DNA from: Odoribacter sp. AF15-53
Lineage (GTDB): Bacteria; Bacteroidota; Bacteroidia; Bacteroidales; Marinifilaceae
Length of the DNA stretch: 64,000 bases
Direction: 5' to 3'
Assembly (NCBI RefSeq): GCF_003479425.1
Contig: NZ_QUHC01000003.1
Location: 310,001 to 374,000, forward strand
Numbering within the stretch: position 1 is the first letter of the stretch; each line of letters opens with the position of its first letter. Below, in pieces: positions 1 through 64,000 of the stretch. The notes beneath the pieces are model-generated. The model did no database searches and was not told the origin of the DNA. It saw only the letters and a list, made by a program, of their open reading frames with translations. The position numbers and the translations under genes were made by a program.

Positions 1-710
1 TTAAACGTTTTGCTGGGAGCCATCATCGTTACCGTGATATCAGCAATTTCCGGTGATAGGGTTGCCATGACCACGTGTTTATGGCCGGGTAACGCCAGAT
101 CGGAATGGATCTCGTCGGAAAGAATCGTGACGCCATATTGAAGGCAGAGTTCCCCGATCCGGAGGAGTTCTTCCTTGGTCCAGACTCTCCCGACCGGGTT
201 GTGCGAATTACTCATGATCAGTAATTTTACCCCGTCTTTTAGTTTTGCCTCGAAATCCTCCCAGTCAATCCGGTAATGATTGTTTTCTACTTTGAGCGAA
301 CTGCAGACTAACTGTCGTTTGTTGTCTTTCACAACGGCATGGAATGGGGGATACACGGGTGTGAATATCAAAACTTTGTCCCCCGTTTTCGTGTATACTC
401 GAACGGCAATGGATAGGGCGGTGACGATACCCGGGCTACTCAATATCCACTCTTTTTTCACGTACCAGTTGTGGCGGCGGGTTACCCAATCAATAAAGGC
501 TTGTTTTGCCTCATCAGTTCGGAAGGTATATCCGAAAACCCCTTTTTCTGCGTATTGGTGTACTGCTTCCTGTATTTCAGGGGCAACTTGAAAATCCATA
601 TCGGCTACCCACATGGGTAGAATGTCCGTGAGTCCGAATACGTTAGCTAAATTGTCGTATTTTACACAAGCCGTGTTCCGGCGGTCTATTATTGCATCGA
701 AATTATACAT
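1..710 (-). CDS. MalY/PatB-type PLP-dependent aminotransferase / C-S lyase, 3' end cut by window
   Basis: Pyridoxal-phosphate enzyme of fold type I, most like the MalY/PatB group, whose members usually act as cystathionine beta-lyases or aminotransferases in the cytoplasm. Reading leftwards from an ATG at 710 gives MYNFDAIIDRRNTACVKYDN, then PMWVADMDF, SNSHNPVGRVW and SDEIHSD, all typical of the family. The frame reaches APSKTFN at the window edge, where the lysine is the expected Schiff-base residue. About 236 of roughly 390 residues are present; the C-terminal part lies outside the window. It is transcribed divergently from the phosphoesterase at 867. The family call is firm; the exact substrate cannot be told from sequence. 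Confidence 0.88.
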   Translation of the reverse strand, partial: MYNFDAIIDRRNTACVKYDNLANVFGLTDILPMWVADMDFQVAPEIQEAVHQYAEKGVFGYTFRTDEAKQAFIDWVTRRHNWYVKKEWILSSPGIVTALSIAVRVYTKTGDKVLIFTPVYPPFHAVVKDNKRQLVCSSLKVENNHYRIDWEDFEAKLKDGVKLLIMSNSHNPVGRVWTKEELLRIGELCLQYGVTILSDEIHSDLALPGHKHVVMATLSPEIADITVTMMAPSKTF

Positions 711-866
711 ACTTTTCTTTATTAATTTGTGTAGCAAGTTATAAAACTCTTTTTAATTTTCTATACGAGAAGGGACGTGAAATGTTGAAACAATTATTTA
801 ATATTTAAGTAACAAGCCCTTAACAATACTATTCTTCCTTTGCGTAAGTAATCTAGGAATGAATAT

Positions 867-1670
867 ATGCCTAAGAAACAGCAACATTACAAAACAATCG
901 TTCTTTCGGACATTCACCTCGGGTCAAAATGGTCGAAGACAAAAGAAGTGACCCGCTTCCTGAAACGACACTCGTGCGATACCCTTATTTTATGTGGCGA
1001 TATTATCGACGGGTGGTCGCTTATGAGGGGAAAGAATAGTAAATGGCGGCGTTGTCACACGAATTTTATCAAGGTACTACTGGACATTTCGCATGACACG
1101 AAGATTATCTACGTGCGAGGAAATCATGATGATTTCCTGGATCGGGTGATCCCCTTGGCCTTCACGAATATCTCCGTGGTGAAGGATTATATCTACACGA
1201 GTGGGGAGAAACGCTATTACGTGCTTCACGGGGATGTCTTTGATAAGGTGACTTCATCCATGAGCTGGCTGGCAAAGGTGGGAGACGTGGGCTACTCTTT
1301 CTTGCTATGGGCCAATAAGATTTATAATCACCGTCGTTTGAAGAAAGGTTTGCCTTATTATTCGATAGCCCGGGAAATCAAGTTAAAGGTGAAGGCGTCA
1401 GTTTCGTATATCAGTGATTTCGAGTCTCACATTGTGGATATTGCCAGAAAGAAGGGGTGTCAGGGCGTTATCTGCGGGCATATACACGATCCCGAGAAGA
1501 AGATGATCGGTGACGTGCTTTACCTGAATTCTGGGGATTGGGTGGAGTCTCTTTCGGCGTTGACAGAGGATTATGAGGAGAATTGGGACGTGTATATTGA
1601 AGAGAAAGCCACTCCTGCTATCCGGCAGGTTGAAAAAGTAACCGTTTTACACACGGAATTGGTGGTATGA
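867..1670 (+). CDS. UDP-2,3-diacylglucosamine diphosphatase-like metallophosphoesterase (LpxH-type)
   Basis: A 267-residue calcineurin-fold phosphoesterase. The metal-binding motifs appear in order: SDIHLGSKW near residue 14, GDIIDGW near 44, GNHDDF near 85, HGDVFD near 120 and GHIHDPE near 204. This arrangement matches the LpxH-like family that hydrolyses UDP-2,3-diacylglucosamine in lipid A synthesis at the inner membrane. Such copies in Bacteroidales are usually annotated this way, although a different phosphoester substrate is possible. It is a single gene with no co-directional partner closer than the beta-propeller gene 90 bp downstream. An ATG at 859 is out of frame, so 867 is used. 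Confidence 0.85.
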   Translation: MPKKQQHYKTIVLSDIHLGSKWSKTKEVTRFLKRHSCDTLILCGDIIDGWSLMRGKNSKWRRCHTNFIKVLLDISHDTKIIYVRGNHDDFLDRVIPLAFTNISVVKDYIYTSGEKRYYVLHGDVFDKVTSSMSWLAKVGDVGYSFLLWANKIYNHRRLKKGLPYYSIAREIKLKVKASVSYISDFESHIVDIARKKGCQGVICGHIHDPEKKMIGDVLYLNSGDWVESLSALTEDYEENWDVYIEEKATPAIRQVEKVTVLHTELVV

Positions 1671-1714
1671 AATTGTATTAACACTGGAAAAGCCGGAATC
1701 TTAAAATAATGATT

Positions 1715-1722
1715 TATATTTG
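1715..1722 (+). promoter_or_regulatory. Bacteroidetes -7 box (TATATTTG)
   Basis: An exact TAnnTTTG match lies 39 bp before the beta-propeller gene at 1761. No clear TTTG -33 element is found at the usual 19-21 bp spacing, so this is a half-consensus promoter. Confidence 0.5.
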
Positions 1723-1760
1723 TATAGACATGTGATAAGGTTTATTTTAATTTCGAGTGT

Positions 1761-3314
1761 ATGATAAGGTCTGCCATAATATTTTTGTTGTTGTGTTTTT
1801 GCAATATGAATTTTGCCCAGAAGAATGAAACTGTTTTCTCGACAGTACACGAGGTTGTTGGACGTAACGAATTGTCGGGGACAGATATTGTAGCCAAGCA
1901 ATATAAATTTTCTCGGCGGATATTTGTTTCTCGAATAGATACCACGTTGGGAGTGCTGATGATTCAATTGAGGGATACGCTAAAAAAATCGGGAAATTAC
2001 AAGAATACGGGACAAATGCTTATTTATGACGTGAATCAGGATCAAGTGTTGTGGAATAAGTTTTTAAATTATAATCTGGATCACGTGGAAATGTTCGGGC
2101 AATTTGTGATACAGTCAGCCAAGGGAATGAGTGAAGTTTATTTTACGATTGCAGGAAATAAAATTAGGGAGGATTTCGGGCGATATATGGGTGTGTACAA
2201 GGATATAAACCTTGGTTTAGTTGTACCGTGTGATATCTCTGGTGATCCGAAGAAACGTTTACTTGGAGTAAATATGTTTTCCGGTGAAAAATTATGGGAG
2301 CGTAAAATGGATCATGGGTATGGGATGAAAGATATTGTACGGTTAAATGATTCGGTAATCGTGGTCGTATCCGGGGGATTACATGGGGTAAATTTGAATA
2401 ATGGAAAAGGTTGGGATTATGATCTTGAGGTTGGCAGGAAAAATTATTCTGCATCCATCTTTGGTAGTTTGGCGGGATTGATGGTTGGGATATTGTCCCG
2501 GGGCAGTGTCGCATTTTTTGTCGTGGGACACGATGTACGAAATATGCATTCTAATCTAATCGTTTCTGATTCGGCTGTTTATATGGCTGGAAGAAAAGAG
2601 ATCGTACGGTTGGATATGGATGGAAATGTTGTTTGGAAAGATGAAATGGTGGAGGATGTAGTTACCATGTCTTCTATTTTTGTCAAAGATGGGGTGTTGT
2701 ATATGGTTAACACGGGAGAAGTGTTGCGTAATCAACGGGCGCAAAAACGAGGTAAGTCTTTTTTGGCTGCATTTGATGCGAGTTCCGGGAAACGGAAATT
2801 TCTGACTCTTCTTGGTGAAGATAACGTGTTTACTCGTTATGCGGTGAAAGATAGTTCTGTTGTATTATTACAAAGAGAGGGTTTACAGGTACATGCCTTA
2901 GCCGATCAAATGGTGTTGGCGAAAATGAGTTGTGATACTTCTGTTTATGGAGAATTATTGAATTTCGTGGGTAAGAAGATATATACAGATCAGGGGAATT
3001 ATTTCGAGTGTCTTGCTGATATTGATTCGGCGTGGATAAATGTTTATACTTCCAAGAAGCGTGTATTGACTATGGACGCTTCGTTGAAAATCGTGGCTAA
3101 CAGGGAGTGGGATGATTTTTATATATGCTATGCTGAGAAAGATGGATATAAGTTTCTGTTGAAAGATGGGAAAACGATAGTTATTGATAAAAAGAATCGT
3201 AAGGTGGCAGATATAAACGTGAATGATAATTCCGTGATTGTTGGTAAGGCTTTGCATAATATCTCGAAAACTACTTATTCCGTGATTGATCTCTCTTCTG
3301 TCATAGAGAATTAA
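1761..3314 (+). CDS. Secreted PQQ-like beta-propeller repeat protein
   Basis: A 517-residue protein that begins with a signal peptide (about residues 1-19, ending near NFAQ), so it is exported. The rest is a chain of short beta-strand repeats with a recurring pattern such as GEKLWERKM, RLDMDGNVVWKDEM and AFDASSGKRKF, spaced by about 40-60 residues. That pattern is typical of PQQ-type (YncE/PQQ-like) propeller domains, which mostly act as binding platforms. No catalytic residues are recognisable and no neighbour explains its role. It has its own -7 box and is followed by a stem-loop at 3466-3499. Confidence 0.7.
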   Translation: MIRSAIIFLLLCFCNMNFAQKNETVFSTVHEVVGRNELSGTDIVAKQYKFSRRIFVSRIDTTLGVLMIQLRDTLKKSGNYKNTGQMLIYDVNQDQVLWNKFLNYNLDHVEMFGQFVIQSAKGMSEVYFTIAGNKIREDFGRYMGVYKDINLGLVVPCDISGDPKKRLLGVNMFSGEKLWERKMDHGYGMKDIVRLNDSVIVVVSGGLHGVNLNNGKGWDYDLEVGRKNYSASIFGSLAGLMVGILSRGSVAFFVVGHDVRNMHSNLIVSDSAVYMAGRKEIVRLDMDGNVVWKDEMVEDVVTMSSIFVKDGVLYMVNTGEVLRNQRAQKRGKSFLAAFDASSGKRKFLTLLGEDNVFTRYAVKDSSVVLLQREGLQVHALADQMVLAKMSCDTSVYGELLNFVGKKIYTDQGNYFECLADIDSAWINVYTSKKRVLTMDASLKIVANREWDDFYICYAEKDGYKFLLKDGKTIVIDKKNRKVADINVNDNSVIVGKALHNISKTTYSVIDLSSVIEN

Positions 3315-3465
3315 TCGGAATATGGTACAAGAAGAAAGAGAATACGTTATTTTCTTTCCTGCGCATTAAATAACAAAAAGATGATTTTAATTTCTAAAAA
3401 CAGAAAAGGGATAGATTAATTGAATGTAGCATGCAATCAAATAGGGTATGAAAAAAGATAAAAGG

Positions 3466-3499
3466 AGGGTGTCGATGACATTTAATTCTCCGACACCCT
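3466..3499 (+). terminator. Stem-loop downstream of the beta-propeller gene
   Basis: A perfect 9-bp stem, AGGGTGTCG at 3466-3474 and CGACACCCT at 3491-3499, encloses a 16-nt loop and is followed by a short T-containing stretch. It lies 150 bp past the stop of the propeller gene and 64 bp past the end of the broken gene on the other strand, so it may serve either side. A second short stem (GCCGTG/CACGGC) follows near 3505-3530. Confidence 0.5.
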
Positions 3500-3562
3500 T
3501 TGTTGCCGTGGGTAAAAAACAACACGGCGGTCATTTACACGCACCTTAATCTTGTTTGATAA

Positions 3563-4348
3563 CTAGTTTGTCTCGAAATGTCTAGATAAAGCATCTTGTT
3601 TTCCAGACATCATGTTCCGATATATCCCCTCCAAAGTGCCACAAAAATCTTTTTTATCAATGCGTTCACAAACTTTTCTTTGATAGAGTAGTGTCGGTCG
3701 TAAGAGGACATGCATCCGTCATTTCTTCACGCTTCTGTTTTTCTTCCGCTAGGTTACAGATATCGTCTGATGGTATCAATATATCAAAATCACCGACCAA
3801 CAACAATTCTTTCAAGTCTTTAGGCAGTTTTACCTTATCCACGATATCTTTCTCTATTTCATGAAGACGATCAAGGGAGAGGTTAAGCCAGAATCCCTCG
3901 TATTTCTTGGGCAATTCCAGCGTTTTCTCGGCTATTCTATGATGCTCGGGGGGGGGAGATTCTGGAAAAAGGCATACTTATTCGTAAAACTGAAATTAAC
4001 GACTTGTAATAATTTGTATTTATCACGATCAACTCTTAGGCGTACGATAAAACTATCAAACGTTTTGGTAAGGAGTGCCAATTCTTCCTGCGACAAATGG
4101 TCATGCACGATTCTTGCTATTTGTATGCTCACGCTAAATTTTGATATAAACATCCAATCCCGTTTTGGCATCTCTTTTGTCGTGGTATCTGGATTGTTGA
4201 TATTCCGGATTGTCCACATACCTAGTTTTTTATCTTCTTTTATTTCATAAGTCACATCTTTCTCCTTCACGATACCAATCTTGTATCTTTGTGCTAAAAT
4301 ACTCTTAACATATAAACAAATACTTAAAAGTAAAATGAGTTTTTTCAT
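3563..4348 (-). pseudogene. Frameshifted secreted protein, paralog of the 4791-5309 product
   Basis: Reading from the ATG at 4348, the first open frame has a signal peptide (MKKLILLLSICLYVKSILAQ) almost identical to that of the gene at 4791-5309. It stops at 3932 just after a run of nine C (plus-strand G at 3948-3956). One more C would join it to the next frame, which continues through AEKTLELPKKYEGFW and LPKDLKELL. A second shift near 3710-3725 leads into a third protein-like frame (VCERIDKKDFCGTLEGIYRN, then SRHFETN) ending at TAG 3563-3565. The restored product would be about 260 residues. The function is unknown. The C tract could also be a phase-variable switch, but the second shift points to decay. 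Confidence 0.7.
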
Positions 4349-4358
4349 AGCTCTGAAT

Positions 4359-4767
4359 TTATGTGCTTAATTGATATTCTTTATATATTTTCCAGATCAC
4401 CATGGCGTTGTTTGTTTTTGGGGGAGCATGGAATTGTTTTTTCATATCTGGGTCAATTTTTTCATCAGGCTCCCCGATGCATCCTTTGATTAAATCAATT
4501 AAAGAAAAACTGATAGATCCTAAACCATCTTTTTTTCCTTGGGTGAAATTCCAGAAACCCGTCACGTCAATTTTCTCTTTCATCAACCGGTTGAAATTGC
4601 AGGATAACCTGCTTTTAGCAACTTATCAATACCAAATTCTTTGGGATAGTTTAAGGATTGAAATTCGGGTGAAGTTCGAATCTTTTTTCGAGTTTTAGAT
4701 TGTAATTTGCATAATTCCATGTGATTATGTCGATGATGATAGCCTCTATAATGTTTATTTTTCTCAT
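4359..4767 (-). pseudogene. Frameshifted small paralog remnant
   Basis: Three partial frames can be joined. An ATG at 4767 opens MRKINIIEAIIIDIITWNYA. A shift at a six-A run (4683-4688) leads to SPEFQSLNYPKEFGIDKLL. A second shift near 4605-4612 leads to LSCNFNRLMKEKIDVTGFWN, which runs on to a stop at 4359. The joined protein of about 135 residues reads naturally across both junctions. It shares a GFW motif with the 3563-4348 remnant. It begins 23 bp after the intact paralog and probably formed one operon with it. The alternative is two tiny coupled ORFs sharing TGATG at 4581-4585; this is less likely because the upstream frame reads poorly as protein. Confidence 0.6.
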
Positions 4768-4790
4768 AAGTTGTAGGTTTCATGGTAGCG

Positions 4791-5309
4791 TTAGTTTTTT
4801 TCTTCTTCGATTGCTCGTTTCATCAAGTCACAACCGTCAATGGCGTAGATGTGCGTGTCGTCAAAATTGTAGCAAGAGGGATCGAACTTCTCGTTCATGG
4901 CAATATTGTATAGCTCTTTCAATGTTTTTGTAGAAATTCTTGTGTAAGTAGTAGCAGATAGCATGAATTTCACGGTTACTACTTTCCCGGTTTTGTCCAA
5001 ATAGAAAGCGACCCAAAAACCACCGCCTTCGGTCTCTCCTATTTGTTTGAGAATTTGTTTCAATTGTTTATTCAATAGCTTTTGAACACATTGGTTTCTC
5101 TTTTCTAGGCGTTGTTGGGTTTTAGCACTTTCTTTTGAGAGGGGGGCTAATTTTTCAGCATCAAGTTCTGCTCCGAAGAATTTGTTGTAATGTTTAATCC
5201 GCACTTCATAAGATTCTCCGCTATCATCCAAGGGTTTACTTTCGAAACGTTGTGCATGGAGTTGTGTGATGTAAAAACAAATGCTTAATAGCAAGATAAC
5301 TTTTTTCAT
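4791..5309 (-). CDS. Small secreted protein of unknown function (intact family member)
   Basis: A 172-residue product with a signal peptide (about residues 1-20, MKKVILLLSICFYITQLHAQ) and no lipobox cysteine, so it is probably periplasmic. The middle is rich in K, Q and E (about residues 55-90) and may be helical. It is followed by FWVAFYLDKTGKVVTVKFML, a beta-strand pattern common in Bacteroidales secreted proteins of unknown function. It is the only undamaged member of a three-gene group; the two downstream copies (4359-4767 and 3563-4348) carry frameshifts. The function is unknown. Confidence 0.72.
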   Translation of the reverse strand: MKKVILLLSICFYITQLHAQRFESKPLDDSGESYEVRIKHYNKFFGAELDAEKLAPLSKESAKTQQRLEKRNQCVQKLLNKQLKQILKQIGETEGGGFWVAFYLDKTGKVVTVKFMLSATTYTRISTKTLKELYNIAMNEKFDPSCYNFDDTHIYAIDGCDLMKRAIEEEKN

Positions 5310-5470
5310 AATCTTGAAATTTATTGTGTAAAACTTAAGATGATTGTATGTTAAAAAATTATGGAATTTTAATTATAGCCTTGTAAGCTAAAATTTAATA
5401 TAGGTTTTTCCGTGCTTGTATTCAATTTATGTTTCGGTACGCTTTCGAATGTGGTATCCGGATTTGTAGT

Positions 5471-5504
5471 ATATACCAATAACCGGAAACGGTTATTGGT
5501 ATAT
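5471..5504 (-). terminator. Perfect 15-bp terminator stem of uptake locus 1
   Basis: ATATACCAATAACCG at 5471-5485 and its exact complement at 5490-5504 flank a 4-nt loop. It starts 10 bp after the stop codon of the last gene of the minus-strand locus, where an operon terminator is expected. The T tract is weak. Confidence 0.75.
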
Positions 5505-5513
5505 GAAGTATGA

Positions 5514-7046
5514 TTAGTAGAAACTAATCTCGGCTATACTTGAAGAGTAGAGATCTCCATAAGGACCGGAATTCACAGCTATTTTTACATACCTGTATTC
5601 TTTGTTTTTCACATCTTGAGTGAAATCGATATAGTTAACTTCACCTTTTGTTTTTCCCAAGGGGTTCTCCTCTAGATATGTGGCGGGTATCCAGCTCATC
5701 AAATCATTAGCAACATAAATCTTAATAACTTCAGGGGCTATGGTTATTTCGTCTGCATTTTCTTGGAATTGTCTTTGAGCGAGACGAAGTCCATTTATGG
5801 TTTTAGACGTTTTTAAATCGAATGTTAGTTCGTAGGTTTTAAAATCTGAAGAGTAGAACGGAATCCAATTGGTAGTATAATTTCCATCAATTAAACGCTC
5901 TACATGTGAAGGAAAATCCTCGTTGTCTTTAGGATACATGCTGATTGTTGTCTCGCTTAAATCAAGCATTGTTTTCGTAGGTTCAGTTGTAGAATTGCCT
6001 TTCTCTTCGATTAGTGCGTTGTCTAAACCTTGAAAGTGTTTGTTATAGCGTTCCACGGTTAAACCATTTAATTCTTTCAATACTTTTAGAGCAAAGTTCG
6101 ATGCTTCTTGTTCCACGATCTTGCTTTGTCCATACGTTGCATCATCTGCAGCATCATTGGAGGTAAAATAACGTTTACTTCCTAGTATGACTCTCTTGAG
6201 ATTAGGGAAGTGTAACAAATCAATAAATGAGTTTGTTGACCAATCCAGATAAATGGTTTCTTGTTGTTCGAGCCAATTATTAGGGATTGCTTCCTCGAAA
6301 CCGAATTGACGTTTTAGTTCTTGCTTAAAATCCGCTTCAAATAATTTATCTGTTGAGAATTCATAAGGTTCAAAATCAATAATATCTTGACAGCCGATTA
6401 ATTCTCCGTTTCGGTGTAATATTAATGGTTTTGAAGGATTGATTTCTTCGGGTAATAAATAAAAGAGTTGGTCAACTAGTTCTTTGTTTAATTCAAGATG
6501 ACCTGTTGAGCCGTCCTTTTTTGTGAATTCCAATGAAGCTGATTTAATTTCATTTTGCCATCCGAGAAAAGTGAGAATTAACCGATTTCGAATAATATAT
6601 ACCTTGGAAATAATCCTGTTGAATGCCATGATGTCTTCGTGAGCGTAGGTATAAGGACGTCCGTAAGTGGTGTTGGGAATAGAAGTCTTACCTTCGGCAT
6701 CCACCGAACACACGGATATTTCGTAATTTCCGTCATTCAAGGTTTCTCCATTCAATTGGTTAATATTATATTGCGTGGTACCTCGTTCTAGTAGCACGGA
6801 GTCCTGGGCTTTATCCAGAATCCATTTGACCTTTACTTTTTGGATACAAGGATCTACATTATTTTCCCAATTCACGATAATTCGTTGCCATCCTGGTGTG
6901 ACTAAAAGATCTGTACATTTTCCTAGGTAACGATTCTCTCCTTTTCCGGCATATTCTTTATAAGTATCTTCCAAACTCTCGTTATCGCATGCTATGCTAA
7001 AAGTCAGCATGCAGAGTAATATTCCGATGTATTTATTTATTCTCAT
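5514..7046 (-). CDS. DUF4998 / discoidin-like surface lipoprotein
   Basis: A 510-residue lipoprotein: the signal sequence ends in FSIACDNE, giving a lipidation cysteine at about residue 20. Residues 25-140 (YKEYAGKGENRYLGKCTDLL, PGWQRIIVNWENN) match the DUF4998 type found beside SusC/SusD pairs. The last 140 residues (about 365-510, with WIPFYSSDF, RLAQRQF and YRYVKIAVNSGPYG) look like an F5/8 type C (discoidin) fold, a usual carbohydrate-binding module. It is the last gene of locus 1, 2 bp after its neighbour, and probably sits on the cell surface to help bind the locus substrate. No catalytic site is seen. Confidence 0.78.
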   Translation of the reverse strand: MRINKYIGILLCMLTFSIACDNESLEDTYKEYAGKGENRYLGKCTDLLVTPGWQRIIVNWENNVDPCIQKVKVKWILDKAQDSVLLERGTTQYNINQLNGETLNDGNYEISVCSVDAEGKTSIPNTTYGRPYTYAHEDIMAFNRIISKVYIIRNRLILTFLGWQNEIKSASLEFTKKDGSTGHLELNKELVDQLFYLLPEEINPSKPLILHRNGELIGCQDIIDFEPYEFSTDKLFEADFKQELKRQFGFEEAIPNNWLEQQETIYLDWSTNSFIDLLHFPNLKRVILGSKRYFTSNDAADDATYGQSKIVEQEASNFALKVLKELNGLTVERYNKHFQGLDNALIEEKGNSTTEPTKTMLDLSETTISMYPKDNEDFPSHVERLIDGNYTTNWIPFYSSDFKTYELTFDLKTSKTINGLRLAQRQFQENADEITIAPEVIKIYVANDLMSWIPATYLEENPLGKTKGEVNYIDFTQDVKNKEYRYVKIAVNSGPYGDLYSSSIAEISFY

Positions 7047-7048
7047 AA

Positions 7049-8434
7049 TTATTCGCTTTTTTCCGTGTAAATTTCTAGTTCATGGAATTGTACATAGTTG
7101 TAAGGATTATGATTGTTTATATTACCTTGACCTGGTTGTAGACTTGGGTGCCTAAATACCTCGTTAATAACTATTTTCACGTATCGATAACCTTCTTCTT
7201 GGTCGACCGAAGGAATAATGATTTCCAGATATTCTTCATCCATGGTACGAATCTCAGATATCGTTCGCTTGGGATAAGTTCCTTGGGCACTTTTACACCA
7301 TCTTTGTTTCATGGGAAGATCTTTGTTTTGTTTGAATGTCCCTAGTTTTACCCAATTTTCCATTTTATCGATAACTTCGAATGTTGTTGAGGTTTGGTGA
7401 TCATCTTTGAGTCCATAAAGAGTAACCTCGCAGGGAATTTCATTTGAGTTATCGAGATAAATTAGATTCATTCCTCCTGGCTCTGACCTATCTTCCCAAG
7501 ATGGGGAATATTCATAATTGAATAAATTGTATATTCTGAAGAAAGCTATTGGGCGATTTTTCTTTAAGTCGAGATACATAGGCACGGCTTCTTCGCCAGC
7601 CGAATTTGGGCCTGCGGCGAACGAACAACATTTCTTTCTGTTCTCTAATTGTTCAAGTATTTCTCCTTTTTTATCTCCATCAAAAAGATATTTTGCGCCT
7701 AATTTGTGTTTTTCATGCTCGACCGATCTGTCGCAGAAGAATGTGAATTCTGCTGGATTTAATAGGCCTGCATGAAGAGATTTTACTGTAGGCCACACTT
7801 TTTCATTTACCATATAACCTCTGAAATCTTCCACTCGAATAACAATCGTAGGATCTTGAATCGTTTGTTTCATTTTGTAATTGACAGATTCGATACCATC
7901 CGTTTCTTCTAATACGAAACTGTTTACTAATATTGTATCCGGTAATTGACTAACCGGATCTATCCCCAAATAAAACACGTGCGCCATACCCGTGGTAGTC
8001 GTCGGGTTATTGTATTTTATGGTGAAACCATCCCAGTTGGGATAAACTTCCACGCTTTTCATAAATGTGACGGGACCGGAGTCTTTCGTGTTGAAGGTTA
8101 CATCGAAATTTTGGGATTTCCGGTTGTCATAAAAACAAATTGTCACTTGTGCTGGAATTCCTGTTTTTTCCTCGTTAAAACCAATTAGTTGTATCGAGTC
8201 GCAACTTGTTCCACTGCGGCGTGTAATTTCTTGGCCGAAAACATCATGATAACGAACCTCGATACCAACGATTTCCGGATCAGCTGGTAGCGTGTAATGC
8301 ATAATGGCTCCACCCGGTATGGGTTTGAATGTAAATGCCTGAGCGGGCTCCAAATCAATATGAACAATCGTATCATTGTCGCTACAGGCCCATAGCCCTA
8401 GAATAAATAATGATATAAATAATATATTTTTCAT
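7049..8434 (-). CDS. DUF4959/DUF5000/DUF5126-type surface lipoprotein
   Basis: A 461-residue lipoprotein. The frame is open further upstream to 8476, but the signal sequence begins at the ATG at 8434 (MKNILFISLFILGLWACSDN), so that start is chosen; the lipobox cysteine is residue 17. The arrangement of an N-terminal Ig-like segment (AFTFKPIPGGAIMHYTLP), a second Ig-like segment (VEVYPNWDGFTIKYNNP) and a C-terminal discoidin-like part (YRYVKIVINE) is the common DUF4959-DUF5126-DUF5000 layout found next to SusD. It lies between susD and the DUF4998 gene and is expected to be a surface substrate-binding partner. Confidence 0.78.
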   Translation of the reverse strand: MKNILFISLFILGLWACSDNDTIVHIDLEPAQAFTFKPIPGGAIMHYTLPADPEIVGIEVRYHDVFGQEITRRSGTSCDSIQLIGFNEEKTGIPAQVTICFYDNRKSQNFDVTFNTKDSGPVTFMKSVEVYPNWDGFTIKYNNPTTTTGMAHVFYLGIDPVSQLPDTILVNSFVLEETDGIESVNYKMKQTIQDPTIVIRVEDFRGYMVNEKVWPTVKSLHAGLLNPAEFTFFCDRSVEHEKHKLGAKYLFDGDKKGEILEQLENRKKCCSFAAGPNSAGEEAVPMYLDLKKNRPIAFFRIYNLFNYEYSPSWEDRSEPGGMNLIYLDNSNEIPCEVTLYGLKDDHQTSTTFEVIDKMENWVKLGTFKQNKDLPMKQRWCKSAQGTYPKRTISEIRTMDEEYLEIIIPSVDQEEGYRYVKIVINEVFRHPSLQPGQGNINNHNPYNYVQFHELEIYTEKSE

Positions 8435-8482
8435 AATTCCTGTTTTAAGATCATCAAATCTATGGTTCTGAATCAAAGTTTA

Positions 8483-10444
8483 TTACCAACCCGGATTCTG
8501 TACTACTCCCGAGACTAAGATTTCTTCTGCCCGTATAGGAGTAAAATAGTCTTTGGGAACTTCGAATTTGCGTTTCTTCCATACGATGATGGGAGTGCCT
8601 CCTTGTCCTTTATTATAGAATCCGTCTTGCGTAGAAGCGAGAACATTCCATCCGTATTGAGGCGTGTTTAATTCCTGTTCAGCCGTCATCCAGCGACGTA
8701 AATTCCAATAGCGACGGCCTTCAAATGCGAATTCGATATTCCATTCTTGTTGAATAATTTCACGCATGCCAGCTTGTGTTTTCACTTTATCTGGATTTTT
8801 TGCATAACTGTTCCATGCTTCTCGTACTTTCGGAATCCCTGCCCGTACACGTATTTTATCTATATAATCATATACTTTCTCGCTAGGCCCTTCGTATTCA
8901 TTCCAAGCTTCAGCTGCGGCTAGGTAAAGCTCTGCCAAACGGAATAAATAAGTCGGGTTAGGAGTGCTGTATGCTGCTTGCGAGTAATTGTAACCTTGAA
9001 TATCGGAACTTATCCATTTTTTTATCCAATAACCGGTGATGTTTTGTGCTTGCGATTCGTCGTAGCGTTTTGCAAAACTTCCTACTATTTCCCCTTGCCA
9101 GCAATACATGGGTAAAGCCTCGTATTGAGTTGTGCCGTAATTACTTGTTTTGCGGTACCACAAAGTTCTGTCTCCGGCGATCATGGCATAAAAACGTGGT
9201 TCACGATGACGGTGCAAGCTTAAAATATTTTCTTGTAGGGGAAGGACGTTTTTATATTTTTCATCAGCCTCTTTGCTAAAGGAATATTTGGAAGCCATCC
9301 ATTGTTTGTCTTCTTCGATGGGAAGCCCGTGATCCGTGTAAAACATTTCTACCATCTTGATAGGTGCTCCCAAACAACCTGTGCTACTCCAATCATAATA
9401 TCTAGTGTCATCGGGGGTAGAACGTAAAAAACCGTAATATATGTATCTGAAGTCCGAATAAATTCGGTTGATCATAAGTATCCCTTCTTTGCAGTCATAG
9501 GCTTGCCCTATCCAGGTATGTTCAATATCTGTCATGGTGTTTAATAGCGGGGAAGGCCTGTCACTATTGCCTGAAACAAGTTCTTTCCCGGCAAGATCGC
9601 AAATGAGAAGAGCTGTATCACAAGCTAATGCCGCTCTTTTCCATTTTTCCTTATCTGCGTCAGGAAATAATCGTTCTCCATCTTTATTTACAAAGTTCTT
9701 CATCATCACATTCCCGTTAAATAAAGGAGAGGCAGCATAAAGTAAAGTCAGTGCTTTTAGTGTAGCGGCGGCTTCTTTGTTGAAAAAGAGAATATGCTCT
9801 TCTTCTTTATTTGCCATGTAAGGCAACACGGGAATCACTTCGTCGCATAATTTTACAATTGCTTCCACGCATTCGTCTATTGGTCTTCGTGCTTGTTGCA
9901 TGGTTTCTATACCTGAATTGGGATGAACGTTCTTATCAACAAGAAGTATTGGACCGTAACGGCGCATCAAATCAAAATAATAACAAGCCTTTACGGCTTT
10001 GACCTCTGCAGCCCATAACTTTTTTTCTTCATCAGTCATGTTGTAAACATGATCAATATTTTCTAAAAAAATATTGCAGTACCTGATGGCAGCGTAATGG
10101 TGGTTCTTGTGCCACACATTTCCATAAGGAGATTGCGCCATTTGCAAACCATCTCCAATTTTGAGCATATCAAGATATCCATATGTCGCTTTTGAGCGGG
10201 CAAAATCTCCGGCACAAAATTCATCTGCACCGAAGAAGGCTGGATTATTACTTCTGCTTGCGATGTTTGTTTCTAATGAAGCATAACATGTTTTAAGCCA
10301 TTCTAGGGCGTCTTCTTTTTTCTCGAAATTAGTTTCGATGGTTTCAATGTCGTTCTCCGGAACAACATCTAGATAGTTCTTACATCCTGCCAAAGAAAGG
10401 AATGTAATGAACAATATACTATGTAATAAATATGTTTTTATCAT
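8483..10444 (-). CDS. SusD/RagB-family nutrient-binding outer membrane lipoprotein (locus 1)
   Basis: A 653-residue lipoprotein, signal ending LSLAGCKNYLDVVP with the lipidation cysteine near residue 21. The features are typical of SusD/RagB proteins: an N-terminal helical TPR-like half (AVKACYYFDLMRRYGPILLV at about 150), the conserved FRLAELYLAAAEAWNE near 510 and the C-terminal EWNIEFAFEGRRYWNLRRW near 570. It forms the lid that delivers ligand to the SusC barrel encoded 13 bp upstream. The ligand is not evident; the discoidin-bearing partners suggest a glycan or glycoprotein. Confidence 0.95.
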   Translation of the reverse strand: MIKTYLLHSILFITFLSLAGCKNYLDVVPENDIETIETNFEKKEDALEWLKTCYASLETNIASRSNNPAFFGADEFCAGDFARSKATYGYLDMLKIGDGLQMAQSPYGNVWHKNHHYAAIRYCNIFLENIDHVYNMTDEEKKLWAAEVKAVKACYYFDLMRRYGPILLVDKNVHPNSGIETMQQARRPIDECVEAIVKLCDEVIPVLPYMANKEEEHILFFNKEAAATLKALTLLYAASPLFNGNVMMKNFVNKDGERLFPDADKEKWKRAALACDTALLICDLAGKELVSGNSDRPSPLLNTMTDIEHTWIGQAYDCKEGILMINRIYSDFRYIYYGFLRSTPDDTRYYDWSSTGCLGAPIKMVEMFYTDHGLPIEEDKQWMASKYSFSKEADEKYKNVLPLQENILSLHRHREPRFYAMIAGDRTLWYRKTSNYGTTQYEALPMYCWQGEIVGSFAKRYDESQAQNITGYWIKKWISSDIQGYNYSQAAYSTPNPTYLFRLAELYLAAAEAWNEYEGPSEKVYDYIDKIRVRAGIPKVREAWNSYAKNPDKVKTQAGMREIIQQEWNIEFAFEGRRYWNLRRWMTAEQELNTPQYGWNVLASTQDGFYNKGQGGTPIIVWKKRKFEVPKDYFTPIRAEEILVSGVVQNPGW

Positions 10445-10457
10445 ACTTGTTTAAGAT

Positions 10458-13400
10458 TTAGAAACTGACATTTAAACCTACGGAATAAGTCGTTTGGATG
10501 GGATAATTGAATCCATCCTCTCCTAACTCGACATCCCAAATTTTAAAATTACTGATACAGAATGGGTTGTTTGTACTGAAAGAGAGTTTTGCATTTTGTA
10601 ATTTTAATTTATCTAACCATTTCCGGGGTAAATTGTAAGCTAGGGACATTACCGTACAACGTAAGAATTTACATTCACGCATGAAATAAGTACTTTTTCG
10701 AACTTCTGCATTTTCTGAATCATACCAATTTTCCATAGGATTATGTTCTATGATAGAATTCGGAGAAAGACGAGGCCAAAGAGGTCTTTGCACGGCGTGA
10801 TCTTCTGACCAGTGGTCATTAGCAATGGCTTTTAACATGGCGTGATTGGAAACAAATGGGCTGATTCTTTCAGGATTGATGAAGAACGTACGTTTTCCTG
10901 ATCCTTGGAAAGCAAAATTAAATTCCCAATTCTTAAAGTTTAAGAAACCACTGAAACCGTATACCAGTCGTGGGTTTTCTGGATAGCCGATAAACGTTGC
11001 ATCGTTTACGTCGATTACATTGTCACCATTAAGATCCCGGTATTTGATATCTCCTGGCATCACGTCTCCATCTTGACGCGGTGAATTATCAATTTCTGCT
11101 TGATCACGGAAAAGTCCTTCGGCAATATATCCCATGGCTTGGCTGATATCTTTACCGGGCTTACGTTGCCAGGCTGGTTTCTCGCTGGCTTCTTCTATGT
11201 ATTTGTAAGTTACTCTATTATAAGTGAGAGTCCCGTTTAAGATAAACCAAAGATCATTATTAAATGAATATTGAATCTTCCCGGATAAATCCACACCTCG
11301 GGAACGAGTTTTTCCAACGTTGTCCAGAGGGGGAGTTTCAATACCGATGTGTGCGGGAATAATCGTTCGTTGCGAAATGATATTATGCCGAATTTCTTGG
11401 TATATATCTGCTTGCAATTCAATTAGCCCCTTGAAAAACTGGGTCTCGATACCTAAATTGGTTGTTTCTGCAATCTCCCATTGGATCTTTTCATTTGCAT
11501 AAGAAATCACGGTTTTGCGATTAAATGCTTGTTGAGGATTTCGAACCCAATCTCCTGATGGTTGGGATTGCGTTTTCCCTATTTGTGGCAGGTATACATA
11601 ACGAGGTGTTGATATGATACCATCATTACCAACCTTTCCATATGAGAATCGGAATTTTAAATAAGGAAGTATCTGGGAAAGAGGACGCATCCAATTCTCG
11701 CTGGAGACTACCCAAGCTCCGCCGACGGACGGAAAGAATCCCATCCGGTTGCCTTCTGCGAAACGCTCGGAACCATTGTAGGCTCCACTAGCTTCGATAA
11801 AGTAACGATCTTTATATCCATATGAAGCTCGGAATGAATAATTCAAATTACGTTGTGGTTGTCCATCGAGCACATTACTAATGGGATTGAACGTACGTTC
11901 ATACATTTGGAAAACCCCGGTTAATGAAGTCTGGTGATCGCCCCAGGCGGCATTGTGATAAAGGCGTCCTTCGTAAGTAACTCGCGTGTCTGTAGTTGAT
12001 TCTTTACTTCCCACATCCAAAGTCCTTTTGCTGTAGGCGTTTCCATCAGTGGGATTAGGTGCTAAAGTATGCTCTCCAGTTTCGTGGTCATAATTTGCCA
12101 AATAATAGAAATATGGTCTCGTTGAAAAGCCTTGATCGTACAATCCGCTTTGTACAAGTGATGCACTTAAACGTAATTCTAATCCTTTGATCAATGAAGA
12201 AAGGTTTTGGATGTATTCGGCTTTGTTAATGGTAGAATAACGAGTTCGTTCATTGTATCCTTGATGTACAAGAGCGTAAGGATTTACGTCTGTTCTTGAA
12301 CCTGCCGTGGTCGTACCAAATCGAATATGCGGCCAGTTGTACTTGTTATCGGCCGGATAAGTAGGTGCAAAATCGACAGGTGAGGCATTAAAGGCTAAAC
12401 TATAAGCTGTTTTTGTATCGATCAGAGGACCGTGGTATCTATCTAACGTGGCTGAAGAATTGATTACGAGTTTGATACCAGCATGTAGATTGATATTTAA
12501 GTTCGTGCGGTAAGTGAACTGATTGTTTACTATATTACAATCGAATTGATTTAGCCTGTCGGTTTTTAGTAGACCTTGGTCACGATTGTAATTGATAGAT
12601 GCGTAATACTGTACTACTTTAGAACCACCACGAATGGTTATCCCGGCGTGATGATTGATATTTCTGTCCTTGAACATGACATCGTACCAGTTATTAGCAG
12701 GATATACCCAGGATGGATATTTACCGGATGCCGTGCGATTAATACGTTCCACGCTGTATTTGGGAGTGGCTGAAGACGAACGATTCAAAAGGGCCTGATT
12801 GTAATAACGCATGTAATCAATCGGATCAACCACATCAATTTCTTTTGTCGGTTGACTGGCTACCATTTCATAACGTACGGTGGTGTAAACATCACCTTCT
12901 TCCCCTTTTTTAGTATTTACCAAGATCACGCCGTTAGCTCCGCGGGCCCCGTACATGGCGGTTGCCGAAGCGTCTTTCATGACGCTGAAACTCTCGATAT
13001 CTTCTACCGCAATACGGGCAAAATCTAGTTTTGAACTTTCAACTCCATCAATTAAGATTAACGGGTCTGAAATAGCGTTCGTTTGAAAAGAGGTGACACC
13101 ACGAATATAGAATTTGGTGTTCATTTCATCTTCTGTTAGGGCCGCAGGCAAACCGCTTGTTTTCCAACCGATCAACCCGGCGATCTTTCCAACCATTCCG
13201 GCCGTGAGGTCACTACTGGAAGTTTTTAGATCCATCGGTCGTACCGTAGTAATGGAACCTACGACGCTCTCTTTCTTCTGGGTACCGAAGGCCACAACTG
13301 TTACCTCCTCGATATTTTCTGCCGTGGGATTCAGCGTGACATTAATTTTTGTCTTTCCTTTAATCTCGACAGTTTCTGGTTTATAACCAATAAAAGAAAC

Positions 13401-13925
13401 TTGTAATATGTCATTGGGTTGTGCAGCAATCGAGAATCGACCATCATTATCAGAAGTTACCCCCTGTTTGGTTCCGTGAATCATAACCGTTGCTCCGGGA
13501 AGAGGGTTCCCTTTTTCATCAAAAATCCTACCGGTGATGGTGCTTAGCTGAACGGTCTTCTTTTCCCGTATAGAAATTAAATTTTGTGAGATGGTGTACT
13601 CTAATCCTAAAGGGGGAAGAATTTCGTCTAAAAGTAGTGTTACTTCTTTGTTCTTTGCCGTCACGGTGAGCTTTCCTTTGGATTTTGCTAGTTCACTATT
13701 GTAGAAAAAGTCATAATTCGTTTGCTTTTTCATTTCCGTGATTACTTCGTTCAATGTGACTTCTTTCAAATTGAGGGTAACCTTTGTTTTTTGTTGGGTT
13801 TGTGCATTTGCCGGAATGGAAATGTATGCTCCCCAAAACAAGATTACGAGAATTTTTTTAAAGATTAACATCTTCTGCCATGAATTCCAGCATCTTGGCC
13901 AGACATAGTCTCGTTTTTTTTTCAT
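10458..13925 (-). CDS. SusC/RagA-family TonB-linked outer membrane transporter with STN domain (locus 1)
   Basis: A 1155-residue TonB-dependent transporter. After a signal segment (about 1-41, ending PANAQ) comes an STN/secretin domain (about 45-120, LNLKEVTLNEVITEMKKQTN), then a CarboxypepD_reg-like domain (ITGRIFDEKGNPLPGATVMI). The plug domain carries the SusC signature MKDASATAMYGARGANGVIL near 315, followed by the 22-strand barrel. STN-bearing SusC proteins signal to a FecR anti-sigma factor, which fits fecR and the ECF gene directly upstream. A stem-loop at 13999-14033 separates it from fecR. The first 17 residues before MLIFKK may not be part of the signal. Confidence 0.95.
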   Translation of the reverse strand: MKKKRDYVWPRCWNSWQKMLIFKKILVILFWGAYISIPANAQTQQKTKVTLNLKEVTLNEVITEMKKQTNYDFFYNSELAKSKGKLTVTAKNKEVTLLLDEILPPLGLEYTISQNLISIREKKTVQLSTITGRIFDEKGNPLPGATVMIHGTKQGVTSDNDGRFSIAAQPNDILQVSFIGYKPETVEIKGKTKINVTLNPTAENIEEVTVVAFGTQKKESVVGSITTVRPMDLKTSSSDLTAGMVGKIAGLIGWKTSGLPAALTEDEMNTKFYIRGVTSFQTNAISDPLILIDGVESSKLDFARIAVEDIESFSVMKDASATAMYGARGANGVILVNTKKGEEGDVYTTVRYEMVASQPTKEIDVVDPIDYMRYYNQALLNRSSSATPKYSVERINRTASGKYPSWVYPANNWYDVMFKDRNINHHAGITIRGGSKVVQYYASINYNRDQGLLKTDRLNQFDCNIVNNQFTYRTNLNINLHAGIKLVINSSATLDRYHGPLIDTKTAYSLAFNASPVDFAPTYPADNKYNWPHIRFGTTTAGSRTDVNPYALVHQGYNERTRYSTINKAEYIQNLSSLIKGLELRLSASLVQSGLYDQGFSTRPYFYYLANYDHETGEHTLAPNPTDGNAYSKRTLDVGSKESTTDTRVTYEGRLYHNAAWGDHQTSLTGVFQMYERTFNPISNVLDGQPQRNLNYSFRASYGYKDRYFIEASGAYNGSERFAEGNRMGFFPSVGGAWVVSSENWMRPLSQILPYLKFRFSYGKVGNDGIISTPRYVYLPQIGKTQSQPSGDWVRNPQQAFNRKTVISYANEKIQWEIAETTNLGIETQFFKGLIELQADIYQEIRHNIISQRTIIPAHIGIETPPLDNVGKTRSRGVDLSGKIQYSFNNDLWFILNGTLTYNRVTYKYIEEASEKPAWQRKPGKDISQAMGYIAEGLFRDQAEIDNSPRQDGDVMPGDIKYRDLNGDNVIDVNDATFIGYPENPRLVYGFSGFLNFKNWEFNFAFQGSGKRTFFINPERISPFVSNHAMLKAIANDHWSEDHAVQRPLWPRLSPNSIIEHNPMENWYDSENAEVRKSTYFMRECKFLRCTVMSLAYNLPRKWLDKLKLQNAKLSFSTNNPFCISNFKIWDVELGEDGFNYPIQTTYSVGLNVSF

Positions 13926-13998
13926 AGATTTGTAAAATTAAATTATTAAACATGATACATCCGTTTCTTGCTAGGATGCCGGGTGTATGGTGAATAGG

Positions 13999-14033
13999 AA
14001 CAGGTTGCGGATTGATCAAGTCTTCAACCTGTT
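13999..14033 (-). terminator. Stem-loop between fecR and susC (locus 1)
   Basis: AACAGGTTG at 13999-14007 pairs with CAACCTGTT at 14025-14033 around a 17-nt loop, 6 bp after the fecR stop and 74 bp before the susC start. It probably attenuates read-through from the regulator genes. Loci 3 and 4 have comparable stems in the same place. Confidence 0.55.
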
Positions 14034-14039
14034 ATATTT

Positions 14040-15200
14040 TTATTTACTTTGTATTATAATTCTGTCTTCTGCCATTATGAAATTAATATCTTGAGTGTAT
14101 TCCAACATTTTGAATAAAGAGCGGAGATCTTCATAACGTTTTAAGCGTCCGCTAAATTTGATCTCTTTGACTTTAGAATCGGCAAACTCTATGTTGAGAT
14201 TATACCATCGGGTAAATATTGTCATTAGTTCTTCCAGGGGCATTTCCTCGAACTCGTAATAACCGTCTTTCCAGGAGGTGAATTGTTGTGTGTTCACGGG
14301 GAAATACTTCGCTTCTTCTGTCTCCTTATTGTAGGCGACTTGGGTTCCCGCTTCCATGATAAAGCTGTTGTTTTTGCACTGTGCTTCCACTCGTCCTTCA
14401 ACTAATGTTGTTTTTATCCATCGGCCTTCAGGGTAAGCATTTACGTTAAATGCAGTCCCTAGTACTTGTATTGCTACGTCTGCTGCATGTACGATAAATG
14501 GATGAAGGGAGTCGGATTTTACTTCAAAATAGGCTTCACCGGTTAGAAATACCTCTCTTTTTTCTCCGTTAAATTGATCGGGATAACGTAAAGAACTTCC
14601 GGCATTAAGGTAAATTTTCGTGCCGTCCGGAAGGAGTACGTTGTATTCTGCTCCAAATGGCACGTTCATCGTATAATATTCAGGATCTCGAATTTCTTGT
14701 TCGCTTGATTCTACAATCAAAGTTTGTTTGTCTGTACGAATATCTCTGTTACTATCCGATATGATAATCGTGTTTTTCTCTTGGCTGAGAAGGCGTTTTT
14801 GTCCGTTAGGTAGTACTAATTCTGCGTCTGGTCGAGCTAAAGATAAGCCGGAAATATACGTTTGATTCTTTTCGTTTCCTTTTTGCGATATATTTTCTTG
14901 TTGTAGAAAAAATAAACAACTAAACACGAGAGTAATTCCTGCAGCACATGAGGACCATAAAATAAGCTTTCGTTTCTTTTTCGTTTGAAGAACATGTTGT
15001 TGGATTTTTGTGAAAACAATGTCTTGGTTTTGATGTTTGTTTAAAATCTTTTTTTGCTGCTTCAATTTTTGAATGATTCCACCAAATTTTTCATTTTTAG
15101 CGGAGATATTTTTCCATTCCTCCAAAATTCTTTGCTCTTTGTCGGTTAATGGTTCTTTGTTAAGACAATTGACTAGAATTTCATCGATATCTTCTTTCAT
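14040..15200 (-). CDS. FecR-family anti-sigma factor (locus 1)
   Basis: A 386-residue single-span membrane protein. The cytoplasmic N-terminal part (1-78) would hold the ECF sigma factor. A hydrophobic segment at about 79-100 (LILWSSCAAGITLVFSCLFF) crosses the inner membrane. The periplasmic FecR domain follows (VPFGAEYNVLLPDGTKIYLN near 180, LTGEAYFEV near 220), and a DUF4974-type C-terminus (FTSWKDGYYEFEEMPLEELM) ends the protein. It is expected to receive a signal from the STN domain of the downstream SusC and release the sigma factor encoded 58 bp upstream. Confidence 0.93.
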   Translation of the reverse strand: MKEDIDEILVNCLNKEPLTDKEQRILEEWKNISAKNEKFGGIIQKLKQQKKILNKHQNQDIVFTKIQQHVLQTKKKRKLILWSSCAAGITLVFSCLFFLQQENISQKGNEKNQTYISGLSLARPDAELVLPNGQKRLLSQEKNTIIISDSNRDIRTDKQTLIVESSEQEIRDPEYYTMNVPFGAEYNVLLPDGTKIYLNAGSSLRYPDQFNGEKREVFLTGEAYFEVKSDSLHPFIVHAADVAIQVLGTAFNVNAYPEGRWIKTTLVEGRVEAQCKNNSFIMEAGTQVAYNKETEEAKYFPVNTQQFTSWKDGYYEFEEMPLEELMTIFTRWYNLNIEFADSKVKEIKFSGRLKRYEDLRSLFKMLEYTQDINFIMAEDRIIIQSK

Positions 15201-15258
15201 AGCCCTCGATTCTTTTTTATTATATATTTAAAAAAAGAAGAAAAAGGGTGATATGAAA

Positions 15259-15828
15259 TCAAACTTTTTTTGTTAAAAAAAGTAAAAGGGTTAAGAATAA
15301 TTCTTCATGAAGATTTTCTCTAAGAAATTTGAGAGCAGTTTTCATTTGGGTTTTCACGGTGTTTATGCTTGTTCCCAGTTCATCTGCAATTTCTTGATAA
15401 CTTTTGTCATTCAAGCAGGCCATGAGGAATACTTTTCGGCATTTCCCGGGAAGTTTGTCTATCGTGTTATATAATATTTCAATTTCTTCTGTACCTTTTT
15501 CTGTATCGTCATAATGATAAATATCATTCTCTAGTGAAAAAGAAGTCTGGATTTCATATCTTTTTTTGTATTCTTTTAAAAAGAGAAATGAACGATTTTT
15601 GATCATTTTGAAAATAAATCGGTCTAGATCTCCCGAAAACGAATGAAGGCGTTTGCTGTTCCATAAATAGACAAAACAATCCTGCACGATATCTTCTGCT
15701 GCTTCTAAATCATTCAGAATATGATAACAATACAACAGTAGGTTATCATAGTATCTGTCAAAAAGAAGTCGGAAGGCACCGCTTTCGTCTTTTTTGAGTA
15801 AATCTAGTATAGTTTCTGATGAATTCAT
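15259..15828 (-). CDS. ECF RNA polymerase sigma factor (locus 1)
   Basis: A 189-residue sigma-70 family protein of the Bacteroidetes FecI-like type. Region 2 is at about 10-80 (AFRLLFDRYYDNLLLYCYHI, AEDIVQDCFVYLW) and region 4 at about 125-180 (DKLPGKCRKVFLMACLNDKS, YQEIADELGTSINTVKTQM). It should direct transcription of the downstream SusC/SusD genes when FecR releases it. It is the first gene of the locus and has a full consensus promoter 19 bp upstream. Confidence 0.95.
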   Translation of the reverse strand: MNSSETILDLLKKDESGAFRLLFDRYYDNLLLYCYHILNDLEAAEDIVQDCFVYLWNSKRLHSFSGDLDRFIFKMIKNRSFLFLKEYKKRYEIQTSFSLENDIYHYDDTEKGTEEIEILYNTIDKLPGKCRKVFLMACLNDKSYQEIADELGTSINTVKTQMKTALKFLRENLHEELFLTLLLFLTKKV

Positions 15829-15846
15829 TTACATTTTTTCTACCTA

Positions 15847-15877
15847 CAAATATAGTGAACTCCAAGAGTGATGCAAA
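15847..15877 (-). promoter_or_regulatory. Consensus promoter for the locus 1 ECF gene
   Basis: On the minus strand a TTTG (15874-15877) is followed after exactly 19 bp by TATATTTG (15847-15854), the Bacteroidetes primary-sigma arrangement. The ECF start codon lies 19 bp further on, so the leader is very short. Confidence 0.8.
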
Positions 15878-15940
15878 TTTTAGCAAGAGAAAACCGAATA
15901 AATCAAAATTTCGAATAATTATTTCTTGGAGTTAAAAAGA

Positions 15941-15966
15941 AAGGGAGTCCTTTGCGGGACTCCCTT
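15941..15966 (-). terminator. Rho-independent terminator after mutB
   Basis: AAGGGAGTCC (15941-15950) and GGACTCCCTT (15957-15966) form a 10-bp stem with a 6-nt loop. On the minus strand it is followed by TCTTTTTAAC. It lies 22 bp after the mutB stop. Confidence 0.85.
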
Positions 15967-15988
15967 CTTTCGCTTCTTGCGTTTTGTT

Positions 15989-18145
15989 TTATTTTTTAGC
16001 CAAGTCGATCAAAATTTCGAGAACTTGGATAGCGCTCTTGGATACTTTGGTACCGGGGCCGAATACGGCGATAGCACCAGCATCGAACAAGAATTGATAG
16101 TCTTGGTGAGGGATAACACCACCCACGTAAACGAGGATGTCTTCACGTCCCAGTTTCTTCAATTCGGCAATAACGGCGGGTACAAGAGTTTTGTGTCCGG
16201 CAGCCAGAGAAGATACACCGACAACATGCACGTCGTTCTCAACGGCTTGTTTAGCGGTCTCCTCCGGTGTTTGGAACAACGGTCCCATATCCACGTCGAA
16301 ACCAAGGTCTGCATAACCTGTGGCAACCACTTTAGCACCACGGTCGTGTCCATCCTGGCCCATTTTGGCGATCATGATACGCGGACGACGTCCGGTCATT
16401 TCGGCAAACTGGTTAGCCAATTCTTTCGCTTTCTGGAAGTCTTCGTCTTCTTTAGCGACACTTGAATATACTCCACTCACGGTTCTGATAACTGCTTTAT
16501 AACGTCCGGCAACTTTTTCACATGCATCGGAGATTTCTCCCAGTGATGCTCTCTTCTTGGCAGCGTCAACGGCTAATTCAAGCAAGTTGCCTTCTCCTGT
16601 TTCAGCACATTTGGTGATAGCGGCCAATGCGGCGTCAACTTCAGCCTGGTTACGGTTAGCTTTCAATTCGTGCAAACGACGGATTTGAGCTTCGCGTACG
16701 GCCGTGTTGTCCACTTCAAGGATGTCGATCGGGTCTTCTTTTTCCAAACGATATTTGTTAGTACCCACGATGGTTTGTGTACCACTGTCGATACGGGCTT
16801 GCGTACGAGCGGCAGCCTCTTCGATACGAAGTTTCGGGATACCGGATTCGATGGCGGCAGCCATACCTCCCAGTTTCTCTACTTCCTGGATGTGTGCCCA
16901 TGCTTTTTCAACCAACTCTTGAGTCAAGCTCTCAACATAGTAGGAACCTCCCCACGGGTCGATGGATTTACATACGGTAGTTTCATCCTGGATATAGATC
17001 TGGGTGTTACGAGCGATACGGGCAGAGAAGTCTGTCGGAAGTGCGATAGCCTCATCCAACGCGTTTGTATGCAATGATTGCGTGTGTCCCAAAGCGGCCC
17101 CCATGGCCTCGATACAAGTACGGCCCACGTTGTTGAACGGGTCTTGCTCGGTCAATGACCAACCAGAAGTCTGGCTGTGAGTACGTAATGCCAAAGATTT
17201 CGGGTTCTTCGGGTTGAATTGTTTCACGATCTTTGCCCACAACAGACGTCCGGCTCTCATCTTGGCGATTTCCATGAAATGGTTCATACCGATAGCCCAG
17301 AAGAAAGACAAACGGGGTGCGAAAGCGTCGATGTCCATCCCGGCGTTAACTCCGGCACGCAAGTATTCCAAACCGTCAGCCAAGGTGTACGCCAACTCGA
17401 TATCGGCGGTAGCACCTGCTTCTTGCATGTGGTATCCGGAGATAGAGATGGAGTTGAATTTCGGCATGTTTTTGGAGGTGTACTCGAAGATGTCGGCGAT
17501 AATCTTCATGGAGAATTTCGGTGGGTAAATATACGTGTTACGCACCATGAATTCTTTCAAGATATCGTTTTGGATCGTTCCAGACAATTGATCCAAAGTA
17601 GCTCCTTGTTCCAGCCCGGCAACGATGTAGAATGCCAAGATCGGAAGTACGGCACCGTTCATGGTCATGGACACGGACATTTTGTCCAATGGAATTTGAT
17701 CGAACAAGATCTTCATATCCATGATAGAATCCACGGCAACACCGGCTTTACCCACGTCACCGATTACACGCGGGTGATCGGAGTCGTATCCGCGGTGAGT
17801 AGCCAGGTCGAATGCTACTGACAGACCTTTTTGTCCGGCAGCCAGGTTACGACGATAGAAGGCGTTGGATTCCTCTGCGGTAGAGAATCCGGCGTATTGA
17901 CGGATCGTCCACGGACGCATCGGGTACATCCCTGAGTAGGGACCGCGTAAATAGGGAGGAATACCGGCCACGTAATCGAGGTGCTCCATTCCTTTTAGAT
18001 CTTCGGCCGTGTACACGGGTTTTACCGGTATCAGCTCGGGTGTCAACCAGTTTTTCTCGATGTGATTAGCTTTTTCCCACTCGGCAGCAGCGGTGGTAGC
18101 TTTCTCTGTTGACTTGATATTTATATCTTTGAAATTTGGTTTCAT
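15989..18145 (-). CDS. mutB: Methylmalonyl-CoA mutase large (catalytic) subunit
   Basis: A 718-residue adenosylcobalamin enzyme that interconverts succinyl-CoA and (R)-methylmalonyl-CoA, a step of propionate production or use. The TIM-barrel part contains [16 protein letters not shown] residues ([20 protein letters not shown] near 77) and the substrate loop [20 protein letters not shown] near 243. The C-terminal B12-binding domain has the DGHDRG (DxHxxG) motif near 605 that supplies the lower axial histidine. The length equals that of known MutB. It follows mutA by 80 bp of low-complexity repeat, so the two are probably co-transcribed and form the heterodimer. Confidence 0.98.
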
Positions 18146-18225
18146 TTTCTAATTTATGATTTATGATTCACGATTTATGATTCTTGATCTTTTCAATCTA
18201 AAATCTAAAATCTTCAAATCTAAAA
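18146..18225. repeat. Low-complexity ATTTATGATT / TCTAAAAT repeats between mutA and mutB
   Basis: The 80-bp gap consists of short imperfect direct repeats: three copies close to GATTTATGATTC, then AATCTAAAATC repeated. Similar TCTAAAAT runs occur at 48518-48552 and 52200-52240. No function is evident. Confidence 0.6.
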
Positions 18226-20106
18226 TTATTTAATTCCCAGTTTTTGTTGGTATGCTTTCAAGTCTTCTAACACGTTACATTTCACGTGAACATAATTCTT
18301 GATACCGATCTCTTCCAGTTGAGGTCTGCATTCCGGGTTACCGGCAACAACGATGATTGCCTTGTCCTTCAGTGCAGCGTATACTTCCGGGGCGATGGTT
18401 GCATACTCGTCATCCGAGCTACAGATAACCACGATGTCAGCCTTGTTGTCCAAGCATGCTTTAGCACCTTCTTCAACGGTTTTGAAACCATTGTTGTCCA
18501 TTACCTGGAATCCGGCGCAAGCGAAGAAGTTGCAAGCGAACTGGGCTCTTGCTTTACGCATTGCCAAGTTACCCATCGGGAACATGTAAACCACCGGGCG
18601 ACGTCCGTTTTCTTTGGCAAACATATCGGTTCTGATACGCATAGCCTCGAATGCCTGGGTTCCGCGGTAAGGTTTAAGCGTTTCAACAACCGCGTCGGGA
18701 GCCGTTTGGTCTTCCGGTTCGAGGATGCAAGCGCAAAGCTCTTTATCCATCTTCTCGTTGAAGTTCGGGAATTGGTTCGTACCCAAGAAATTCTCTTTCC
18801 GGTTAGCGATATCCTGATCTCTCTTCTGGGCGGTAGCTTTCACTGCGGCTTGAACGAATCCGGCTTCAAGAGCTTTCACCATTCCGCCTTGTTCTTGTAC
18901 TTGCAGGAACAGTTTCCATGCAGCCTCGGCGATGAATTGGGTCAATTCTTCGATATAGTATGAACCACCGGCAGGGTCAACAATCTTGCTGAAGTGTGAT
19001 TCTTCTTTTAATAACAATTGTTGGTTACGAGCCACGCGTTCTCCCAGTTCGGAAGGATGGCACTCGTAGATATAGTCGTACGGGTGAACCGTGAACGAGT
19101 CAACTCCACCAAGAGTTGCCGACATGGTCTCGGTCTGAGTCCGAAGCATGTTCACGTTCGGGTCGTATACCGTCTTGTTCCATTCGGAGGTTTCCGCGTG
19201 GATGTTCATCTTGCAAACGCAATCACAGCAAGGATTGTAAGCTTTCACGATGTGAGCCCACAGGTAACGAGCTGCTCTCAGTTTGGCAATTTCCATGAAA
19301 TATTTAGAACCGGTAGCGAAGTGGAAACGCATGCGGGGAGCGATGTCCTTCACGTCCATTCCTGCATCGGTTAATTTATCCAAGTATTCTACCCCGGCAG
19401 CCAGGCTGAATCCCAATTCCTGAACGATAGACGCTCCTGAATTGTTGAAAACGTACCCGCCCACTTCGATAGTCTTGAAATTTTTCAATTCGGCAGTGCT
19501 TTCAGTCGTAGCCTTAACCACGTTGAACGGGTTCGGGTCACAGAATTTACCTTCCAGAACTAACTTGCTGATCGGGTCGATGTTGATACCACCCCGTATT
19601 TTCTCCGGGTTAAATCCTTTTTCAGCAACATACGCTTTGAACATATCCAGAATAGCAACTTTGTTGCAGCATGCGACAAAATTGATCTCGATACATTCCA
19701 GGCAAATATCTTTCAACAGGGCAGCCATATCGGCTTTCGTGAAGTTCTTGCAATTTGAAAGCACGAAACCGAGTGAGTCAACACCCTTGTTCAGAATATC
19801 CAACGCTTTCTTGTTCGCTTCGGCAACATCCTCTACCACGATGTCCTGACGTACGAACCAATCGTTGTTGTCTTTCTTGTTACCTCTCACGAAAGGATAT
19901 TCTCCCGGGAAGCATTCTAGATTCTTGAGGTCTTTCATATCCTCCAACCGGTACATCGGTTGCACGTTGAAACCCTCGTTTGTTCTCCAAACCAGCTTTT
20001 TATCGAAGTCAGCCCCTTTGAGGTCTGCAATGACTTTGTCCTTCCACTCTTGAGTCGTGTTGGGAGCAAATTCATTGAAAAGCTTTTCGTTTACATTCTC
20101 TGCCAT
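18226..20106 (-). CDS. mutA: Methylmalonyl-CoA mutase small subunit
   Basis: A 626-residue non-catalytic partner of MutB. It has the same two-domain plan (barrel about 30-440, cobalamin-like domain about 490-626). In the place of the DxHxxG motif it has PMGNLAMRKARAQF near 503, so the cobalt-binding histidine is missing, as expected for MutA. The length fits the heterodimeric type found in Bacteroidales and Propionibacterium. It is the first gene of the pair, with a -7 box 52 bp upstream at 20159-20166. Confidence 0.97.
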   Translation of the reverse strand: MAENVNEKLFNEFAPNTTQEWKDKVIADLKGADFDKKLVWRTNEGFNVQPMYRLEDMKDLKNLECFPGEYPFVRGNKKDNNDWFVRQDIVVEDVAEANKKALDILNKGVDSLGFVLSNCKNFTKADMAALLKDICLECIEINFVACCNKVAILDMFKAYVAEKGFNPEKIRGGINIDPISKLVLEGKFCDPNPFNVVKATTESTAELKNFKTIEVGGYVFNNSGASIVQELGFSLAAGVEYLDKLTDAGMDVKDIAPRMRFHFATGSKYFMEIAKLRAARYLWAHIVKAYNPCCDCVCKMNIHAETSEWNKTVYDPNVNMLRTQTETMSATLGGVDSFTVHPYDYIYECHPSELGERVARNQQLLLKEESHFSKIVDPAGGSYYIEELTQFIAEAAWKLFLQVQEQGGMVKALEAGFVQAAVKATAQKRDQDIANRKENFLGTNQFPNFNEKMDKELCACILEPEDQTAPDAVVETLKPYRGTQAFEAMRIRTDMFAKENGRRPVVYMFPMGNLAMRKARAQFACNFFACAGFQVMDNNGFKTVEEGAKACLDNKADIVVICSSDDEYATIAPEVYAALKDKAIIVVAGNPECRPQLEEIGIKNYVHVKCNVLEDLKAYQQKLGIK

Positions 20107-20158
20107 AATAGATTTTTATGTATTTATTCTGTAACTGTTTGTTATTAAAAACGAAAGG

Positions 20159-20166
20159 CAAAATTA
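20159..20166 (-). promoter_or_regulatory. -7 box for mutAB (TAATTTTG)
   Basis: An exact TAnnTTTG on the minus strand, 52 bp before the mutA start; a clear -33 TTTG is not seen at the usual distance. Confidence 0.5.
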
Positions 20167-20354
20167 GCCGTTTTTGACAATAAAAAAAAGAAATTCTTCT
20201 TTATTTCGCCGTCGAGACTAGAATATAAGTCTTTTTAAGAGTTCTGGATGATTAAGTTTATCGTTTTCACGGGGTCTGTAAAGTGGCAGAAGGTTTTCGA
20301 GGTGAGTTTTAGTAAACATGCAGGCGCTAGGATGTGAAATGTCAGCGAACGGTT

Positions 20355-20386
20355 GTTGTTTTATACCTGTAAACCTCGTATATTTG
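20355..20386 (+). promoter_or_regulatory. Promoter of the methyltransferase gene
   Basis: GTTG (20355-20358), close to TTTG, is followed after 20 bp by an exact TATATTTG (20379-20386). The start codon at 20403 is 16 bp downstream. Confidence 0.65.
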
Positions 20387-20402
20387 AAATGTAAAACGAA
20401 TT

Positions 20403-20927
20403 ATGAAAATCATGGAAAAAGCAAAAGTAATTGAGATACAGTATTATCAATCTCCTTGTGGGGAGTTGATTGTTGGTTCCTATGACGGTAAGCTCTGCCT
20501 GTGTGACTGGCAGATAGAGAAACGTAGGGCGGGTATCGATAAAAGATTGCAGGGTGTCTTGCAAGCACCGTACGAAGTCCGTGCGTCTGAGGTTATAACG
20601 AAGGCTGTGACTCAATTGGATGAATATTTTGCTCGCGAAAGAACGACTTTTGATATTCCGTTGCTTTTTATCGGCACGGATTTCCAAAAGCGTGTGTGGA
20701 GTGAACTGTTGAAAATTCCTTACGGGACGACCTTGTCGTACGCGGGACTGTCGGCTGGATTGAATAATCCTAAGGCTATCCGGGCCGTGGCCGGAGCTAA
20801 CGGGGCAAACCCGATTTCGATATTTGTTCCGTGTCACCGGGTTATCGGTAGTAATCACGAGTTAACGGGATATGGCGGGGGACTGACAGCGAAGAAATTC
20901 TTGTTGGAGCTGGAGTCGATGAAGTAA
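20403..20927 (+). CDS. ogt: Methylated-DNA--[protein]-cysteine S-methyltransferase
   Basis: A 174-residue suicide DNA repair enzyme that removes alkyl groups from O6-alkylguanine. The active-site motif PCHRVIG lies near residue 143 with the acceptor cysteine. The DNA-binding part (about 90-130, FQKRVWSELLKIPYGTTLSY) and the downstream GYGGGLTAKKFLLELE are typical. No AdaA-type regulatory domain is present, so it is the simple Ogt/MGMT form. A second ATG at 20412 (MEKAKV) is an alternative start. Confidence 0.95.
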   Translation: MKIMEKAKVIEIQYYQSPCGELIVGSYDGKLCLCDWQIEKRRAGIDKRLQGVLQAPYEVRASEVITKAVTQLDEYFARERTTFDIPLLFIGTDFQKRVWSELLKIPYGTTLSYAGLSAGLNNPKAIRAVAGANGANPISIFVPCHRVIGSNHELTGYGGGLTAKKFLLELESMK

Positions 20928-21067
20928 TCAAATCCCTGGGTGAATCCGGGGAAGTCCTAGGGTAAAACTACTATTCTCTCGTTGCTGCTTTGAAGCTCTC
21001 CCAGTGCTTCTATATGCAACGGAGGTCGAGCAACGGCGAAAGAACGAAGGAGCATGGACTAAGGGGT
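20928..21067. other. Intergenic stretch before the 11-bp repeats
   Basis: No ORF of note. It has an imperfect inverted pair (CGTTGCT near 20983, AGCAACG near 21031) with further copies of GCAACGG, so a folded RNA or a degenerate repeat element is possible. No promoter was recognised with confidence. Confidence 0.35.
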
Positions 21068-21122
21068 AGGATTACCTTAGGATTACCTTAGGATTACCTT
21101 AGGATTACCGTGGGATTACGGT
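21068..21122. repeat. Five tandem 11-bp repeats (AGGATTACCTT)
   Basis: Three exact AGGATTACCTT units run from 21068 to 21100, a fourth with one change (AGGATTACCGT) to 21111, and a fifth diverged unit (GGGATTACGGT) to 21122. The spacing is one helical turn, which resembles an array of protein-binding sites, though a neutral slippage array is also possible. It lies 160 bp before ddh. Confidence 0.85.
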
Positions 21123-21281
21123 GGTTTGTCGGGGATGAAAGTATTGGTGTTGTTGAATTTTGCAGGTGTCAAAAAATAGATGTAAAATATTTAACAATCA
21201 GAAGAATTCCGTTTCCATCTGTTTTGTCGGAAGAAATTTTATTTCGTAATTTGCAACGTTAATTTTAAAAGTGAAAAACAG

Positions 21282-22178
21282 ATGAAGAAAATTAGAGCAG
21301 CCATTGTCGGGTACGGGAATATCGGTAAGTATGTGCTTGATGCACTGCAAACTGCCCCCGACTTTGAAGTAGCAGGAGTAGTACGTCGGGATGCAGCGAA
21401 TGTCCCGGCCGAATTGAAGGACTATGTTGTCGTGTCGGATATTGCTCAAATCAAGGATGTTGACGTGGCAATTTTGTGTACCCCAACCCGTAGCGTGGAG
21501 TCATACGCCTCTAAGATATTGGCCATGGGGATTAACACGGTGGATAGTTTTGATATCCACACGGAAATTACCGGGTTGCATAAACGTTTGGGTGAAGTTG
21601 CCCGGAAACATGGTAAAGTGTCTGTTATTTCTGCCGGGTGGGACCCGGGAAGTGATTCTATCGTTCGTGCCTTGCTGGAGGCTTGCGCTCCGAAAGGAAT
21701 TACTTATACGAATTTCGGTCCCGGCATGAGCATGGGGCACACGGTGGCCGTGAAGGCTATTGACGGTGTGAAAGCCGCGTTGTCGATGACGATTCCCGTG
21801 GGAACGGGTATTCATCGTCGTATGGTGTATATCGAGTTGAAAGACGGTTACGATTTCAAGCTGGTAGCCGAGGCGATCAAGGCCGATCCTTATTTTGTTC
21901 ATGACGAAACGCACGTGATGCAGGTGGAATGTGTCGATAACCTGAAGGATATGGGACATGGCGTGAACCTTACCCGTAAAGGAGTTTCCGGCAAGACGCA
22001 AAATCAGTTGTTCGAGTTCGACATGAAAATCAATAACCCGGCTTTAACGGGACAAATCCTCGTGGCAACGGCTCGTGCTTCCATGAAGCAACAACCGGGA
22101 TGCTACACCTTGATCGAGATTCCGGTAATTGATATGCTGTATGGTGATCGGGAGGAGTTGATCAGGCATTTGGTATAG
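21282..22178 (+). CDS. ddh: meso-Diaminopimelate D-dehydrogenase
   Basis: A 298-residue NADP-dependent enzyme that converts tetrahydrodipicolinate to meso-diaminopimelate in one step for lysine and peptidoglycan synthesis. The Rossmann fold starts with AAIVGYGNIGKYVLDAL. The family core follows: ILCTPTRSVESYASKIL, TVDSFDIH, SAGWDPGSDSIVRALLEA near 118 and GPGMSMGHTVAVKAI near 145. The length is as expected for Ddh. This shortcut is common in Bacteroidales. It is a stand-alone gene preceded by the tandem repeats. Confidence 0.95.
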   Translation: MKKIRAAIVGYGNIGKYVLDALQTAPDFEVAGVVRRDAANVPAELKDYVVVSDIAQIKDVDVAILCTPTRSVESYASKILAMGINTVDSFDIHTEITGLHKRLGEVARKHGKVSVISAGWDPGSDSIVRALLEACAPKGITYTNFGPGMSMGHTVAVKAIDGVKAALSMTIPVGTGIHRRMVYIELKDGYDFKLVAEAIKADPYFVHDETHVMQVECVDNLKDMGHGVNLTRKGVSGKTQNQLFEFDMKINNPALTGQILVATARASMKQQPGCYTLIEIPVIDMLYGDREELIRHLV

Positions 22179-22465
22179 GGTGGTCTTTTGTAAGATTCAT
22201 GTGAATTTATTAGTTACGACTTTGTTGTTGACGATTCGGCAATGAGGTCGTAATTTTTTATTTGTTGTCGGGTGGACGATAAAATGTTATGGTTGTGTCT
22301 TGTAGTATGAAATAACTTGGTGTAGTTTGCTGATTTCTGGAATTTAGATTGTGGTCATGCAGACTATTTTATTGCTTCTGTTGTTTTGAGTGATTCCTTT
22401 GGAATTATTTCCTAGTTGAAATAACGAAGAAGTTACATAGGGTAAATAGTGTATTTTGTAACTAT
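22179..22465. other. Intergenic stretch with no recognised gene
   Basis: No ORF of useful length, tRNA or clear promoter is seen. It leads into the palindromic element at 22466. The 216 bp after that element (22620-22835) are likewise empty and AT-rich. Confidence 0.4.
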
Positions 22466-22619
22466 CACGGGAGACTCTCTTCGGAGTCTCATTAGTATAT
22501 TGATGACATATTAAGGCAAAGTTGCCGGGAAGTTCCCGATCTGCATCGTTAACTTATCGGCAACTTCTCGTTAACTTCCAATTAACTTACTAGAGAGACT
22601 CTAGTGAAAGTCTCCGTGT
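22466..22619. repeat. 154-bp nested-palindrome element with about 30-bp inverted ends
   Basis: The ends are imperfect inverted copies: CACGGGAGACTC on the left against CACGGAGACTTT read from the right, both followed after 6-7 bp by GAGTCTC and then TAG. The left end folds on itself (22471-22490, TCTTCG loop), and the right end holds ACTAGAG-AGA-CTCTAGT (22590-22606). The interior adds AAGTTGCCG (22519-22527) pairing with CGGCAACTT (22558-22566) and the palindrome GGGAAGTTCCC (22527-22537). It resembles a small non-autonomous palindromic element. No coding capacity. Confidence 0.65.
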
Positions 22620-22835
22620 ACAACGGTGCGTCACTGGTTTAATATATCTGTATTTCTTTGGCAAGTGATATTGTTTTTTTTATAAATATACCGAAAATGT
22701 AAGAGACAATTACATAAGCATTAAATGCCGGAAGCCACCAAATGTTTTACACGTATTTTGCCATTTTCCACCAAATCTCATATCAATTCGGTTATTGGAC
22801 ACCTATTTATTCGTTTTTTTTATTGTGAATAACAA

Positions 22836-24170
22836 TTACTTAAGAATCACATAATCTTCTTCTCTTAAATATTTTTTAGCAAAAAGATTAACCAAACATG
22901 CTGGAACCAGAGTCCATTCTTGCTCTTTCTTTGTTAATAGCCGATGTGTTTCATTTGGAGTATTTTTATAGTTTATCCATTCCGCTTTATCAGGTCCTTC
23001 CGGATGGGCAAGCATTCCGAGAAATGCGGTTTCGGCAAGCATTTTGAGAGTGCGATAGTGATTTATTGGTCCTATCTCAACATGATGTTGCCCGTTTTCT
23101 TCTGAAATGGTTTTATGTTCGCCAATTTCTTCATGCCATGGACGTCTTCCGATAATATCACAGAACTGTTTACCTTCCCCACTGTTCCATTTTCGAATAG
23201 CTTCATCTTTTTCATCCTCGCTAAAGTAAACTGCTTCTGCGTATTTGGTTAATGATATTCCTTCAATAGCAAGTGCCTTCTTGAGCTTTGTACGGGAGAC
23301 ACCTTTGGGACGAAATTCTTCATAAGTACGAGCGAAGGCCTCATACGAGAACTCTGTTATTTTCGCTATCTTTTTGGTCTTCTCTGCTAAAATGTCATAA
23401 ATCCATAAATCATGTCCTTCTTGGAATAAATTGTAATATTCCAACGAATCTTCATTAGAAAATTTGAATCGATAAGCCCAGCTCTTCGTGCTTTTCCCTT
23501 TAGGAATATGTAATGCATATCCTTTTTGGCGTGCGGGTCGCAAAAAAGGTTGAAGTCCTATAGGGGTTATATTTTCTTTCATAAAATCGTCAATTTTTAG
23601 AGGGATTGGTTCGTTTGCCCTCAAAGGACAAAATAGATAAAGTATACCTTCATGTTCTTTACCATCATCAAAAGGTTTATAGCAATCCTCTTCGGGGTCA
23701 TACCAACAAGTAGCAAAGAATAATGCAATATCTATATTACTGGTTAAGTCAAGAACAGGTGTCAATAGCCCATAGTGCTGTGCTAATCCTTCATAATCAA
23801 CCTTGAAATTATGTCGTTTGAAAAATTTGTCCACAATGGGATATGTATCAAGCATATCACGAAATAATGTGAGCTTCATTCTCCATGTGAAAATTTCAGA
23901 GATCGTTAGCGGACGAGGGGTTTCACGATATAAAGATGGATAACATGGCATGTGTTCTTGATTTTGACCTCTAAAAAGGTAAATGACAGTCCCATCCTCT
24001 GGTAAAAGAATTTTTTCGTCCCCATTGCCTGTAAGTATCGCTTCAAAACCAAGTTCATGGTCAAGAGCAATCTGTTGATTGATATCGCTTTGTTCATAAA
24101 ATAGTAGTCTTTCACGGGTGCTTTCCTTGACGAGATGTTTTATTTCTGAGATTGTAAATAATCGAGTCAT
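22836..24170 (-). CDS. FRG domain-containing protein
   Basis: A 444-residue soluble protein. Residues about 65-180 carry the FRG domain: YLFRGQNQEHMPCYPSLYR and the strongly conserved LAQHYGLLTPVLDLTSNIDI followed by ALFFATCWYD. The FRG domain is named for its Phe-Arg-Gly motif; its biochemical role is not established. The rest (about 200-444) shows no domain I recognise. It lies in a gene-poor accessory stretch, 11 bp after a small ORF on the same strand that is probably co-transcribed. FRG genes often occur in variable regions, so a defence or toxin role is possible but is only inference. Confidence 0.85.
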   Translation of the reverse strand: MTRLFTISEIKHLVKESTRERLLFYEQSDINQQIALDHELGFEAILTGNGDEKILLPEDGTVIYLFRGQNQEHMPCYPSLYRETPRPLTISEIFTWRMKLTLFRDMLDTYPIVDKFFKRHNFKVDYEGLAQHYGLLTPVLDLTSNIDIALFFATCWYDPEEDCYKPFDDGKEHEGILYLFCPLRANEPIPLKIDDFMKENITPIGLQPFLRPARQKGYALHIPKGKSTKSWAYRFKFSNEDSLEYYNLFQEGHDLWIYDILAEKTKKIAKITEFSYEAFARTYEEFRPKGVSRTKLKKALAIEGISLTKYAEAVYFSEDEKDEAIRKWNSGEGKQFCDIIGRRPWHEEIGEHKTISEENGQHHVEIGPINHYRTLKMLAETAFLGMLAHPEGPDKAEWINYKNTPNETHRLLTKKEQEWTLVPACLVNLFAKKYLREEDYVILK

Positions 24171-24181
24171 TGTATTAAATA

Positions 24182-24394
24182 TTAGTCTGTCGCAAAGGCC
24201 GTTATTTGCATTTGAATAAATTTCACATTATCTATGTTCTCGAACAATCTCCCGCATCCTTCGAAAACCTCCACAATCTCCTTTTTATTCAATCCGACTT
24301 TTACTGCAACAACGAAAAGATCCTCCTTTGAAGGTTCTATGTTATCGTTGATGATAAAATGTTGTTTGTTGTAAATATAGTAATTATTACTCAA
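24182..24394 (-). CDS. Small hypothetical protein upstream of the FRG gene
   Basis: An open frame of up to 70 codons ending in VGLNKKEIVEVFEGCGRLFE, then NVKFIQMQITAFATD. No in-frame ATG is present; the longest form uses a TTG at 24394. It could start later with a GTT or TTG after AAAGGAGGAT near 24325-24335. A near-consensus -7 box (TATATTTA) lies around 24370-24377, which would favour a later start. It precedes the FRG gene by 11 bp, which suggests one transcript. It could also be the 3' remnant of a longer gene. Function unknown. Confidence 0.45.
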   Translation of the reverse strand: MSNNYYIYNKQHFIINDNIEPSKEDLFVVAVKVGLNKKEIVEVFEGCGRLFENIDNVKFIQMQITAFATD

Positions 24395-24644
24395 TATGAC
24401 GCATGTTGAGGATTATTTATATCTCTTTAATCTAATCAAAATCTGCATATAATTTTCTATATAATATACAAAACTACCGATTTATATTTGTTTTATGATA
24501 TGTTGTGAATAAAATTTATATTTGGAGGCATTAATATTTCCCATTTATCCTCTATCATGGAATTATTTGTAATCTATATAAACTAGCAAGGCTAAATGAC
24601 AGGACAAATTTCAGGGGGAATTTTTATTTTCTTAAAATCAAAAC
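24395..24644. other. AT-rich intergenic stretch
   Basis: No convincing ORF, RNA gene or promoter is seen in these 250 bp between the small FRG-linked ORF and the MITE-like element. Confidence 0.4.
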
Positions 24645-24647
24645 TCA

Positions 24648-24988
24648 GAGCTTGTTTAAATTCTCCTCGCTGAAAAATAATTGACTCGTTATATCCCATT
24701 CCCCGTTGGATTCCAAATCGGATTTATCATGGCAGGCCTTTTATTACATATTCGTGAGTAATCCCTCCGTAGTCTATGGTTGGTCTACCCTTTCCCTTGA
24801 TCAAGAACGTAGCAAGTACACAACACCTACGGAACATACACAGCGACAGGGGTACATGTTCCGTAGGTGTTGTGTTGGGATTCCCTTGGTGTCCTAGTGT
24901 AACGATTGAGAAAGGATTGACAGGGGTGGGCTTATTTCAAAGGATGCTTTATACAAACTCTGGATCGGGATGAAATTTAAACAGGCTC
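24648..24988. mobile_element. MITE-like element or IS remnant, 341 bp, TCA target duplication
   Basis: The left end GAGCTTGTTTAAATT (from 24648) and the right end, read on the other strand as GAGCCTGTTTAAATT (to 24988), differ at one base in 15. Both ends are flanked by TCA (24645-24647 and 24989-24991), a 3-bp duplication of the TNA type seen with some IS5-family elements. No transposase reading frame is present; the short ORFs inside do not look like protein. Inside is a perfect 20-bp inverted repeat (24818-24837 and 24856-24875). It is probably a non-autonomous element moved by a related transposase elsewhere. Confidence 0.7.
24818..24875. repeat. Perfect 20-bp inverted repeat inside the MITE-like element
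   Basis: ACACAACACCTACGGAACAT (24818-24837) and its exact complement (24856-24875) flank an 18-bp spacer. The RNA would form a very stable hairpin in either direction. It may have been a terminator carried by the element. Confidence 0.85.
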
Positions 24989-25073
24989 TCATTATTTTCA
25001 ACTAAAATGAAAGGGTATTTTTACTCTTTTGAGAAGTGAATTACCCTCATTATAGCTATAAAGTGGCAAAAGG

Positions 25074-25105
25074 TTTGATTTTTGTAAAAATATATTATAT
25101 ATTTG
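25074..25105 (+). promoter_or_regulatory. Full consensus promoter of the candidate ncRNA
   Basis: TTTG (25074-25077), a 20-bp spacer and TATATTTG (25098-25105) match the Bacteroidetes primary promoter exactly. No protein-coding frame follows on this strand within 600 bp, so it most likely drives the folded RNA that begins near 25110. Confidence 0.75.
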
Positions 25106-25109
25106 CATA

Positions 25110-25304
25110 CGTTGAAAAACGAATTGCGAAAGAGTTCGCATAAAAATATAATGTCATAATCTTGTGATAGAAAACCGCTAATCTTTTTATTCCTACAAGA
25201 TAGACAGTAGTTCAAGCATAAGCGTGGACTGTTGTTTCTATTTGTAGGAAAGGTTCTTAGCGGTACCTCTATCACAGATAGCGATGATAGTTCCACGTTT
25301 TTTT
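25110..25304 (+). ncRNA. Candidate structured non-coding RNA of about 195 nt (6S-like architecture possible)
   Basis: The sequence folds as one long rod. The stems are 25163-25171 with 25268-25276 (9 bp), 25174-25181 with 25257-25264 (8 bp), 25190-25198 with 25242-25250 (9 bp), 25200-25204 with 25237-25241 (5 bp) and 25205-25213 with 25226-25234 (9 bp including three G-U pairs). The G-U pairs work only in the plus-strand RNA, and a full promoter precedes it on that strand. A seven-T run at 25298-25304 follows CCACG, which can pair with the apical loop. The length and rod shape with an internal bubble (25182-25189 / 25251-25256) recall 6S RNA, but I cannot confirm the family. A 5-bp hairpin (GCGAA-AGAG-TTCGC) lies near the 5' end. 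Confidence 0.6.
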
Positions 25305-25351
25305 AATATATATAAAATGGTAATTTAAAACTTGAAATTATGAGAGAAACA

Positions 25352-25579
25352 TTATAATGGAATATCAGGAAAGAAATCTTTGATAGAACATTTAAAGATT
25401 TTGGCTAGTTCATTTAAATGGTCTATATTATATGATTTATCAGATTTGGGATTTTCAATCTTTTGTATAAATCCTTGAGAAACATTGAGACAGTCTCCTA
25501 AATAACGCTGACTCCATTCATTATCAAGACGGCGTTTTTTTATATTATCTATAACGTATAATCTAATTTTAGACTTCAT
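25352..25579 (-). CDS. XRE-family helix-turn-helix regulator
   Basis: A 75-residue protein made of one Cro/C1-type HTH: IKKRRLDNEWSQRYLGDCLN, then VSQGFIQKIENPKSDKSYNI, then LNELAKIFKCSIKDFFPDIP. The frame is open upstream to a TTG at 25621, but the ATG at 25579 (MKSKIRLYVID) gives the normal domain start. It lies tail-to-tail with the candidate RNA, whose end is 48 bp away. It may control the neighbouring accessory genes; no partner toxin is evident. Confidence 0.82.
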   Translation of the reverse strand: MKSKIRLYVIDNIKKRRLDNEWSQRYLGDCLNVSQGFIQKIENPKSDKSYNIDHLNELAKIFKCSIKDFFPDIPL

Positions 25580-25735
25580 GAAGATTAATTTGATGTAAAT
25601 TAAGGGATTTTGCAGGATCAATTCGATACCCTATAGGGATTATGTCTATTTAAAGAATGAAGATAAAAACAGGAAAAGTAGTGAAATTAACAAGTTTAGA
25701 TATTTCGGTGTATAACCTAACTAAAAACCAACACA

Positions 25736-26212
25736 ATGAAAGAAGATCATGAAATTATCAGTGATGAAGAATTGAAAAGATTCTTTTTAAACGAAGCACT
25801 ATTGCTTTGTCCCTCGACACGGGCAGATCTCACGGAGAGTGAAAAGTTATGGATGTTACACGTGCGTTTGAGAAAAATGAACAAACTCACGGGCATGTTG
25901 TGCAATCAAGACCTGGGAGAATACATGCTAGAAATGCAGGAAGTACTGGGATTCTATCTCGTGGAAAAGAACGAATCGAAGAAAAAGAAATTTCGAATGA
26001 ACGAACACTTGAACAGGTTCAATCAATTCGCGATACGATTGACGAGGTTCTCGGACACGCTTGGACACTGTTACCTGTTTTACAATCGCCATTTAAGAAC
26101 ATTGGAACGGGTAATAAAACTTTATTTCCCCGGGGAATTCAAAAAGAAGCAAGAAGAAGAGGTGGCACGGCAAGGAGGAAACACGGGAGAGAAAGAAACC
26201 GGGAACGAGTGA
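25736..26212 (+). CDS. Hypothetical charged protein upstream of uptake locus 2
   Basis: A 158-residue soluble protein I do not recognise. It has no signal peptide or membrane segment, is mainly helical by composition (LWMLHVRLRKMNKL, FNQFAIRLTRFSDTLG) and ends in a very charged tail (KKKQEEEVARQG and beyond). It sits 156 bp after the start of the divergent XRE gene and 204 bp before the susC gene of locus 2. The hairpins at 26295-26394 may end its transcript. It could be a regulator of locus 2, but nothing in the sequence shows that. Confidence 0.6.
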   Translation: MKEDHEIISDEELKRFFLNEALLLCPSTRADLTESEKLWMLHVRLRKMNKLTGMLCNQDLGEYMLEMQEVLGFYLVEKNESKKKKFRMNEHLNRFNQFAIRLTRFSDTLGHCYLFYNRHLRTLERVIKLYFPGEFKKKQEEEVARQGGNTGEKETGNE

Positions 26213-26294
26213 CAAACCGAACTAGATTCAAGTAATCACGACTAGAACATGAATAAAATGCCGTATCAGCAAAAATCTTCAAATTCTTTAAAAT

Positions 26295-26316
26295 CCCGCC
26301 CTCCCCCCGGGGCGGG
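26295..26316 (+). terminator. Leader hairpin 1 before locus 2 susC
   Basis: CCCGCCC (26295-26301) pairs with GGGCGGG (26310-26316) around an 8-nt loop. It is the first of three strong stems in 100 bp. It lacks a following T tract, so it is unlikely to terminate alone. Confidence 0.6.
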
Positions 26317-26340
26317 GTAAGATCTCACCCGAAACGAAGA

Positions 26341-26364
26341 AAGGGGGTGCTCGAACACCCCCTT
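26341..26364 (+). terminator. Leader hairpin 2 before locus 2 susC
   Basis: A perfect 9-bp stem, AAGGGGGTG (26341-26349) with CACCCCCTT (26356-26364), loop CTCGAA, followed by TTGTAAAA-like sequence. It is the strongest terminator or attenuator candidate of the three. Confidence 0.7.
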
Positions 26365-26374
26365 GTAAAAACAA

Positions 26375-26394
26375 GACAAGCGCGTGCGCTTGTC
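26375..26394 (+). promoter_or_regulatory. Leader hairpin 3 before locus 2 susC
   Basis: GACAAGCGC (26375-26383) and GCGCTTGTC (26386-26394) are exact complements. It ends 21 bp before the susC start codon and could mask translation initiation. Confidence 0.6.
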
Positions 26395-26415
26395 ACATAA
26401 CTTAAATACAAAAGT

Positions 26416-29400
26416 ATGAAAAAAATGGATTGTCAGCGCCAATTCATCCTGAATTCGCGTGTAGCTTGTATCATGTTTTTCGCGTTCCTCGTTCACGCTC
26501 CCCAAGGGGTAAAAAGCGAGGCTTTGCAATCGAATCAAGTAAAGCAAGATTCCATCGTGCAACATCTTGTAACAGGGAAGATCAAGGATAAAAAAGGGAT
26601 TCCCCTACCCGGTGTTACCGTTCGCCTGGACAGCACGCTAGCGGGGACATCCTCCGATAATAGTGGACATTACCGGATGTATCTCCCGGTAAATAGAGGA
26701 CGCCTGATTTTCTCTTTTATCGGGTACAAAACAAGAGCCATTTCCTTCACCCAGGTCGATACCCTACTGGATGTAACCCTGGAAGAGAACGTGTCGGAAC
26801 TCGATGAAGTGCAGGTAATCGCTTACGGGGAACAAACACGCCGTAATAGCGTCGGGGCCATGTCCCTCGTGAAAGCCGACGAGATCAAGGATATCCCCTC
26901 CCCCTCCATCAATAACCTCTTGCAAGGCCGGGCCGCGGGGGTGGACGTGACCAACATGACAGGGGCTCCCGGTGGTGGCGGGTCACCAATCGTTATCCGG
27001 GGATACAACTCGCTCGCCGCGGAGAACGGGCGTGTAACATCAGACCCGTTATGGGTCATTGACGGGGTTCCCATGTTCAGTTACACCTCCGGGCTCACCG
27101 GGCTAAACACGATTGCCGAGATTGACACCAAGGACATCGAGTCCATCCAGATATTAAAGGACGCGGCTTCCGCGGCGATCTACGGTTCCCGGGCGGCAAA
27201 CGGGGTGATCATCGTGACCACCAAAAAAGGACACCGGAATCAACCGCCCACGCTAGGGGTGAACATATCCCAGACCTGGGTTACCCGCCCCACCTTACCG
27301 GATCTCACCACGGGAAACGGGGAACGACGCCACAGGATGCAGGCCATGGAAAATTACCGGGAAGCCGTTCACGATGAAGAAACGAACCGGTACCGCCCCG
27401 TTCTATCCTATGAAGACTCGTATAAAAACGGCAAGGATTACAACTTGTTCTGGAATAAAGGCGTGGGACTGGATATCCCGATCGTGCAGGATAGCCTGAA
27501 CAAATTCTACAACAACTCCACGAACCTGTTCGACTATTATTTTCAAACCGGGAAAGTGACCGACGCGAACATCCAGATATCAGGAGGTTCCAGCAACATC
27601 ACGTATCATGTCGGGCTGGGATATTACACCGAGACGGGCGTGTTACGTAACACGGGATTCAACAGGATTAAACTCATAACCAACTTGTTCATCAAACCCT
27701 TCGACAGGGTTGAAAGTAACATCCGCTTCTACCTTGCCCGTACCGGACGGAACCGGGCGGGCAAGGGACATGATGCCCACACGTTCATCAACGTTAGAAA
27801 TGACCTGGAGACCATCCCGGACGAGTTGCTCTCGACCTCTACCCTGATGCCCGGGCCGGGAACGGCGGCTTTTGATGAATCCGTCCGGCGTTTCAACGAG
27901 ATAAAGGAGAAAAACGAGTCGTACAGGCTGAGAGCATCGTTTGACCTGGCCTACACGATCACGGACGGGCTTAAATTGAAATCGTCTCTAGCGGTCGATT
28001 TCTCCATGCAAGACCAAAATATATTCATGCCCCCCGCCCTGAACGTTGACAACAAAAGTTACTCGTCGGGGAATGACGAGATCAACATGATGTGGCTAAA
28101 TGAAAACCTGCTCTCGTGCAACAAGACCCTCGCGGACGGTCACACTCTTGACGTGCTTCTCGGCCTCTCCTTCCAGGGAGACATCGCCAAAAGCAAGGGC
28201 GGGTACGGCAAGGGGGCACCGAGTGATTTGATCCGGTACGTCACGTGGAGCGGCAGCGCGTATGACACGGAGAAAAAACAACAGCTAAAGGAATACACGT
28301 CCTCCCTCGAAAGAAGCACGATGGTCGGGATGTTTGGCCGTGTATCGTACAACTACAAGCAGAAGTATTTCGCGTCCGTCACGCTTCGAAGGGATGCCAG
28401 CTCAAAGTTCGGGGAAAACACCCGCTGGGGGACTTTCCCGTCATACGCTATCGCTTACACGTTTAGCGAGGAACCGTACATGGATTGGGCCCGTGATTTC
28501 ATGGATCACGGGAAAATCCGCCTCAGTTACGGGAAATCCGGGAAACAGTTCGAACACCCGTACCTCGCCTTCGGGGTATTAGCCCCCGGCACCATCCCTT
28601 TCCACGGGAATCAAACGATATCCCCTTTCTGGAATGACGGCCTGTTAAACCCGAAATTAAGCTGGGAAGAAACCCGCCAGTTTGACGCGGGGCTGGACCT
28701 CGATTTCTTCAACAACAGGCTGGGGGTCGTGCTTGATTACTACTACCGGTACACCGATAAACTATTGACGCTCGTTAGCTTGCCGGGAGATTACAACGCG
28801 TACGTCGCGCAATGGCAAAACGCTTACGCGATCTCGAATCAAGGGCTTGAACTACAAATCAAGGCGGATTTAATTCAATCTGAAAAACTGCACTGGGATA
28901 TCAATTTCAATATCGCCCGCAACTGGAACAGGCTTGAAAAAAGTAACAACGGGATGGATTTCGTGAACCGGGTAAGCGCTCATAACCTGAATATCATCGG
29001 GAAACCCCTGAACGGTATTTACGTCTATAACGATCAAGGCTACTACAACTCGCGAGACGAGATCCCGTCCTATTATATAGATGGCAAACAAAGGTATCTA
29101 TCCCCCCCGGGAAACCAGATTTACACGCCCGGGGACCGGAGGATACAAGATGTAGACGGGAATGGCCGGATCGCGACCAGCGTGCCGCTTCTAGAAGACC
29201 GTGTATACGGGGGATCTCCCCTCCCGCTCGCTTTCGGCGGGATCGCGACTTCTCTTGAATGGAAGAACCTCGATTTAAACCTGCTCTTCTCGTACAAGCT
29301 GGGAAGACACGTTTTAAACGCGGGAAGAGGCGCTTCGGTGGGCACCACGTTAAAAGCTAACACGAGTGAAATGATGACCCCGATACTGGCCGATCTTGAC

Positions 29401-29736
29401 AAGATTTCCTTCTGGCAGAAACCGGGAGACGATACCGATTTCCCGGTCAACGAGCTGGATAACGGAAAGAATAATTTCGCCACGAATTTGAAAAGCAACA
29501 TTGAAAAAATCAACTACTTGAAACTGAAAAGTATCTCTATAGGCTACACGCTACCCGTGTTCCCGAAACAATCGAAACATCACGCCCGTGTATTCATGTC
29601 CGTCGAGAACGTGTTTACCATCACCAATTCCTCAAGTCCCGATCCGGAATCAATAGACATCGTGACCGGGATTGACTCGAACAATAATTACCCGCTGGCA
29701 ACAAGATTCACGCTAGGGTTAACTTTAAATTTATAA
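26416..29736 (+). CDS. SusC/RagA-family TonB-linked outer membrane transporter, no STN (locus 2)
   Basis: A 1106-residue TonB-dependent transporter. After a signal segment (about 1-36) a CarboxypepD_reg-like domain begins directly (VTGKIKDKKGIPLPGVTVRL near 55), then the plug with GRAAGVDVTNMTGAPGGGGS and LKDAASAAIYGSRAANGVII near 250, then the barrel. No STN domain is present, and no sigma/FecR genes are linked, unlike the other three loci. Codon use is markedly GC-rich (many ACC, GGG, CCC, CGG), unlike the AT-leaning genes on both sides, which suggests acquisition from another genome. The susD gene follows after 4 bp. Confidence 0.95.
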   Translation: MKKMDCQRQFILNSRVACIMFFAFLVHAPQGVKSEALQSNQVKQDSIVQHLVTGKIKDKKGIPLPGVTVRLDSTLAGTSSDNSGHYRMYLPVNRGRLIFSFIGYKTRAISFTQVDTLLDVTLEENVSELDEVQVIAYGEQTRRNSVGAMSLVKADEIKDIPSPSINNLLQGRAAGVDVTNMTGAPGGGGSPIVIRGYNSLAAENGRVTSDPLWVIDGVPMFSYTSGLTGLNTIAEIDTKDIESIQILKDAASAAIYGSRAANGVIIVTTKKGHRNQPPTLGVNISQTWVTRPTLPDLTTGNGERRHRMQAMENYREAVHDEETNRYRPVLSYEDSYKNGKDYNLFWNKGVGLDIPIVQDSLNKFYNNSTNLFDYYFQTGKVTDANIQISGGSSNITYHVGLGYYTETGVLRNTGFNRIKLITNLFIKPFDRVESNIRFYLARTGRNRAGKGHDAHTFINVRNDLETIPDELLSTSTLMPGPGTAAFDESVRRFNEIKEKNESYRLRASFDLAYTITDGLKLKSSLAVDFSMQDQNIFMPPALNVDNKSYSSGNDEINMMWLNENLLSCNKTLADGHTLDVLLGLSFQGDIAKSKGGYGKGAPSDLIRYVTWSGSAYDTEKKQQLKEYTSSLERSTMVGMFGRVSYNYKQKYFASVTLRRDASSKFGENTRWGTFPSYAIAYTFSEEPYMDWARDFMDHGKIRLSYGKSGKQFEHPYLAFGVLAPGTIPFHGNQTISPFWNDGLLNPKLSWEETRQFDAGLDLDFFNNRLGVVLDYYYRYTDKLLTLVSLPGDYNAYVAQWQNAYAISNQGLELQIKADLIQSEKLHWDINFNIARNWNRLEKSNNGMDFVNRVSAHNLNIIGKPLNGIYVYNDQGYYNSRDEIPSYYIDGKQRYLSPPGNQIYTPGDRRIQDVDGNGRIATSVPLLEDRVYGGSPLPLAFGGIATSLEWKNLDLNLLFSYKLGRHVLNAGRGASVGTTLKANTSEMMTPILADLDKISFWQKPGDDTDFPVNELDNGKNNFATNLKSNIEKINYLKLKSISIGYTLPVFPKQSKHHARVFMSVENVFTITNSSSPDPESIDIVTGIDSNNNYPLATRFTLGLTLNL

Positions 29737-29740
29737 TCAC

Positions 29741-31267
29741 ATGAAAAAACTGCTATACATCATATTGCTGTTGTTCCCGCTGGCAAGTTGCGATGACTTG
29801 TTCAAGGACTTCTTGACCGAGGAACCCGAAACACTCGTCACGAACACGAACTTCTGGAAAACGGAAAAAGACGTTGAATCCGCCATGAACGAGCTTCATT
29901 CCATGTTCAGGGAATGGGCCGGAAGTGTCACCGTGCGGCTTTACCGGGACCGGGGACTTCAATTCGATTACCTGGGATTAACCTGGAGAAATATCTCGGA
30001 CAACGAACTGCAGAAAGACATGAATATAAATTCTCTCACCCTCAACTGGCTCGACGAGTACCGGACGATCGGGTTGTGCAATTTCATTTTAGGCAATATT
30101 CACCGGGCGAAAATACCCGGGGAACGGGCGAATTATTACAAGGGACAAGCCCTGACACTCCGGGCTTACGTGTACTTTTACATCTCACGCACGTGGGGCG
30201 ATGCCGTGCTGATCACGTCCGAGGGGGATGTCGGCGAGAAAGCCGTGACCCCGTGGCGGGATATCATGAAAGTCGTGATTGATGACCTCCTTGAAGCCAC
30301 GAGATTATTACCCCCGGTGAATGAAATGAAAGATGCCAACGGGGCAACGGTTACAAGCAAACAAATACCTTCAAGGGGTACCGCTTACGCCATCCTCGCT
30401 CACGCTTACGCCTGGTTGGCGGGATACGGGGAAGAGCCGGAATATTACCAAAAAGGTATCGACGCCGCTACCGAGGTCATCCGATCCAGTGACTATTCTC
30501 TAGTTAGTGATCCCCGGGAGGTCTGCGAGATCGTGTTACCCGGGAACAGCCGGGAAGGCATTTTTGAAATAGACTTCGTGGACCCGGAAGCGTTCAACAG
30601 GTCCGGGAATAGCCTGGCCGGGGGTACCCAGAAATGGCCCCCGGACCCGACCGCGGGACACTCGACAAGGAGAACATTACTCCGTTTAAACAACGAGAGT
30701 GTCATGGCCATGTACCCGGATGTACACGACAAGAGACGGGAAGAATACTTCTACAAACTTGACTCCATGGCACAAGTGAAGACCTCGACCACGCAAGGGG
30801 CCGCGTATATCTACAAGTTCAGGAAACCGCTCCTTCACGAGAGTGGTAGCCAGATAGGCAAACTCCGGGGATATGACTTGAACGAGATACTCATCCGTCT
30901 CGCGGATATATACCTGCTCCGGGCCGAAATGCGGGCGAAATCCAATGATGTACCGGGAGCCATAACCGATTTAAACGTGATCAGGAAACGAGCCGGGGCA
31001 AGGGAATACACCCCGGACGAGAACCTGGAAGAGGCCATCGCCCAAGAGAGGGACAAGGAGTTATTCCTCGAAGGTATATGCACGAGATACTTTGACATTA
31101 TCCGTAACAGGACTTTCCGTGAAAAACTCAGGGGTAAGTTCAAAACTCTCTCCGATCAGGACGTGAAGGACGGGGCGTTATTCTTCCCGGTCTCTTTTTA
31201 CGCGTTCCAGAACAACACTAAAATGACACAGAATATTTACTGGAAAAGAAATGGATTTTCAATTTAA
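29741..31267 (+). CDS. SusD/RagB-family outer membrane lipoprotein (locus 2)
   Basis: A 508-residue lipoprotein, signal LLFPLASCDDLF with the cysteine near residue 17. SusD features include ALTLRAYVYFYISRTWGDAV near 135, EILIRLADIYLLRAEMRAKS near 385 and the C-terminal RDKELFLEGICTRYFDIIRN near 438. It pairs with the SusC encoded 4 bp upstream. It has the same GC-rich codon use. The ligand is unknown; the fasciclin partner downstream does not identify it. Confidence 0.95.
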   Translation: MKKLLYIILLLFPLASCDDLFKDFLTEEPETLVTNTNFWKTEKDVESAMNELHSMFREWAGSVTVRLYRDRGLQFDYLGLTWRNISDNELQKDMNINSLTLNWLDEYRTIGLCNFILGNIHRAKIPGERANYYKGQALTLRAYVYFYISRTWGDAVLITSEGDVGEKAVTPWRDIMKVVIDDLLEATRLLPPVNEMKDANGATVTSKQIPSRGTAYAILAHAYAWLAGYGEEPEYYQKGIDAATEVIRSSDYSLVSDPREVCEIVLPGNSREGIFEIDFVDPEAFNRSGNSLAGGTQKWPPDPTAGHSTRRTLLRLNNESVMAMYPDVHDKRREEYFYKLDSMAQVKTSTTQGAAYIYKFRKPLLHESGSQIGKLRGYDLNEILIRLADIYLLRAEMRAKSNDVPGAITDLNVIRKRAGAREYTPDENLEEAIAQERDKELFLEGICTRYFDIIRNRTFREKLRGKFKTLSDQDVKDGALFFPVSFYAFQNNTKMTQNIYWKRNGFSI

Positions 31268-31278
31268 ACCATACAATC

Positions 31279-31893
31279 ATGAAATCAATACTATTCATAT
31301 TCATTACCATCGTCCTTCTCGCTAGCTGCGAGAAAGATTACCGGCATGATACCGGGCTGGCGGACGGTTATCACGATTGCTCGATGATGGACTACCTGAG
31401 AAGCGATCACAACAACTGGGACTCGATCGTTGTCGCGATAGAACACGCGGGATTAACAAGCATCTTCGAGGGCACGAACCCGGGGTATAAAGAAATCACC
31501 TTCTTCGGCCCCACGAACACGAGTATCCGGAAATTCTTTCTCGAACAGACCGGGGAAACAACCTACCAATCTATCCGGGAAATGCCCGTGGAGCTAGTCA
31601 GGGACATGATCCTCGCTTACCTGGTTGAAGGGAAAAAGATGAAAGAATCTTTTGATCACGAGATAAAAGGAACCCTCACGGGGGGAACAGAGGTGTATTC
31701 CCTGAACAACATCAAACTCCGGGTATACCGGACACGAACCGAGTTCAACGGGATTCCCGATATCGGCCCGGAAGAACTAAAAATCCACGCGATAACCAGT
31801 GGTCAAATGGCAACGATCGCCTCGGCCGATATCGAGACAAACAACGGGGTGGTACACTCCCTCGCGAATAAATTCACATGGGTTGAACTATAA
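31279..31893 (+). CDS. Fasciclin-domain lipoprotein (locus 2)
   Basis: A 204-residue lipoprotein (VLLASCEKDY, cysteine near 16). A single fasciclin/FAS1-type domain is indicated by ITFFGPTNTSIRKFFLEQ near 75, RDMILAYLVEGKKM near 112 and the closing NNGVVHSLANKFTWVEL. FAS1 domains mediate adhesion or protein contacts. Such genes often accompany certain SusC/SusD pairs and the products are probably surface-exposed. It starts 11 bp after susD and belongs to the same operon. Confidence 0.85.
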   Translation: MKSILFIFITIVLLASCEKDYRHDTGLADGYHDCSMMDYLRSDHNNWDSIVVAIEHAGLTSIFEGTNPGYKEITFFGPTNTSIRKFFLEQTGETTYQSIREMPVELVRDMILAYLVEGKKMKESFDHEIKGTLTGGTEVYSLNNIKLRVYRTRTEFNGIPDIGPEELKIHAITSGQMATIASADIETNNGVVHSLANKFTWVEL

Positions 31894-31894
31894 A

Positions 31895-32326
31895 ATGAAT
31901 CGTATGAAATACACCTGGATTATTACACTACTCACGACTTTAATGTATTGTGGGTGCGATGACGTGAAAGTCGGCTACTTGTTTACTCAAAACGCGAAAT
32001 ACACCCCGGATTCTGTCGTGTTCAAGGCGAATCTCGACGAGGCAAACCCGGATGATGCCCACCGGAAGAAGTTCGAGATACCCTGGCAGAGCCAACCCGT
32101 TGAAGGCATACAAGGGACAAACCCGATTCATTACACGATTGAAAGAATTTACCCGGATAACGACAACCCGGAAATTCTAAACCAGTTTTCCACGGTTCAA
32201 AAAGGTGTCATTCAATTGCCCTGGAACCACACCGTACCCCAAGGTAAATACATCGTATCCTTGCGGGTCAGTAACGAGGGATATACCGTCGTGCTGGATT
32301 CGGTACTTACGGTGATTGTTAGGTAG
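31895..32326 (+). CDS. Hypothetical lipoprotein closing locus 2
   Basis: A 143-residue lipoprotein starting at the ATG at 31895, 1 bp after the fasciclin stop (MNRMKYTWIITLLTTLMYCG, then CDDVKVGY with the lipobox). A longer frame from 31799 overlaps the fasciclin gene and lacks a signal, so it is rejected. The body has beta-sandwich character (GKYIVSLRVSNEGYTVVLDS). It resembles small partner lipoproteins of SusC/SusD loci (DUF4843-like in context), but I cannot assign a family. Confidence 0.7.
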   Translation: MNRMKYTWIITLLTTLMYCGCDDVKVGYLFTQNAKYTPDSVVFKANLDEANPDDAHRKKFEIPWQSQPVEGIQGTNPIHYTIERIYPDNDNPEILNQFSTVQKGVIQLPWNHTVPQGKYIVSLRVSNEGYTVVLDSVLTVIVR

Positions 32327-32352
32327 AGTATAATAGCTTGAATTTTTAGTAA

Positions 32353-32397
32353 AAACGATATTGTGGAGTGCATTATTGCAACCCCACAATATCGTTT
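32353..32397. terminator. Bidirectional terminator between locus 2 and the fimbrial genes
   Basis: AAACGATATTGTGG (32353-32366) pairs perfectly with CCACAATATCGTTT (32384-32397) around a 17-nt loop. A- and T-rich flanks on both sides suit use by both converging operons. Confidence 0.85.
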
Positions 32398-32435
32398 AAA
32401 AATCTTTTGACTATTTTGTTTTTGATATTAATATA

Positions 32436-33332
32436 TCATTGTACGTTTGTATTATTACTGTTATCTTCTGTCCATTGCCCTATCGTTGCGGTAGATGAAA
32501 TTTCTTTTTGTGTAAATGTCAGTGTGATTACATGTGCTGTGCTTGCTGCTGTGGTTAGATTTACTGCAACATCAGTGAATACAGTTGCATCTGATAAAGT
32601 TATATCTAACTTGATTGCGCTAGCTCCAACTTCAACCATTATAACATCATCAACTGCAGTGGCTTCTTCTATAGCATATGTCTTTCCTGTGAATGCATCT
32701 AAATCTGTTGCGGCTGAAGCGTATGTTATAGTTCCATCTGCTATTGCCATGCTTGCTGGTAGTTTTGTTCCTTTAACCTTAATTGAGGTAATGGTAGCAT
32801 CTCCTGTGTAGCCAGTTCCTTTTACAAATTTGAATTTTAACTGGGAAAGTTTATGGCTAAAAGAAGGTTTTAGGGCTTCGGTTGTTGATTTATTTCCATT
32901 AACAACGGGTGCATACATGATATCTTGTTGCCCCGTGAGTCCCGTGAATGTTACAACTCCATTGGCTAATGTCGCTCCTGTTCCTGGGTGATAGCCTATT
33001 AAATAAGTATTTTTTGTTTTGTCAATGTTGTAATATTGGGAGGGTGTGAATGTGATAGCTCCATTTGTTGCAGCAATTTTAGCATCTATGGATTGAACTG
33101 TTGCAATTGTCCAGTCTGATGGAATTGCAGTTTCATCTGCTCTTACAAATACGACATCATCTACAGCACTTTGGGGAGTAATGGCTCCACTACTTCTGGC
33201 AATAGTGTTTACTTCAATTCCTGCATTCAATTTAATTTCCACCGGAGCATTCGGATCGAGGTCTTCTACTGAGGATTTTGTACAACTTGTCATAGCTGCT
33301 ATGGCAAGGACGGATAGAATAAGTTTTTTCAT
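32436..33332 (-). CDS. Fimbrillin family lipoprotein
   Basis: A 298-residue lipoprotein (LAIAAMTSCTKSSVED, cysteine near 17). The two-part beta-sandwich with YLIGYHPGTGATLANGVVTF near 110, QQDIMYAPVV near 134, SFSHKLSQLKFKFVKGTGY near 158 and the closing ITLTFTQKEI is typical of Mfa-like/fimbrillin proteins, which assemble type V pili on the surface. It is last in a run of three related genes; the 43-bp spacing suggests one operon. Confidence 0.88.
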   Translation of the reverse strand: MKKLILSVLAIAAMTSCTKSSVEDLDPNAPVEIKLNAGIEVNTIARSSGAITPQSAVDDVVFVRADETAIPSDWTIATVQSIDAKIAATNGAITFTPSQYYNIDKTKNTYLIGYHPGTGATLANGVVTFTGLTGQQDIMYAPVVNGNKSTTEALKPSFSHKLSQLKFKFVKGTGYTGDATITSIKVKGTKLPASMAIADGTITYASAATDLDAFTGKTYAIEEATAVDDVIMVEVGASAIKLDITLSDATVFTDVAVNLTTAASTAHVITLTFTQKEISSTATIGQWTEDNSNNTNVQ

Positions 33333-33375
33333 GACGTAAAATTTAAGTGATTATTTTTTTAATTTGTTTCAATGT

Positions 33376-34278
33376 TTATAGTGTGACAGATCCCGAGGCA
33401 GTTCCTTCTTGCCAGGGGGTGACTGTTGCGCTTATACTGATGTTTTTGTCGTTGAATGTTAAGGTGACGGAGTATGCTTTTCCCGGCATGTAATCGGTAT
33501 CGTCGGTGGTGGCGGATACTTGGAATGTTTGTTCCTGGGTGCCATTATTGGTAACGATGGTGAGGGGAAGAGTGTTTCCTGTCACGGGTGCGATCATCAC
33601 CGCTGTACCAACCTGTTTCGGGGTGGTGGAGAGGGTTTGATCCGTGATTGACGGGATTACGAGGGATGCTGACGAGGAATAGGTGATGGTTCCTGTTCCC
33701 ACGTGGAGCGACTTCGGTAATCGGGCGTTATCGATCGTGATGGATTGAAGTTTCTGGGCATCATCCCAACCACTGCTTTTGGCTACGATAAATTTGAATT
33801 GCGTGAGTAGATGGTTGAATGTGAGTGGTTGTTTGATCTTGTTCCCGAGGGAGCCTGATATCGTCTTGGCGTACATAACGTCGACTTCTCCTTGCAGGGA
33901 ACTAATCGGGATGATTGCTTCAGAGGGAATCCCTTGGGGATACCATGCCGTGATAAAGGTTTTAACGGAATTATCCGTGTTATATTGTGGATTTTCTTGT
34001 AGAGTCAAGTTGTTTGTAGATCCGATGGTAATTGTTGTGGGAGCGCTTACCCATGTCGGGGTACTCGTGTAGTCGGGGGTGGATGATGCGGATTCCCATC
34101 CGGCAACCGTCGCATCAAAAGAACCTTCCGTGATGGCGGCTTTTGAATGAAGGGTGGTAACCCCGGCATTCAGGCGGATGGTGCGATCGTTCGTGTCATC
34201 ATCTCCTTTTTCTCCTTCACAACAGATTGTCAGGGGGAGGATAGAGAGTAATATTATGATTGTCAAGTTCGTTTTCAT
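33376..34278 (-). CDS. Fimbrillin family lipoprotein
   Basis: A 300-residue relative of the next gene, with signal LPLTICCEGEKGDD and matching motifs FITAWYPQG, GEVDVMYAKTISG, LTFNHLLTQFKFIVAKSSG and YSVTLTFNDKNI. The two fimbrillins differ clearly in sequence, so one may be the shaft and the other a tip or minor subunit. It lies in the middle of the three-gene fimbrial operon. Confidence 0.88.
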   Translation of the reverse strand: MKTNLTIIILLSILPLTICCEGEKGDDDTNDRTIRLNAGVTTLHSKAAITEGSFDATVAGWESASSTPDYTSTPTWVSAPTTITIGSTNNLTLQENPQYNTDNSVKTFITAWYPQGIPSEAIIPISSLQGEVDVMYAKTISGSLGNKIKQPLTFNHLLTQFKFIVAKSSGWDDAQKLQSITIDNARLPKSLHVGTGTITYSSSASLVIPSITDQTLSTTPKQVGTAVMIAPVTGNTLPLTIVTNNGTQEQTFQVSATTDDTDYMPGKAYSVTLTFNDKNISISATVTPWQEGTASGSVTL

Positions 34279-34310
34279 TTTGTTATTGGTTTTTGTTTAG
34301 AGTATTAAAG

Positions 34311-35171
34311 TTATTTGTTGATTGAAGCGGATGCTGTTCCCAGTTTCCAACTGGTGATGATTGCCATGAGTCCCATGTCTTTTAACTCGATGGTCGCTTC
34401 ATTCTTGTTGTTGTCTGTTATTTGTTTGATGACTTCGGATATGTCGGCTGTCACGGTTCTTTGCGTGTCATCTTTATAAGTAGCGTTAATTTCAACCACG
34501 GTTTGTGGGGTCTGCGACGGGGGAGTATCTGCCGCAACAGGGGTGGAGCCGAATGTCGTGCAACTGATCGAAACATTCCCGTCGGTCCGGATGTCGGATT
34601 GCATTTCGACATCCGCAATCGTTTCGGTGGTTATGGGGCGTCCGTCAGAAAGACTGATGGATTGGGCGATACCTTTTAATCGTGCGGATACGTTTTTTAT
34701 ATCCCCGTCTTGCGACAGGTTGATGTTAGCCACGATTTTTTTGACGTACGATTTTATTTTGACTTGGCTTTGGATCGGGTTTTGCGCATCCACGGTAATC
34801 TCGTCGATGGAGCATCCGTAAAGCATGTCCGGTTGTCCAAGTGTTTGGGCCGATTTTGCGGTGGGGGCCACTGAAGCTTCGGCAAGTTCGTACTTGTCTA
34901 GGTGTTTGAACAGGATGTTCCGGGTGTCATTATTAAAAAGTAGTACTTTGTATTTACCTTCCGGTAGACGGTAAGAGCATCCGTCGGCTTGCGTGTCGAG
35001 TTGTATGGGAGTACCCTCGGGTTCGGGATAAAATATAAATATCATTCCGGCGGATATTGGTAGGTCTCCCCAATCCGTAGCAATCGAGACGGACCCACAA
35101 AGAGTCTTTTTCTCTTTCACGCATGAAAAGGAAAAAATGATGAATACCGAAATGAATATTTGTTTTTTCAT
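34311..35171 (-). CDS. FimB/Mfa2- or DUF5119-type fimbrial anchor lipoprotein
   Basis: A 286-residue lipoprotein (IIFSFSCVKEKKTLCGSVSI, cysteine near 17). The N-terminal beta strands (VSIATDWGDLPISAGMIFIF) followed by GKYKVLLFNN and a central VKSYVKKIVANINLSQ-like region resemble the DUF5119/FimB-Mfa2 group, which anchors or starts fimbriae. It is the first gene of the operon. The upstream region carries an inverted repeat at 35174-35220. Confidence 0.72.
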   Translation of the reverse strand: MKKQIFISVFIIFSFSCVKEKKTLCGSVSIATDWGDLPISAGMIFIFYPEPEGTPIQLDTQADGCSYRLPEGKYKVLLFNNDTRNILFKHLDKYELAEASVAPTAKSAQTLGQPDMLYGCSIDEITVDAQNPIQSQVKIKSYVKKIVANINLSQDGDIKNVSARLKGIAQSISLSDGRPITTETIADVEMQSDIRTDGNVSISCTTFGSTPVAADTPPSQTPQTVVEINATYKDDTQRTVTADISEVIKQITDNNKNEATIELKDMGLMAIITSWKLGTASASINK

Positions 35172-35173
35172 AT

Positions 35174-35220
35174 CAAAACACGTGGGTTCATAAATGTTTT
35201 ATGCAAACATCCGTGTTTTG
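35174..35220. promoter_or_regulatory. Inverted repeat upstream of the fimbrial operon
   Basis: CAAAACACG (35174-35182) and CGTGTTTTG (35212-35220) are exact complements 29 bp apart, with a smaller palindrome (ATGTTT-TATGC-AAACAT) between them. It begins 2 bp before the start codon of the first fimbrial gene, so it may be a leader hairpin or an operator. The AraC-type gene ends 96 bp further upstream. Confidence 0.55.
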
Positions 35221-35315
35221 TCAGAAATGTTGTGAGGAATAGATATAAAAGTGAATTTTTTTACAAATTCGGAAGCGTTTTTGTCAAATTCGAAGTTTTT
35301 TACGTATTCATAACT

Positions 35316-36566
35316 TCATAAAGGGGTCGCGTAACGCTGTTTCCATTGTTTTGGGGTGATTCCTTCGTTTAGCTTGAATGAAGAAATGAAGGAGGATAAC
35401 GAGTTGAAGCCGGATAAGGTTGCAACTTCTTGTATTTGCATTTCCGGATGTTCGAGCAAGAGAATGGTCGCTTTTTGTATCCTGTATTTATTGACGAATT
35501 GGTAGAAACTGAAACCGAATTCATTATTGATGACATTAGATACGTAGGTGCGGTTCGTTCCCAAGAGATTGGCAACGTCGTTGATGGTAAGATTGCCGTT
35601 CGTGTAAATTTCTTTTTGGTCAAAGAGGCAAATCAGCTCGTCTTTCATTTTTTCTCTTTTTTCTCCCAGGTTCTTCAAGTATTTTTCCGGGAGAGGGGGA
35701 AACACGGAGGAAAGTTCCGGTTCGGGTTTGATCTCCGCTTCGATCTCTTCGAGAGAAATTTTTTCACACGGGATCACGGGTGTTTCCAAGATATGCAGGG
35801 GATGTGTAGTCGTGTAATAGATATAGGGTTCGTTGAGAGCATGAATAAAGAGGTAGAAGATGAAGAATATCGAGGTGAGGTGGAATAGGTAGTCGCTCCA
35901 TGTACTTTGAATGGCCGACATGGCAAGAGCGATTACGGCGTAAACAATGGCCAAGGGGATGGCTTGATCCAACCATTTAAGATCAATGTTTTCTGTTGAA
36001 GAATAATTGTTCTCTAATTCTTGAATATGTTGCTTTTTGAATCGAAGTATGCATGTTGCGTAGATGATAATCATGACCATTTGTACGATCAGGCAAATGT
36101 ATTGGAATATCATTCGAATGGGGTTCGCGATGGTATAAGTTTGTTTGAATTGAGCCGTATCCTCTTGTAGGGGAAAGATGAATAGGGCCAGGATGAAGAC
36201 GATTATGGCGGGAAGAAGATGGCGTGTTATTTTCCAGCGATTTAGTCTTTCCGGTTTGGTTACTTTTCTGAAATAAAAAAAGTACAGGGGGATAAGGACT
36301 AGATTGATGGCGATGTCAAATGCCGGTAATCCGAGTTCCCCGGTGTAAAATTTTTGAATGTTCTGGGTCATGTTGAGGATGAACAGGAAACCTGTTAAGA
36401 TAAAGATGACACCCAAGAGAGAACGGGGATGTATTCCGGCCTGTTTGTTGGATGATTCGCCTTTGATGGTCAATAACGTGATCCCGCAAAATAAAGGGAT
36501 AATAAAAGAAAGGACGTATGAAAAATACATCCAAAATATGGATGAGAACATGTTATTATTTATCAT
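35316..36566 (-). CDS. Membrane-bound AraC-family transcriptional regulator
   Basis: A 416-residue protein. The N-terminal half has about six to seven hydrophobic spans (for example IFWMYFSYVLSFIIPLFCGI near 10 and LLPAIIVFILALFIFPL near 118). A linker follows, and the C-terminal 105 residues form an AraC-type double HTH: TINDVANLLGTNRTYVSNVI, FYQFVNKYRIQKATILLL and IQEVATLSGFNSLSSFISSF. It lies directly upstream of the fimbrial operon on the same strand and is a good candidate for its regulator, sensing a signal at the membrane. That link is inference from position. Confidence 0.85.
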   Translation of the reverse strand: MINNNMFSSIFWMYFSYVLSFIIPLFCGITLLTIKGESSNKQAGIHPRSLLGVIFILTGFLFILNMTQNIQKFYTGELGLPAFDIAINLVLIPLYFFYFRKVTKPERLNRWKITRHLLPAIIVFILALFIFPLQEDTAQFKQTYTIANPIRMIFQYICLIVQMVMIIIYATCILRFKKQHIQELENNYSSTENIDLKWLDQAIPLAIVYAVIALAMSAIQSTWSDYLFHLTSIFFIFYLFIHALNEPYIYYTTTHPLHILETPVIPCEKISLEEIEAEIKPEPELSSVFPPLPEKYLKNLGEKREKMKDELICLFDQKEIYTNGNLTINDVANLLGTNRTYVSNVINNEFGFSFYQFVNKYRIQKATILLLEHPEMQIQEVATLSGFNSLSSFISSFKLNEGITPKQWKQRYATPL

Positions 36567-36609
36567 ATTTGGCCGACTTGACTGTTACGTTTACTCCTTC
36601 TTGACGGTG

Positions 36610-36617
36610 CAAATATA
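36610..36617 (-). promoter_or_regulatory. -7 box for the AraC-type gene (TATATTTG)
   Basis: An exact TAnnTTTG on the minus strand 43 bp before the start codon; a matching -33 box is not evident. Confidence 0.5.
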
Positions 36618-36699
36618 GTCAAATATATGTCTATTTGGATGGATTTTTGTCGCTTATGGTGTTAAATGTGTAGTCGATATAAAATTGATTCTCTAAAAA

Positions 36700-36747
36700 T
36701 TGACATCCTGCCGTAAACTTTGTACTTTCGTCACGTCTATAAATGAC
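36700..36747 (+). promoter_or_regulatory. Promoter block shared with 38205-38250 (copy upstream of tsaC)
   Basis: Contains TAAACTTTGTAC followed by TTCGTC and AAATGAC. About 40 of 46 positions match the block before the locus 3 ECF gene. The core looks like a -7 element variant (TAAACTTTG). Confidence 0.65.
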
Positions 36748-37339
36748 TTATAACGAGAATTTCATGAATGATGAGAAATTGAAGGAAGAAGTTCGCAAGG
36801 CTTGCGAGGTTCTGAAAAATGGCGGGATAATTCTTTATCCTACCGATACGATATGGGGAATCGGGTGTGATGCCACGAACGAGGAGGCCGTGAAACGGGT
36901 ATACGAGTTAAAGCACCGGGAGGATAGTAAGGCGATGTTGGTATTGCTGGATGATGTGGGGAAACTGGCTTCTTACGTGGAGGTTCCGGATGTCGCTTAC
37001 GAATTGTTGGAGGTAAATGATAAACCCATGACAATTATTTACCCGAATGCGAAGAATCTGGCGAAGAATCTGATCGCGCAGGACCGGACGATCGGTATTC
37101 GGATCACGTCGGAAATTTTCACGAAAGCGTTGCTTTATCGTTTCCGCAAGCCGATCGTGTCGACATCTGCCAATATCAGCGGGGAATCTTCTCCCAAGTG
37201 TTTTGCGGAGATTAGTGAGGCCGTGAAATCAGCCGTTGATTACGTGGTGGATTTTCGTCAGGAAGAAACTTCGAATCCCGCTCCGTCAAGTATTATCAAA
37301 TTGGGTGTAGGCGGGGAGATCCAGATCATCAGGAAATAA
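36743..37339 (+). CDS. tsaC: L-threonylcarbamoyladenylate synthase
   Basis: A 198-residue YrdC/Sua5-fold enzyme that makes threonylcarbamoyl-AMP from threonine, bicarbonate and ATP for t6A37 tRNA modification. Family motifs are GGIILYPTDTIWGIGCDATN near 28, KHREDSKAMLVLL near 56, RTIGIRI near 113 and KPIVSTSANISGESSP near 132. It is the short form without the Sua5 C-terminal domain. The ATG at 36764 (MNDEKLKEEV) is an equally good start. The next gene, tsaB, acts in the same pathway. Confidence 0.95.
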   Translation: MTYNENFMNDEKLKEEVRKACEVLKNGGIILYPTDTIWGIGCDATNEEAVKRVYELKHREDSKAMLVLLDDVGKLASYVEVPDVAYELLEVNDKPMTIIYPNAKNLAKNLIAQDRTIGIRITSEIFTKALLYRFRKPIVSTSANISGESSPKCFAEISEAVKSAVDYVVDFRQEETSNPAPSSIIKLGVGGEIQIIRK

Positions 37340-37382
37340 ATATTAACCCGAAAGTTGAGTCTTGATATGTCCTTCACATTTT

Positions 37383-37415
37383 CAATTTTCAATTTTCAAT
37401 TTTCAATTTTCAATT
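37383..37415 (+). repeat. CAATTTT heptamer array just before tsaB
   Basis: Four CAATTTT units plus a partial fifth run in tandem and end 5 bp before the tsaB start codon. A similar array precedes the Tricorn-like gene at 52273-52298. Confidence 0.85.
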
Positions 37416-37420
37416 GTGTT

Positions 37421-38107
37421 ATGGCTTTAATTTTAAATATTGATACTTCTACGGATGTTTGTTCCGTTGCTATTGCCCGGGATGGGTATGTGATTGCTTT
37501 GAGAGAGAATGACGAGGGATTTAATCATTCCGTTTTGCTGGGTGTGTATGTCGATGAGTTGTTGAAAGAGAACAACCTGACGTCTGATGATCTGGATGCC
37601 GTTGCCGTGAGCATGGGACCCGGTTCGTACACGGGGTTGCGTATCGGGGTGTCTTTGGCAAAAGGAATATGTTTTGGTGCCGGGAAGCCTTTGATTGCCG
37701 TAAGTACGTTAGAGGCTTTGGCGAACGCTGTGGCTCGTCGGAAGGGCGAAGCGGCATACTACTGTCCGATGATTGATGCTCGTCGCATGGAAGTTTACAC
37801 GGCAATATATGATCGAGAGGGGGAAATGATTCAGGATATTCGTGCGGAAGTGATCGAGGAGGGTTCTTTTGCCGATTTACTGGTTGATCGAAAAATATTA
37901 TTCTTCGGAAACGGGAGTGATAAGGTGAAGAATGTGCTAAAAAATCCGAATGCCGTGTTTATATCCGGGGTCACAACTTCCGCTGGGAATATGGTTGTGC
38001 TTGCCGAACGTAAGTTTGCCGAGAAGAAATTTGAGGATGTGGCTTATTTCGAGCCTTTTTATTTAAAAGATTTCGTGGCTACGGTGCCGAAACGGAAAGT
38101 GTTGTAA
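37421..38107 (+). CDS. tsaB: tRNA threonylcarbamoyladenosine modification protein TsaB
   Basis: A 228-residue ASKHA-fold protein that forms the TsaBDE complex with TsaD, which transfers the threonylcarbamoyl group to A37 of tRNAs. Motifs are ILNIDTSTDVCSVAIA at the start, MGPGSYTGLRIGVSLAKGIC near 65 and CPMIDARRMEVYTA near 109. The frame is open back to 37355, but that part is only the CAATTTT repeat read as protein, so the ATG at 37421 is chosen. Confidence 0.95.
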   Translation: MALILNIDTSTDVCSVAIARDGYVIALRENDEGFNHSVLLGVYVDELLKENNLTSDDLDAVAVSMGPGSYTGLRIGVSLAKGICFGAGKPLIAVSTLEALANAVARRKGEAAYYCPMIDARRMEVYTAIYDREGEMIQDIRAEVIEEGSFADLLVDRKILFFGNGSDKVKNVLKNPNAVFISGVTTSAGNMVVLAERKFAEKKFEDVAYFEPFYLKDFVATVPKRKVL

Positions 38108-38204
38108 AGTTTATTGACAGAGGAGTTGGACGTGGAGAATTTTTTTGATACGATAGGGGAATGTTGCCTGTTTAAATATTATTTTGATGTTTGGATGAAA
38201 ATTA

Positions 38205-38250
38205 TTGTCATCTTGCCATAAACTTTGTACATTCGTCTGTCTTAAATGAC
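38205..38250 (+). promoter_or_regulatory. Promoter block shared with 36700-36747 (copy upstream of the locus 3 ECF gene)
   Basis: TTGTCATCTTGCC, TAAACTTTGTAC, ATTCGTC and TTAAATGAC follow in the same order and spacing as upstream of tsaC. The likely transcription start is within or just after TTCGTC. Confidence 0.65.
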
Positions 38251-38875
38251 CCATGATAGGCGTTTTATAAATGATTATAGCATGCAGATACCTGATGACG
38301 TGATTTGTTCATTGTTAAAGCAGCACCAGACGAAAGGAATAGATTATATGTTTGACAAATATTATCGTCCTTTGGTGTTGTGGGCAGCCACGTTTGTGAA
38401 TGATATACCGAAATCGGAGGATCTGGTGCAGGATTTTTTCGTAAAACTATGGGAGAAGGACGTGGGACGAACTTTATTGCCGGAGACGTTGAAATCTTTT
38501 TTATATACTTCCGTGCATAATTTAGCCTTGGACCGTTTGGAGAAAAAAGACCCGCTTCGGGATGCGGTGGAGTTGATTCACGTGAGGCGTCCGTGGGAGG
38601 AGTACGATTATTTCAAGGAGGAGATTTTCCAGAAGATGAAGGAGGAAATCGAACATTTGCCCGAACGTAGCCGGGAGGTGATTACTTGTGTTTATCTGGA
38701 AGGGAAAAGTTATAAGGAGACGGCTCAGGTTTTGGGGGTGGCGGTTTCCACGGTGAATACCCTGTTGGTGAATGCGCTTAAAAAGTTGAGGGAACAGGCT
38801 CGGGATATGACAGAATATTTAACGTTATTATTTTATCTTTCCGCTTTCGAGAGAAATAAAGAGTATCTTCAATAA
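38246..38875 (+). CDS. ECF RNA polymerase sigma factor (locus 3)
   Basis: A 209-residue FecI-like sigma factor. Region 2 is at about 28-95 (IDYMFDKYYRPLVLWAATFV, KSEDLVQDFFVKLWEKDV) and region 4 at about 145-195 (LPERSREVITCVYLEGKSYK, AQVLGVAVSTVNTLLVNALK). A later start at 38282 (MQIPDDV) is possible. With the fecR gene 86 bp downstream it should control the STN-type SusC of this locus. Confidence 0.94.
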   Translation: MTHDRRFINDYSMQIPDDVICSLLKQHQTKGIDYMFDKYYRPLVLWAATFVNDIPKSEDLVQDFFVKLWEKDVGRTLLPETLKSFLYTSVHNLALDRLEKKDPLRDAVELIHVRRPWEEYDYFKEEIFQKMKEEIEHLPERSREVITCVYLEGKSYKETAQVLGVAVSTVNTLLVNALKKLREQARDMTEYLTLLFYLSAFERNKEYLQ

Positions 38876-38961
38876 ATTCGTTTTTATTTATTTTTCAAAA
38901 AAAGTGATTTCTCATTCAATGATGCGGGAAAGTTTTCCGTATTATTTGAAAATAGGAATGT

Positions 38962-40107
38962 ATGTCTGATAAAAACGAAATAGATACTTTGTTGGTGCAT
39001 TTCCTTCAAGGGCAGTTGAATCGGGAGGAGAGAGAGAAAGTGAAAGCGTGGATTACCGGGGAGGAAGATCACGAAAGATATTTTCAAGAATTTTGTCGTG
39101 TGCATGTGCATTTGCAGTGGATGGTTCGGGAGAACGCCATTAAAGGCGATCTCCCGATGTTCCGACAGAGATTGGCACGGCGTCGCCGGATCGGGAGGTA
39201 TGCGAGCGTGGCGGCCGGTATCGTGTTGTTGCTTGGTGTTGGGTTGGGATTACGGCAGGTTGTTCCCGCTTGGATGCCGGATGATGAGTATGCGGAGTCG
39301 GTCGTGCATCCCGGGAAGGCGCAAGCCATGCTTTATTTATCGTCGGGAGTGATGGTTCCGATAGATTCTTCTGGGAAAAAATTGACGGAGTTTGACGGGA
39401 CGGCCATCGAGGTACATGAAAACGGATCCATGAGTTACAAAGCGTCATCCCGAGAGGGGGATGGGGTGAAGGAGGGAATGAATCATCTGGTCGTGCCGCG
39501 AAAAGGGGAGTTTCGGTTGACTTTGGCAGATGGCACGAAAGTATGGTTAAATTCCGAGAGCGAGCTTTCCTATCCTTGCAAATTCACGGGAAAGGAACGG
39601 GTGGTCCATTTGAAAGGGGAGGCTTATTTTGAGGTTGCCCCGAATAAGGCGTGCCCGTTTATCGTGAAAGCGAACGAGGCGGATATAAAGGTGTACGGTA
39701 CGCAGTTTAACGTTAATACCCGACGTGAAGGGATAGTCGAAACGGTTTTGGTAGAAGGAACTGTCGGGATGAAAGGGCGAGGGAAAGAACAAGTGTTAAA
39801 GCCTAATCAGAAAGCGGAATATCACGTGGGGGATGGGGAAATTCGGGTGGAAACGGTGGACGTGCTTCCGTATATAGCTTGGCGTGACGGGAATTTCGTT
39901 TTCGAGAATGAATCGTTGGCGTCAATCATGGATAAATTGTCGCTTTGGTATGATTTGAAGGTGTTTTATAAGCGGGAAGATGCGAAGGAAGTTCGCCTTT
40001 CGGGAATTATGGAAAGATACCGGGACGTGAACGAGTTGTTACGTTTCTTCGAAAAGAGTTCGGATTTGAAATTTTCGGTGAGGGAGACTACTGTTTTCGT
40101 GGAATAA
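38962..40107 (+). CDS. FecR-family anti-sigma factor (locus 3)
   Basis: A 381-residue inner-membrane protein. The cytoplasmic part (1-74) is followed by a membrane segment at about 75-95 (YASVAAGIVLLLGVGLGLRQ). In the periplasm the FecR domain has VPRKGEFRLTLADGTKVWLN near 178 and LKGEAYFEVAP near 214, and a DUF4974-type C-terminus closes the protein (AWRDGNFVFENESLASIMDK). It is expected to relay SusC occupancy to the sigma factor. A stem-loop follows at 40129-40157. Confidence 0.93.
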   Translation: MSDKNEIDTLLVHFLQGQLNREEREKVKAWITGEEDHERYFQEFCRVHVHLQWMVRENAIKGDLPMFRQRLARRRRIGRYASVAAGIVLLLGVGLGLRQVVPAWMPDDEYAESVVHPGKAQAMLYLSSGVMVPIDSSGKKLTEFDGTAIEVHENGSMSYKASSREGDGVKEGMNHLVVPRKGEFRLTLADGTKVWLNSESELSYPCKFTGKERVVHLKGEAYFEVAPNKACPFIVKANEADIKVYGTQFNVNTRREGIVETVLVEGTVGMKGRGKEQVLKPNQKAEYHVGDGEIRVETVDVLPYIAWRDGNFVFENESLASIMDKLSLWYDLKVFYKREDAKEVRLSGIMERYRDVNELLRFFEKSSDLKFSVRETTVFVE

Positions 40108-40128
40108 GAAGTGTTTAAACTTATTATA

Positions 40129-40157
40129 AAACGGGGAATGTAGCGCATCCCCCGTTT
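40129..40157 (+). terminator. Stem-loop between fecR and susC (locus 3)
   Basis: AAACGGGG (40129-40136) pairs with CCCCGTTT (40150-40157), with ATG/CAT extending the stem inside. It lies 21 bp after the fecR stop, in the same position as the stems in loci 1 and 4. Confidence 0.65.
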
Positions 40158-40226
40158 GTAAAGGCAATCGGAATAGCGTGTTTGGCGACAGGACTATTCC
40201 AATGTATAACCTGTAAATGCAAATTT

Positions 40227-43200
40227 ATGAAATGTAAACGAATCTTTGTCCCTTCGGGCATGAAAAGATTGAAAATTGTCAGAATTATGAGGTTATTCTC
40301 AATTTTTATGCTGGTTTTCACGTTAGGAGCGACGGCTTCCGGGTTTTCGCAGAAACAATTGGTTTCGCTTGACTTGAAGCAACGTGATGTGAGTACGTTA
40401 TTCCGGGAAATCTGGAAACAAACGGGGTTACGCTTCGTGTATAACGAGAAGTATGTTGCGGACTTACCTCTCGTGAACGTGAAGGTGGATAAACAAGAGG
40501 TGAAAAAGGTACTGGATGAGGTTTTTAAGAACACGGCGTTTGAATGTGTTTTTGAAAGCGATGTGATTTATCTTTCCCGCCGGAAGCAGGAGGCCGATCC
40601 TCAGGAAAAAGTAAAGGAAGTTACTTTGAAAGGACGTGTCACGGATAAGGATGGAAATCCGATGCCCGGGGTGACGGTTCGTATCGCTAACATGGCGATT
40701 GGGGTGACGACGGACGTGAAGGGCGATTACAAATTGACGATGTCAGAGGGAGTTCACACGGAGATTATCTTCTCTTTTGTGGGGATGAAGTCTGTGACCT
40801 ACAGGTTTCCGAGGGAGAAGGACGTGACGTATAATGTCGTGATGGAGGAGGATTTGATGATGATGGAGGATGTCGTGGTGATTGGTTACGGGACGAAAGC
40901 TCAAAAAGATATTACGAGTGCCGTGGGAACGGTTCAAGGTGAACAGTTGATGAAAACGGCAGGAGCCGCGGCTAACACGTTTGATAATATGTTGGGTGGA
41001 GTTCTTAAAGGTGTGTTGGTGACTCAAAACAGCGGGCAACTGGGAGCTGCCGCCACGATAAATATCCGGGGAATTACTTCTCCTTTGGGAGCCGGTGGTA
41101 CGCAAGGAACTGTTAGTAGTGCAAATGAACCTTTGTACGTGATTGACGGGATACCTTTCTTTAACAGTAAAGACGGGATCAATCCCTTGTCGGTGATTTC
41201 TCCGAAAGATATCGAGAGTATTGATGTGTTGAAAGATGCGGCGGCTACGGCTATTTACGGTTCTCGCGGGGCAAACGGTGTGATTATCGTGAGAACGAAG
41301 AGTGGCAAACGGAATGAAAAAATGACGGTTACGGCGGGATATTCTATTTCCGTGGGTAATCCGGTGAAACGTTATAAACCGTTGAATACGGCTGAATTCA
41401 AAGAGTATCAGGAGGAGTTGTACCGGAATGCGATGACCGCGACAAATCAAGGAAATGATATGGCAAATCCATTGTATCTTTCTTTTGCCCAAAGTTCTTA
41501 TCACATGGAACCGGTATTAGATGAAGCGGGTAATCCGGTTTATGAACCATGGGGGGAATCGAAAAAAAGAATCATATTTGATGAATATCTGGGTTTGAAT
41601 GATGAGGCTTTCGGGACAGTCAACACGAACTGGGTGAAAGAGACTCAAAATAAAAATGCGGTTACCCACCAGTATAATTTTGCCGTACGGGGTGGAGGTG
41701 CGATGATGAATTATTCTTTCTCTTTTAACGCGTCGGATCAGGAAGGTTTGTATATCAATGATCGCCTGAATCGTTACGGGGCCCGTTTGTCTGTTGATGC
41801 GGACGTGTCCAAACGCACGAGAATAGGGGCTTCCATGGGATATACTTTTTCCCGGAAAAAGCAGGGGGATGAATCCGGAAAATCAGAATGGTTGGTACGT
41901 CCCGATGTTCCCGTCTACACGAATGGGGAATTAACCCGGTTAAGCGGGGAGTATGATTACGGGATGTCGGAGATTACGCTGGCCACTCCGGTAGCTAAAA
42001 GAAGATTGGTTCAGGATCTATCGAAGTCCTACCAGTTTATAGGAAGTGCTTATTTGGAGTACGAATTGATAAAGAATTTGAAATTGCACGGTGATATAAA
42101 TTTGAACGTGTTCCAGGATGAAATGAATACGTTTTATCCCAAAAAGGCTCAGGATGATATGACGGCATTCGGTATGCCTCTTGACGGTCTCTTGAACACG
42201 GGTTCTTCCAAAGTGTCAAATTCTTCGATTAATTTCCGGGTGGATTACCGTTGGATTCACGAGCAACATGAATTGAATGCTATGCTGGGTTACGGTTGGG
42301 ATCGGTCGTTCTCGAACGCTGAAAGTCATAATTACCAGGGATTCCCGGATGATAACGTGTTGAATGATGTAAACTCGGCGGTATCTATGACTAATAAACG
42401 TAGCGCGGAGAATACGGAAGGATTGAATTCTGTTTATTTTCGTTTGGGATATGTCTTCGGGAACAGGTATTTGGCTGAATTTAATTTCCGTTCAGATGCT
42501 TCCTCGAAATTCGGTCCGGGAAACAAACGGGGGTATTTCCCTTCTCTTTCTTTGGGATGGCGTGTGAAGCAAGAGAGTTTTATGGAGAACGTGGAATGGG
42601 TTAATGATTTGAAATTAAGGATGAGTTACGGGAAAACCGGGTCAACGAACGTGGATGATTTCTCTTATATTCAATTCTTTACCCGGGGAAATCGGGATTT
42701 ATGGGGAAATGAGGTGTCGCTTGGTCTGAAAAGTGTTTTGCCTAACCGGGATGTGAAATGGGAAATGACCGGGGAATATAACGTGGGGGTGGATTTTAGC
42801 TTTTTGGGGCATCGCTTGTTGGGTAGTGTTGATGCATATTATCGCAAAACGAAAGGGGCACTGGGACCTGCGCCGGTACCGTATGAAAGTGGTTTCGGTT
42901 CGTACACGGCTAATTTGATCGACATGTCGAATCATGGCGTGGAAATTGAAATCGGGGGAGGAGTTATACGAGGCGAGAATTGGTCATGGGATACCCAGTT
43001 TAATATATCTTTTAACCGGAACCGGCTTGAAAAATTGAACGGTTCGAATCTTAATGAGTTTCTGTTGGATTACTACATGGTAGGGAAACCTTCCGGGATA
43101 CTGAAGGGCTTTGTCGTGGAGAAAATATTCCAGACTCAGGAAGAGGTGAACCAGGCTAACCAGAAGGCCGTGGCCGCGGGGTATGATTATTACTATGGAG

Positions 43201-43802
43201 AATACGCCGGACCGGGAGATTATATGTTTAAAGACGTGAATGGTGATGGGCATATCTCGGATGAAGATAAAGAATTGATCGCAAACCCGGAACCCCGTTT
43301 CTTTGGAGGTTTTTTTAATACGTTGAGTTGGAAAGGGTTGAGCCTTTCTGTCATGTTCCAGTTCTCGCAGGGTGCCACGGCATTTTTTGAATCATTGTCC
43401 AAATTGGGTGTACCTATGGAGAGCGTGGAACGGGAAATGTTCCGTAACACGTGGACTCCTGAAAATAAAAATGCCCGTTATGCCCGTATGGTTCCCAATT
43501 ATTACGATAATGGAACGTATCCTTCCGACCGATACGTGTTTAAAGCATCTTATTTGCGCTTGAAAAACATAAGTCTTTCTTATGATTTGCCTATGGGGGT
43601 ATTGCGTAAGTTGAACGTGCAGGGAATTCAGGTCTTCGCGGGGATGTCGAACTTGTGGACCTGGACGAATTGGCCGGGCTTGGATCCGGAAACTGTCGGG
43701 ATTGGTATGCCAACGGGAATGCCGGGTACCGGTAGCGTGTCGAATATCGACCCTTACCCGTTGAGTAAAACATTCTCTTTTGGCGTGAACGTGCAATTTT
43801 AA
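40227..43802 (+). CDS. SusC/RagA-family TonB-linked outer membrane transporter with STN domain (locus 3)
   Basis: A 1191-residue transporter from the ATG at 40227; an ATG at 40260 (MKRLKIVRIM) is equally plausible, while the longer frame from a TTG at 40182 is not. The signal segment ends near ATASGFSQ. The STN domain follows (LVSLDLKQRDVSTLFREIWK), then CarboxypepD_reg (LKGRVTDKDGNPMPGVTVRI) and the plug with LKDAAATAIYGSRGANGVII. The barrel ends in FSFGVNVQF. The STN domain links it to the FecR/ECF pair upstream. Confidence 0.95.
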   Translation: MKCKRIFVPSGMKRLKIVRIMRLFSIFMLVFTLGATASGFSQKQLVSLDLKQRDVSTLFREIWKQTGLRFVYNEKYVADLPLVNVKVDKQEVKKVLDEVFKNTAFECVFESDVIYLSRRKQEADPQEKVKEVTLKGRVTDKDGNPMPGVTVRIANMAIGVTTDVKGDYKLTMSEGVHTEIIFSFVGMKSVTYRFPREKDVTYNVVMEEDLMMMEDVVVIGYGTKAQKDITSAVGTVQGEQLMKTAGAAANTFDNMLGGVLKGVLVTQNSGQLGAAATINIRGITSPLGAGGTQGTVSSANEPLYVIDGIPFFNSKDGINPLSVISPKDIESIDVLKDAAATAIYGSRGANGVIIVRTKSGKRNEKMTVTAGYSISVGNPVKRYKPLNTAEFKEYQEELYRNAMTATNQGNDMANPLYLSFAQSSYHMEPVLDEAGNPVYEPWGESKKRIIFDEYLGLNDEAFGTVNTNWVKETQNKNAVTHQYNFAVRGGGAMMNYSFSFNASDQEGLYINDRLNRYGARLSVDADVSKRTRIGASMGYTFSRKKQGDESGKSEWLVRPDVPVYTNGELTRLSGEYDYGMSEITLATPVAKRRLVQDLSKSYQFIGSAYLEYELIKNLKLHGDINLNVFQDEMNTFYPKKAQDDMTAFGMPLDGLLNTGSSKVSNSSINFRVDYRWIHEQHELNAMLGYGWDRSFSNAESHNYQGFPDDNVLNDVNSAVSMTNKRSAENTEGLNSVYFRLGYVFGNRYLAEFNFRSDASSKFGPGNKRGYFPSLSLGWRVKQESFMENVEWVNDLKLRMSYGKTGSTNVDDFSYIQFFTRGNRDLWGNEVSLGLKSVLPNRDVKWEMTGEYNVGVDFSFLGHRLLGSVDAYYRKTKGALGPAPVPYESGFGSYTANLIDMSNHGVEIEIGGGVIRGENWSWDTQFNISFNRNRLEKLNGSNLNEFLLDYYMVGKPSGILKGFVVEKIFQTQEEVNQANQKAVAAGYDYYYGEYAGPGDYMFKDVNGDGHISDEDKELIANPEPRFFGGFFNTLSWKGLSLSVMFQFSQGATAFFESLSKLGVPMESVEREMFRNTWTPENKNARYARMVPNYYDNGTYPSDRYVFKASYLRLKNISLSYDLPMGVLRKLNVQGIQVFAGMSNLWTWTNWPGLDPETVGIGMPTGMPGTGSVSNIDPYPLSKTFSFGVNVQF

Positions 43803-43825
43803 GTCAATCATTTAATTCGAGAGTT

Positions 43826-45367
43826 ATGAAAAAGAGATATAGTGTTATTATTATATTGATGTTGCTGGTCGGTTTGGGATCGTGTGATTTGATGAATCGA
43901 ATCGATGAAATCGAACCGAAGCATCAGCAGGAACTGGGAAACGTGATGACGGATTCTGCTAGTGCCGAGTCTTTGTTGAGGAACGTGTATCAACAATGGA
44001 GAGGGGGCGGTATCGCCCGTTCCCAGATGTACATGTCGTTGATGTCCGGGGCGTTGGTGAAGGGGCAGGGAAATGTCTTGGTTAATGGTGTGGATTATCA
44101 AGAAAATAAAGTGAAAGCGGAAGATTTGACCGTTGGTGAGATGTACAAAGATTATTACAAGGTAATCAATATCGCGAACGTGGTGATCGAGCTTTTGGAA
44201 CAAAATATGGCCCCGGATCTTTCCGTGAAAAGAAAAGAAGAGATGATTGCCGAGTGTAAATTTCATCGGGCCATGGCTCATTTTGGATTGTTGCGTAGTT
44301 TCGGACAGTTTTATGACATGAATTCCCGTTTCGGGATCGTGGTGCGGGAAACTTCTTATCCCAGTCGTCCGGTAGCTCAGGCGCGGGCTTCCGTGAAAGA
44401 TGTTTATACTTCGGTGCTGAATGATTTGAAGTACGCGGTTGAGAAAGCACCTAAAAATATAGCACCGGATAAACATTATTACATTTCCCGTTTGACGGCA
44501 AAGGCGTTGAAAACGAAAGTTCTTCTCTGTATGGGTAATTATCCGGAAGCGGAAAGTGTGGCGGGTGAAGTGATCCGGGAGGCATCCGGGTACGGATACG
44601 AGTTGGAAGAAGTATATGACAACGTGTTTGTAAACAGTTTTAATTCCAAGGAAGTTCTTTTTGCTACTTATTGTTTCGGAATGACAGAACTTGGTTCTAA
44701 CGAGTTTTCTTATAACACAACCTACGGGTCTTACACGGAACAGATTTCGTTAGATCCTGATTTTGAGGGAGAACCGAGTCTTGATTCCGGAGAAGGATAC
44801 GATTGGCGGTTCGGGTATGCTTATAACATGTTCGGACCGGATCTGGGGGGTAATGGAGGATCAGGAGGAGATGTCGAGTGGGGTGGTGATGTCGAAGGGT
44901 ATACATTGGCAAGATCCGGAGTCTCTCGTGGAGGGGATAACGTGCAAGCACGCACAAATAATAAATATCCTTATCCTGATATGGTGGCGGGTCGTAAAGG
45001 AAATACCGTATTCTTTTTGCGTTTGGCGGAGATGTACTATATCCACGCCGAGGCCGCAATTAGGAACGGGAATTATGATCCGGCACGGAGTAGTTTGAAG
45101 TCTGTTCTGACTAACGGAAGGACTTCGCTTGATATAGATGTGGATGCAGTGCCTGATAACGCTTTGTTGGAGTTTACACGTAAAAATAAATGGATAGAAT
45201 TGTTTGCAGAAAATAATGAGGAATGGTTTGATATGGTGCGTTATTACAAGGCGGGTGATTTGAATATTACTTCGATCAAAGGAACGATAACCAAGGATAA
45301 TCAATTGATATTACCCCTTCCGAAAGAGGCTTTAGCCGGTAATAATTTGTTAGAAGTTAATCCTTGA
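43826..45367 (+). CDS. SusD/RagB-family outer membrane lipoprotein (locus 3)
   Basis: A 513-residue lipoprotein, signal LLVGLGSCDLMN with the cysteine near 20. SusD elements are ECKFHRAMAHFGLLRSFGQF near 142, VFFLRLAEMYYIHAEAAIRN near 394 and the C-terminal KNKWIELFAENNEEWFDMVR. A Gly-rich loop near 338-350 (DLGGNGGSGGDVEWGGDVEG) is unusual and may be an exposed ligand-contact loop. It follows susC by 23 bp. Confidence 0.94.
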   Translation: MKKRYSVIIILMLLVGLGSCDLMNRIDEIEPKHQQELGNVMTDSASAESLLRNVYQQWRGGGIARSQMYMSLMSGALVKGQGNVLVNGVDYQENKVKAEDLTVGEMYKDYYKVINIANVVIELLEQNMAPDLSVKRKEEMIAECKFHRAMAHFGLLRSFGQFYDMNSRFGIVVRETSYPSRPVAQARASVKDVYTSVLNDLKYAVEKAPKNIAPDKHYYISRLTAKALKTKVLLCMGNYPEAESVAGEVIREASGYGYELEEVYDNVFVNSFNSKEVLFATYCFGMTELGSNEFSYNTTYGSYTEQISLDPDFEGEPSLDSGEGYDWRFGYAYNMFGPDLGGNGGSGGDVEWGGDVEGYTLARSGVSRGGDNVQARTNNKYPYPDMVAGRKGNTVFFLRLAEMYYIHAEAAIRNGNYDPARSSLKSVLTNGRTSLDIDVDAVPDNALLEFTRKNKWIELFAENNEEWFDMVRYYKAGDLNITSIKGTITKDNQLILPLPKEALAGNNLLEVNP

Positions 45368-45395
45368 AAATTTAATAAATAAAAAAGAGAACACT

Positions 45396-46628
45396 ATGGT
45401 GAAAAATTTATTGTTAATGCTTGTCATGGGCATATTTTGTATGGGTGCTAATGCTCAAGTTGAGATACCTTATAATCCGGTGAAATTGCAAGTTCCTAAA
45501 GGGGAAAAGGGGTATATTATTCGGGGGGAGATAGCGAACGCCAAGGACGGGATGAAAGTCTATCTGTTGAATGATCAGGTGTGGCCGGAAGTCCTTTTGG
45601 ATTCAACCGAGTTAAAAGGAGGGAAATTCGTGTTCACGGGATATGTCGAATACCCGTTGATTTTGAAAATTACTCTGAACAGTAATAAGGAGGATAGTTA
45701 TGGTTTGCTGGGGACCGCATTCTACCTGGAGAACTCGGAGATTAGTTTTACGGCGGACGTGAATACATGGGAAACGTATTACTATAACCCGGATGTTAAG
45801 GGTAAGGTTCCTGCCGTAGTCAAGGGGTCAAAAGAAAATGATTTGTATTTGAAGATGAAGAGCGAAGAGGAAGCTATCAAGGCTCAAAAGGCACCTCTGG
45901 ATGAGAAATTCATGAATACGGCAACAGCAACTAACGCCAAGCAAATGGTGCCTTTGGTGAAACAATTAAAAGTATTTGAACAGGCACTCGTTGATTTACG
46001 ATTGAAATATATACATCAGTATCCCGGAACAAGCATGGCGATAGATTTGTTGGGTTGGGAAATAAAGAGTACTGTTTATATTAATTACACGATACCTCAA
46101 TTGGAAGAGTTGGAGAATTTGATGGTGAAAGCGAATCCGAGGCGTGCAGATGAATTGAAAGGATGGTTTGCTCAGGCGAAACGGACGGCTCTCGGGGTAA
46201 AGTATACGGATATGGAACTGAAAACAGTGGATGGCAAAGTGGTAAAATTGTCTGATTATATACCGGAAGGTAAATATGTTTTACTTGATTTCTGGATGTC
46301 CGGTTGTGGACCTTGTCGGGGAGAGTTGCCGCACGTGAAACAGGTGTATGAAGAGAATAAGGATAAGCTGGTGATCGTGAGTATTGCTGCCGAACCTGAG
46401 ATGTCAGAGTGGTTGAAAGCCGTGAATGAAGAGAATATGCCCTGGACCCAACTCTATGACTGGAGAAATTGGGATGATAAGGAAGGGGTTAATGGAAAGT
46501 TCAACGTGATTGCTTTCCCTACTTGTATTCTGCTGGATAAAGAGGGACGTTTTTTCAAAACAGATGCACGAGGCGCAAACTTGGAAATCATTTTGGATGA
46601 ATTATTCGGTTACTGGAATAAGAAGTAA
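45396..46628 (+). CDS. TlpA/ResA-like thioredoxin-fold protein with DUF4369-type N-terminus (locus 3)
   Basis: A 410-residue exported protein (signal 1-20, MGIFCMGANAQ). Residues about 28-130 resemble the DUF4369 domain (GYIIRGEIANAKDGMKVYLL). The C-terminal 140 residues are a thioredoxin fold with the redox motif WMSGCGPCRGELP near 302 and the cis-proline region FNVIAFPTCILL. Such proteins reduce or exchange disulfides in the periplasm. It closes locus 3, 28 bp after susD, so it may help handle a cysteine-containing or peptide substrate. It ends before a strong terminator. Confidence 0.9.
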   Translation: MVKNLLLMLVMGIFCMGANAQVEIPYNPVKLQVPKGEKGYIIRGEIANAKDGMKVYLLNDQVWPEVLLDSTELKGGKFVFTGYVEYPLILKITLNSNKEDSYGLLGTAFYLENSEISFTADVNTWETYYYNPDVKGKVPAVVKGSKENDLYLKMKSEEEAIKAQKAPLDEKFMNTATATNAKQMVPLVKQLKVFEQALVDLRLKYIHQYPGTSMAIDLLGWEIKSTVYINYTIPQLEELENLMVKANPRRADELKGWFAQAKRTALGVKYTDMELKTVDGKVVKLSDYIPEGKYVLLDFWMSGCGPCRGELPHVKQVYEENKDKLVIVSIAAEPEMSEWLKAVNEENMPWTQLYDWRNWDDKEGVNGKFNVIAFPTCILLDKEGRFFKTDARGANLEIILDELFGYWNKK

Positions 46629-46706
46629 AATAAACACATAGCGAAATTGCAAAGTTGGGCAAAGTGTAGTGAATTGGTTGATAAATAGTTTGTTACGCTT
46701 TGTTTT

Positions 46707-46736
46707 AAAGTACCGTTCATAAAACGGTACTTTTTT
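46707..46736 (+). terminator. Rho-independent terminator after locus 3
   Basis: AAAGTACCGTT (46707-46717) and AACGGTACTTT (46723-46733) form a perfect 11-bp stem with a 5-nt loop, and the T run continues to 46736. It lies 78 bp after the thioredoxin-fold gene. Confidence 0.9.
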
Positions 46737-46737
46737 A

Positions 46738-46745
46738 TATTTTTG
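46738..46745 (+). promoter_or_regulatory. -7 box for the DHFR-like gene (TATTTTTG)
   Basis: A TAnnTTTG match immediately after the terminator, 55 bp before the start codon; no -33 box is seen. Confidence 0.45.
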
Positions 46746-46800
46746 CACTGCTTGAAAGAAAAAGTATAAAAAATATAAATAAACACTCGTTTGGGATGGC

Positions 46801-47334
46801 ATGAAAAAGGTTGTATTATATATTGCAATGAGCCTTGATGGATATATCGCAGATTGCAAAAAATCCGTGAATTGGATAAAAGGACAAGATGATTCCGTAG
46901 AAATGCAGGATACCTATTCGGCTTTTTTTGACAATGTAGACACTGTTATCATGGGAAAAAGAACCTATGAACAAATAACAACGGAGCTGTCTCCCAGCAG
47001 ATGGCCGTATTCGGGGGCTATAACCTATGTCTTTACTCATGATGCATCAATGACTGACACCGTGGATATAAAATTTACAAATGCCAATCCATGCCAACTT
47101 GTCAATAAACTCAGGGAAGAAACAGGAAAGAACATCTGGATTTGCGGAGGAGCTGATATTATAAATCAATTGATGAAAGAAGATTTAATAGATATATTCC
47201 ATATCTCAATAATACCAACCATTCTTGGTGGAGGCACAAAGTTATTTGAAGAAACAGGTAGTATGATAAATTTGGGTTTAGTTAATACATTAAATTATAA
47301 TGGAGTGATTGAGGTTGTTTACAAGCGCAGATAA
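46801..47334 (+). CDS. Dihydrofolate reductase family protein (RibD C-terminal-like)
   Basis: A 177-residue cytoplasmic protein of the DHFR/RibD_C fold. The family motifs are YIAMSLDGYIADCKKSVNWI at the start, NVDTVIMGKRTYEQITTE near 50, the nucleotide-binding IWICGGADIINQLMKEDLID near 110 and HISIIPTILGGGTKLFEETG near 138. These proteins are NADPH-dependent reductases of uncertain substrate and are not the housekeeping FolA. It stands alone between a terminator and the methyltransferase gene. Confidence 0.88.
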   Translation: MKKVVLYIAMSLDGYIADCKKSVNWIKGQDDSVEMQDTYSAFFDNVDTVIMGKRTYEQITTELSPSRWPYSGAITYVFTHDASMTDTVDIKFTNANPCQLVNKLREETGKNIWICGGADIINQLMKEDLIDIFHISIIPTILGGGTKLFEETGSMINLGLVNTLNYNGVIEVVYKRR

Positions 47335-47574
47335 CCTCCATCTCTTCATCTCTGAGACAGTTTTATACAATCCATTGTCCTTTGAGGCAATATAACATTG
47401 TCATCGTTTTTATTTGGAATGTATTTTAAATCGGTTGTCCGGAATGGTGATGTCTACAAGCAATACCTTTCCGGATAATTTTTTATGGGATGCATGGTTG
47501 CTGGTTATTTTATCTTTTGCGAGATAGAGGGAGTTTATTACCTTTACACCCTAATAGAGCTTAAAAAACATGAT

Positions 47575-48459
47575 ATGAATATAAAATTACTGACCCCCTC
47601 ACATTGGACGGATTACGAACTGATTGACAGTGGAGCATTTGAGAAATTGGAACGTTTCGGGAAACAAGTTATAGCCCGGCCGGAACCGCAAGCGATATGG
47701 AATAAGTCACTTTCCGATGCGGAATGGATGCAGCGGGCAGATGCTTATTTCCGAAAAGACAAGCAAAGTGAGGAACGGGGAGAATGGATTTGTAAACCCA
47801 AGATGCCACAACAATGGTTTGTGAACTACCGGTTCGGGGAGATGAACCTGCGGATGCGGTTGGGATTGACTTCTTTCAAGCACGTGGGGATATTTCCAGA
47901 ACAGGCCGAGAATTGGGATTTTATATATGACGAGGTGAAACGGGTGGGTGAAGGAGCCCGTGTATTGAATTTATTCGCTTACACGGGAGGAGCTTCTTTG
48001 GCTGCCAAGAGTGCGGGTGCCGACGTGACGCATGTCGATTCGGTGAAACCCGTGGTAACTTGGTCCCGCGAGAACATGGAGGCTTCCGGGCTGGATGGGA
48101 TCCGTTGGATCGTGGATGATGCGTTGAAATTTGTTCGCCGGGAGGTGAAGCGGGGTAAAAAGTACGATGGGATTATACTCGATCCTCCCGCGTACGGGCG
48201 CGGGCCCAACGGTGAGAAATGGATTCTGCAAGAGAATATTAACGAGTTGATTTCCTTGTGTGGTCAATTATTGGAATCTTCTCATAGTTTTCTGGTTTTG
48301 AATCTCTACTCGATGGGGTTGTCTGCACTATTGGCCCGGAGTGTCGTCCGGCAGTTAGTAGGTGATTGTAGCGGGGAACAATTCGGGGAGCTTTATTTCA
48401 CGGATTCATTCGGTAAGGCATTACCATTAGGCGTTTATTACCGGTTGTGGCGGGAGTGA
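47575..48459 (+). CDS. Class I SAM-dependent methyltransferase (RlmI/RlmK-like, COG1092 type)
   Basis: A 294-residue enzyme. The frame is open back to 47485, but the family normally begins near MNIKLLTPSHWTDYELIDSG, so the ATG at 47575 is used. The AdoMet site is VLNLFAYTGGASLAAKSAGA near 127, followed by THVDSVKPVVTWSRENMEAS, and the catalytic-type motif is ILDPPAYGRGPNGEKW near 198. Relatives methylate 23S rRNA cytosine or guanine bases, but the N-terminal PUA domain of RlmI is missing, so the substrate is uncertain. A TATCTTTTG sequence at 47511-47519 may be its promoter. Confidence 0.88.
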   Translation: MNIKLLTPSHWTDYELIDSGAFEKLERFGKQVIARPEPQAIWNKSLSDAEWMQRADAYFRKDKQSEERGEWICKPKMPQQWFVNYRFGEMNLRMRLGLTSFKHVGIFPEQAENWDFIYDEVKRVGEGARVLNLFAYTGGASLAAKSAGADVTHVDSVKPVVTWSRENMEASGLDGIRWIVDDALKFVRREVKRGKKYDGIILDPPAYGRGPNGEKWILQENINELISLCGQLLESSHSFLVLNLYSMGLSALLARSVVRQLVGDCSGEQFGELYFTDSFGKALPLGVYYRLWRE

Positions 48460-48517
48460 GGTCTTAAAGGGATGAAAGAGATTGGCATCAGATAAGCGTT
48501 TGTATGGGGCATTTGAA

Positions 48518-48552
48518 ATCTAAAATCTAAAATTGTAAATCCAAAATTTTCA
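48518..48552. repeat. AAATCTAAAAT low-complexity repeats before efp
   Basis: Short direct repeats of AATCTAAAATC type, like those between mutA and mutB and before the Tricorn-like gene. No role is evident. Confidence 0.5.
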
Positions 48553-48570
48553 GATTTGTGCTGATTTCCT

Positions 48571-48578
48571 TATCTTTG
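48571..48578 (+). promoter_or_regulatory. -7 box for efp (TATCTTTG)
   Basis: An exact TAnnTTTG 40 bp before the efp start codon; TTTG at 48555-48558 is only 12 bp upstream, too close to act as the -33 element. Confidence 0.6.
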
Positions 48579-48618
48579 CACCCTCAATGAAAAATATTAA
48601 ATCTAAAAAATAAAATAA

Positions 48619-49188
48619 ATGGCAACAACGGCTGATTTTAGAAATGGATTATGTATCGTTTTTAAAGACGATTTATACAGAATTGTTCAGTTCCAACATG
48701 TAAAACCCGGTAAAGGTCCCGCGTTCGTGAGAACGAAAATGCAGAACATCAAAACCGGTCGTACGCTTGAGAATACGTTTACTTCCGGGGTAAAGATTGA
48801 TGTCGTACGTATTGAAAGACGTCCGTATCAATTCTTGTACATGGAAGGTGCGGATTATATCATGATGCATACGGAAACTTTCGAGCAAATTCCAATCGCA
48901 AAAGATTTGATCAATGCTCCGCAATTCCTGAAAGAAGGAGATGCCGTCGAAATGGTGGTACATGCTGACACGGAAACCCCGCTGTATGTAGAGTTGTTGC
49001 CGACAGTTGTATTGGAAGTTACTTATACCGAACCGGGATTGAAGGGGGACACCGCTTCTTCTACCGCGTTGAAACCGGCTGAAGTTGAGACCGGTGCGAG
49101 AGTAATGGTTCCCTTGTTCATCAACACCGGGGAGAAAATCCGTATCAAAACGGAAGACGGTTCTTACGTGGAACGTGTGAAAGAATAA
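48619..49188 (+). CDS. efp: Elongation factor P
   Basis: A 189-residue translation factor that relieves stalling at polyproline stretches. It has the full three-domain length: the KOW-like domain with the KPGKGPA loop, where lysine 32 is the position that other bacteria modify, then the OB domain ([14 protein letters not shown]), and the C-terminal domain with [20 protein letters not shown] near 137. It converges on rnc with only a 6-bp gap. Confidence 0.98.
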
Positions 49189-49194
49189 ATTGAA

Positions 49195-49935
49195 TCAGAT
49201 TTCGATTTCTCCTTGTGCTTCCACTTGGAGTTTTTGAATGACCTTTTCAGCGGAGTTTTGCTCCGCTTCTTTTTTAGATGCCCCCACGCCTTGAGCCATG
49301 ATGTCGTCACCGATCGAGATCGTGCACACGAATTTTGAACGACGGGCGTTTCCTTCGATGGTGTCAATATTCAGGTCGATTTTTTGTTTCTGGGCCCATT
49401 CGATGAGGCGGCTCTTGTAGTTTTTATCCACGTGGACCAGATCCTCCAAGTTGACGTAATGCGGAAAGATATAATTCTCGATAAACGCTTTTGTTTTATC
49501 GTATCCCTGATCAAGATAGATCGCTCCCGTGAATGCCTCGAACACGTCCCCGTAGATATGCTTATTTTTGGAGATATCCGATTTGGCGATCACCTCCTCG
49601 CTCAATCCCATTTTTATAGCGATGATATTCAGTGATTCGCGACTTACGATCTTGGAGCGTAACCGGGTCATGAACCCCTCGTCCTTGTTGGGGAAAAATT
49701 TATACAATATCTCAGCGACAATAGCACCGAGCACGGCATCACCCAAGAATTCGAGTCGCTCGTAATTCAAGACGGTTCCGCTTTTGGTGTATCGAGAGGC
49801 CGATTTGTGCAACAATGCTAAGGTATACAGACCTTTGTTGCCGGGAATAAATCCCCATTCTGAAATAGACAATCCATAAAACTTTTCCTTCCCGTGAAGG
49901 TAAAGTTTTATGGATTGAATTATTTTACTAATCAC
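49195..49935 (-). CDS. rnc: Ribonuclease III
   Basis: A 246-residue double-strand-specific endoribonuclease. The catalytic signature YERLEFLGDAVLGAIVAEIL lies near 59, and the second acidic cluster GDVFEAFTGAIYLDQGYD near 127. The C-terminal dsRNA-binding domain begins near 165 (YKSRLIEWAQKQKIDLNIDT) and includes GVGASKKEAEQNSAEKVIQ. It follows fabF by 23 bp in the acpP-fabF-rnc order common in bacteria. Confidence 0.97.
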   Translation of the reverse strand: MISKIIQSIKLYLHGKEKFYGLSISEWGFIPGNKGLYTLALLHKSASRYTKSGTVLNYERLEFLGDAVLGAIVAEILYKFFPNKDEGFMTRLRSKIVSRESLNIIAIKMGLSEEVIAKSDISKNKHIYGDVFEAFTGAIYLDQGYDKTKAFIENYIFPHYVNLEDLVHVDKNYKSRLIEWAQKQKIDLNIDTIEGNARRSKFVCTISIGDDIMAQGVGASKKEAEQNSAEKVIQKLQVEAQGEIEI

Positions 49936-49958
49936 TTCCCAAAAGTTTTAGTTAGTGA

Positions 49959-51203
49959 TTACTTTTTAAATACAACACAAGCATTGTGACCACCGAAACC
50001 GAAAGTGTTGCTAATGGCTACATTAATTTTCTTTTCTTGAGCCTTATTGAACGTGAAATTCAGCTTGGGATCCAGTTCCGGATCAAGGTTACTGAAATTA
50101 ATGGTAGGGGGTACAATGTCGTTTTTCACAGCCAGAACACAAGCGATCGCTTCTAAGGCACCGGCGGCACCTAATAAATGTCCTGTCATTGATTTGGTGG
50201 AACTGATGTTCAGTTCATAAGCGTGTTCACCAAATGCTCTTTGAATGGCCTTAGGTTCTGCCACATCTCCTAGTCCGGTAGACGTTCCGTGAACATTGAT
50301 ATAATCAACATCTTTCGGGCTTAGTCCGGCATCTTCCAATGCGAGTAACATAACATCGGCTGCTCCTTCTCCTTCTGGATCCGGGGCTGTCATGTGGTAA
50401 GCATCGCAATTGGCTCCGCCTCCAGCGAGTTCTGCGTAGATGTGAGCACCTCTTTTTACTGCATGTTCGTACTCTTCCACGACTAAGCAAGCACCGCCTT
50501 CACCGATAACAAATCCGTCACGGTCAGCGTCGAAAGGACGCGATGCTGTTTTCGGATCATCATTACGAGTGGATAAAGCTTTCATGGAATTGAAACCACC
50601 TACACCCGGAGGGGTAATGGCTGCTTCGGATCCACCGGCAAGTATCACGTCTGCTTTTCCTAGTCGGATCAGATTTAATGCATCTACTAACGAGTGTGCG
50701 GATGACGCGCAGGCTGAAACCGTCGTGTAGTTCGGGCCCTTTAGACCTTCTTCTATGGCGATCATGGCTCCACCCATGTTGGCAATCATCTTGGGTATAA
50801 AGAACGGGTTGAATCTGGGAGTTCCGTCTCCTAATGCAAAAGTTTTGCATTCTTCGTAGAACGTATCCAAACCGCCGATACCTGCACCCCAGATTACACC
50901 GATTCTCTTTCTGTCCTCTTGCGAGAAATCGAGTCCGGCATCTTTTACGGCCTCCCTGGAACAAATCAGGGCAAACTGGCTGTAAAGATCCATTTTACGA
51001 ACTTCCTTCTTGTCGAAGTATTCCGTGGGCTCGTAGTTTTTAACTTCGCAAGCAAATTGCGTGCGAAATTTAGATGCATCAAAACGAGTAATAGGACCGG
51101 CGCCACTGACGCCACCTTTCAAGTTCTCCCAAAATTCGGCCACGTTATGACCTAAGGGATTAATAGTTCCAAGACCAGTTATTACTACTCGTTTGAAATT
51201 CAT
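49959..51203 (-). CDS. fabF: Beta-ketoacyl-ACP synthase II
   Basis: A 414-residue condensing enzyme of type II fatty acid synthesis that extends acyl-ACP with malonyl-ACP. The catalytic cysteine is in TVSACASSAHSLVDAL near 165. The two histidines are in INVHGTSTGLGDV near 305 and STKSMTGHLLGAAGALEAIA near 338. It lies 15 bp after acpP and is co-transcribed with it. Confidence 0.98.
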   Translation of the reverse strand: MNFKRVVITGLGTINPLGHNVAEFWENLKGGVSGAGPITRFDASKFRTQFACEVKNYEPTEYFDKKEVRKMDLYSQFALICSREAVKDAGLDFSQEDRKRIGVIWGAGIGGLDTFYEECKTFALGDGTPRFNPFFIPKMIANMGGAMIAIEEGLKGPNYTTVSACASSAHSLVDALNLIRLGKADVILAGGSEAAITPPGVGGFNSMKALSTRNDDPKTASRPFDADRDGFVIGEGGACLVVEEYEHAVKRGAHIYAELAGGGANCDAYHMTAPDPEGEGAADVMLLALEDAGLSPKDVDYINVHGTSTGLGDVAEPKAIQRAFGEHAYELNISSTKSMTGHLLGAAGALEAIACVLAVKNDIVPPTINFSNLDPELDPKLNFTFNKAQEKKINVAISNTFGFGGHNACVVFKK

Positions 51204-51218
51204 AGATAAAATATTAAA

Positions 51219-51455
51219 TTATTGAGCGTTAGCTTCAACGTAAGCAATAGCATCGCCCACGGTAGCGATTTTCTCAGCTTGATCGTCCGGAATAGTAATA
51301 TTGAATTCTTTTTCCAATTCCATGATCAATTCTACCGTATCCAAAGAGTCAGCTCCTAAGTCGTTAGTAAACGTTGCCTCCGGTGTAACTTCAGTCTCGT
51401 CAACTCCTAATTTATCAACAATGATAGCTTTAACTCTGTTTTGAATGTCAGACAT
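51219..51455 (-). CDS. acpP: Acyl carrier protein
   Basis: A 78-residue acidic carrier protein. The phosphopantetheine serine is in [18 protein letters not shown] near residue 36. It carries growing acyl chains for FabF, encoded directly downstream. It is the first gene of the acpP-fabF-rnc operon with a -7 box at 51536-51543. Confidence 0.98.
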
Positions 51456-51535
51456 AACTTTAAATTTTAATTAGACATTTTTTAAATTCACACTTGCGTC
51501 TACAAAAGACGCGCATAACTCTCTAAGTTCGGGGG

Positions 51536-51543
51536 CAAAGTTA
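51536..51543 (-). promoter_or_regulatory. -7 box for the acpP operon (TAACTTTG)
   Basis: An exact TAnnTTTG on the minus strand 80 bp before acpP. The upstream TTTC at 51562-51565 with an 18-bp gap could serve as a weak -33 element. Confidence 0.55.
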
Positions 51544-51569
51544 GAGAATTTATTTTTCCTAGAAAATTT

Positions 51570-51599
51570 TTTGGCATGAATAAAGTTTTCTTATCTTTA
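51570..51599 (+). promoter_or_regulatory. Probable purN promoter
   Basis: TTTG (51570-51573), an 18-bp spacer and TATCTTTA (51592-51599), one base off TAnnTTTG. It is divergent from the acpP promoter and ends 27 bp before the purN start. Confidence 0.5.
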
Positions 51600-51626
51600 T
51601 GCGTTTGATTTTTAATAGATTACAGG

Positions 51627-52196
51627 ATGAAAAAAATTGCAATATTTGCCTCTGGTTCAGGTTCTAACGCTGAAAATATCATTAATTATTTCCAAAATGA
51701 TGCCGAAAATGTCGTGAAAATCGTGTTTTGTAACAAGCCAAACGCGTATGTTTTGGAACGGGCTAAACGTTTAAATGTTCCCACGTTTGTTTTCGGACGG
51801 GAGGATTTTTATCATTCTGACATGGTTTTGAACGAGTTAAAACGACTGGACATAGATATGATCGTTTTGGCCGGCTTCCTGTGGAAGGTTCCGGACGCGA
51901 TTATCGAGGCTTACCGGGAGCGTGTGGTTAATATTCACCCGGCACTTTTACCCTCGTACGGGGGAAAAGGCATGTACGGTATGAAAGTGCATGAATCCGT
52001 GATTGCCGCGGGTGAAAAAGAGAGCGGTATCACGATTCATTACGTGAATGATCATTACGATGAAGGGGCTACCATTTTTCAGGCAAGATGCGAGATAACT
52101 CCTGAAGATACCCCCGACACGTTGGCTGAAAAAGTGCATGCGTTGGAATACGAGCATTTCCCGCGGGTAATTAAAGAAGTGCTTGAAAAAATCTAA
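51627..52196 (+). CDS. purN: Phosphoribosylglycinamide formyltransferase
   Basis: A 189-residue enzyme that transfers a formyl group from 10-formyltetrahydrofolate to GAR in purine synthesis. The phosphate-binding start ASGSGSNAENIINYF, the folate site IVLAGFLWKVPDAIIEAYRE near 84 and the catalytic NIHPALLPSYGGKGMYGMKV near 108 are all present, followed by HYVNDHYDEGATIFQ with the conserved aspartate. The length is standard. Confidence 0.97.
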   Translation: MKKIAIFASGSGSNAENIINYFQNDAENVVKIVFCNKPNAYVLERAKRLNVPTFVFGREDFYHSDMVLNELKRLDIDMIVLAGFLWKVPDAIIEAYRERVVNIHPALLPSYGGKGMYGMKVHESVIAAGEKESGITIHYVNDHYDEGATIFQARCEITPEDTPDTLAEKVHALEYEHFPRVIKEVLEKI

Positions 52197-52272
52197 TGAT
52201 TTTTTCTTGATTTTAGATTTAATGATTTTAGATTGAAGATTGATGAAGCTCCTGATTCGGTAAATTCATTTT

Positions 52273-52298
52273 CAATTTTCAATTTTCAACTTTCAATT
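52273..52298 (+). repeat. CAATTTT-type heptamer array just before the Tricorn-like gene
   Basis: CAATTTT, CAATTTT, CAACTTT and CAATT follow each other and end 3 bp before the chosen ATG, paralleling the array before tsaB. Just upstream (52200-52240) lie two GATTTTAGATT-type repeats. Confidence 0.8.
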
Positions 52299-52301
52299 AT
52301 T

Positions 52302-55300
52302 ATGAAGAGGTTTACTATTTTATTAGGATTATTACTAGCCGGGTTGTGGTGTCAAGCCGGAGAAGCGAGATTGTTAAGGTTCCCGCATAGCGTCGGGGAC
52401 AAGTTGGTATTTTCGTATGCCGGGGATCTTTATCTGGTTTCGGCAGACGGGGGTACGGCTCGTCGTCTGACGTCTCACGTGGGATGCGAGATGTTTCCCC
52501 GTATCTCGCCGGACGGGAAATATATCGCTTTCACCGGGCAGTATGACGGGAACACGGAAGTATTTGTTATCCCCGCGGAAGGTGGTGAGCCTCGTCGTCT
52601 GACTTACACGGCAACTTTAAAGCGGGATGATCTGGGTGATCGTATGGGACCGAATAACGTGGTCATCGGGTGGACCCCGGATAGTAAACGTATCCTTTAT
52701 CGTTCCAGAAGATACACGTTTAACGATTTCACGGGACAACTATTCACGGTTCCCGTTGAGGGAGGCATGTCAGAAGAGATTCCGTTGACGAACGGGGGCT
52801 TCGCCTCTTATTCCCCGAACGGGAAGAAATTGGCTTATAATTATATATTCCGGGAATTCCGGGCTTGGAAACGTTATCAGGGAGGGATGGCGGATGACAT
52901 CCGGGTTTTTGATTTCGATACCAAAAAATCCGAAAGAATCACGAATAACGAGCGGCAGGATGTATTCCCCATGTGGTCTCCGGATGGGAATACTATATAT
53001 TATATATCCGATCGGAACGACGTGATGAATCTTTTCGCTTACAACGTGAATACAAAAGAGGATAAACAATTGACCTCTTATAAAGAATACGATATTAAAT
53101 TTCCCGCTATCGGCGATCGTCGGATCGTGTACGAACAGGGGGGATACATTTACGCTTATGACCTGCAAAACGGTAAAGAATCCAAGATCACGATACATAT
53201 AGACAACGACCAGACGTATTCCCGTCCGGTGTTGACTGACGTGAGCGGGCAGATTTCAAGCGTAGCTCCTTCTCCCGGGGGAGAACGGGTGGTGGTGGCC
53301 GCCCACGGGGATATCTTCTCGTTACCTGTGAATGCCGGGATTACTTATAATCTGACCAACTCGTCCGATGCGAATGACATGCAGGCAGGATGGTCGCCCG
53401 ATGGGAAATACATCAGTTACGTGTCTGATAAGGATGGGGAGTTCAATATCTACCTCCGGGACGTGCAGACCGGGAAAGAACGAAAACTGATCAAGAACTT
53501 GAAGAGTTATATTTTCAATTATAAATGGTCGCCTGATTCAAAGAAAATTCTTTGGAGCGAAAAAGGAAACACGTTGAACATTTCAGACGTGGAGAGTGGG
53601 AATAGGAAAGTGATCGAGAAATCGGGTGTCAGTCCCTTGACTTCTTACAACTGGTCACCGGATAGTAAATACATCACTTACGTGCGTCCGGAAGCGGCGA
53701 TGAATAATATCATCGTGTACAACACGGAAAGCGGCGAGAAACATCAAGTCACGGATGGCTGGTTTGGTGCGGCTTCTCCCAATTTCAGCGAGGACGGGAA
53801 ATATCTGGTTTTCGTTTCTGCCCGTTCATTCACCCCGACGTATAGCCAGACGGAGTGGAATCACGCTTATACCGACATGAACAAGGTCTATATTCTACCT
53901 TTGGCTCAGGGAGCCCCGATACCTTTTGCCCCGAAAAATGATATTGTGCGAAAAGAAACGGTAGTCGAGAAGAAGGATAACAAGAAGAAAGAGAGTGAAG
54001 ATAAAGGAATCGTGTACGATTTCTCTAATGTAGAGAATCGACTAATAGAACTGCCTGTGCTGGCATCGAATTATTATGGTAATGTACACATGTTGGGCAA
54101 CCGGGTATACTATAACCGGGGAGGCCGCACGTTGATGTATGATCTGGATGGAAAGAGAGAAACCGATACGGGGGGTAATATTGAGTTCGCTCCCGGTTAT
54201 AAAAAGGCCGTGGCTTTTTCCGGTTCCGCGTTCCAGGTTGTGGATCTTCCGGTAATCTCTGCTAGCGTGGGTAGTCCGGTTGCCACGAAAGGTGTGAAAA
54301 AAGTGATTGATTACCATCAGGAATGGATGCAGATTTATAATGAAAGTTGGCGGCAGATGCGTGATTTCTTTTACGCCAAGAACATGCACGGCGTGGATTG
54401 GGATCACGTGTATGAAAAATATAAAGTGCTGGTACCTTACGTCAATCACCGTACGGACTTGACTTATATCATTGGAGAGATGATCGGAGAATTGAGTGTC
54501 GGTCATGCTTATTCCATCAACGGGCGTGTGCCTATGCCTGAGAGAATCAACATGGGATTGCTGGGCGCCAAATTCGTGAAAGATAAATCCGGGTATTTTA
54601 AAGTGACCAAGATCATCGAAGGGGCCAACTGGGATGCATCAACCCGTTCTCCTTTAACCATGCCCGGTGTGGATGTGAAAGAGGGAGACTATATCCTGGC
54701 AATTAACGGGAAATCGTTGGAAAAAGTCGATAACCTGTTTGCCGAATTGATTGATATGGCGGGTAAGACGGTAGAATTGACCGTGAACACCACCCCGACG
54801 GAAAAAGGCGCCCGGGAGGTATTGGTCGTTCCGTTAGCTGACGAATCGAAATTATACTATTATAATTGGGTACAAAACAATATCCGCAAGGTGAGCGAGG
54901 CAACGAACGGTGAGGTCGGGTATATCCATATCCCGGATATGGGTGTCGACGGGTTAAACGAGTTCGTGAAACATTATTACCCGCAGTTGCAAAAGAAGGC
55001 CCTGATCATTGATGACCGGGGCAATGGCGGGGGGAACGTGTCGCCCATGATTACCGAGCGACTGATGCGTACCCCGACCTTCTACACGATGCACACGAAT
55101 CAAACAGCGGGATCGGTAAGCCCCGTGGGGACATTCCTCGGCCCCAAAGTCTTGTTGGTAAACGAGTATTCGGCATCGGACGGTGATCTCTTCCCCTATC
55201 GTTTCAAGTATAATAAGCTGGGAACAATCATCGGACGTCGCACATGGGGTGGAGTTGTCGGGTATAGCGGTTCGATCCGTGTAGTCGACGGAGGGTCTAT

Positions 55301-55538
55301 AGTCACTCCTTCCTACGCGCCTTTCGCTGCCGACGGTAGTGATTTTATCATTGAGGGAACGGGCGTTTATCCTCATATAGATATTGAAAACGATCCCTAT
55401 CTGGAATATAACGGGGAGGATCAACAGTTGAACAGGGCTATTCAGGAAATTCTGGAAAAACTAAAAACCGAAAGGAAAGAAATTCCGGCAATCCCGGCAT
55501 TCCCGGATAAGTCGGGCAAAGCAAGTAAAATAAGATAA
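52302..55538 (+). CDS. Tricorn-type S41 family protease with beta-propeller and PDZ domains
   Basis: A 1078-residue exported protease. The chosen ATG (52302) starts the signal peptide (MKRFTILLGLLLAGLWCQAG); the frame upstream is repeat sequence. Two WD40/TolB-like propellers occupy about 25-650, with repeats such as PRISPDGKYIAFTGQYDGNT and WSPDSKYITYVRPEA. The C1-like and PDZ parts (MPGVDVKEGDYILAINGKSL near 795) precede the S41 fold with DDRGNGGGNVSPMITERL near 904 and the catalytic-serine segment YSASDGDLFPYRFKY near 955. Tricorn relatives trim peptides; here it is periplasmic. A 29-bp stem follows at 55539-55618. Confidence 0.93.
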   Translation: MKRFTILLGLLLAGLWCQAGEARLLRFPHSVGDKLVFSYAGDLYLVSADGGTARRLTSHVGCEMFPRISPDGKYIAFTGQYDGNTEVFVIPAEGGEPRRLTYTATLKRDDLGDRMGPNNVVIGWTPDSKRILYRSRRYTFNDFTGQLFTVPVEGGMSEEIPLTNGGFASYSPNGKKLAYNYIFREFRAWKRYQGGMADDIRVFDFDTKKSERITNNERQDVFPMWSPDGNTIYYISDRNDVMNLFAYNVNTKEDKQLTSYKEYDIKFPAIGDRRIVYEQGGYIYAYDLQNGKESKITIHIDNDQTYSRPVLTDVSGQISSVAPSPGGERVVVAAHGDIFSLPVNAGITYNLTNSSDANDMQAGWSPDGKYISYVSDKDGEFNIYLRDVQTGKERKLIKNLKSYIFNYKWSPDSKKILWSEKGNTLNISDVESGNRKVIEKSGVSPLTSYNWSPDSKYITYVRPEAAMNNIIVYNTESGEKHQVTDGWFGAASPNFSEDGKYLVFVSARSFTPTYSQTEWNHAYTDMNKVYILPLAQGAPIPFAPKNDIVRKETVVEKKDNKKKESEDKGIVYDFSNVENRLIELPVLASNYYGNVHMLGNRVYYNRGGRTLMYDLDGKRETDTGGNIEFAPGYKKAVAFSGSAFQVVDLPVISASVGSPVATKGVKKVIDYHQEWMQIYNESWRQMRDFFYAKNMHGVDWDHVYEKYKVLVPYVNHRTDLTYIIGEMIGELSVGHAYSINGRVPMPERINMGLLGAKFVKDKSGYFKVTKIIEGANWDASTRSPLTMPGVDVKEGDYILAINGKSLEKVDNLFAELIDMAGKTVELTVNTTPTEKGAREVLVVPLADESKLYYYNWVQNNIRKVSEATNGEVGYIHIPDMGVDGLNEFVKHYYPQLQKKALIIDDRGNGGGNVSPMITERLMRTPTFYTMHTNQTAGSVSPVGTFLGPKVLLVNEYSASDGDLFPYRFKYNKLGTIIGRRTWGGVVGYSGSIRVVDGGSIVTPSYAPFAADGSDFIIEGTGVYPHIDIENDPYLEYNGEDQQLNRAIQEILEKLKTERKEIPAIPAFPDKSGKASKIR

Positions 55539-55618
55539 ATTCTTTTAGAATGACATTGTGTCTTTTACATGATTAAATTATTCTCCATATAAAAGATACA
55601 ATGTCATTCGAAAAGAAT
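55539..55618 (+). terminator. 29-bp inverted repeat after the Tricorn-like gene
   Basis: The arms at 55539-55567 and 55590-55618 match at 27 of 29 positions, with one further position forming a G-U pair in the plus-strand RNA. The repeat starts at the base after the stop codon. It is much longer than a usual terminator stem. Confidence 0.75.
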
Positions 55619-55624
55619 AATTTC

Positions 55625-55632
55625 TATATTTG
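55625..55632 (+). promoter_or_regulatory. -7 box for the locus 4 ECF gene (TATATTTG)
   Basis: An exact TAnnTTTG 63 bp before the ECF start codon and only 7 bp after the long inverted repeat. The -33 region falls inside the right arm of that repeat and has no TTTG at the normal distance. Confidence 0.6.
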
Positions 55633-55695
55633 TCAATACGATCATAATTAGAGAGCCTTTTATTTTGTGAATGGAGTAAAGGTGGAACATGTTTT

Positions 55696-56271
55696 ATGAA
55701 ATTAGAACAGGCATCACAAGAAATATTATTACGGCAATTGAACGAGGGAGAAGAGGTAGCATTTGAATATGTCTTCCGTGAATATTATGCCTCGTTGTGT
55801 TTCTTTGCCAATAAATTTTTACGGGATAGAGAAGCAGCAAAAGATGTCGTGCAGGAAGTATTTCTCCATTTTTATGAAAAAAAGCAATATCATTTTCCCA
55901 ATTGGATAGCTTTGAAATCTTTTTTGTATGGTTGCGTGCAACGTAAGACGTTGAGTTATTGGGAAAAAATGAACAATCGAGCAAGAATACAACGGGAAAT
56001 GGAGTTGCAAGAATATCAAGAGAATGAATATTTCTTGCATCAGGTGGAAGCCGAAATGTTTGAAGAGATTTTTGCTGCCATAGAAAAATTGCCGACGGAA
56101 TGTCGACGGATTTTTAAAATGAGTTATATCGACCATTTGGATATTCAAGAAATTACCGAACAATTGAATATCTCCAAAGCAACCGTGAAAACACAACGTC
56201 AACGTGCTAAAAAGTTTTTGCGCGAGCGTTTACAAAATCTTTATCCCATACTTGCGATTTTGTTTTACTGA
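55696..56271 (+). CDS. ECF RNA polymerase sigma factor (locus 4)
   Basis: A 191-residue FecI-like sigma factor. Region 2 is at about 15-85 (EVAFEYVFREYYASLCFFAN, AAKDVVQEVFLHFYEKKQ) and region 4 at about 130-180 (KLPTECRRIFKMSYIDHLDI, TEQLNISKATVKTQRQRAKK). It is followed by fecR after 69 bp and should act on the STN-type SusC of this locus. Confidence 0.95.
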   Translation: MKLEQASQEILLRQLNEGEEVAFEYVFREYYASLCFFANKFLRDREAAKDVVQEVFLHFYEKKQYHFPNWIALKSFLYGCVQRKTLSYWEKMNNRARIQREMELQEYQENEYFLHQVEAEMFEEIFAAIEKLPTECRRIFKMSYIDHLDIQEITEQLNISKATVKTQRQRAKKFLRERLQNLYPILAILFY

Positions 56272-56340
56272 AAAAAAATTAAACATCTTGTCATCCTTTT
56301 TTAATTTCTACCGGATTAAGTAGGTAAAATGTAAAAAGGA

Positions 56341-57507
56341 ATGGACTCAAATAAACATACATTTCAGGAAATAGCTCGATTGATATTGCTAAATCGCTAC
56401 GGGAAAGCTGAAAAATCGCAAATAATCGAATTACAAAAATGGTTAAAGGAGAGCGAGGAAAATCGGAACTTTTATAATAAAGTCTTATCTCGTTCATACT
56501 TGGAAGAGGGCTTGGAAGAATATATGCAATATGACGCGGATGACGCTTGGAAACAACTGAAAACAAAGATGCATCCTCGGAAAAAGCAATTTTTCGTACG
56601 TAGCCTTCCCTATGCTGCAATTGTTGCTGTCATTGTGGGATTGACGGTTTGGTTTCAAGATCGAAATTCAAAACAGGATGCTGAATTGCAGAATGTTGTG
56701 ACTAATGTAATTCTTCCCGGTTCTCCCAAAGCGCAATTGGTTTTGTCTGATGGCCGGCAAATTGAATTGGAAGCGAAAGGCAAGGGATTATGTCGCCGGG
56801 TAGAAGGAGAAAATTTCGAAAATAACGGGCAACTATTAGATTACCGTCAGCGAAAATTTGTTGAAAATACCGTACAGGTTCATACGTTGCGAATACCGCG
56901 AGGTGGAGAATATCAAATCATTTTATCGGATAGTACCCGGGTGTGGGTGAATGCTGATTCTGAATTACAATATCCCGATCGCTTTACGGGAGAGCAACGG
57001 AAAGTTGTACTAAAGGGTGAGGCTTATTTCGAGGTGGCTAAAGATTCTTTACGTCCCTTTTATGTTGAGGTCGGTGACATGAATGTAAAAGTATTGGGAA
57101 CGTCATTCAATATATCCGCTTATCCTAATTCTAAACGCCAAACCACGTTAGTTGATGGTTGTGTTACAATAAATTGGAATCAACAGCAGGTGACACTCCA
57201 CCCCGGGCAGCAAGCCACGGAAACGACCCGGGAATTACAAGTGCGGCAAGTGAACGTGTCAAATTATGTCGGATGGATTGATCGGCGTTTCGTGTTTAAA
57301 GACAAGCGTTTGGGTGAAATATTGGAAGACTTGGAACGTTGGTACGATGTCGAAGTATTTGTGACAGACGATAAAATTCGTGATTTACATCTTACAGCAA
57401 ATTTTCAAAAATACGAGAAAATAGACAAGGTATTGGAAATTATTGAATATGCGGCGTGCGTGAAATTTGAAATTAAGGATCGGATGATTATTGTTCGTTT
57501 GGATTGA
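56341..57507 (+). CDS. FecR-family anti-sigma factor (locus 4)
   Basis: A 388-residue inner-membrane protein: cytoplasmic part 1-87, membrane segment about 88-105 (LPYAAIVAVIVGLTVWF), then the periplasmic FecR domain (RIPRGGEYQIILSDSTRVWV near 187, LKGEAYFEVAKDS near 222) and a DUF4974-type end (YVGWIDRRFVFKDKRLGEIL). It relays the receptor signal to the sigma factor. A stem-loop follows 11 bp after its stop. Confidence 0.93.
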   Translation: MDSNKHTFQEIARLILLNRYGKAEKSQIIELQKWLKESEENRNFYNKVLSRSYLEEGLEEYMQYDADDAWKQLKTKMHPRKKQFFVRSLPYAAIVAVIVGLTVWFQDRNSKQDAELQNVVTNVILPGSPKAQLVLSDGRQIELEAKGKGLCRRVEGENFENNGQLLDYRQRKFVENTVQVHTLRIPRGGEYQIILSDSTRVWVNADSELQYPDRFTGEQRKVVLKGEAYFEVAKDSLRPFYVEVGDMNVKVLGTSFNISAYPNSKRQTTLVDGCVTINWNQQQVTLHPGQQATETTRELQVRQVNVSNYVGWIDRRFVFKDKRLGEILEDLERWYDVEVFVTDDKIRDLHLTANFQKYEKIDKVLEIIEYAACVKFEIKDRMIIVRLD

Positions 57508-57518
57508 ATGGATGAAAA

Positions 57519-57546
57519 ACAGGAAAGTGGTCCAACACTTTCCTGT
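57519..57546 (+). terminator. Stem-loop between fecR and susC (locus 4)
   Basis: ACAGGAAAGTG (57519-57529) and CACTTTCCTGT (57536-57546) are exact complements around a 6-nt loop: an 11-bp perfect stem in the same place as those in loci 1 and 3. Confidence 0.75.
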
Positions 57547-57608
57547 CTAATTAAGTGATGTCCTTTTAAATAAAGGGCAATTTTAAATAATTAAAACATT
57601 ACAAATGT

Positions 57609-60600
57609 ATGAAAAAAAGTCAAGAGTTTGATGTCGGAAGGAATTTCGATGCCGTTCGAAAATTGTATTTAACGGCGAAATTATTGCTTTATTTTTTGAT
57701 CGTAAATCTTTCTATGGTTCATGCGAATGTTTTTTCGCAAGACAGAGTTTCGATCTCTGTGCATGAATCTTCTTTGATTCATGTGTTTGAACTGTTGAGT
57801 AAACAAACGGGATATCATTTCGTTTACAGTAATGAAATCCTGCAACGTGCCGGGAAAGTGAGTATGGATATGCAGAATCGGACTCTTGCTGATGTTATGG
57901 CCGAGTGTCTGAAAAACACGGATTTATGGTATCGTTTGGAGGATGATATGATTGTTATTTCTCCGAAATTTAAGCGGGAAATTGCTCAAGAAAAAGAGAA
58001 ATTTTTAACGGGAATCGTAAAGGACAAGGCGGGTGAAATCTTGCCGGGTGTAACCGTGAGGATTAAGGGAACGCATCTTGGAACGTCTACGGATACCAAG
58101 GGGTGTTTCAAAATTCTGTTGCCCCAGATGGAGAAAATCACGTTGGTATTTTCTTTTGTCGGAATGAAAACCATGGAATTCGTGGTTAAGGAGGCCAAAC
58201 AACCCATTGATGTGGTCTTGGAAGAAGAAAAAGAAGACTTGGAAGAAGTGGTTGTAACCGGTATTTACACCCGTAAAAAAGAGAGTTTTACCGGTTCTTC
58301 GAAAACTTACAAAACCGAGGATTTGAAAATGGTGGGAACTCAAAACATTATTCAGAGTTTAAGAACATTGGATCCGGCTTTTAATGTGTTGGAGAGCAAA
58401 GAGTACGGTTCGGACCCCAATCGTTTACCAGACATTGAGATCCGTGGTAAAAGTAGCATTGTCGGCTTAAAAGAGGAGTTCGGGCAAGATCCCAACCAAC
58501 CTTTGTTTATTCTGGACGGATTTGAAACCACGTTACAAACCGTTGTCGATTTAAACATGGACCGGGTGGCATCCGTGACCATCTTGAAAGATGCGGCCTC
58601 TACGGCCATTTACGGTTCAAAAGCGGCTAACGGAGTCGTGGTCATCGAAACGAAAGCCCCGGTACGCGGGAAACTTCGGTTAAATTATAACGGTAGTATG
58701 GATATTTCTTTTGCGGATTTGACGGATTATAACTTGATGAATGCAGAAGAGAAATTGGAATTCGAACGTCTCTCCGGAGTCTTCGAGAGCGAGTCGGCTA
58801 TTATACAAGAACAATTGACGGGGAGATATAATCAATTGCTACAAAATGTGAAGAGAGGTGTCGATTCTTATTGGATGTCCGAACCTTTACGTTTAGGAAT
58901 TACTCATCGGCATAATTTGTACATAGAAGGAGGTGACGAGCAAATGCGTTATGGTTTGGGGGTTAATTATTCCGGAATCCAGGGAGTGATGAAAAGTTCA
59001 ATCCGCGACATTATCGCTTTGTCCCTAGACTTGGTTTACCGGAAAAAGGGTTTCAATTTTGTGAACAAATTATCCGTCGACTGGAATAACAGTGACAATC
59101 CGATAGTTCCCTTCTCTACATACGCTAGTACCAATCCTTATTATGAAAAGAAATCGGCTAGTAGTGAACGTTGGCTGGAAGACTGGCATGTGGAAAATAT
59201 TACCGGTATTAATTTCGGGACTATCCGGGTTGAGAATCCTTTGTACAATGATCTTCAGAACAGTTATAACCAAGCGAAAAGTTTCGGTATCCGGGATAAT
59301 TTTAGTGTTGAAATTCGTCCGGTTGATGTTTTGAGCATTCGCGGACGTGTGGGATTGACCAAAAGCTATAGCGAAAGTGAAGTATTCACTTCCCCGAATG
59401 CTACCCAATTTGATAAGGCAGACCCACTGCTTAAAGGAAGTTATAATAATTCCAACAGTGACGTGTTGAATTACAATGCGGATTTAACCGTTACCTACGG
59501 ACAGTTATTGGGAGAAAAGCATATGATTAACGTTGCCGCGGGTATGAGCGTTAGCGAAAACAAAACGGTTAGTAAAAATTTTAGTGCTCAAGGTTTTCCG
59601 GAAGGTAATTTCACGAAGCCTAGTTTTGCCAATCAATATCCGGAAGGTGATAAGCCGGGTTACTCCGAGAGTAAATCCCGCAACGCCAATTTTTACCTGA
59701 ACGGGGGATATGCTTACGACAACCGTTATCTGTTAGACGTCAATTTGCGTTCGGACGGAACCTCCGTGTTCGGGGCTAATAAGCGTTTTTCGACAACCTG
59801 GGCTGTCGGCGTGGCTTGGAACCTGCATAAAGAAAATTTTTTAAAGAATCATACCAATTTATTCAATGTATTGAAAGTGCGGGCATCTATCGGTAACCCG
59901 GGTAACCAGAATTTCGGCTCTTATTCTGCTATTACAACCTATTATTTTAATAACTGGATGTTGAATGATTTCGGTACCGGTCTTTTAATCTCCACCTTCG
60001 GGGACCCGGATTTGGAATGGCAGCGGACTTTGGACAAGAATATCGGTTTGGACTTGAGTATGTTTTCCAACCGTTTTCATATCAATTTCGACTATTACCA
60101 TAAACGTACCGACCCGCTGATCGCCACCATCAAAATGCCTTCTTCCATGGGAGTTACCAGTCGGCGGGCGAATATCGGAGTGCAAGTAGATCAGGGATTC
60201 AACGGTAGTTTGAGTTATGCTTTCCTTTACAATCCCAAAAAAGGAATCAATTATACTATGAGTGTCAATTTCCGTTACGGGAAGGCTTACTACGACAAGA
60301 TCGGTCACAACCTTGATCAGTACAATAAAGAGAATATTGCTAAAAACATGGTGAGATATTACGACGGTGGTAGTCCGACCGCGTTGTGGGCCGTTCGGTC
60401 TCGGGGGATTGATCCCGCTACCGGTAAGGAAATTTTCGTACGGAAAGATGGCGTGTTAACTTACGATTTCTCTTATGACGAAGAGGTGGAAGTGGGCGAT
60501 ACCCGTCCGACTCTTGAAGGCGTGTGGGGAAATACACTGTATTACAAAGGATTCTCCGCCAGCGTGCAAATTCGTTACAGTTTCGGGGCGGATGCGTTTA

Positions 60601-60968
60601 ACTCCACGCTATTCAATAAAGTAGAGAATATCTCTTCGGGTAGTATTACTTCCAATCAGGATAAACGTGCTTTGTACGATCGTTGGAAAAAACCGGGCGA
60701 TAAGGCTCAATTCAAAGGAATCTCGTTATTTGACTATACCCCGATGTCTTCGCGTTTCGTGATGAAAGAGAATTATATTTCGATAGAGTCCGTGCGTTTG
60801 GGATACTCGTTCGACAGTCAGTGGCTGAAGAGAAATTTGAAAGTTTCTTCGTTGAATATCAACGCCTATATGAATTCAATCGCACGCTTCTCCACGTTAG
60901 AGGATGAACGGGGATTGTATTATCCTTTTGCCAGAAACATATCACTGTCAATTGGCCTTATATTGTAA
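57609..60968 (+). CDS. SusC/RagA-family TonB-linked outer membrane transporter with STN domain (locus 4)
   Basis: A 1119-residue transporter. The long signal region (about 1-45, hydrophobic LTAKLLLYFLIVNLSMVHAN) precedes an STN domain (VSISVHESSLIHVFELLSKQ). CarboxypepD_reg follows (LTGIVKDKAGEILPGVTVRI), then the plug with LKDAASTAIYGSKAANGVVV near 328 and the barrel ending SIGLIL. The plug variant GSKAANG differs from the common GSRGANG. The STN domain links it to the FecR/ECF pair upstream. Confidence 0.95.
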   Translation: MKKSQEFDVGRNFDAVRKLYLTAKLLLYFLIVNLSMVHANVFSQDRVSISVHESSLIHVFELLSKQTGYHFVYSNEILQRAGKVSMDMQNRTLADVMAECLKNTDLWYRLEDDMIVISPKFKREIAQEKEKFLTGIVKDKAGEILPGVTVRIKGTHLGTSTDTKGCFKILLPQMEKITLVFSFVGMKTMEFVVKEAKQPIDVVLEEEKEDLEEVVVTGIYTRKKESFTGSSKTYKTEDLKMVGTQNIIQSLRTLDPAFNVLESKEYGSDPNRLPDIEIRGKSSIVGLKEEFGQDPNQPLFILDGFETTLQTVVDLNMDRVASVTILKDAASTAIYGSKAANGVVVIETKAPVRGKLRLNYNGSMDISFADLTDYNLMNAEEKLEFERLSGVFESESAIIQEQLTGRYNQLLQNVKRGVDSYWMSEPLRLGITHRHNLYIEGGDEQMRYGLGVNYSGIQGVMKSSIRDIIALSLDLVYRKKGFNFVNKLSVDWNNSDNPIVPFSTYASTNPYYEKKSASSERWLEDWHVENITGINFGTIRVENPLYNDLQNSYNQAKSFGIRDNFSVEIRPVDVLSIRGRVGLTKSYSESEVFTSPNATQFDKADPLLKGSYNNSNSDVLNYNADLTVTYGQLLGEKHMINVAAGMSVSENKTVSKNFSAQGFPEGNFTKPSFANQYPEGDKPGYSESKSRNANFYLNGGYAYDNRYLLDVNLRSDGTSVFGANKRFSTTWAVGVAWNLHKENFLKNHTNLFNVLKVRASIGNPGNQNFGSYSAITTYYFNNWMLNDFGTGLLISTFGDPDLEWQRTLDKNIGLDLSMFSNRFHINFDYYHKRTDPLIATIKMPSSMGVTSRRANIGVQVDQGFNGSLSYAFLYNPKKGINYTMSVNFRYGKAYYDKIGHNLDQYNKENIAKNMVRYYDGGSPTALWAVRSRGIDPATGKEIFVRKDGVLTYDFSYDEEVEVGDTRPTLEGVWGNTLYYKGFSASVQIRYSFGADAFNSTLFNKVENISSGSITSNQDKRALYDRWKKPGDKAQFKGISLFDYTPMSSRFVMKENYISIESVRLGYSFDSQWLKRNLKVSSLNINAYMNSIARFSTLEDERGLYYPFARNISLSIGLIL

Positions 60969-60986
60969 TTTAAATATATCAGAGTC

Positions 60987-62423
60987 ATGAAAAACTTATT
61001 ATACATATTACTGGCAGCCACTTTTTTGAGTGGTTGTAACAACTGGTTGGACGTGCAGCCTTATGACCGGGTGGCAGAAGACGTTGCTTTCACTTCGGTA
61101 AAAGGCTTTGAGAATGCGTTGAATGGTATATACATCGAGATGAATCATACCAGCCTGTATGGTTCTTATCTGTCATGTGAAATGATAGAACTCATGGCAC
61201 AACGTTATCACGTGAATGAAGGTACCGTTTATTATCACGATCTGGTGGAGCATCAATACCAGGGAGAGATGTGCAGAACTCGTTTCGCGAGCATCTGGGA
61301 GAAAATCTATAACTTGATTGCCAATATCAACAAGTTGTTGGAGAATTGCGAGAAGCAGCGCGCCGTGCTAAGTGATGACTATTATCAGCTTATCAAGGGT
61401 GAAGCACTTGGATTGAGAGCTTTCTTGCACTTCGATATTTTCCGCTTGTTCGGGCCTCTCTACGAACCGTCCGATAATGTTACCCGATTGCCTTATTACA
61501 AAATATTTTCGCTGAATGAACATCCCCGCTTTGCCGCCGAGGAATTCATGAACAATGTCATTGCGGATCTTCGTGAAGCAAGTAACCTGCTGGAGAATGA
61601 CCCGATTCGTACGGAGGGCAGTTGGCAAGAAAATACATATACATTCACCTCTTTCCGGAAAATGCGTCTAAACTGGTATGCGGTGCAATTGCTTTTGGCT
61701 CGTGCGGAATTGTACCGTGGGAACAAGTCGGATGCGTTGTCTGCGGCCCGTAACGTGATAGATGCTCAGGAAAAATGGTTCTCGTGGGTAAACAGACAAA
61801 ATATTTCATCCGGGAAAGAAGATGCCGATCGTGTATTTTTTGATGAGATCGTTTTTGGTTTAAGAAACTCAAGAGTAACAAGGCTCTATTCGAGTTATTT
61901 TAACGGGAATACATTGAGTTCCGAAATGCTTTTAGCTCCCTTAAACTCCCAGATTCTAAAGATTTTTGAGAATAATAGGGATGACTATCGTTACGTTGCT
62001 TTCTTCTCGACTCTGTTGACCGCGGGAAGTTCCGCTTACAATCTTTTTGAGAAATACAAATCAACGGTAGATTCGCTTTCCTCCAACTTGATGCCGATGT
62101 TAAGGATTTCCGAGGCCTACTATATCGCCGCGGAATGCGAACCGGAACCGGAAGAAGGGATGCAATGGTTGAATCAGGTATTAGTTCATCGTGGTGTTAA
62201 AGAAATGACAAATAGTAGTTTGCTGGCCAGCACGTTGGAAAAAGAATATATTCGAGAATTTTGGGGTGAAGGACAACTCTTTTATTATTATAAACGATTG
62301 AAATATAGTGAGATAATAGATTCAGATGACCCCCAGTATGTCAGTATGAGAACAATGGGGGTAGCCGAATACCAGCCCCAGATTCCGGAAAGCGAATCTA
62401 AATACAATGATATGTATAACTAA
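60987..62423 (+). CDS. SusD/RagB-family outer membrane lipoprotein (locus 4)
   Basis: A 478-residue lipoprotein (ATFLSGCNNWLDVQPYDRVA, cysteine near 17). SusD motifs include KGEALGLRAFLHFDIFRLFG near 132 and LRISEAYYIAAECEPEPEEG near 372. The C-terminal KEYIREFWGEGQLFYYYKRL near 415 replaces the usual FEGRRYWDL. It lies 18 bp after susC and pairs with it. Confidence 0.94.
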   Translation: MKNLLYILLAATFLSGCNNWLDVQPYDRVAEDVAFTSVKGFENALNGIYIEMNHTSLYGSYLSCEMIELMAQRYHVNEGTVYYHDLVEHQYQGEMCRTRFASIWEKIYNLIANINKLLENCEKQRAVLSDDYYQLIKGEALGLRAFLHFDIFRLFGPLYEPSDNVTRLPYYKIFSLNEHPRFAAEEFMNNVIADLREASNLLENDPIRTEGSWQENTYTFTSFRKMRLNWYAVQLLLARAELYRGNKSDALSAARNVIDAQEKWFSWVNRQNISSGKEDADRVFFDEIVFGLRNSRVTRLYSSYFNGNTLSSEMLLAPLNSQILKIFENNRDDYRYVAFFSTLLTAGSSAYNLFEKYKSTVDSLSSNLMPMLRISEAYYIAAECEPEPEEGMQWLNQVLVHRGVKEMTNSSLLASTLEKEYIREFWGEGQLFYYYKRLKYSEIIDSDDPQYVSMRTMGVAEYQPQIPESESKYNDMYN

Positions 62424-62440
62424 CAATAATTATCATCGCT

Positions 62441-63208
62441 ATGAAATATTTGTTTTTTCTTTACATGCTAGCTCTGGTACTGTGTTGCGGATGCGAGCAT
62501 ACGGAATTGGATTGTTATGAAGGAGGAAGTTCGGTTTATTTCTCTAAAGAAAGTTTTCGAATTTCGGGAGATACCTTACGATATGATACTTGGGGTGTTA
62601 TTGACGGGGACATCAAGGAACAGACCTTCAAACTGCCTATTTATCTTTTTGGAACCGTGACGGATTACGACAGGAAAATCAAAATTCGTACGGAATTATG
62701 TGATGTAGATACGCTTCGTGCAGAAGTCAACGAGGATTTCCGTCCCATCCCCACGGAAGTCATCTTGCCGGCAAATAGCAACGAAACATACTTGGAAATT
62801 ATCATGTTGCGGAGCGAAAAATTGAAGCAATATAACCGGATATTTACGGTTGTTATCGAGGAGAATGAAGAGTTCAACTCGGAATACAACTGGCGTAAGG
62901 ATCGTGACGGGAATAGTTATTTCCTCGGGCATAGCATGACAATCATTGTGAGCGAGAATTTTCCGAAGCCCTGGTGGTGGGATGGGAATGGTGTGCGGTA
63001 TTTTGGAGAGTGGAGTTACCTTAAAGCCGACCTAATTTGTACGTTGTGCAATATTCACCGGACCGAATTTATCGGTAAGATGGTTATTCCGGATTCCAAA
63101 CTCAAGTATTACGGTAAAAAGGTGCAACGTTGGTTGAACGCCCAAGAGTCTCCCTACTTGGAGGAAGACGGAACTCCGATGGTAATGGGTGAAGATGCTC
63201 AGGACTAG
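62441..63208 (+). CDS. DUF4843 domain lipoprotein (locus 4)
   Basis: A 255-residue lipoprotein (LALVLCCGCEHTELDCYEGG, lipobox cysteine near 18). YFSKESF near 31 and LPIYLFGTVTDYDRKIKIRT, then VNEDFRPIPTEVILPANSNE, give the Calx-beta-like pattern typical of DUF4843. These proteins accompany SusD in many loci and probably form part of the surface complex. It starts 17 bp after susD. Confidence 0.85.
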   Translation: MKYLFFLYMLALVLCCGCEHTELDCYEGGSSVYFSKESFRISGDTLRYDTWGVIDGDIKEQTFKLPIYLFGTVTDYDRKIKIRTELCDVDTLRAEVNEDFRPIPTEVILPANSNETYLEIIMLRSEKLKQYNRIFTVVIEENEEFNSEYNWRKDRDGNSYFLGHSMTIIVSENFPKPWWWDGNGVRYFGEWSYLKADLICTLCNIHRTEFIGKMVIPDSKLKYYGKKVQRWLNAQESPYLEEDGTPMVMGEDAQD

Positions 63209-63236
63209 CTCATTGTTAAACTTAAAAAAATGTAAT

Positions 63237-64000
63237 ATGAAGCAACTTTCATTATATATATTCTTACTCCTGCTAGCGGTGGCCTGCTATGATGACTTGG
63301 GCAATTATGACTACACGGAACTGAACTCGGTTACCGTTGATAGCATTCGTTCCAATTGGTATGAAAAATATTCATATGCGGATACCTTGAAAATCAATCC
63401 TGTATTGAATCTTGCTCTTGGCGGATCGGAAGATCACTTGAAATTCGAATGGAAACTGATGCCTTTGCATGCGCGGTATAACAAAGATTCCATTCCGGTG
63501 GAGGAGCAAAAAGCAGGATATATTATCGGGAGAGAAAAGAACCTTGCTTACCCGCTGGTAGAAAAACCGGGCGATTACGCTGGTTTCTTTTACGTGAAAG
63601 ACACGCTTACGGGTGTTTCTTATAAGACCGATTTTTACGTGAGATTGCGTACTGCCGTGAGTGACGGTTGGATGGTGTTGTGTGAGGAAGCTGGGAAGGC
63701 CCGGTTGGATATGATTTCTTATACTTCCGAAAATGAAAAATTAGTTTCACACAACATCTGGGAAGGACTCGGGATGGAGCTCGGGAAACCCTACAAGTTG
63801 GTTTACAATTATAATCGTACCTTCGGGACCTCCCGTTTGGCATATTGTGAGGCGGGAACCTTTAACCTGGATCCCGAAACGTTACAACCTTCCGAGGAAA
63901 ACAACATGATTTGGCAATTCAGCGAGAATCCCGATAAGGTAGAGATTGTCGGTGGGATTACAATGATGAATTCAGACCCGAGAAGAGAAATCGTGGTAAC
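63237..64000 (+). CDS. PKD-like family lipoprotein, 3' end cut by window (locus 4)
   Basis: Starts at the ATG at 63237, 28 bp after the DUF4843 gene, and runs off the right edge; 254 residues are visible. The signal ends LLLAVACYDDLGNYDYTELN with the lipidation cysteine near 17. The PKD-like segment (FEWKLMPLHARYN, LVEKPGDYAGFFYVKDTLTG) is followed by the start of a propeller-like part (VSDGWMVLCEEAGKARLDMI). The combination SusC-SusD-DUF4843-PKD-like lipoprotein is a recurring Bacteroidales arrangement; the role of this lipoprotein in it is unknown. Confidence 0.85.
   Translation, partial: MKQLSLYIFLLLLAVACYDDLGNYDYTELNSVTVDSIRSNWYEKYSYADTLKINPVLNLALGGSEDHLKFEWKLMPLHARYNKDSIPVEEQKAGYIIGREKNLAYPLVEKPGDYAGFFYVKDTLTGVSYKTDFYVRLRTAVSDGWMVLCEEAGKARLDMISYTSENEKLVSHNIWEGLGMELGKPYKLVYNYNRTFGTSRLAYCEAGTFNLDPETLQPSEENNMIWQFSENPDKVEIVGGITMMNSDPRREIVV

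Follow-up and report, generated by a model that had tools for sequence, protein, structure and literature searches.

A multicopy RNA family of Bacteroidota with two competing folds: candidate conditional terminators upstream of genes

The window, a stretch of 64,000 nt from a contig of Odoribacter sp. AF15-53, contains an intergenic region in which a promoter is followed by a sequence predicted to fold into one long rod and by a T-run. Behind it lie a small convergent XRE gene and, on the strand of the RNA, orf158 and a SusC–SusD pair (Table 1). A gene for an FRG-domain protein (22836–24170) adjoins the element. Upstream of the RNA promoter, in the same intergenic region and outside the family fold, there is a perfect 20 bp inverted repeat (24818–24837 and 24856–24875; predicted hairpin −35 kcal/mol), located by script and absent from the output of a repeat-finding tool.

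Table 1. Coordinates of the RNA element and of the genes behind it, in window positions
Feature	Position	Strand	Remarks
Promoter	25074–25105	+	−33 TTTG at 25074–25077; −7 TATATTTG at 25098–25105
5′ hairpin P1, AGAG loop	25125–25140	+	Predicted in the fold of the window RNA; family-wide signal not strong
Segment a (strand 1)	25152–25164	+	Partner of b in the two-hairpin fold; weak pairing with d in the rod
P4 5′ strand, TGTGATAG	25163–25170	+	Hypervariable helix
P5 5′ strand, ACCGCTAA	25174–25181	+	Most constant helix; possible kissing loop
P6 5′ strand	25190–25198	+	Hypervariable helix
Segment b (strand 2)	25199–25217	+	Own-versus-cross duplex test
Segment c (strand 3)	25222–25241	+	Holds five of the eight bases of TCTATTTG
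P6 3′ strand	25242–25250	+	Fold and family alignment
P5 3′ strand, TTAGCGGT	25257–25264	+	Flanked by GGT (25252–25254) and ACC (25265–25267)
P4 3′ strand, CTATCACA	25269–25276	+	Fold and family alignment
Segment d (strand 4)	25276–25297	+	3′ arm of the predicted terminator; c–d duplex test
T-run, predicted termination point	25298–25304	+	Abutted by the c–d stem, window copy included
Small XRE gene (Pfam HTH_26/HTH_3)	25352–25579	−	Convergent with the RNA; gene end 48 nt from the T-run
orf158	25736–26212	+	No Pfam family; homologues at the same place in loci L032 and L085
SusC-like TonB-dependent receptor	26416–29736	+	Follows orf158
SusD-like protein	29741–31267	+	Follows SusC

The Bacteroidetes −33/−7 promoter has the consensus TTTG and TAnnTTTG, which the TTTG and TATATTTG of the window copy fit. 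The first 68–72 nt from 25074 are 91 % identical to G002 and 85 % to G003 (Butyricimonas sp. Marseille-P3923). The RNA at 25110–25304 has a minimum free energy of −63.2 kcal/mol, compared with a mean of −36.6 kcal/mol for shuffled sequences (z −7.4), and none of 200 shuffles folded as well. Seven of the 69 pairs in this structure are G-U, including three in the apical stem (25207:25232, 25208:25231 and 25212:25227), and the minus strand folds less stably, at −57.4 kcal/mol. A sequence-only reading of the locus had described a consensus promoter, a 195 nt rod ending in a T-run and three apical G-U pairs that favour the plus strand; the promoter, rod and T-run were found at the places it gave, and the three G-U pairs are present.

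The length of about 190 nt and the rod shape resemble 6S RNA (RF01685, 6S-Flavo; RF01693, Bacteroidales-1), and the sequence-only reading accordingly suggested a 6S RNA with TCTATTTG at 25237–25244 on the 3′ side of the rod as a −7-like promoter mimic. The motif exists, but it reads TCnnTTTG rather than TAnnTTTG and spans the conserved c and P6 3′ arms. None of the 4227 models of Rfam 15 reached its gathering cut-off in the window, and at E values up to 10 no 6S family appeared in the region; what did match there fell far short of its cut-off, for example MIR1515 with 20 of 140 bits. At 33 further loci with the element (13 + 20), a search at E ≤ 1 returned nothing at the element. In contrast, seven of eight related genomes have 6S-Flavo matches at E ≤ 0.001 (37–42 bits, cut-off 85) that sit away from the matches to the present family, and the four such loci that were re-scanned all match both 6S-Flavo (40–42 bits) and Bacteroidales-1 (38–46 bits, cut-off 60). 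Given the lack of a model match, the 6S candidates elsewhere in seven of eight relatives and the many copies per genome, 6S identity was rejected for the window RNA; a 6S or 6S-like RNA polymerase decoy is extremely unlikely. The 6S candidates of Odoribacteraceae at L036–L039 score well under both Rfam 6S cut-offs, and 6S RNAs of this group seem to escape the Rfam models.

Searches of the main texts of open-access papers in PMC found no description of the RNA family. Palindromic Bacteroidetes candidates of 80–132 bp (HMP2_4205, HMP2_1065 and HMP2_1032) are called terminators in PMC8040213. These are likewise palindromic and terminator-like, one lies near TonB, and a partial earlier sighting of the family among them is possible; they are set apart here by length and description, not by sequence. 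DonS-type RNAs of Bacteroides polysaccharide utilization loci (PUL; PMC7366714) are also linked to SusC genes in Bacteroidales. Their orientation is antisense to susC, while members of the present family are found upstream in the sense orientation, with a predicted terminator switch.

A DNA search of eight relatives gave matches in four genomes, weak in one of them (G004), and identified L031, L032 and L033 as homologous RNAs. Within the GTDB family of Butyricimonas sp. Marseille-P3923, DNA matches occur in 11 of 56 genomes. A covariance model, R1, was built from 10 copies and used for all surveys, with E-values that are rough. It matched 34 of the same 56 genomes (E ≤ 0.1), at least 148 of 393 genomes of the order (E ≤ 0.001; a floor, because seven candidates were scored per genome) and 34 of 395 genomes of a phylum sample that overlaps partly with that of the order (E ≤ 1e-4). 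With 150 candidates scored per genome at E ≤ 0.01, 36 copies were counted in O. lunatus DSM 112344, 16 in B. synergistica, 9 in O. laneus, 8 in Butyricimonas sp. Marseille-P3923 and none in Marinifilum flexuosum. By sequence and fold, then, the window RNA belongs to a large, multicopy Bacteroidota family absent from Rfam 15. The description of the RNA as an ‘orphan’ does not hold for an element with many paralogues, whereas that of an RNA outside the known families next to an XRE gene does: it has no Rfam family, and the XRE neighbour recurs at other loci. Few RNA regulators are known from the phylum Bacteroidota; with this spread and up to 36 copies per genome, the family would rank among the commoner ones.

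The mutase gene flanking the window element is 97 % identical to that of B. synergistica DSM 23225; 30 loci reached through this gene contain no copy of the RNA by BLASTn. The plasmids searched gave no match to the RNA. Among phages the sole match is record MT837835.1 from human faeces (5525–5754, 71 % identity), and one contig classed as viral carries a copy (L166, 11014–11192), the only viral contig with the exact P5 pattern, a narrow query. Tandem copies on the same strand, a few hundred nt apart, occur at L064 and L068, with paired matches in genomes G001, G003, G007 and G008.

Aligning 59 sequences to R1, in an alignment fitted to the rod, gave standard pairing in 91.8 % of cells at the rod’s 34 pairs, falling to 36–45 % once one partner was slid by 1–3 columns. 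Changes on both sides were found at 32 of the 34 pairs. P5 is paired in 99.1 % of cells, while P4 shows nearly every type of pair and P6 most of them. Among all 104 members (these 59 and a further 45), the full-length fold shows P5 in 98, and the plus strand is the more stable in 101. The P1 hairpin at the 5′ end carries a moderate signal across the family (mean z −1.1; 39 of 104 below −1.5), AGAG being the commonest loop in its region (15 loops, 104 members).

Read side by side, the copies show complementarity not only between segments b and c but also between a and b and between c and d. These pairings were assessed by an alignment-free comparison of duplex energies within a copy to those of segments taken from different copies (5000 permutations). 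This own-versus-cross test was preferred because a–b and c–d are out of register in the rod-fitted alignment A6, on which their columnwise covariation is weak and a few control columns score equally high. In the first set (38 non-redundant of the 59 sequences) z was −10.2 for a–b, −13.3 for c–d, −10.9 for b–c, −3.5 for a–d and −5.9 for d–e, with −19.5, −11.6 and −12.6 for P4, P5 and P6. The second set (22 non-redundant of 45) consists of copies found with R1, one of them via the P5 pattern, none of which was used in building the model; here z was −8.1 for a–b, −9.3 for c–d, −8.8 for b–c, −3.3 for a–d and −3.0 for d–e. Permuting the second set within similarity clusters left values of −5.8 (a–b), −6.4 (c–d) and −2.5 (d–e). 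Control pairs (a–c, b–d, a–e, c–e, b–e and up–d, with up–e in the first set alone) ranged from −1.6 to +1.9 over both sets: −1.0 to +1.9 in the first, and −1.6 to +1.4 in the second over both permutation schemes. The a–b/c–d fold was not part of the search model. Selection on RNA structure, which the sequence-only reading had proposed from the G-U pairs, is thus supported both by compensatory changes at the rod pairs among homologous copies and by the duplex tests.

The competing fold also holds in individual copies. When the halves are folded separately, six or more a–b pairs form in the 5′ half of 102 of the 104 copies and eight or more c–d pairs in the 3′ half of 99. In 93 copies (53 of 59 and 40 of 45), a T-rich stretch with at least 5 T among 9 nt adjoins the end of the c–d stem; the 11 others include L031, in which the 3′ terminator half is lost. 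The window copy keeps the competing fold, both as a c–d duplex and in its half-folds. On average the rod is more stable than the two hairpins by about 14.6 kcal/mol, with the hairpins coming within 5 kcal/mol of it in 4 of 59 copies. The flanks of each P5 strand are themselves complementary (GGU:ACC or GGC:GCC; AAA:UUU), with own-versus-cross z of 5.4 and 6.4 among 59 non-redundant copies of the 104; each P5 strand can therefore be presented in the loop of a hairpin, and P5 could survive as a contact between two loops.

Many copies lie shortly ahead of a gene. In 61 of the 89 copies counted, an ATG ORF with 60 codons or more begins on the same strand no farther than 110 nt from the model end, compared with 23 % for random positions in the same loci; in 43 of the 89 it begins at 40–65 nt (random 5 %). 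The 89 exclude near-duplicates (such as L041, L073 and L092), L050 and L056, and eight copies from O. lunatus in which little sequence remains on the contig behind the RNA (L105, L108, L112, L114, L115, L116, L118 and L120). Nineteen copies from the phylum-wide set and the viral contig were counted apart; ORF starts within 110 nt in 7 and at 40–65 nt in 3 of them indicate looser placement there. Upstream, TAnnTTTG occurs 25–110 nt before the model start in 83 of 104 members, compared with 6 % of random stretches. The proposal that the promoter ‘drives no protein’ needs qualification: behind the window copy the next same-strand ORF starts at 431 nt, but the 61 copies above have one within 110 nt.

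The dispersed, multicopy occurrence and the long inverted-repeat fold raise the question of whether the family consists of palindromic mobile DNA elements of the MITE or REP kind and folds only as a consequence of its inverted repeats. Close double copies, copies near contig ends, a transposase with integrase core adjoining L040 and the loose ORF placement in the phylum-wide set would all agree with such an origin. A by-product of DNA repeats would not, however, be expected to have a more stable plus strand in nearly all members, a one-sided promoter motif, constrained orientation and start-codon spacing in 61 of 89 copies, changes on both sides of almost every rod pair, or the arrangement of a–b, c–d and T-run, and we consider this explanation very unlikely.

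By a simple rule, 39 of 60 distinct downstream proteins look exported; among other ORFs of 150 codons or more at these loci, the rule picks out 18 of 80. Ten of the 39 belong to one O. lunatus paralogue family, so that 29 of the remaining 50 is the fairer figure. Many copies precede genes for surface receptors, lipoproteins and further exported proteins, which influence how gut bacteria encounter host and food. Fifty-two downstream proteins (50 of the 60 and two farther SusC-type genes) match 47 Pfam families; the 25 that were listed include LRR/BspA, BACON, TonB receptor plug, FGE-sulfatase, TerB, HATPase and radical SAM, and among these 25 no common pathway names a ligand. This bears on whether the RNA is a metabolite riboswitch, in which one small molecule would bind the conserved P5 region and select the rod or the terminator. 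P5 is indeed bordered by conserved unpaired sequence, AAA ahead of its 5′ strand and ACC behind its 3′ strand, next to a conserved expression platform. The diversity of the downstream genes, a copy number of up to 36 per genome, unusual for a riboswitch, and the absence of any Rfam riboswitch match at the element nevertheless make one ligand for the whole family a quite improbable explanation.

The window copy itself belongs, judged by its gene neighbourhood, to a subclass that has a convergent XRE gene; this copy lies upstream of orf158, SusC and SusD. An XRE profile made from six proteins gave 48 matches in 15 of the 56 family genomes, and 10 of 30 fetched XRE loci have an RNA convergent with the XRE gene at 9–102 nt; since five of the ten are the profile’s own members, 5 of 25 others is the fairer figure. 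Among other loci, L172 shares one of these RNAs at a greater distance, the arrangement differs in L187, and in L175 the match is weak. The orf158 product is 46 % identical to its homologue in L032 and 34 % to that in L085. Directly upstream of the XRE-linked copy at L040, positions 32–1245 hold a transposase whose domain is an integrase core (rve), together with an ORF ahead of it; by eye, the pair resembles IS3.

Many leader-type copies carry a further segment, e, which follows the T-run, lies right before the start codon and is complementary to d. The d–e pairing is predicted at −8.0 kcal/mol in the window copy compared with −13.6 in L103 and −16.4 in L083; the XRE-convergent copies range from −4.9 to −9.0 kcal/mol in the window, L032, L033, L040 and L043, with −12.5 in L096. 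At least in the XRE-linked subclass, the RNA might be a stand-alone small RNA of about 195 nt, constitutively terminated and acting in trans or by binding a protein. Its own promoter and T-run, the lack of an ORF close behind the window copy and a d–e pairing weaker in five of the six XRE-convergent copies checked than in L083 and L103 all agree with this. The subclass nonetheless keeps the same competing folds, and orf158 and SusC lie downstream of the window copy on the same strand, with orf158 homologues in L032 and L085; a stand-alone RNA is thus unlikely on balance, though it retains appreciable weight.

We favour, with a probability of about 0.62, a dispersed family of cis-acting leaders that work as conditional transcription terminators, or attenuators. 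This rests on features read from the sequences, namely a recognizable family, two folds that each co-vary, the position of the T-run, the promoter and, for 61 of 89 copies, the placement before genes. Transcription would start some 40–55 nt before the rod, as placed from the −7 motif, and hairpin I (a–b) could form in the 5′ half once made. In one state, c and d would pair into hairpin II, whose long stem reaches up to the T-run, and RNA synthesis would end at 25304. In the other, the 3′ half would pair with the 5′ half through P5, P6, P4 and b–c to give one long rod; the rod would take c away from the terminator, so that RNA polymerase would read on. P5 can pair in both states because mini-hairpins can hold its strands in their loops, and a loop–loop contact at P5 may start the switch. 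In the read-through RNA of many leader-type copies, segment e could pair with d. The terminator pairings 1:2 and 3:4 would thus compete with the antiterminator, 2:3 and the long rod, the two being mutually exclusive to judge from their geometry. Both the switching and the direction of regulation are what we infer from this two-state fold, which gives a direct and testable mechanism.

Several observations weigh on the attenuator reading. The rod being the more stable fold by about 14.6 kcal/mol, termination would need kinetic trapping or a factor. The c–d hairpin has a loop of about 30 nt plus a short linker, and such a loop is long for an intrinsic terminator. Pairing of a with d is weak, and 28 of 89 copies, the window copy included, lack an ORF start on their strand in the next 110 nt; the looser placement in the phylum-wide set slightly lowers confidence in the leader role. 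For the window copy, the probable target is the orf158–SusC–SusD set, which probably forms one regulated operon; it lies at least 431 nt away with the XRE gene antisense in between, and any read-through transcript would at the same time run antisense to XRE.

In trp- and his-type attenuators, 1:2 and 3:4 pairings alternate with 2:3. The present RNAs have the same four ordered segments with exclusive pairings, a 3:4 stem followed by a T-run and, often, a position right before a gene. They differ in that no leader peptide was seen (by eye, in the window copy, where an ATG in the 5′ half reads ATG TCA TAA), in that a rod of P4, P5 and P6 would lock 2:3, and in that paralogues precede unrelated genes. 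Riboswitches that overlap terminators and T-box leaders are likewise leader RNAs in which a terminator competes with another fold, but the present family has no known aptamer, no Rfam match and no shared pathway among the downstream genes listed. We read the rod as an unusually elaborate antiterminator within attenuator logic.

Two helices of the rod, P4 and P6, vary greatly among paralogues. Compared pairwise, 19 of the 36 copies in O. lunatus share 86 % identity along the backbone, which runs from promoter to e, whereas the P4 strands are 41 % and the P6 strands 37–48 % identical; fourfold-degenerate sites of 10 downstream O. lunatus ORFs are 66 % identical. P4 and P6 nevertheless stay complementary. 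Leaders with the same neighbours in two genomes, L084 (G015) and L097 (G014), also differ in P4 and P6. The combination of P4, part of P5 and P6 is different in each of the 19 copies, while single modules recur (16 distinct P4 and 13 distinct P6), and the modules look reassorted among the copies. This could reflect relaxed constraint together with gene conversion, or selection for distinct self-recognition; that hypervariable helices remain paired raises a new question, of specificity between paralogous RNAs. A cis guide role found no pairing signal between the P4–P5–P6 half and the 260 nt downstream (z +1.2).

A rather speculative extension, to which we give a small probability, is a phylum-wide network of addressable RNA switches in Bacteroidota. 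Dozens of paralogous leaders in each cell would share a backbone and carry different self-complementary barcodes in P4, P5 and P6, the halves of each leader recognizing none but their own partner or a matching RNA in trans, with the conserved P5 loops nucleating the choice between terminator and rod. Surface-protein genes would then be separately addressable and possibly bistable. Several of the copies fetched from O. lunatus (G007, L103–L121) lie at contig ends; the complete ones mostly precede a single paralogous family of large exported proteins, with an FGE-sulfatase domain in L106.
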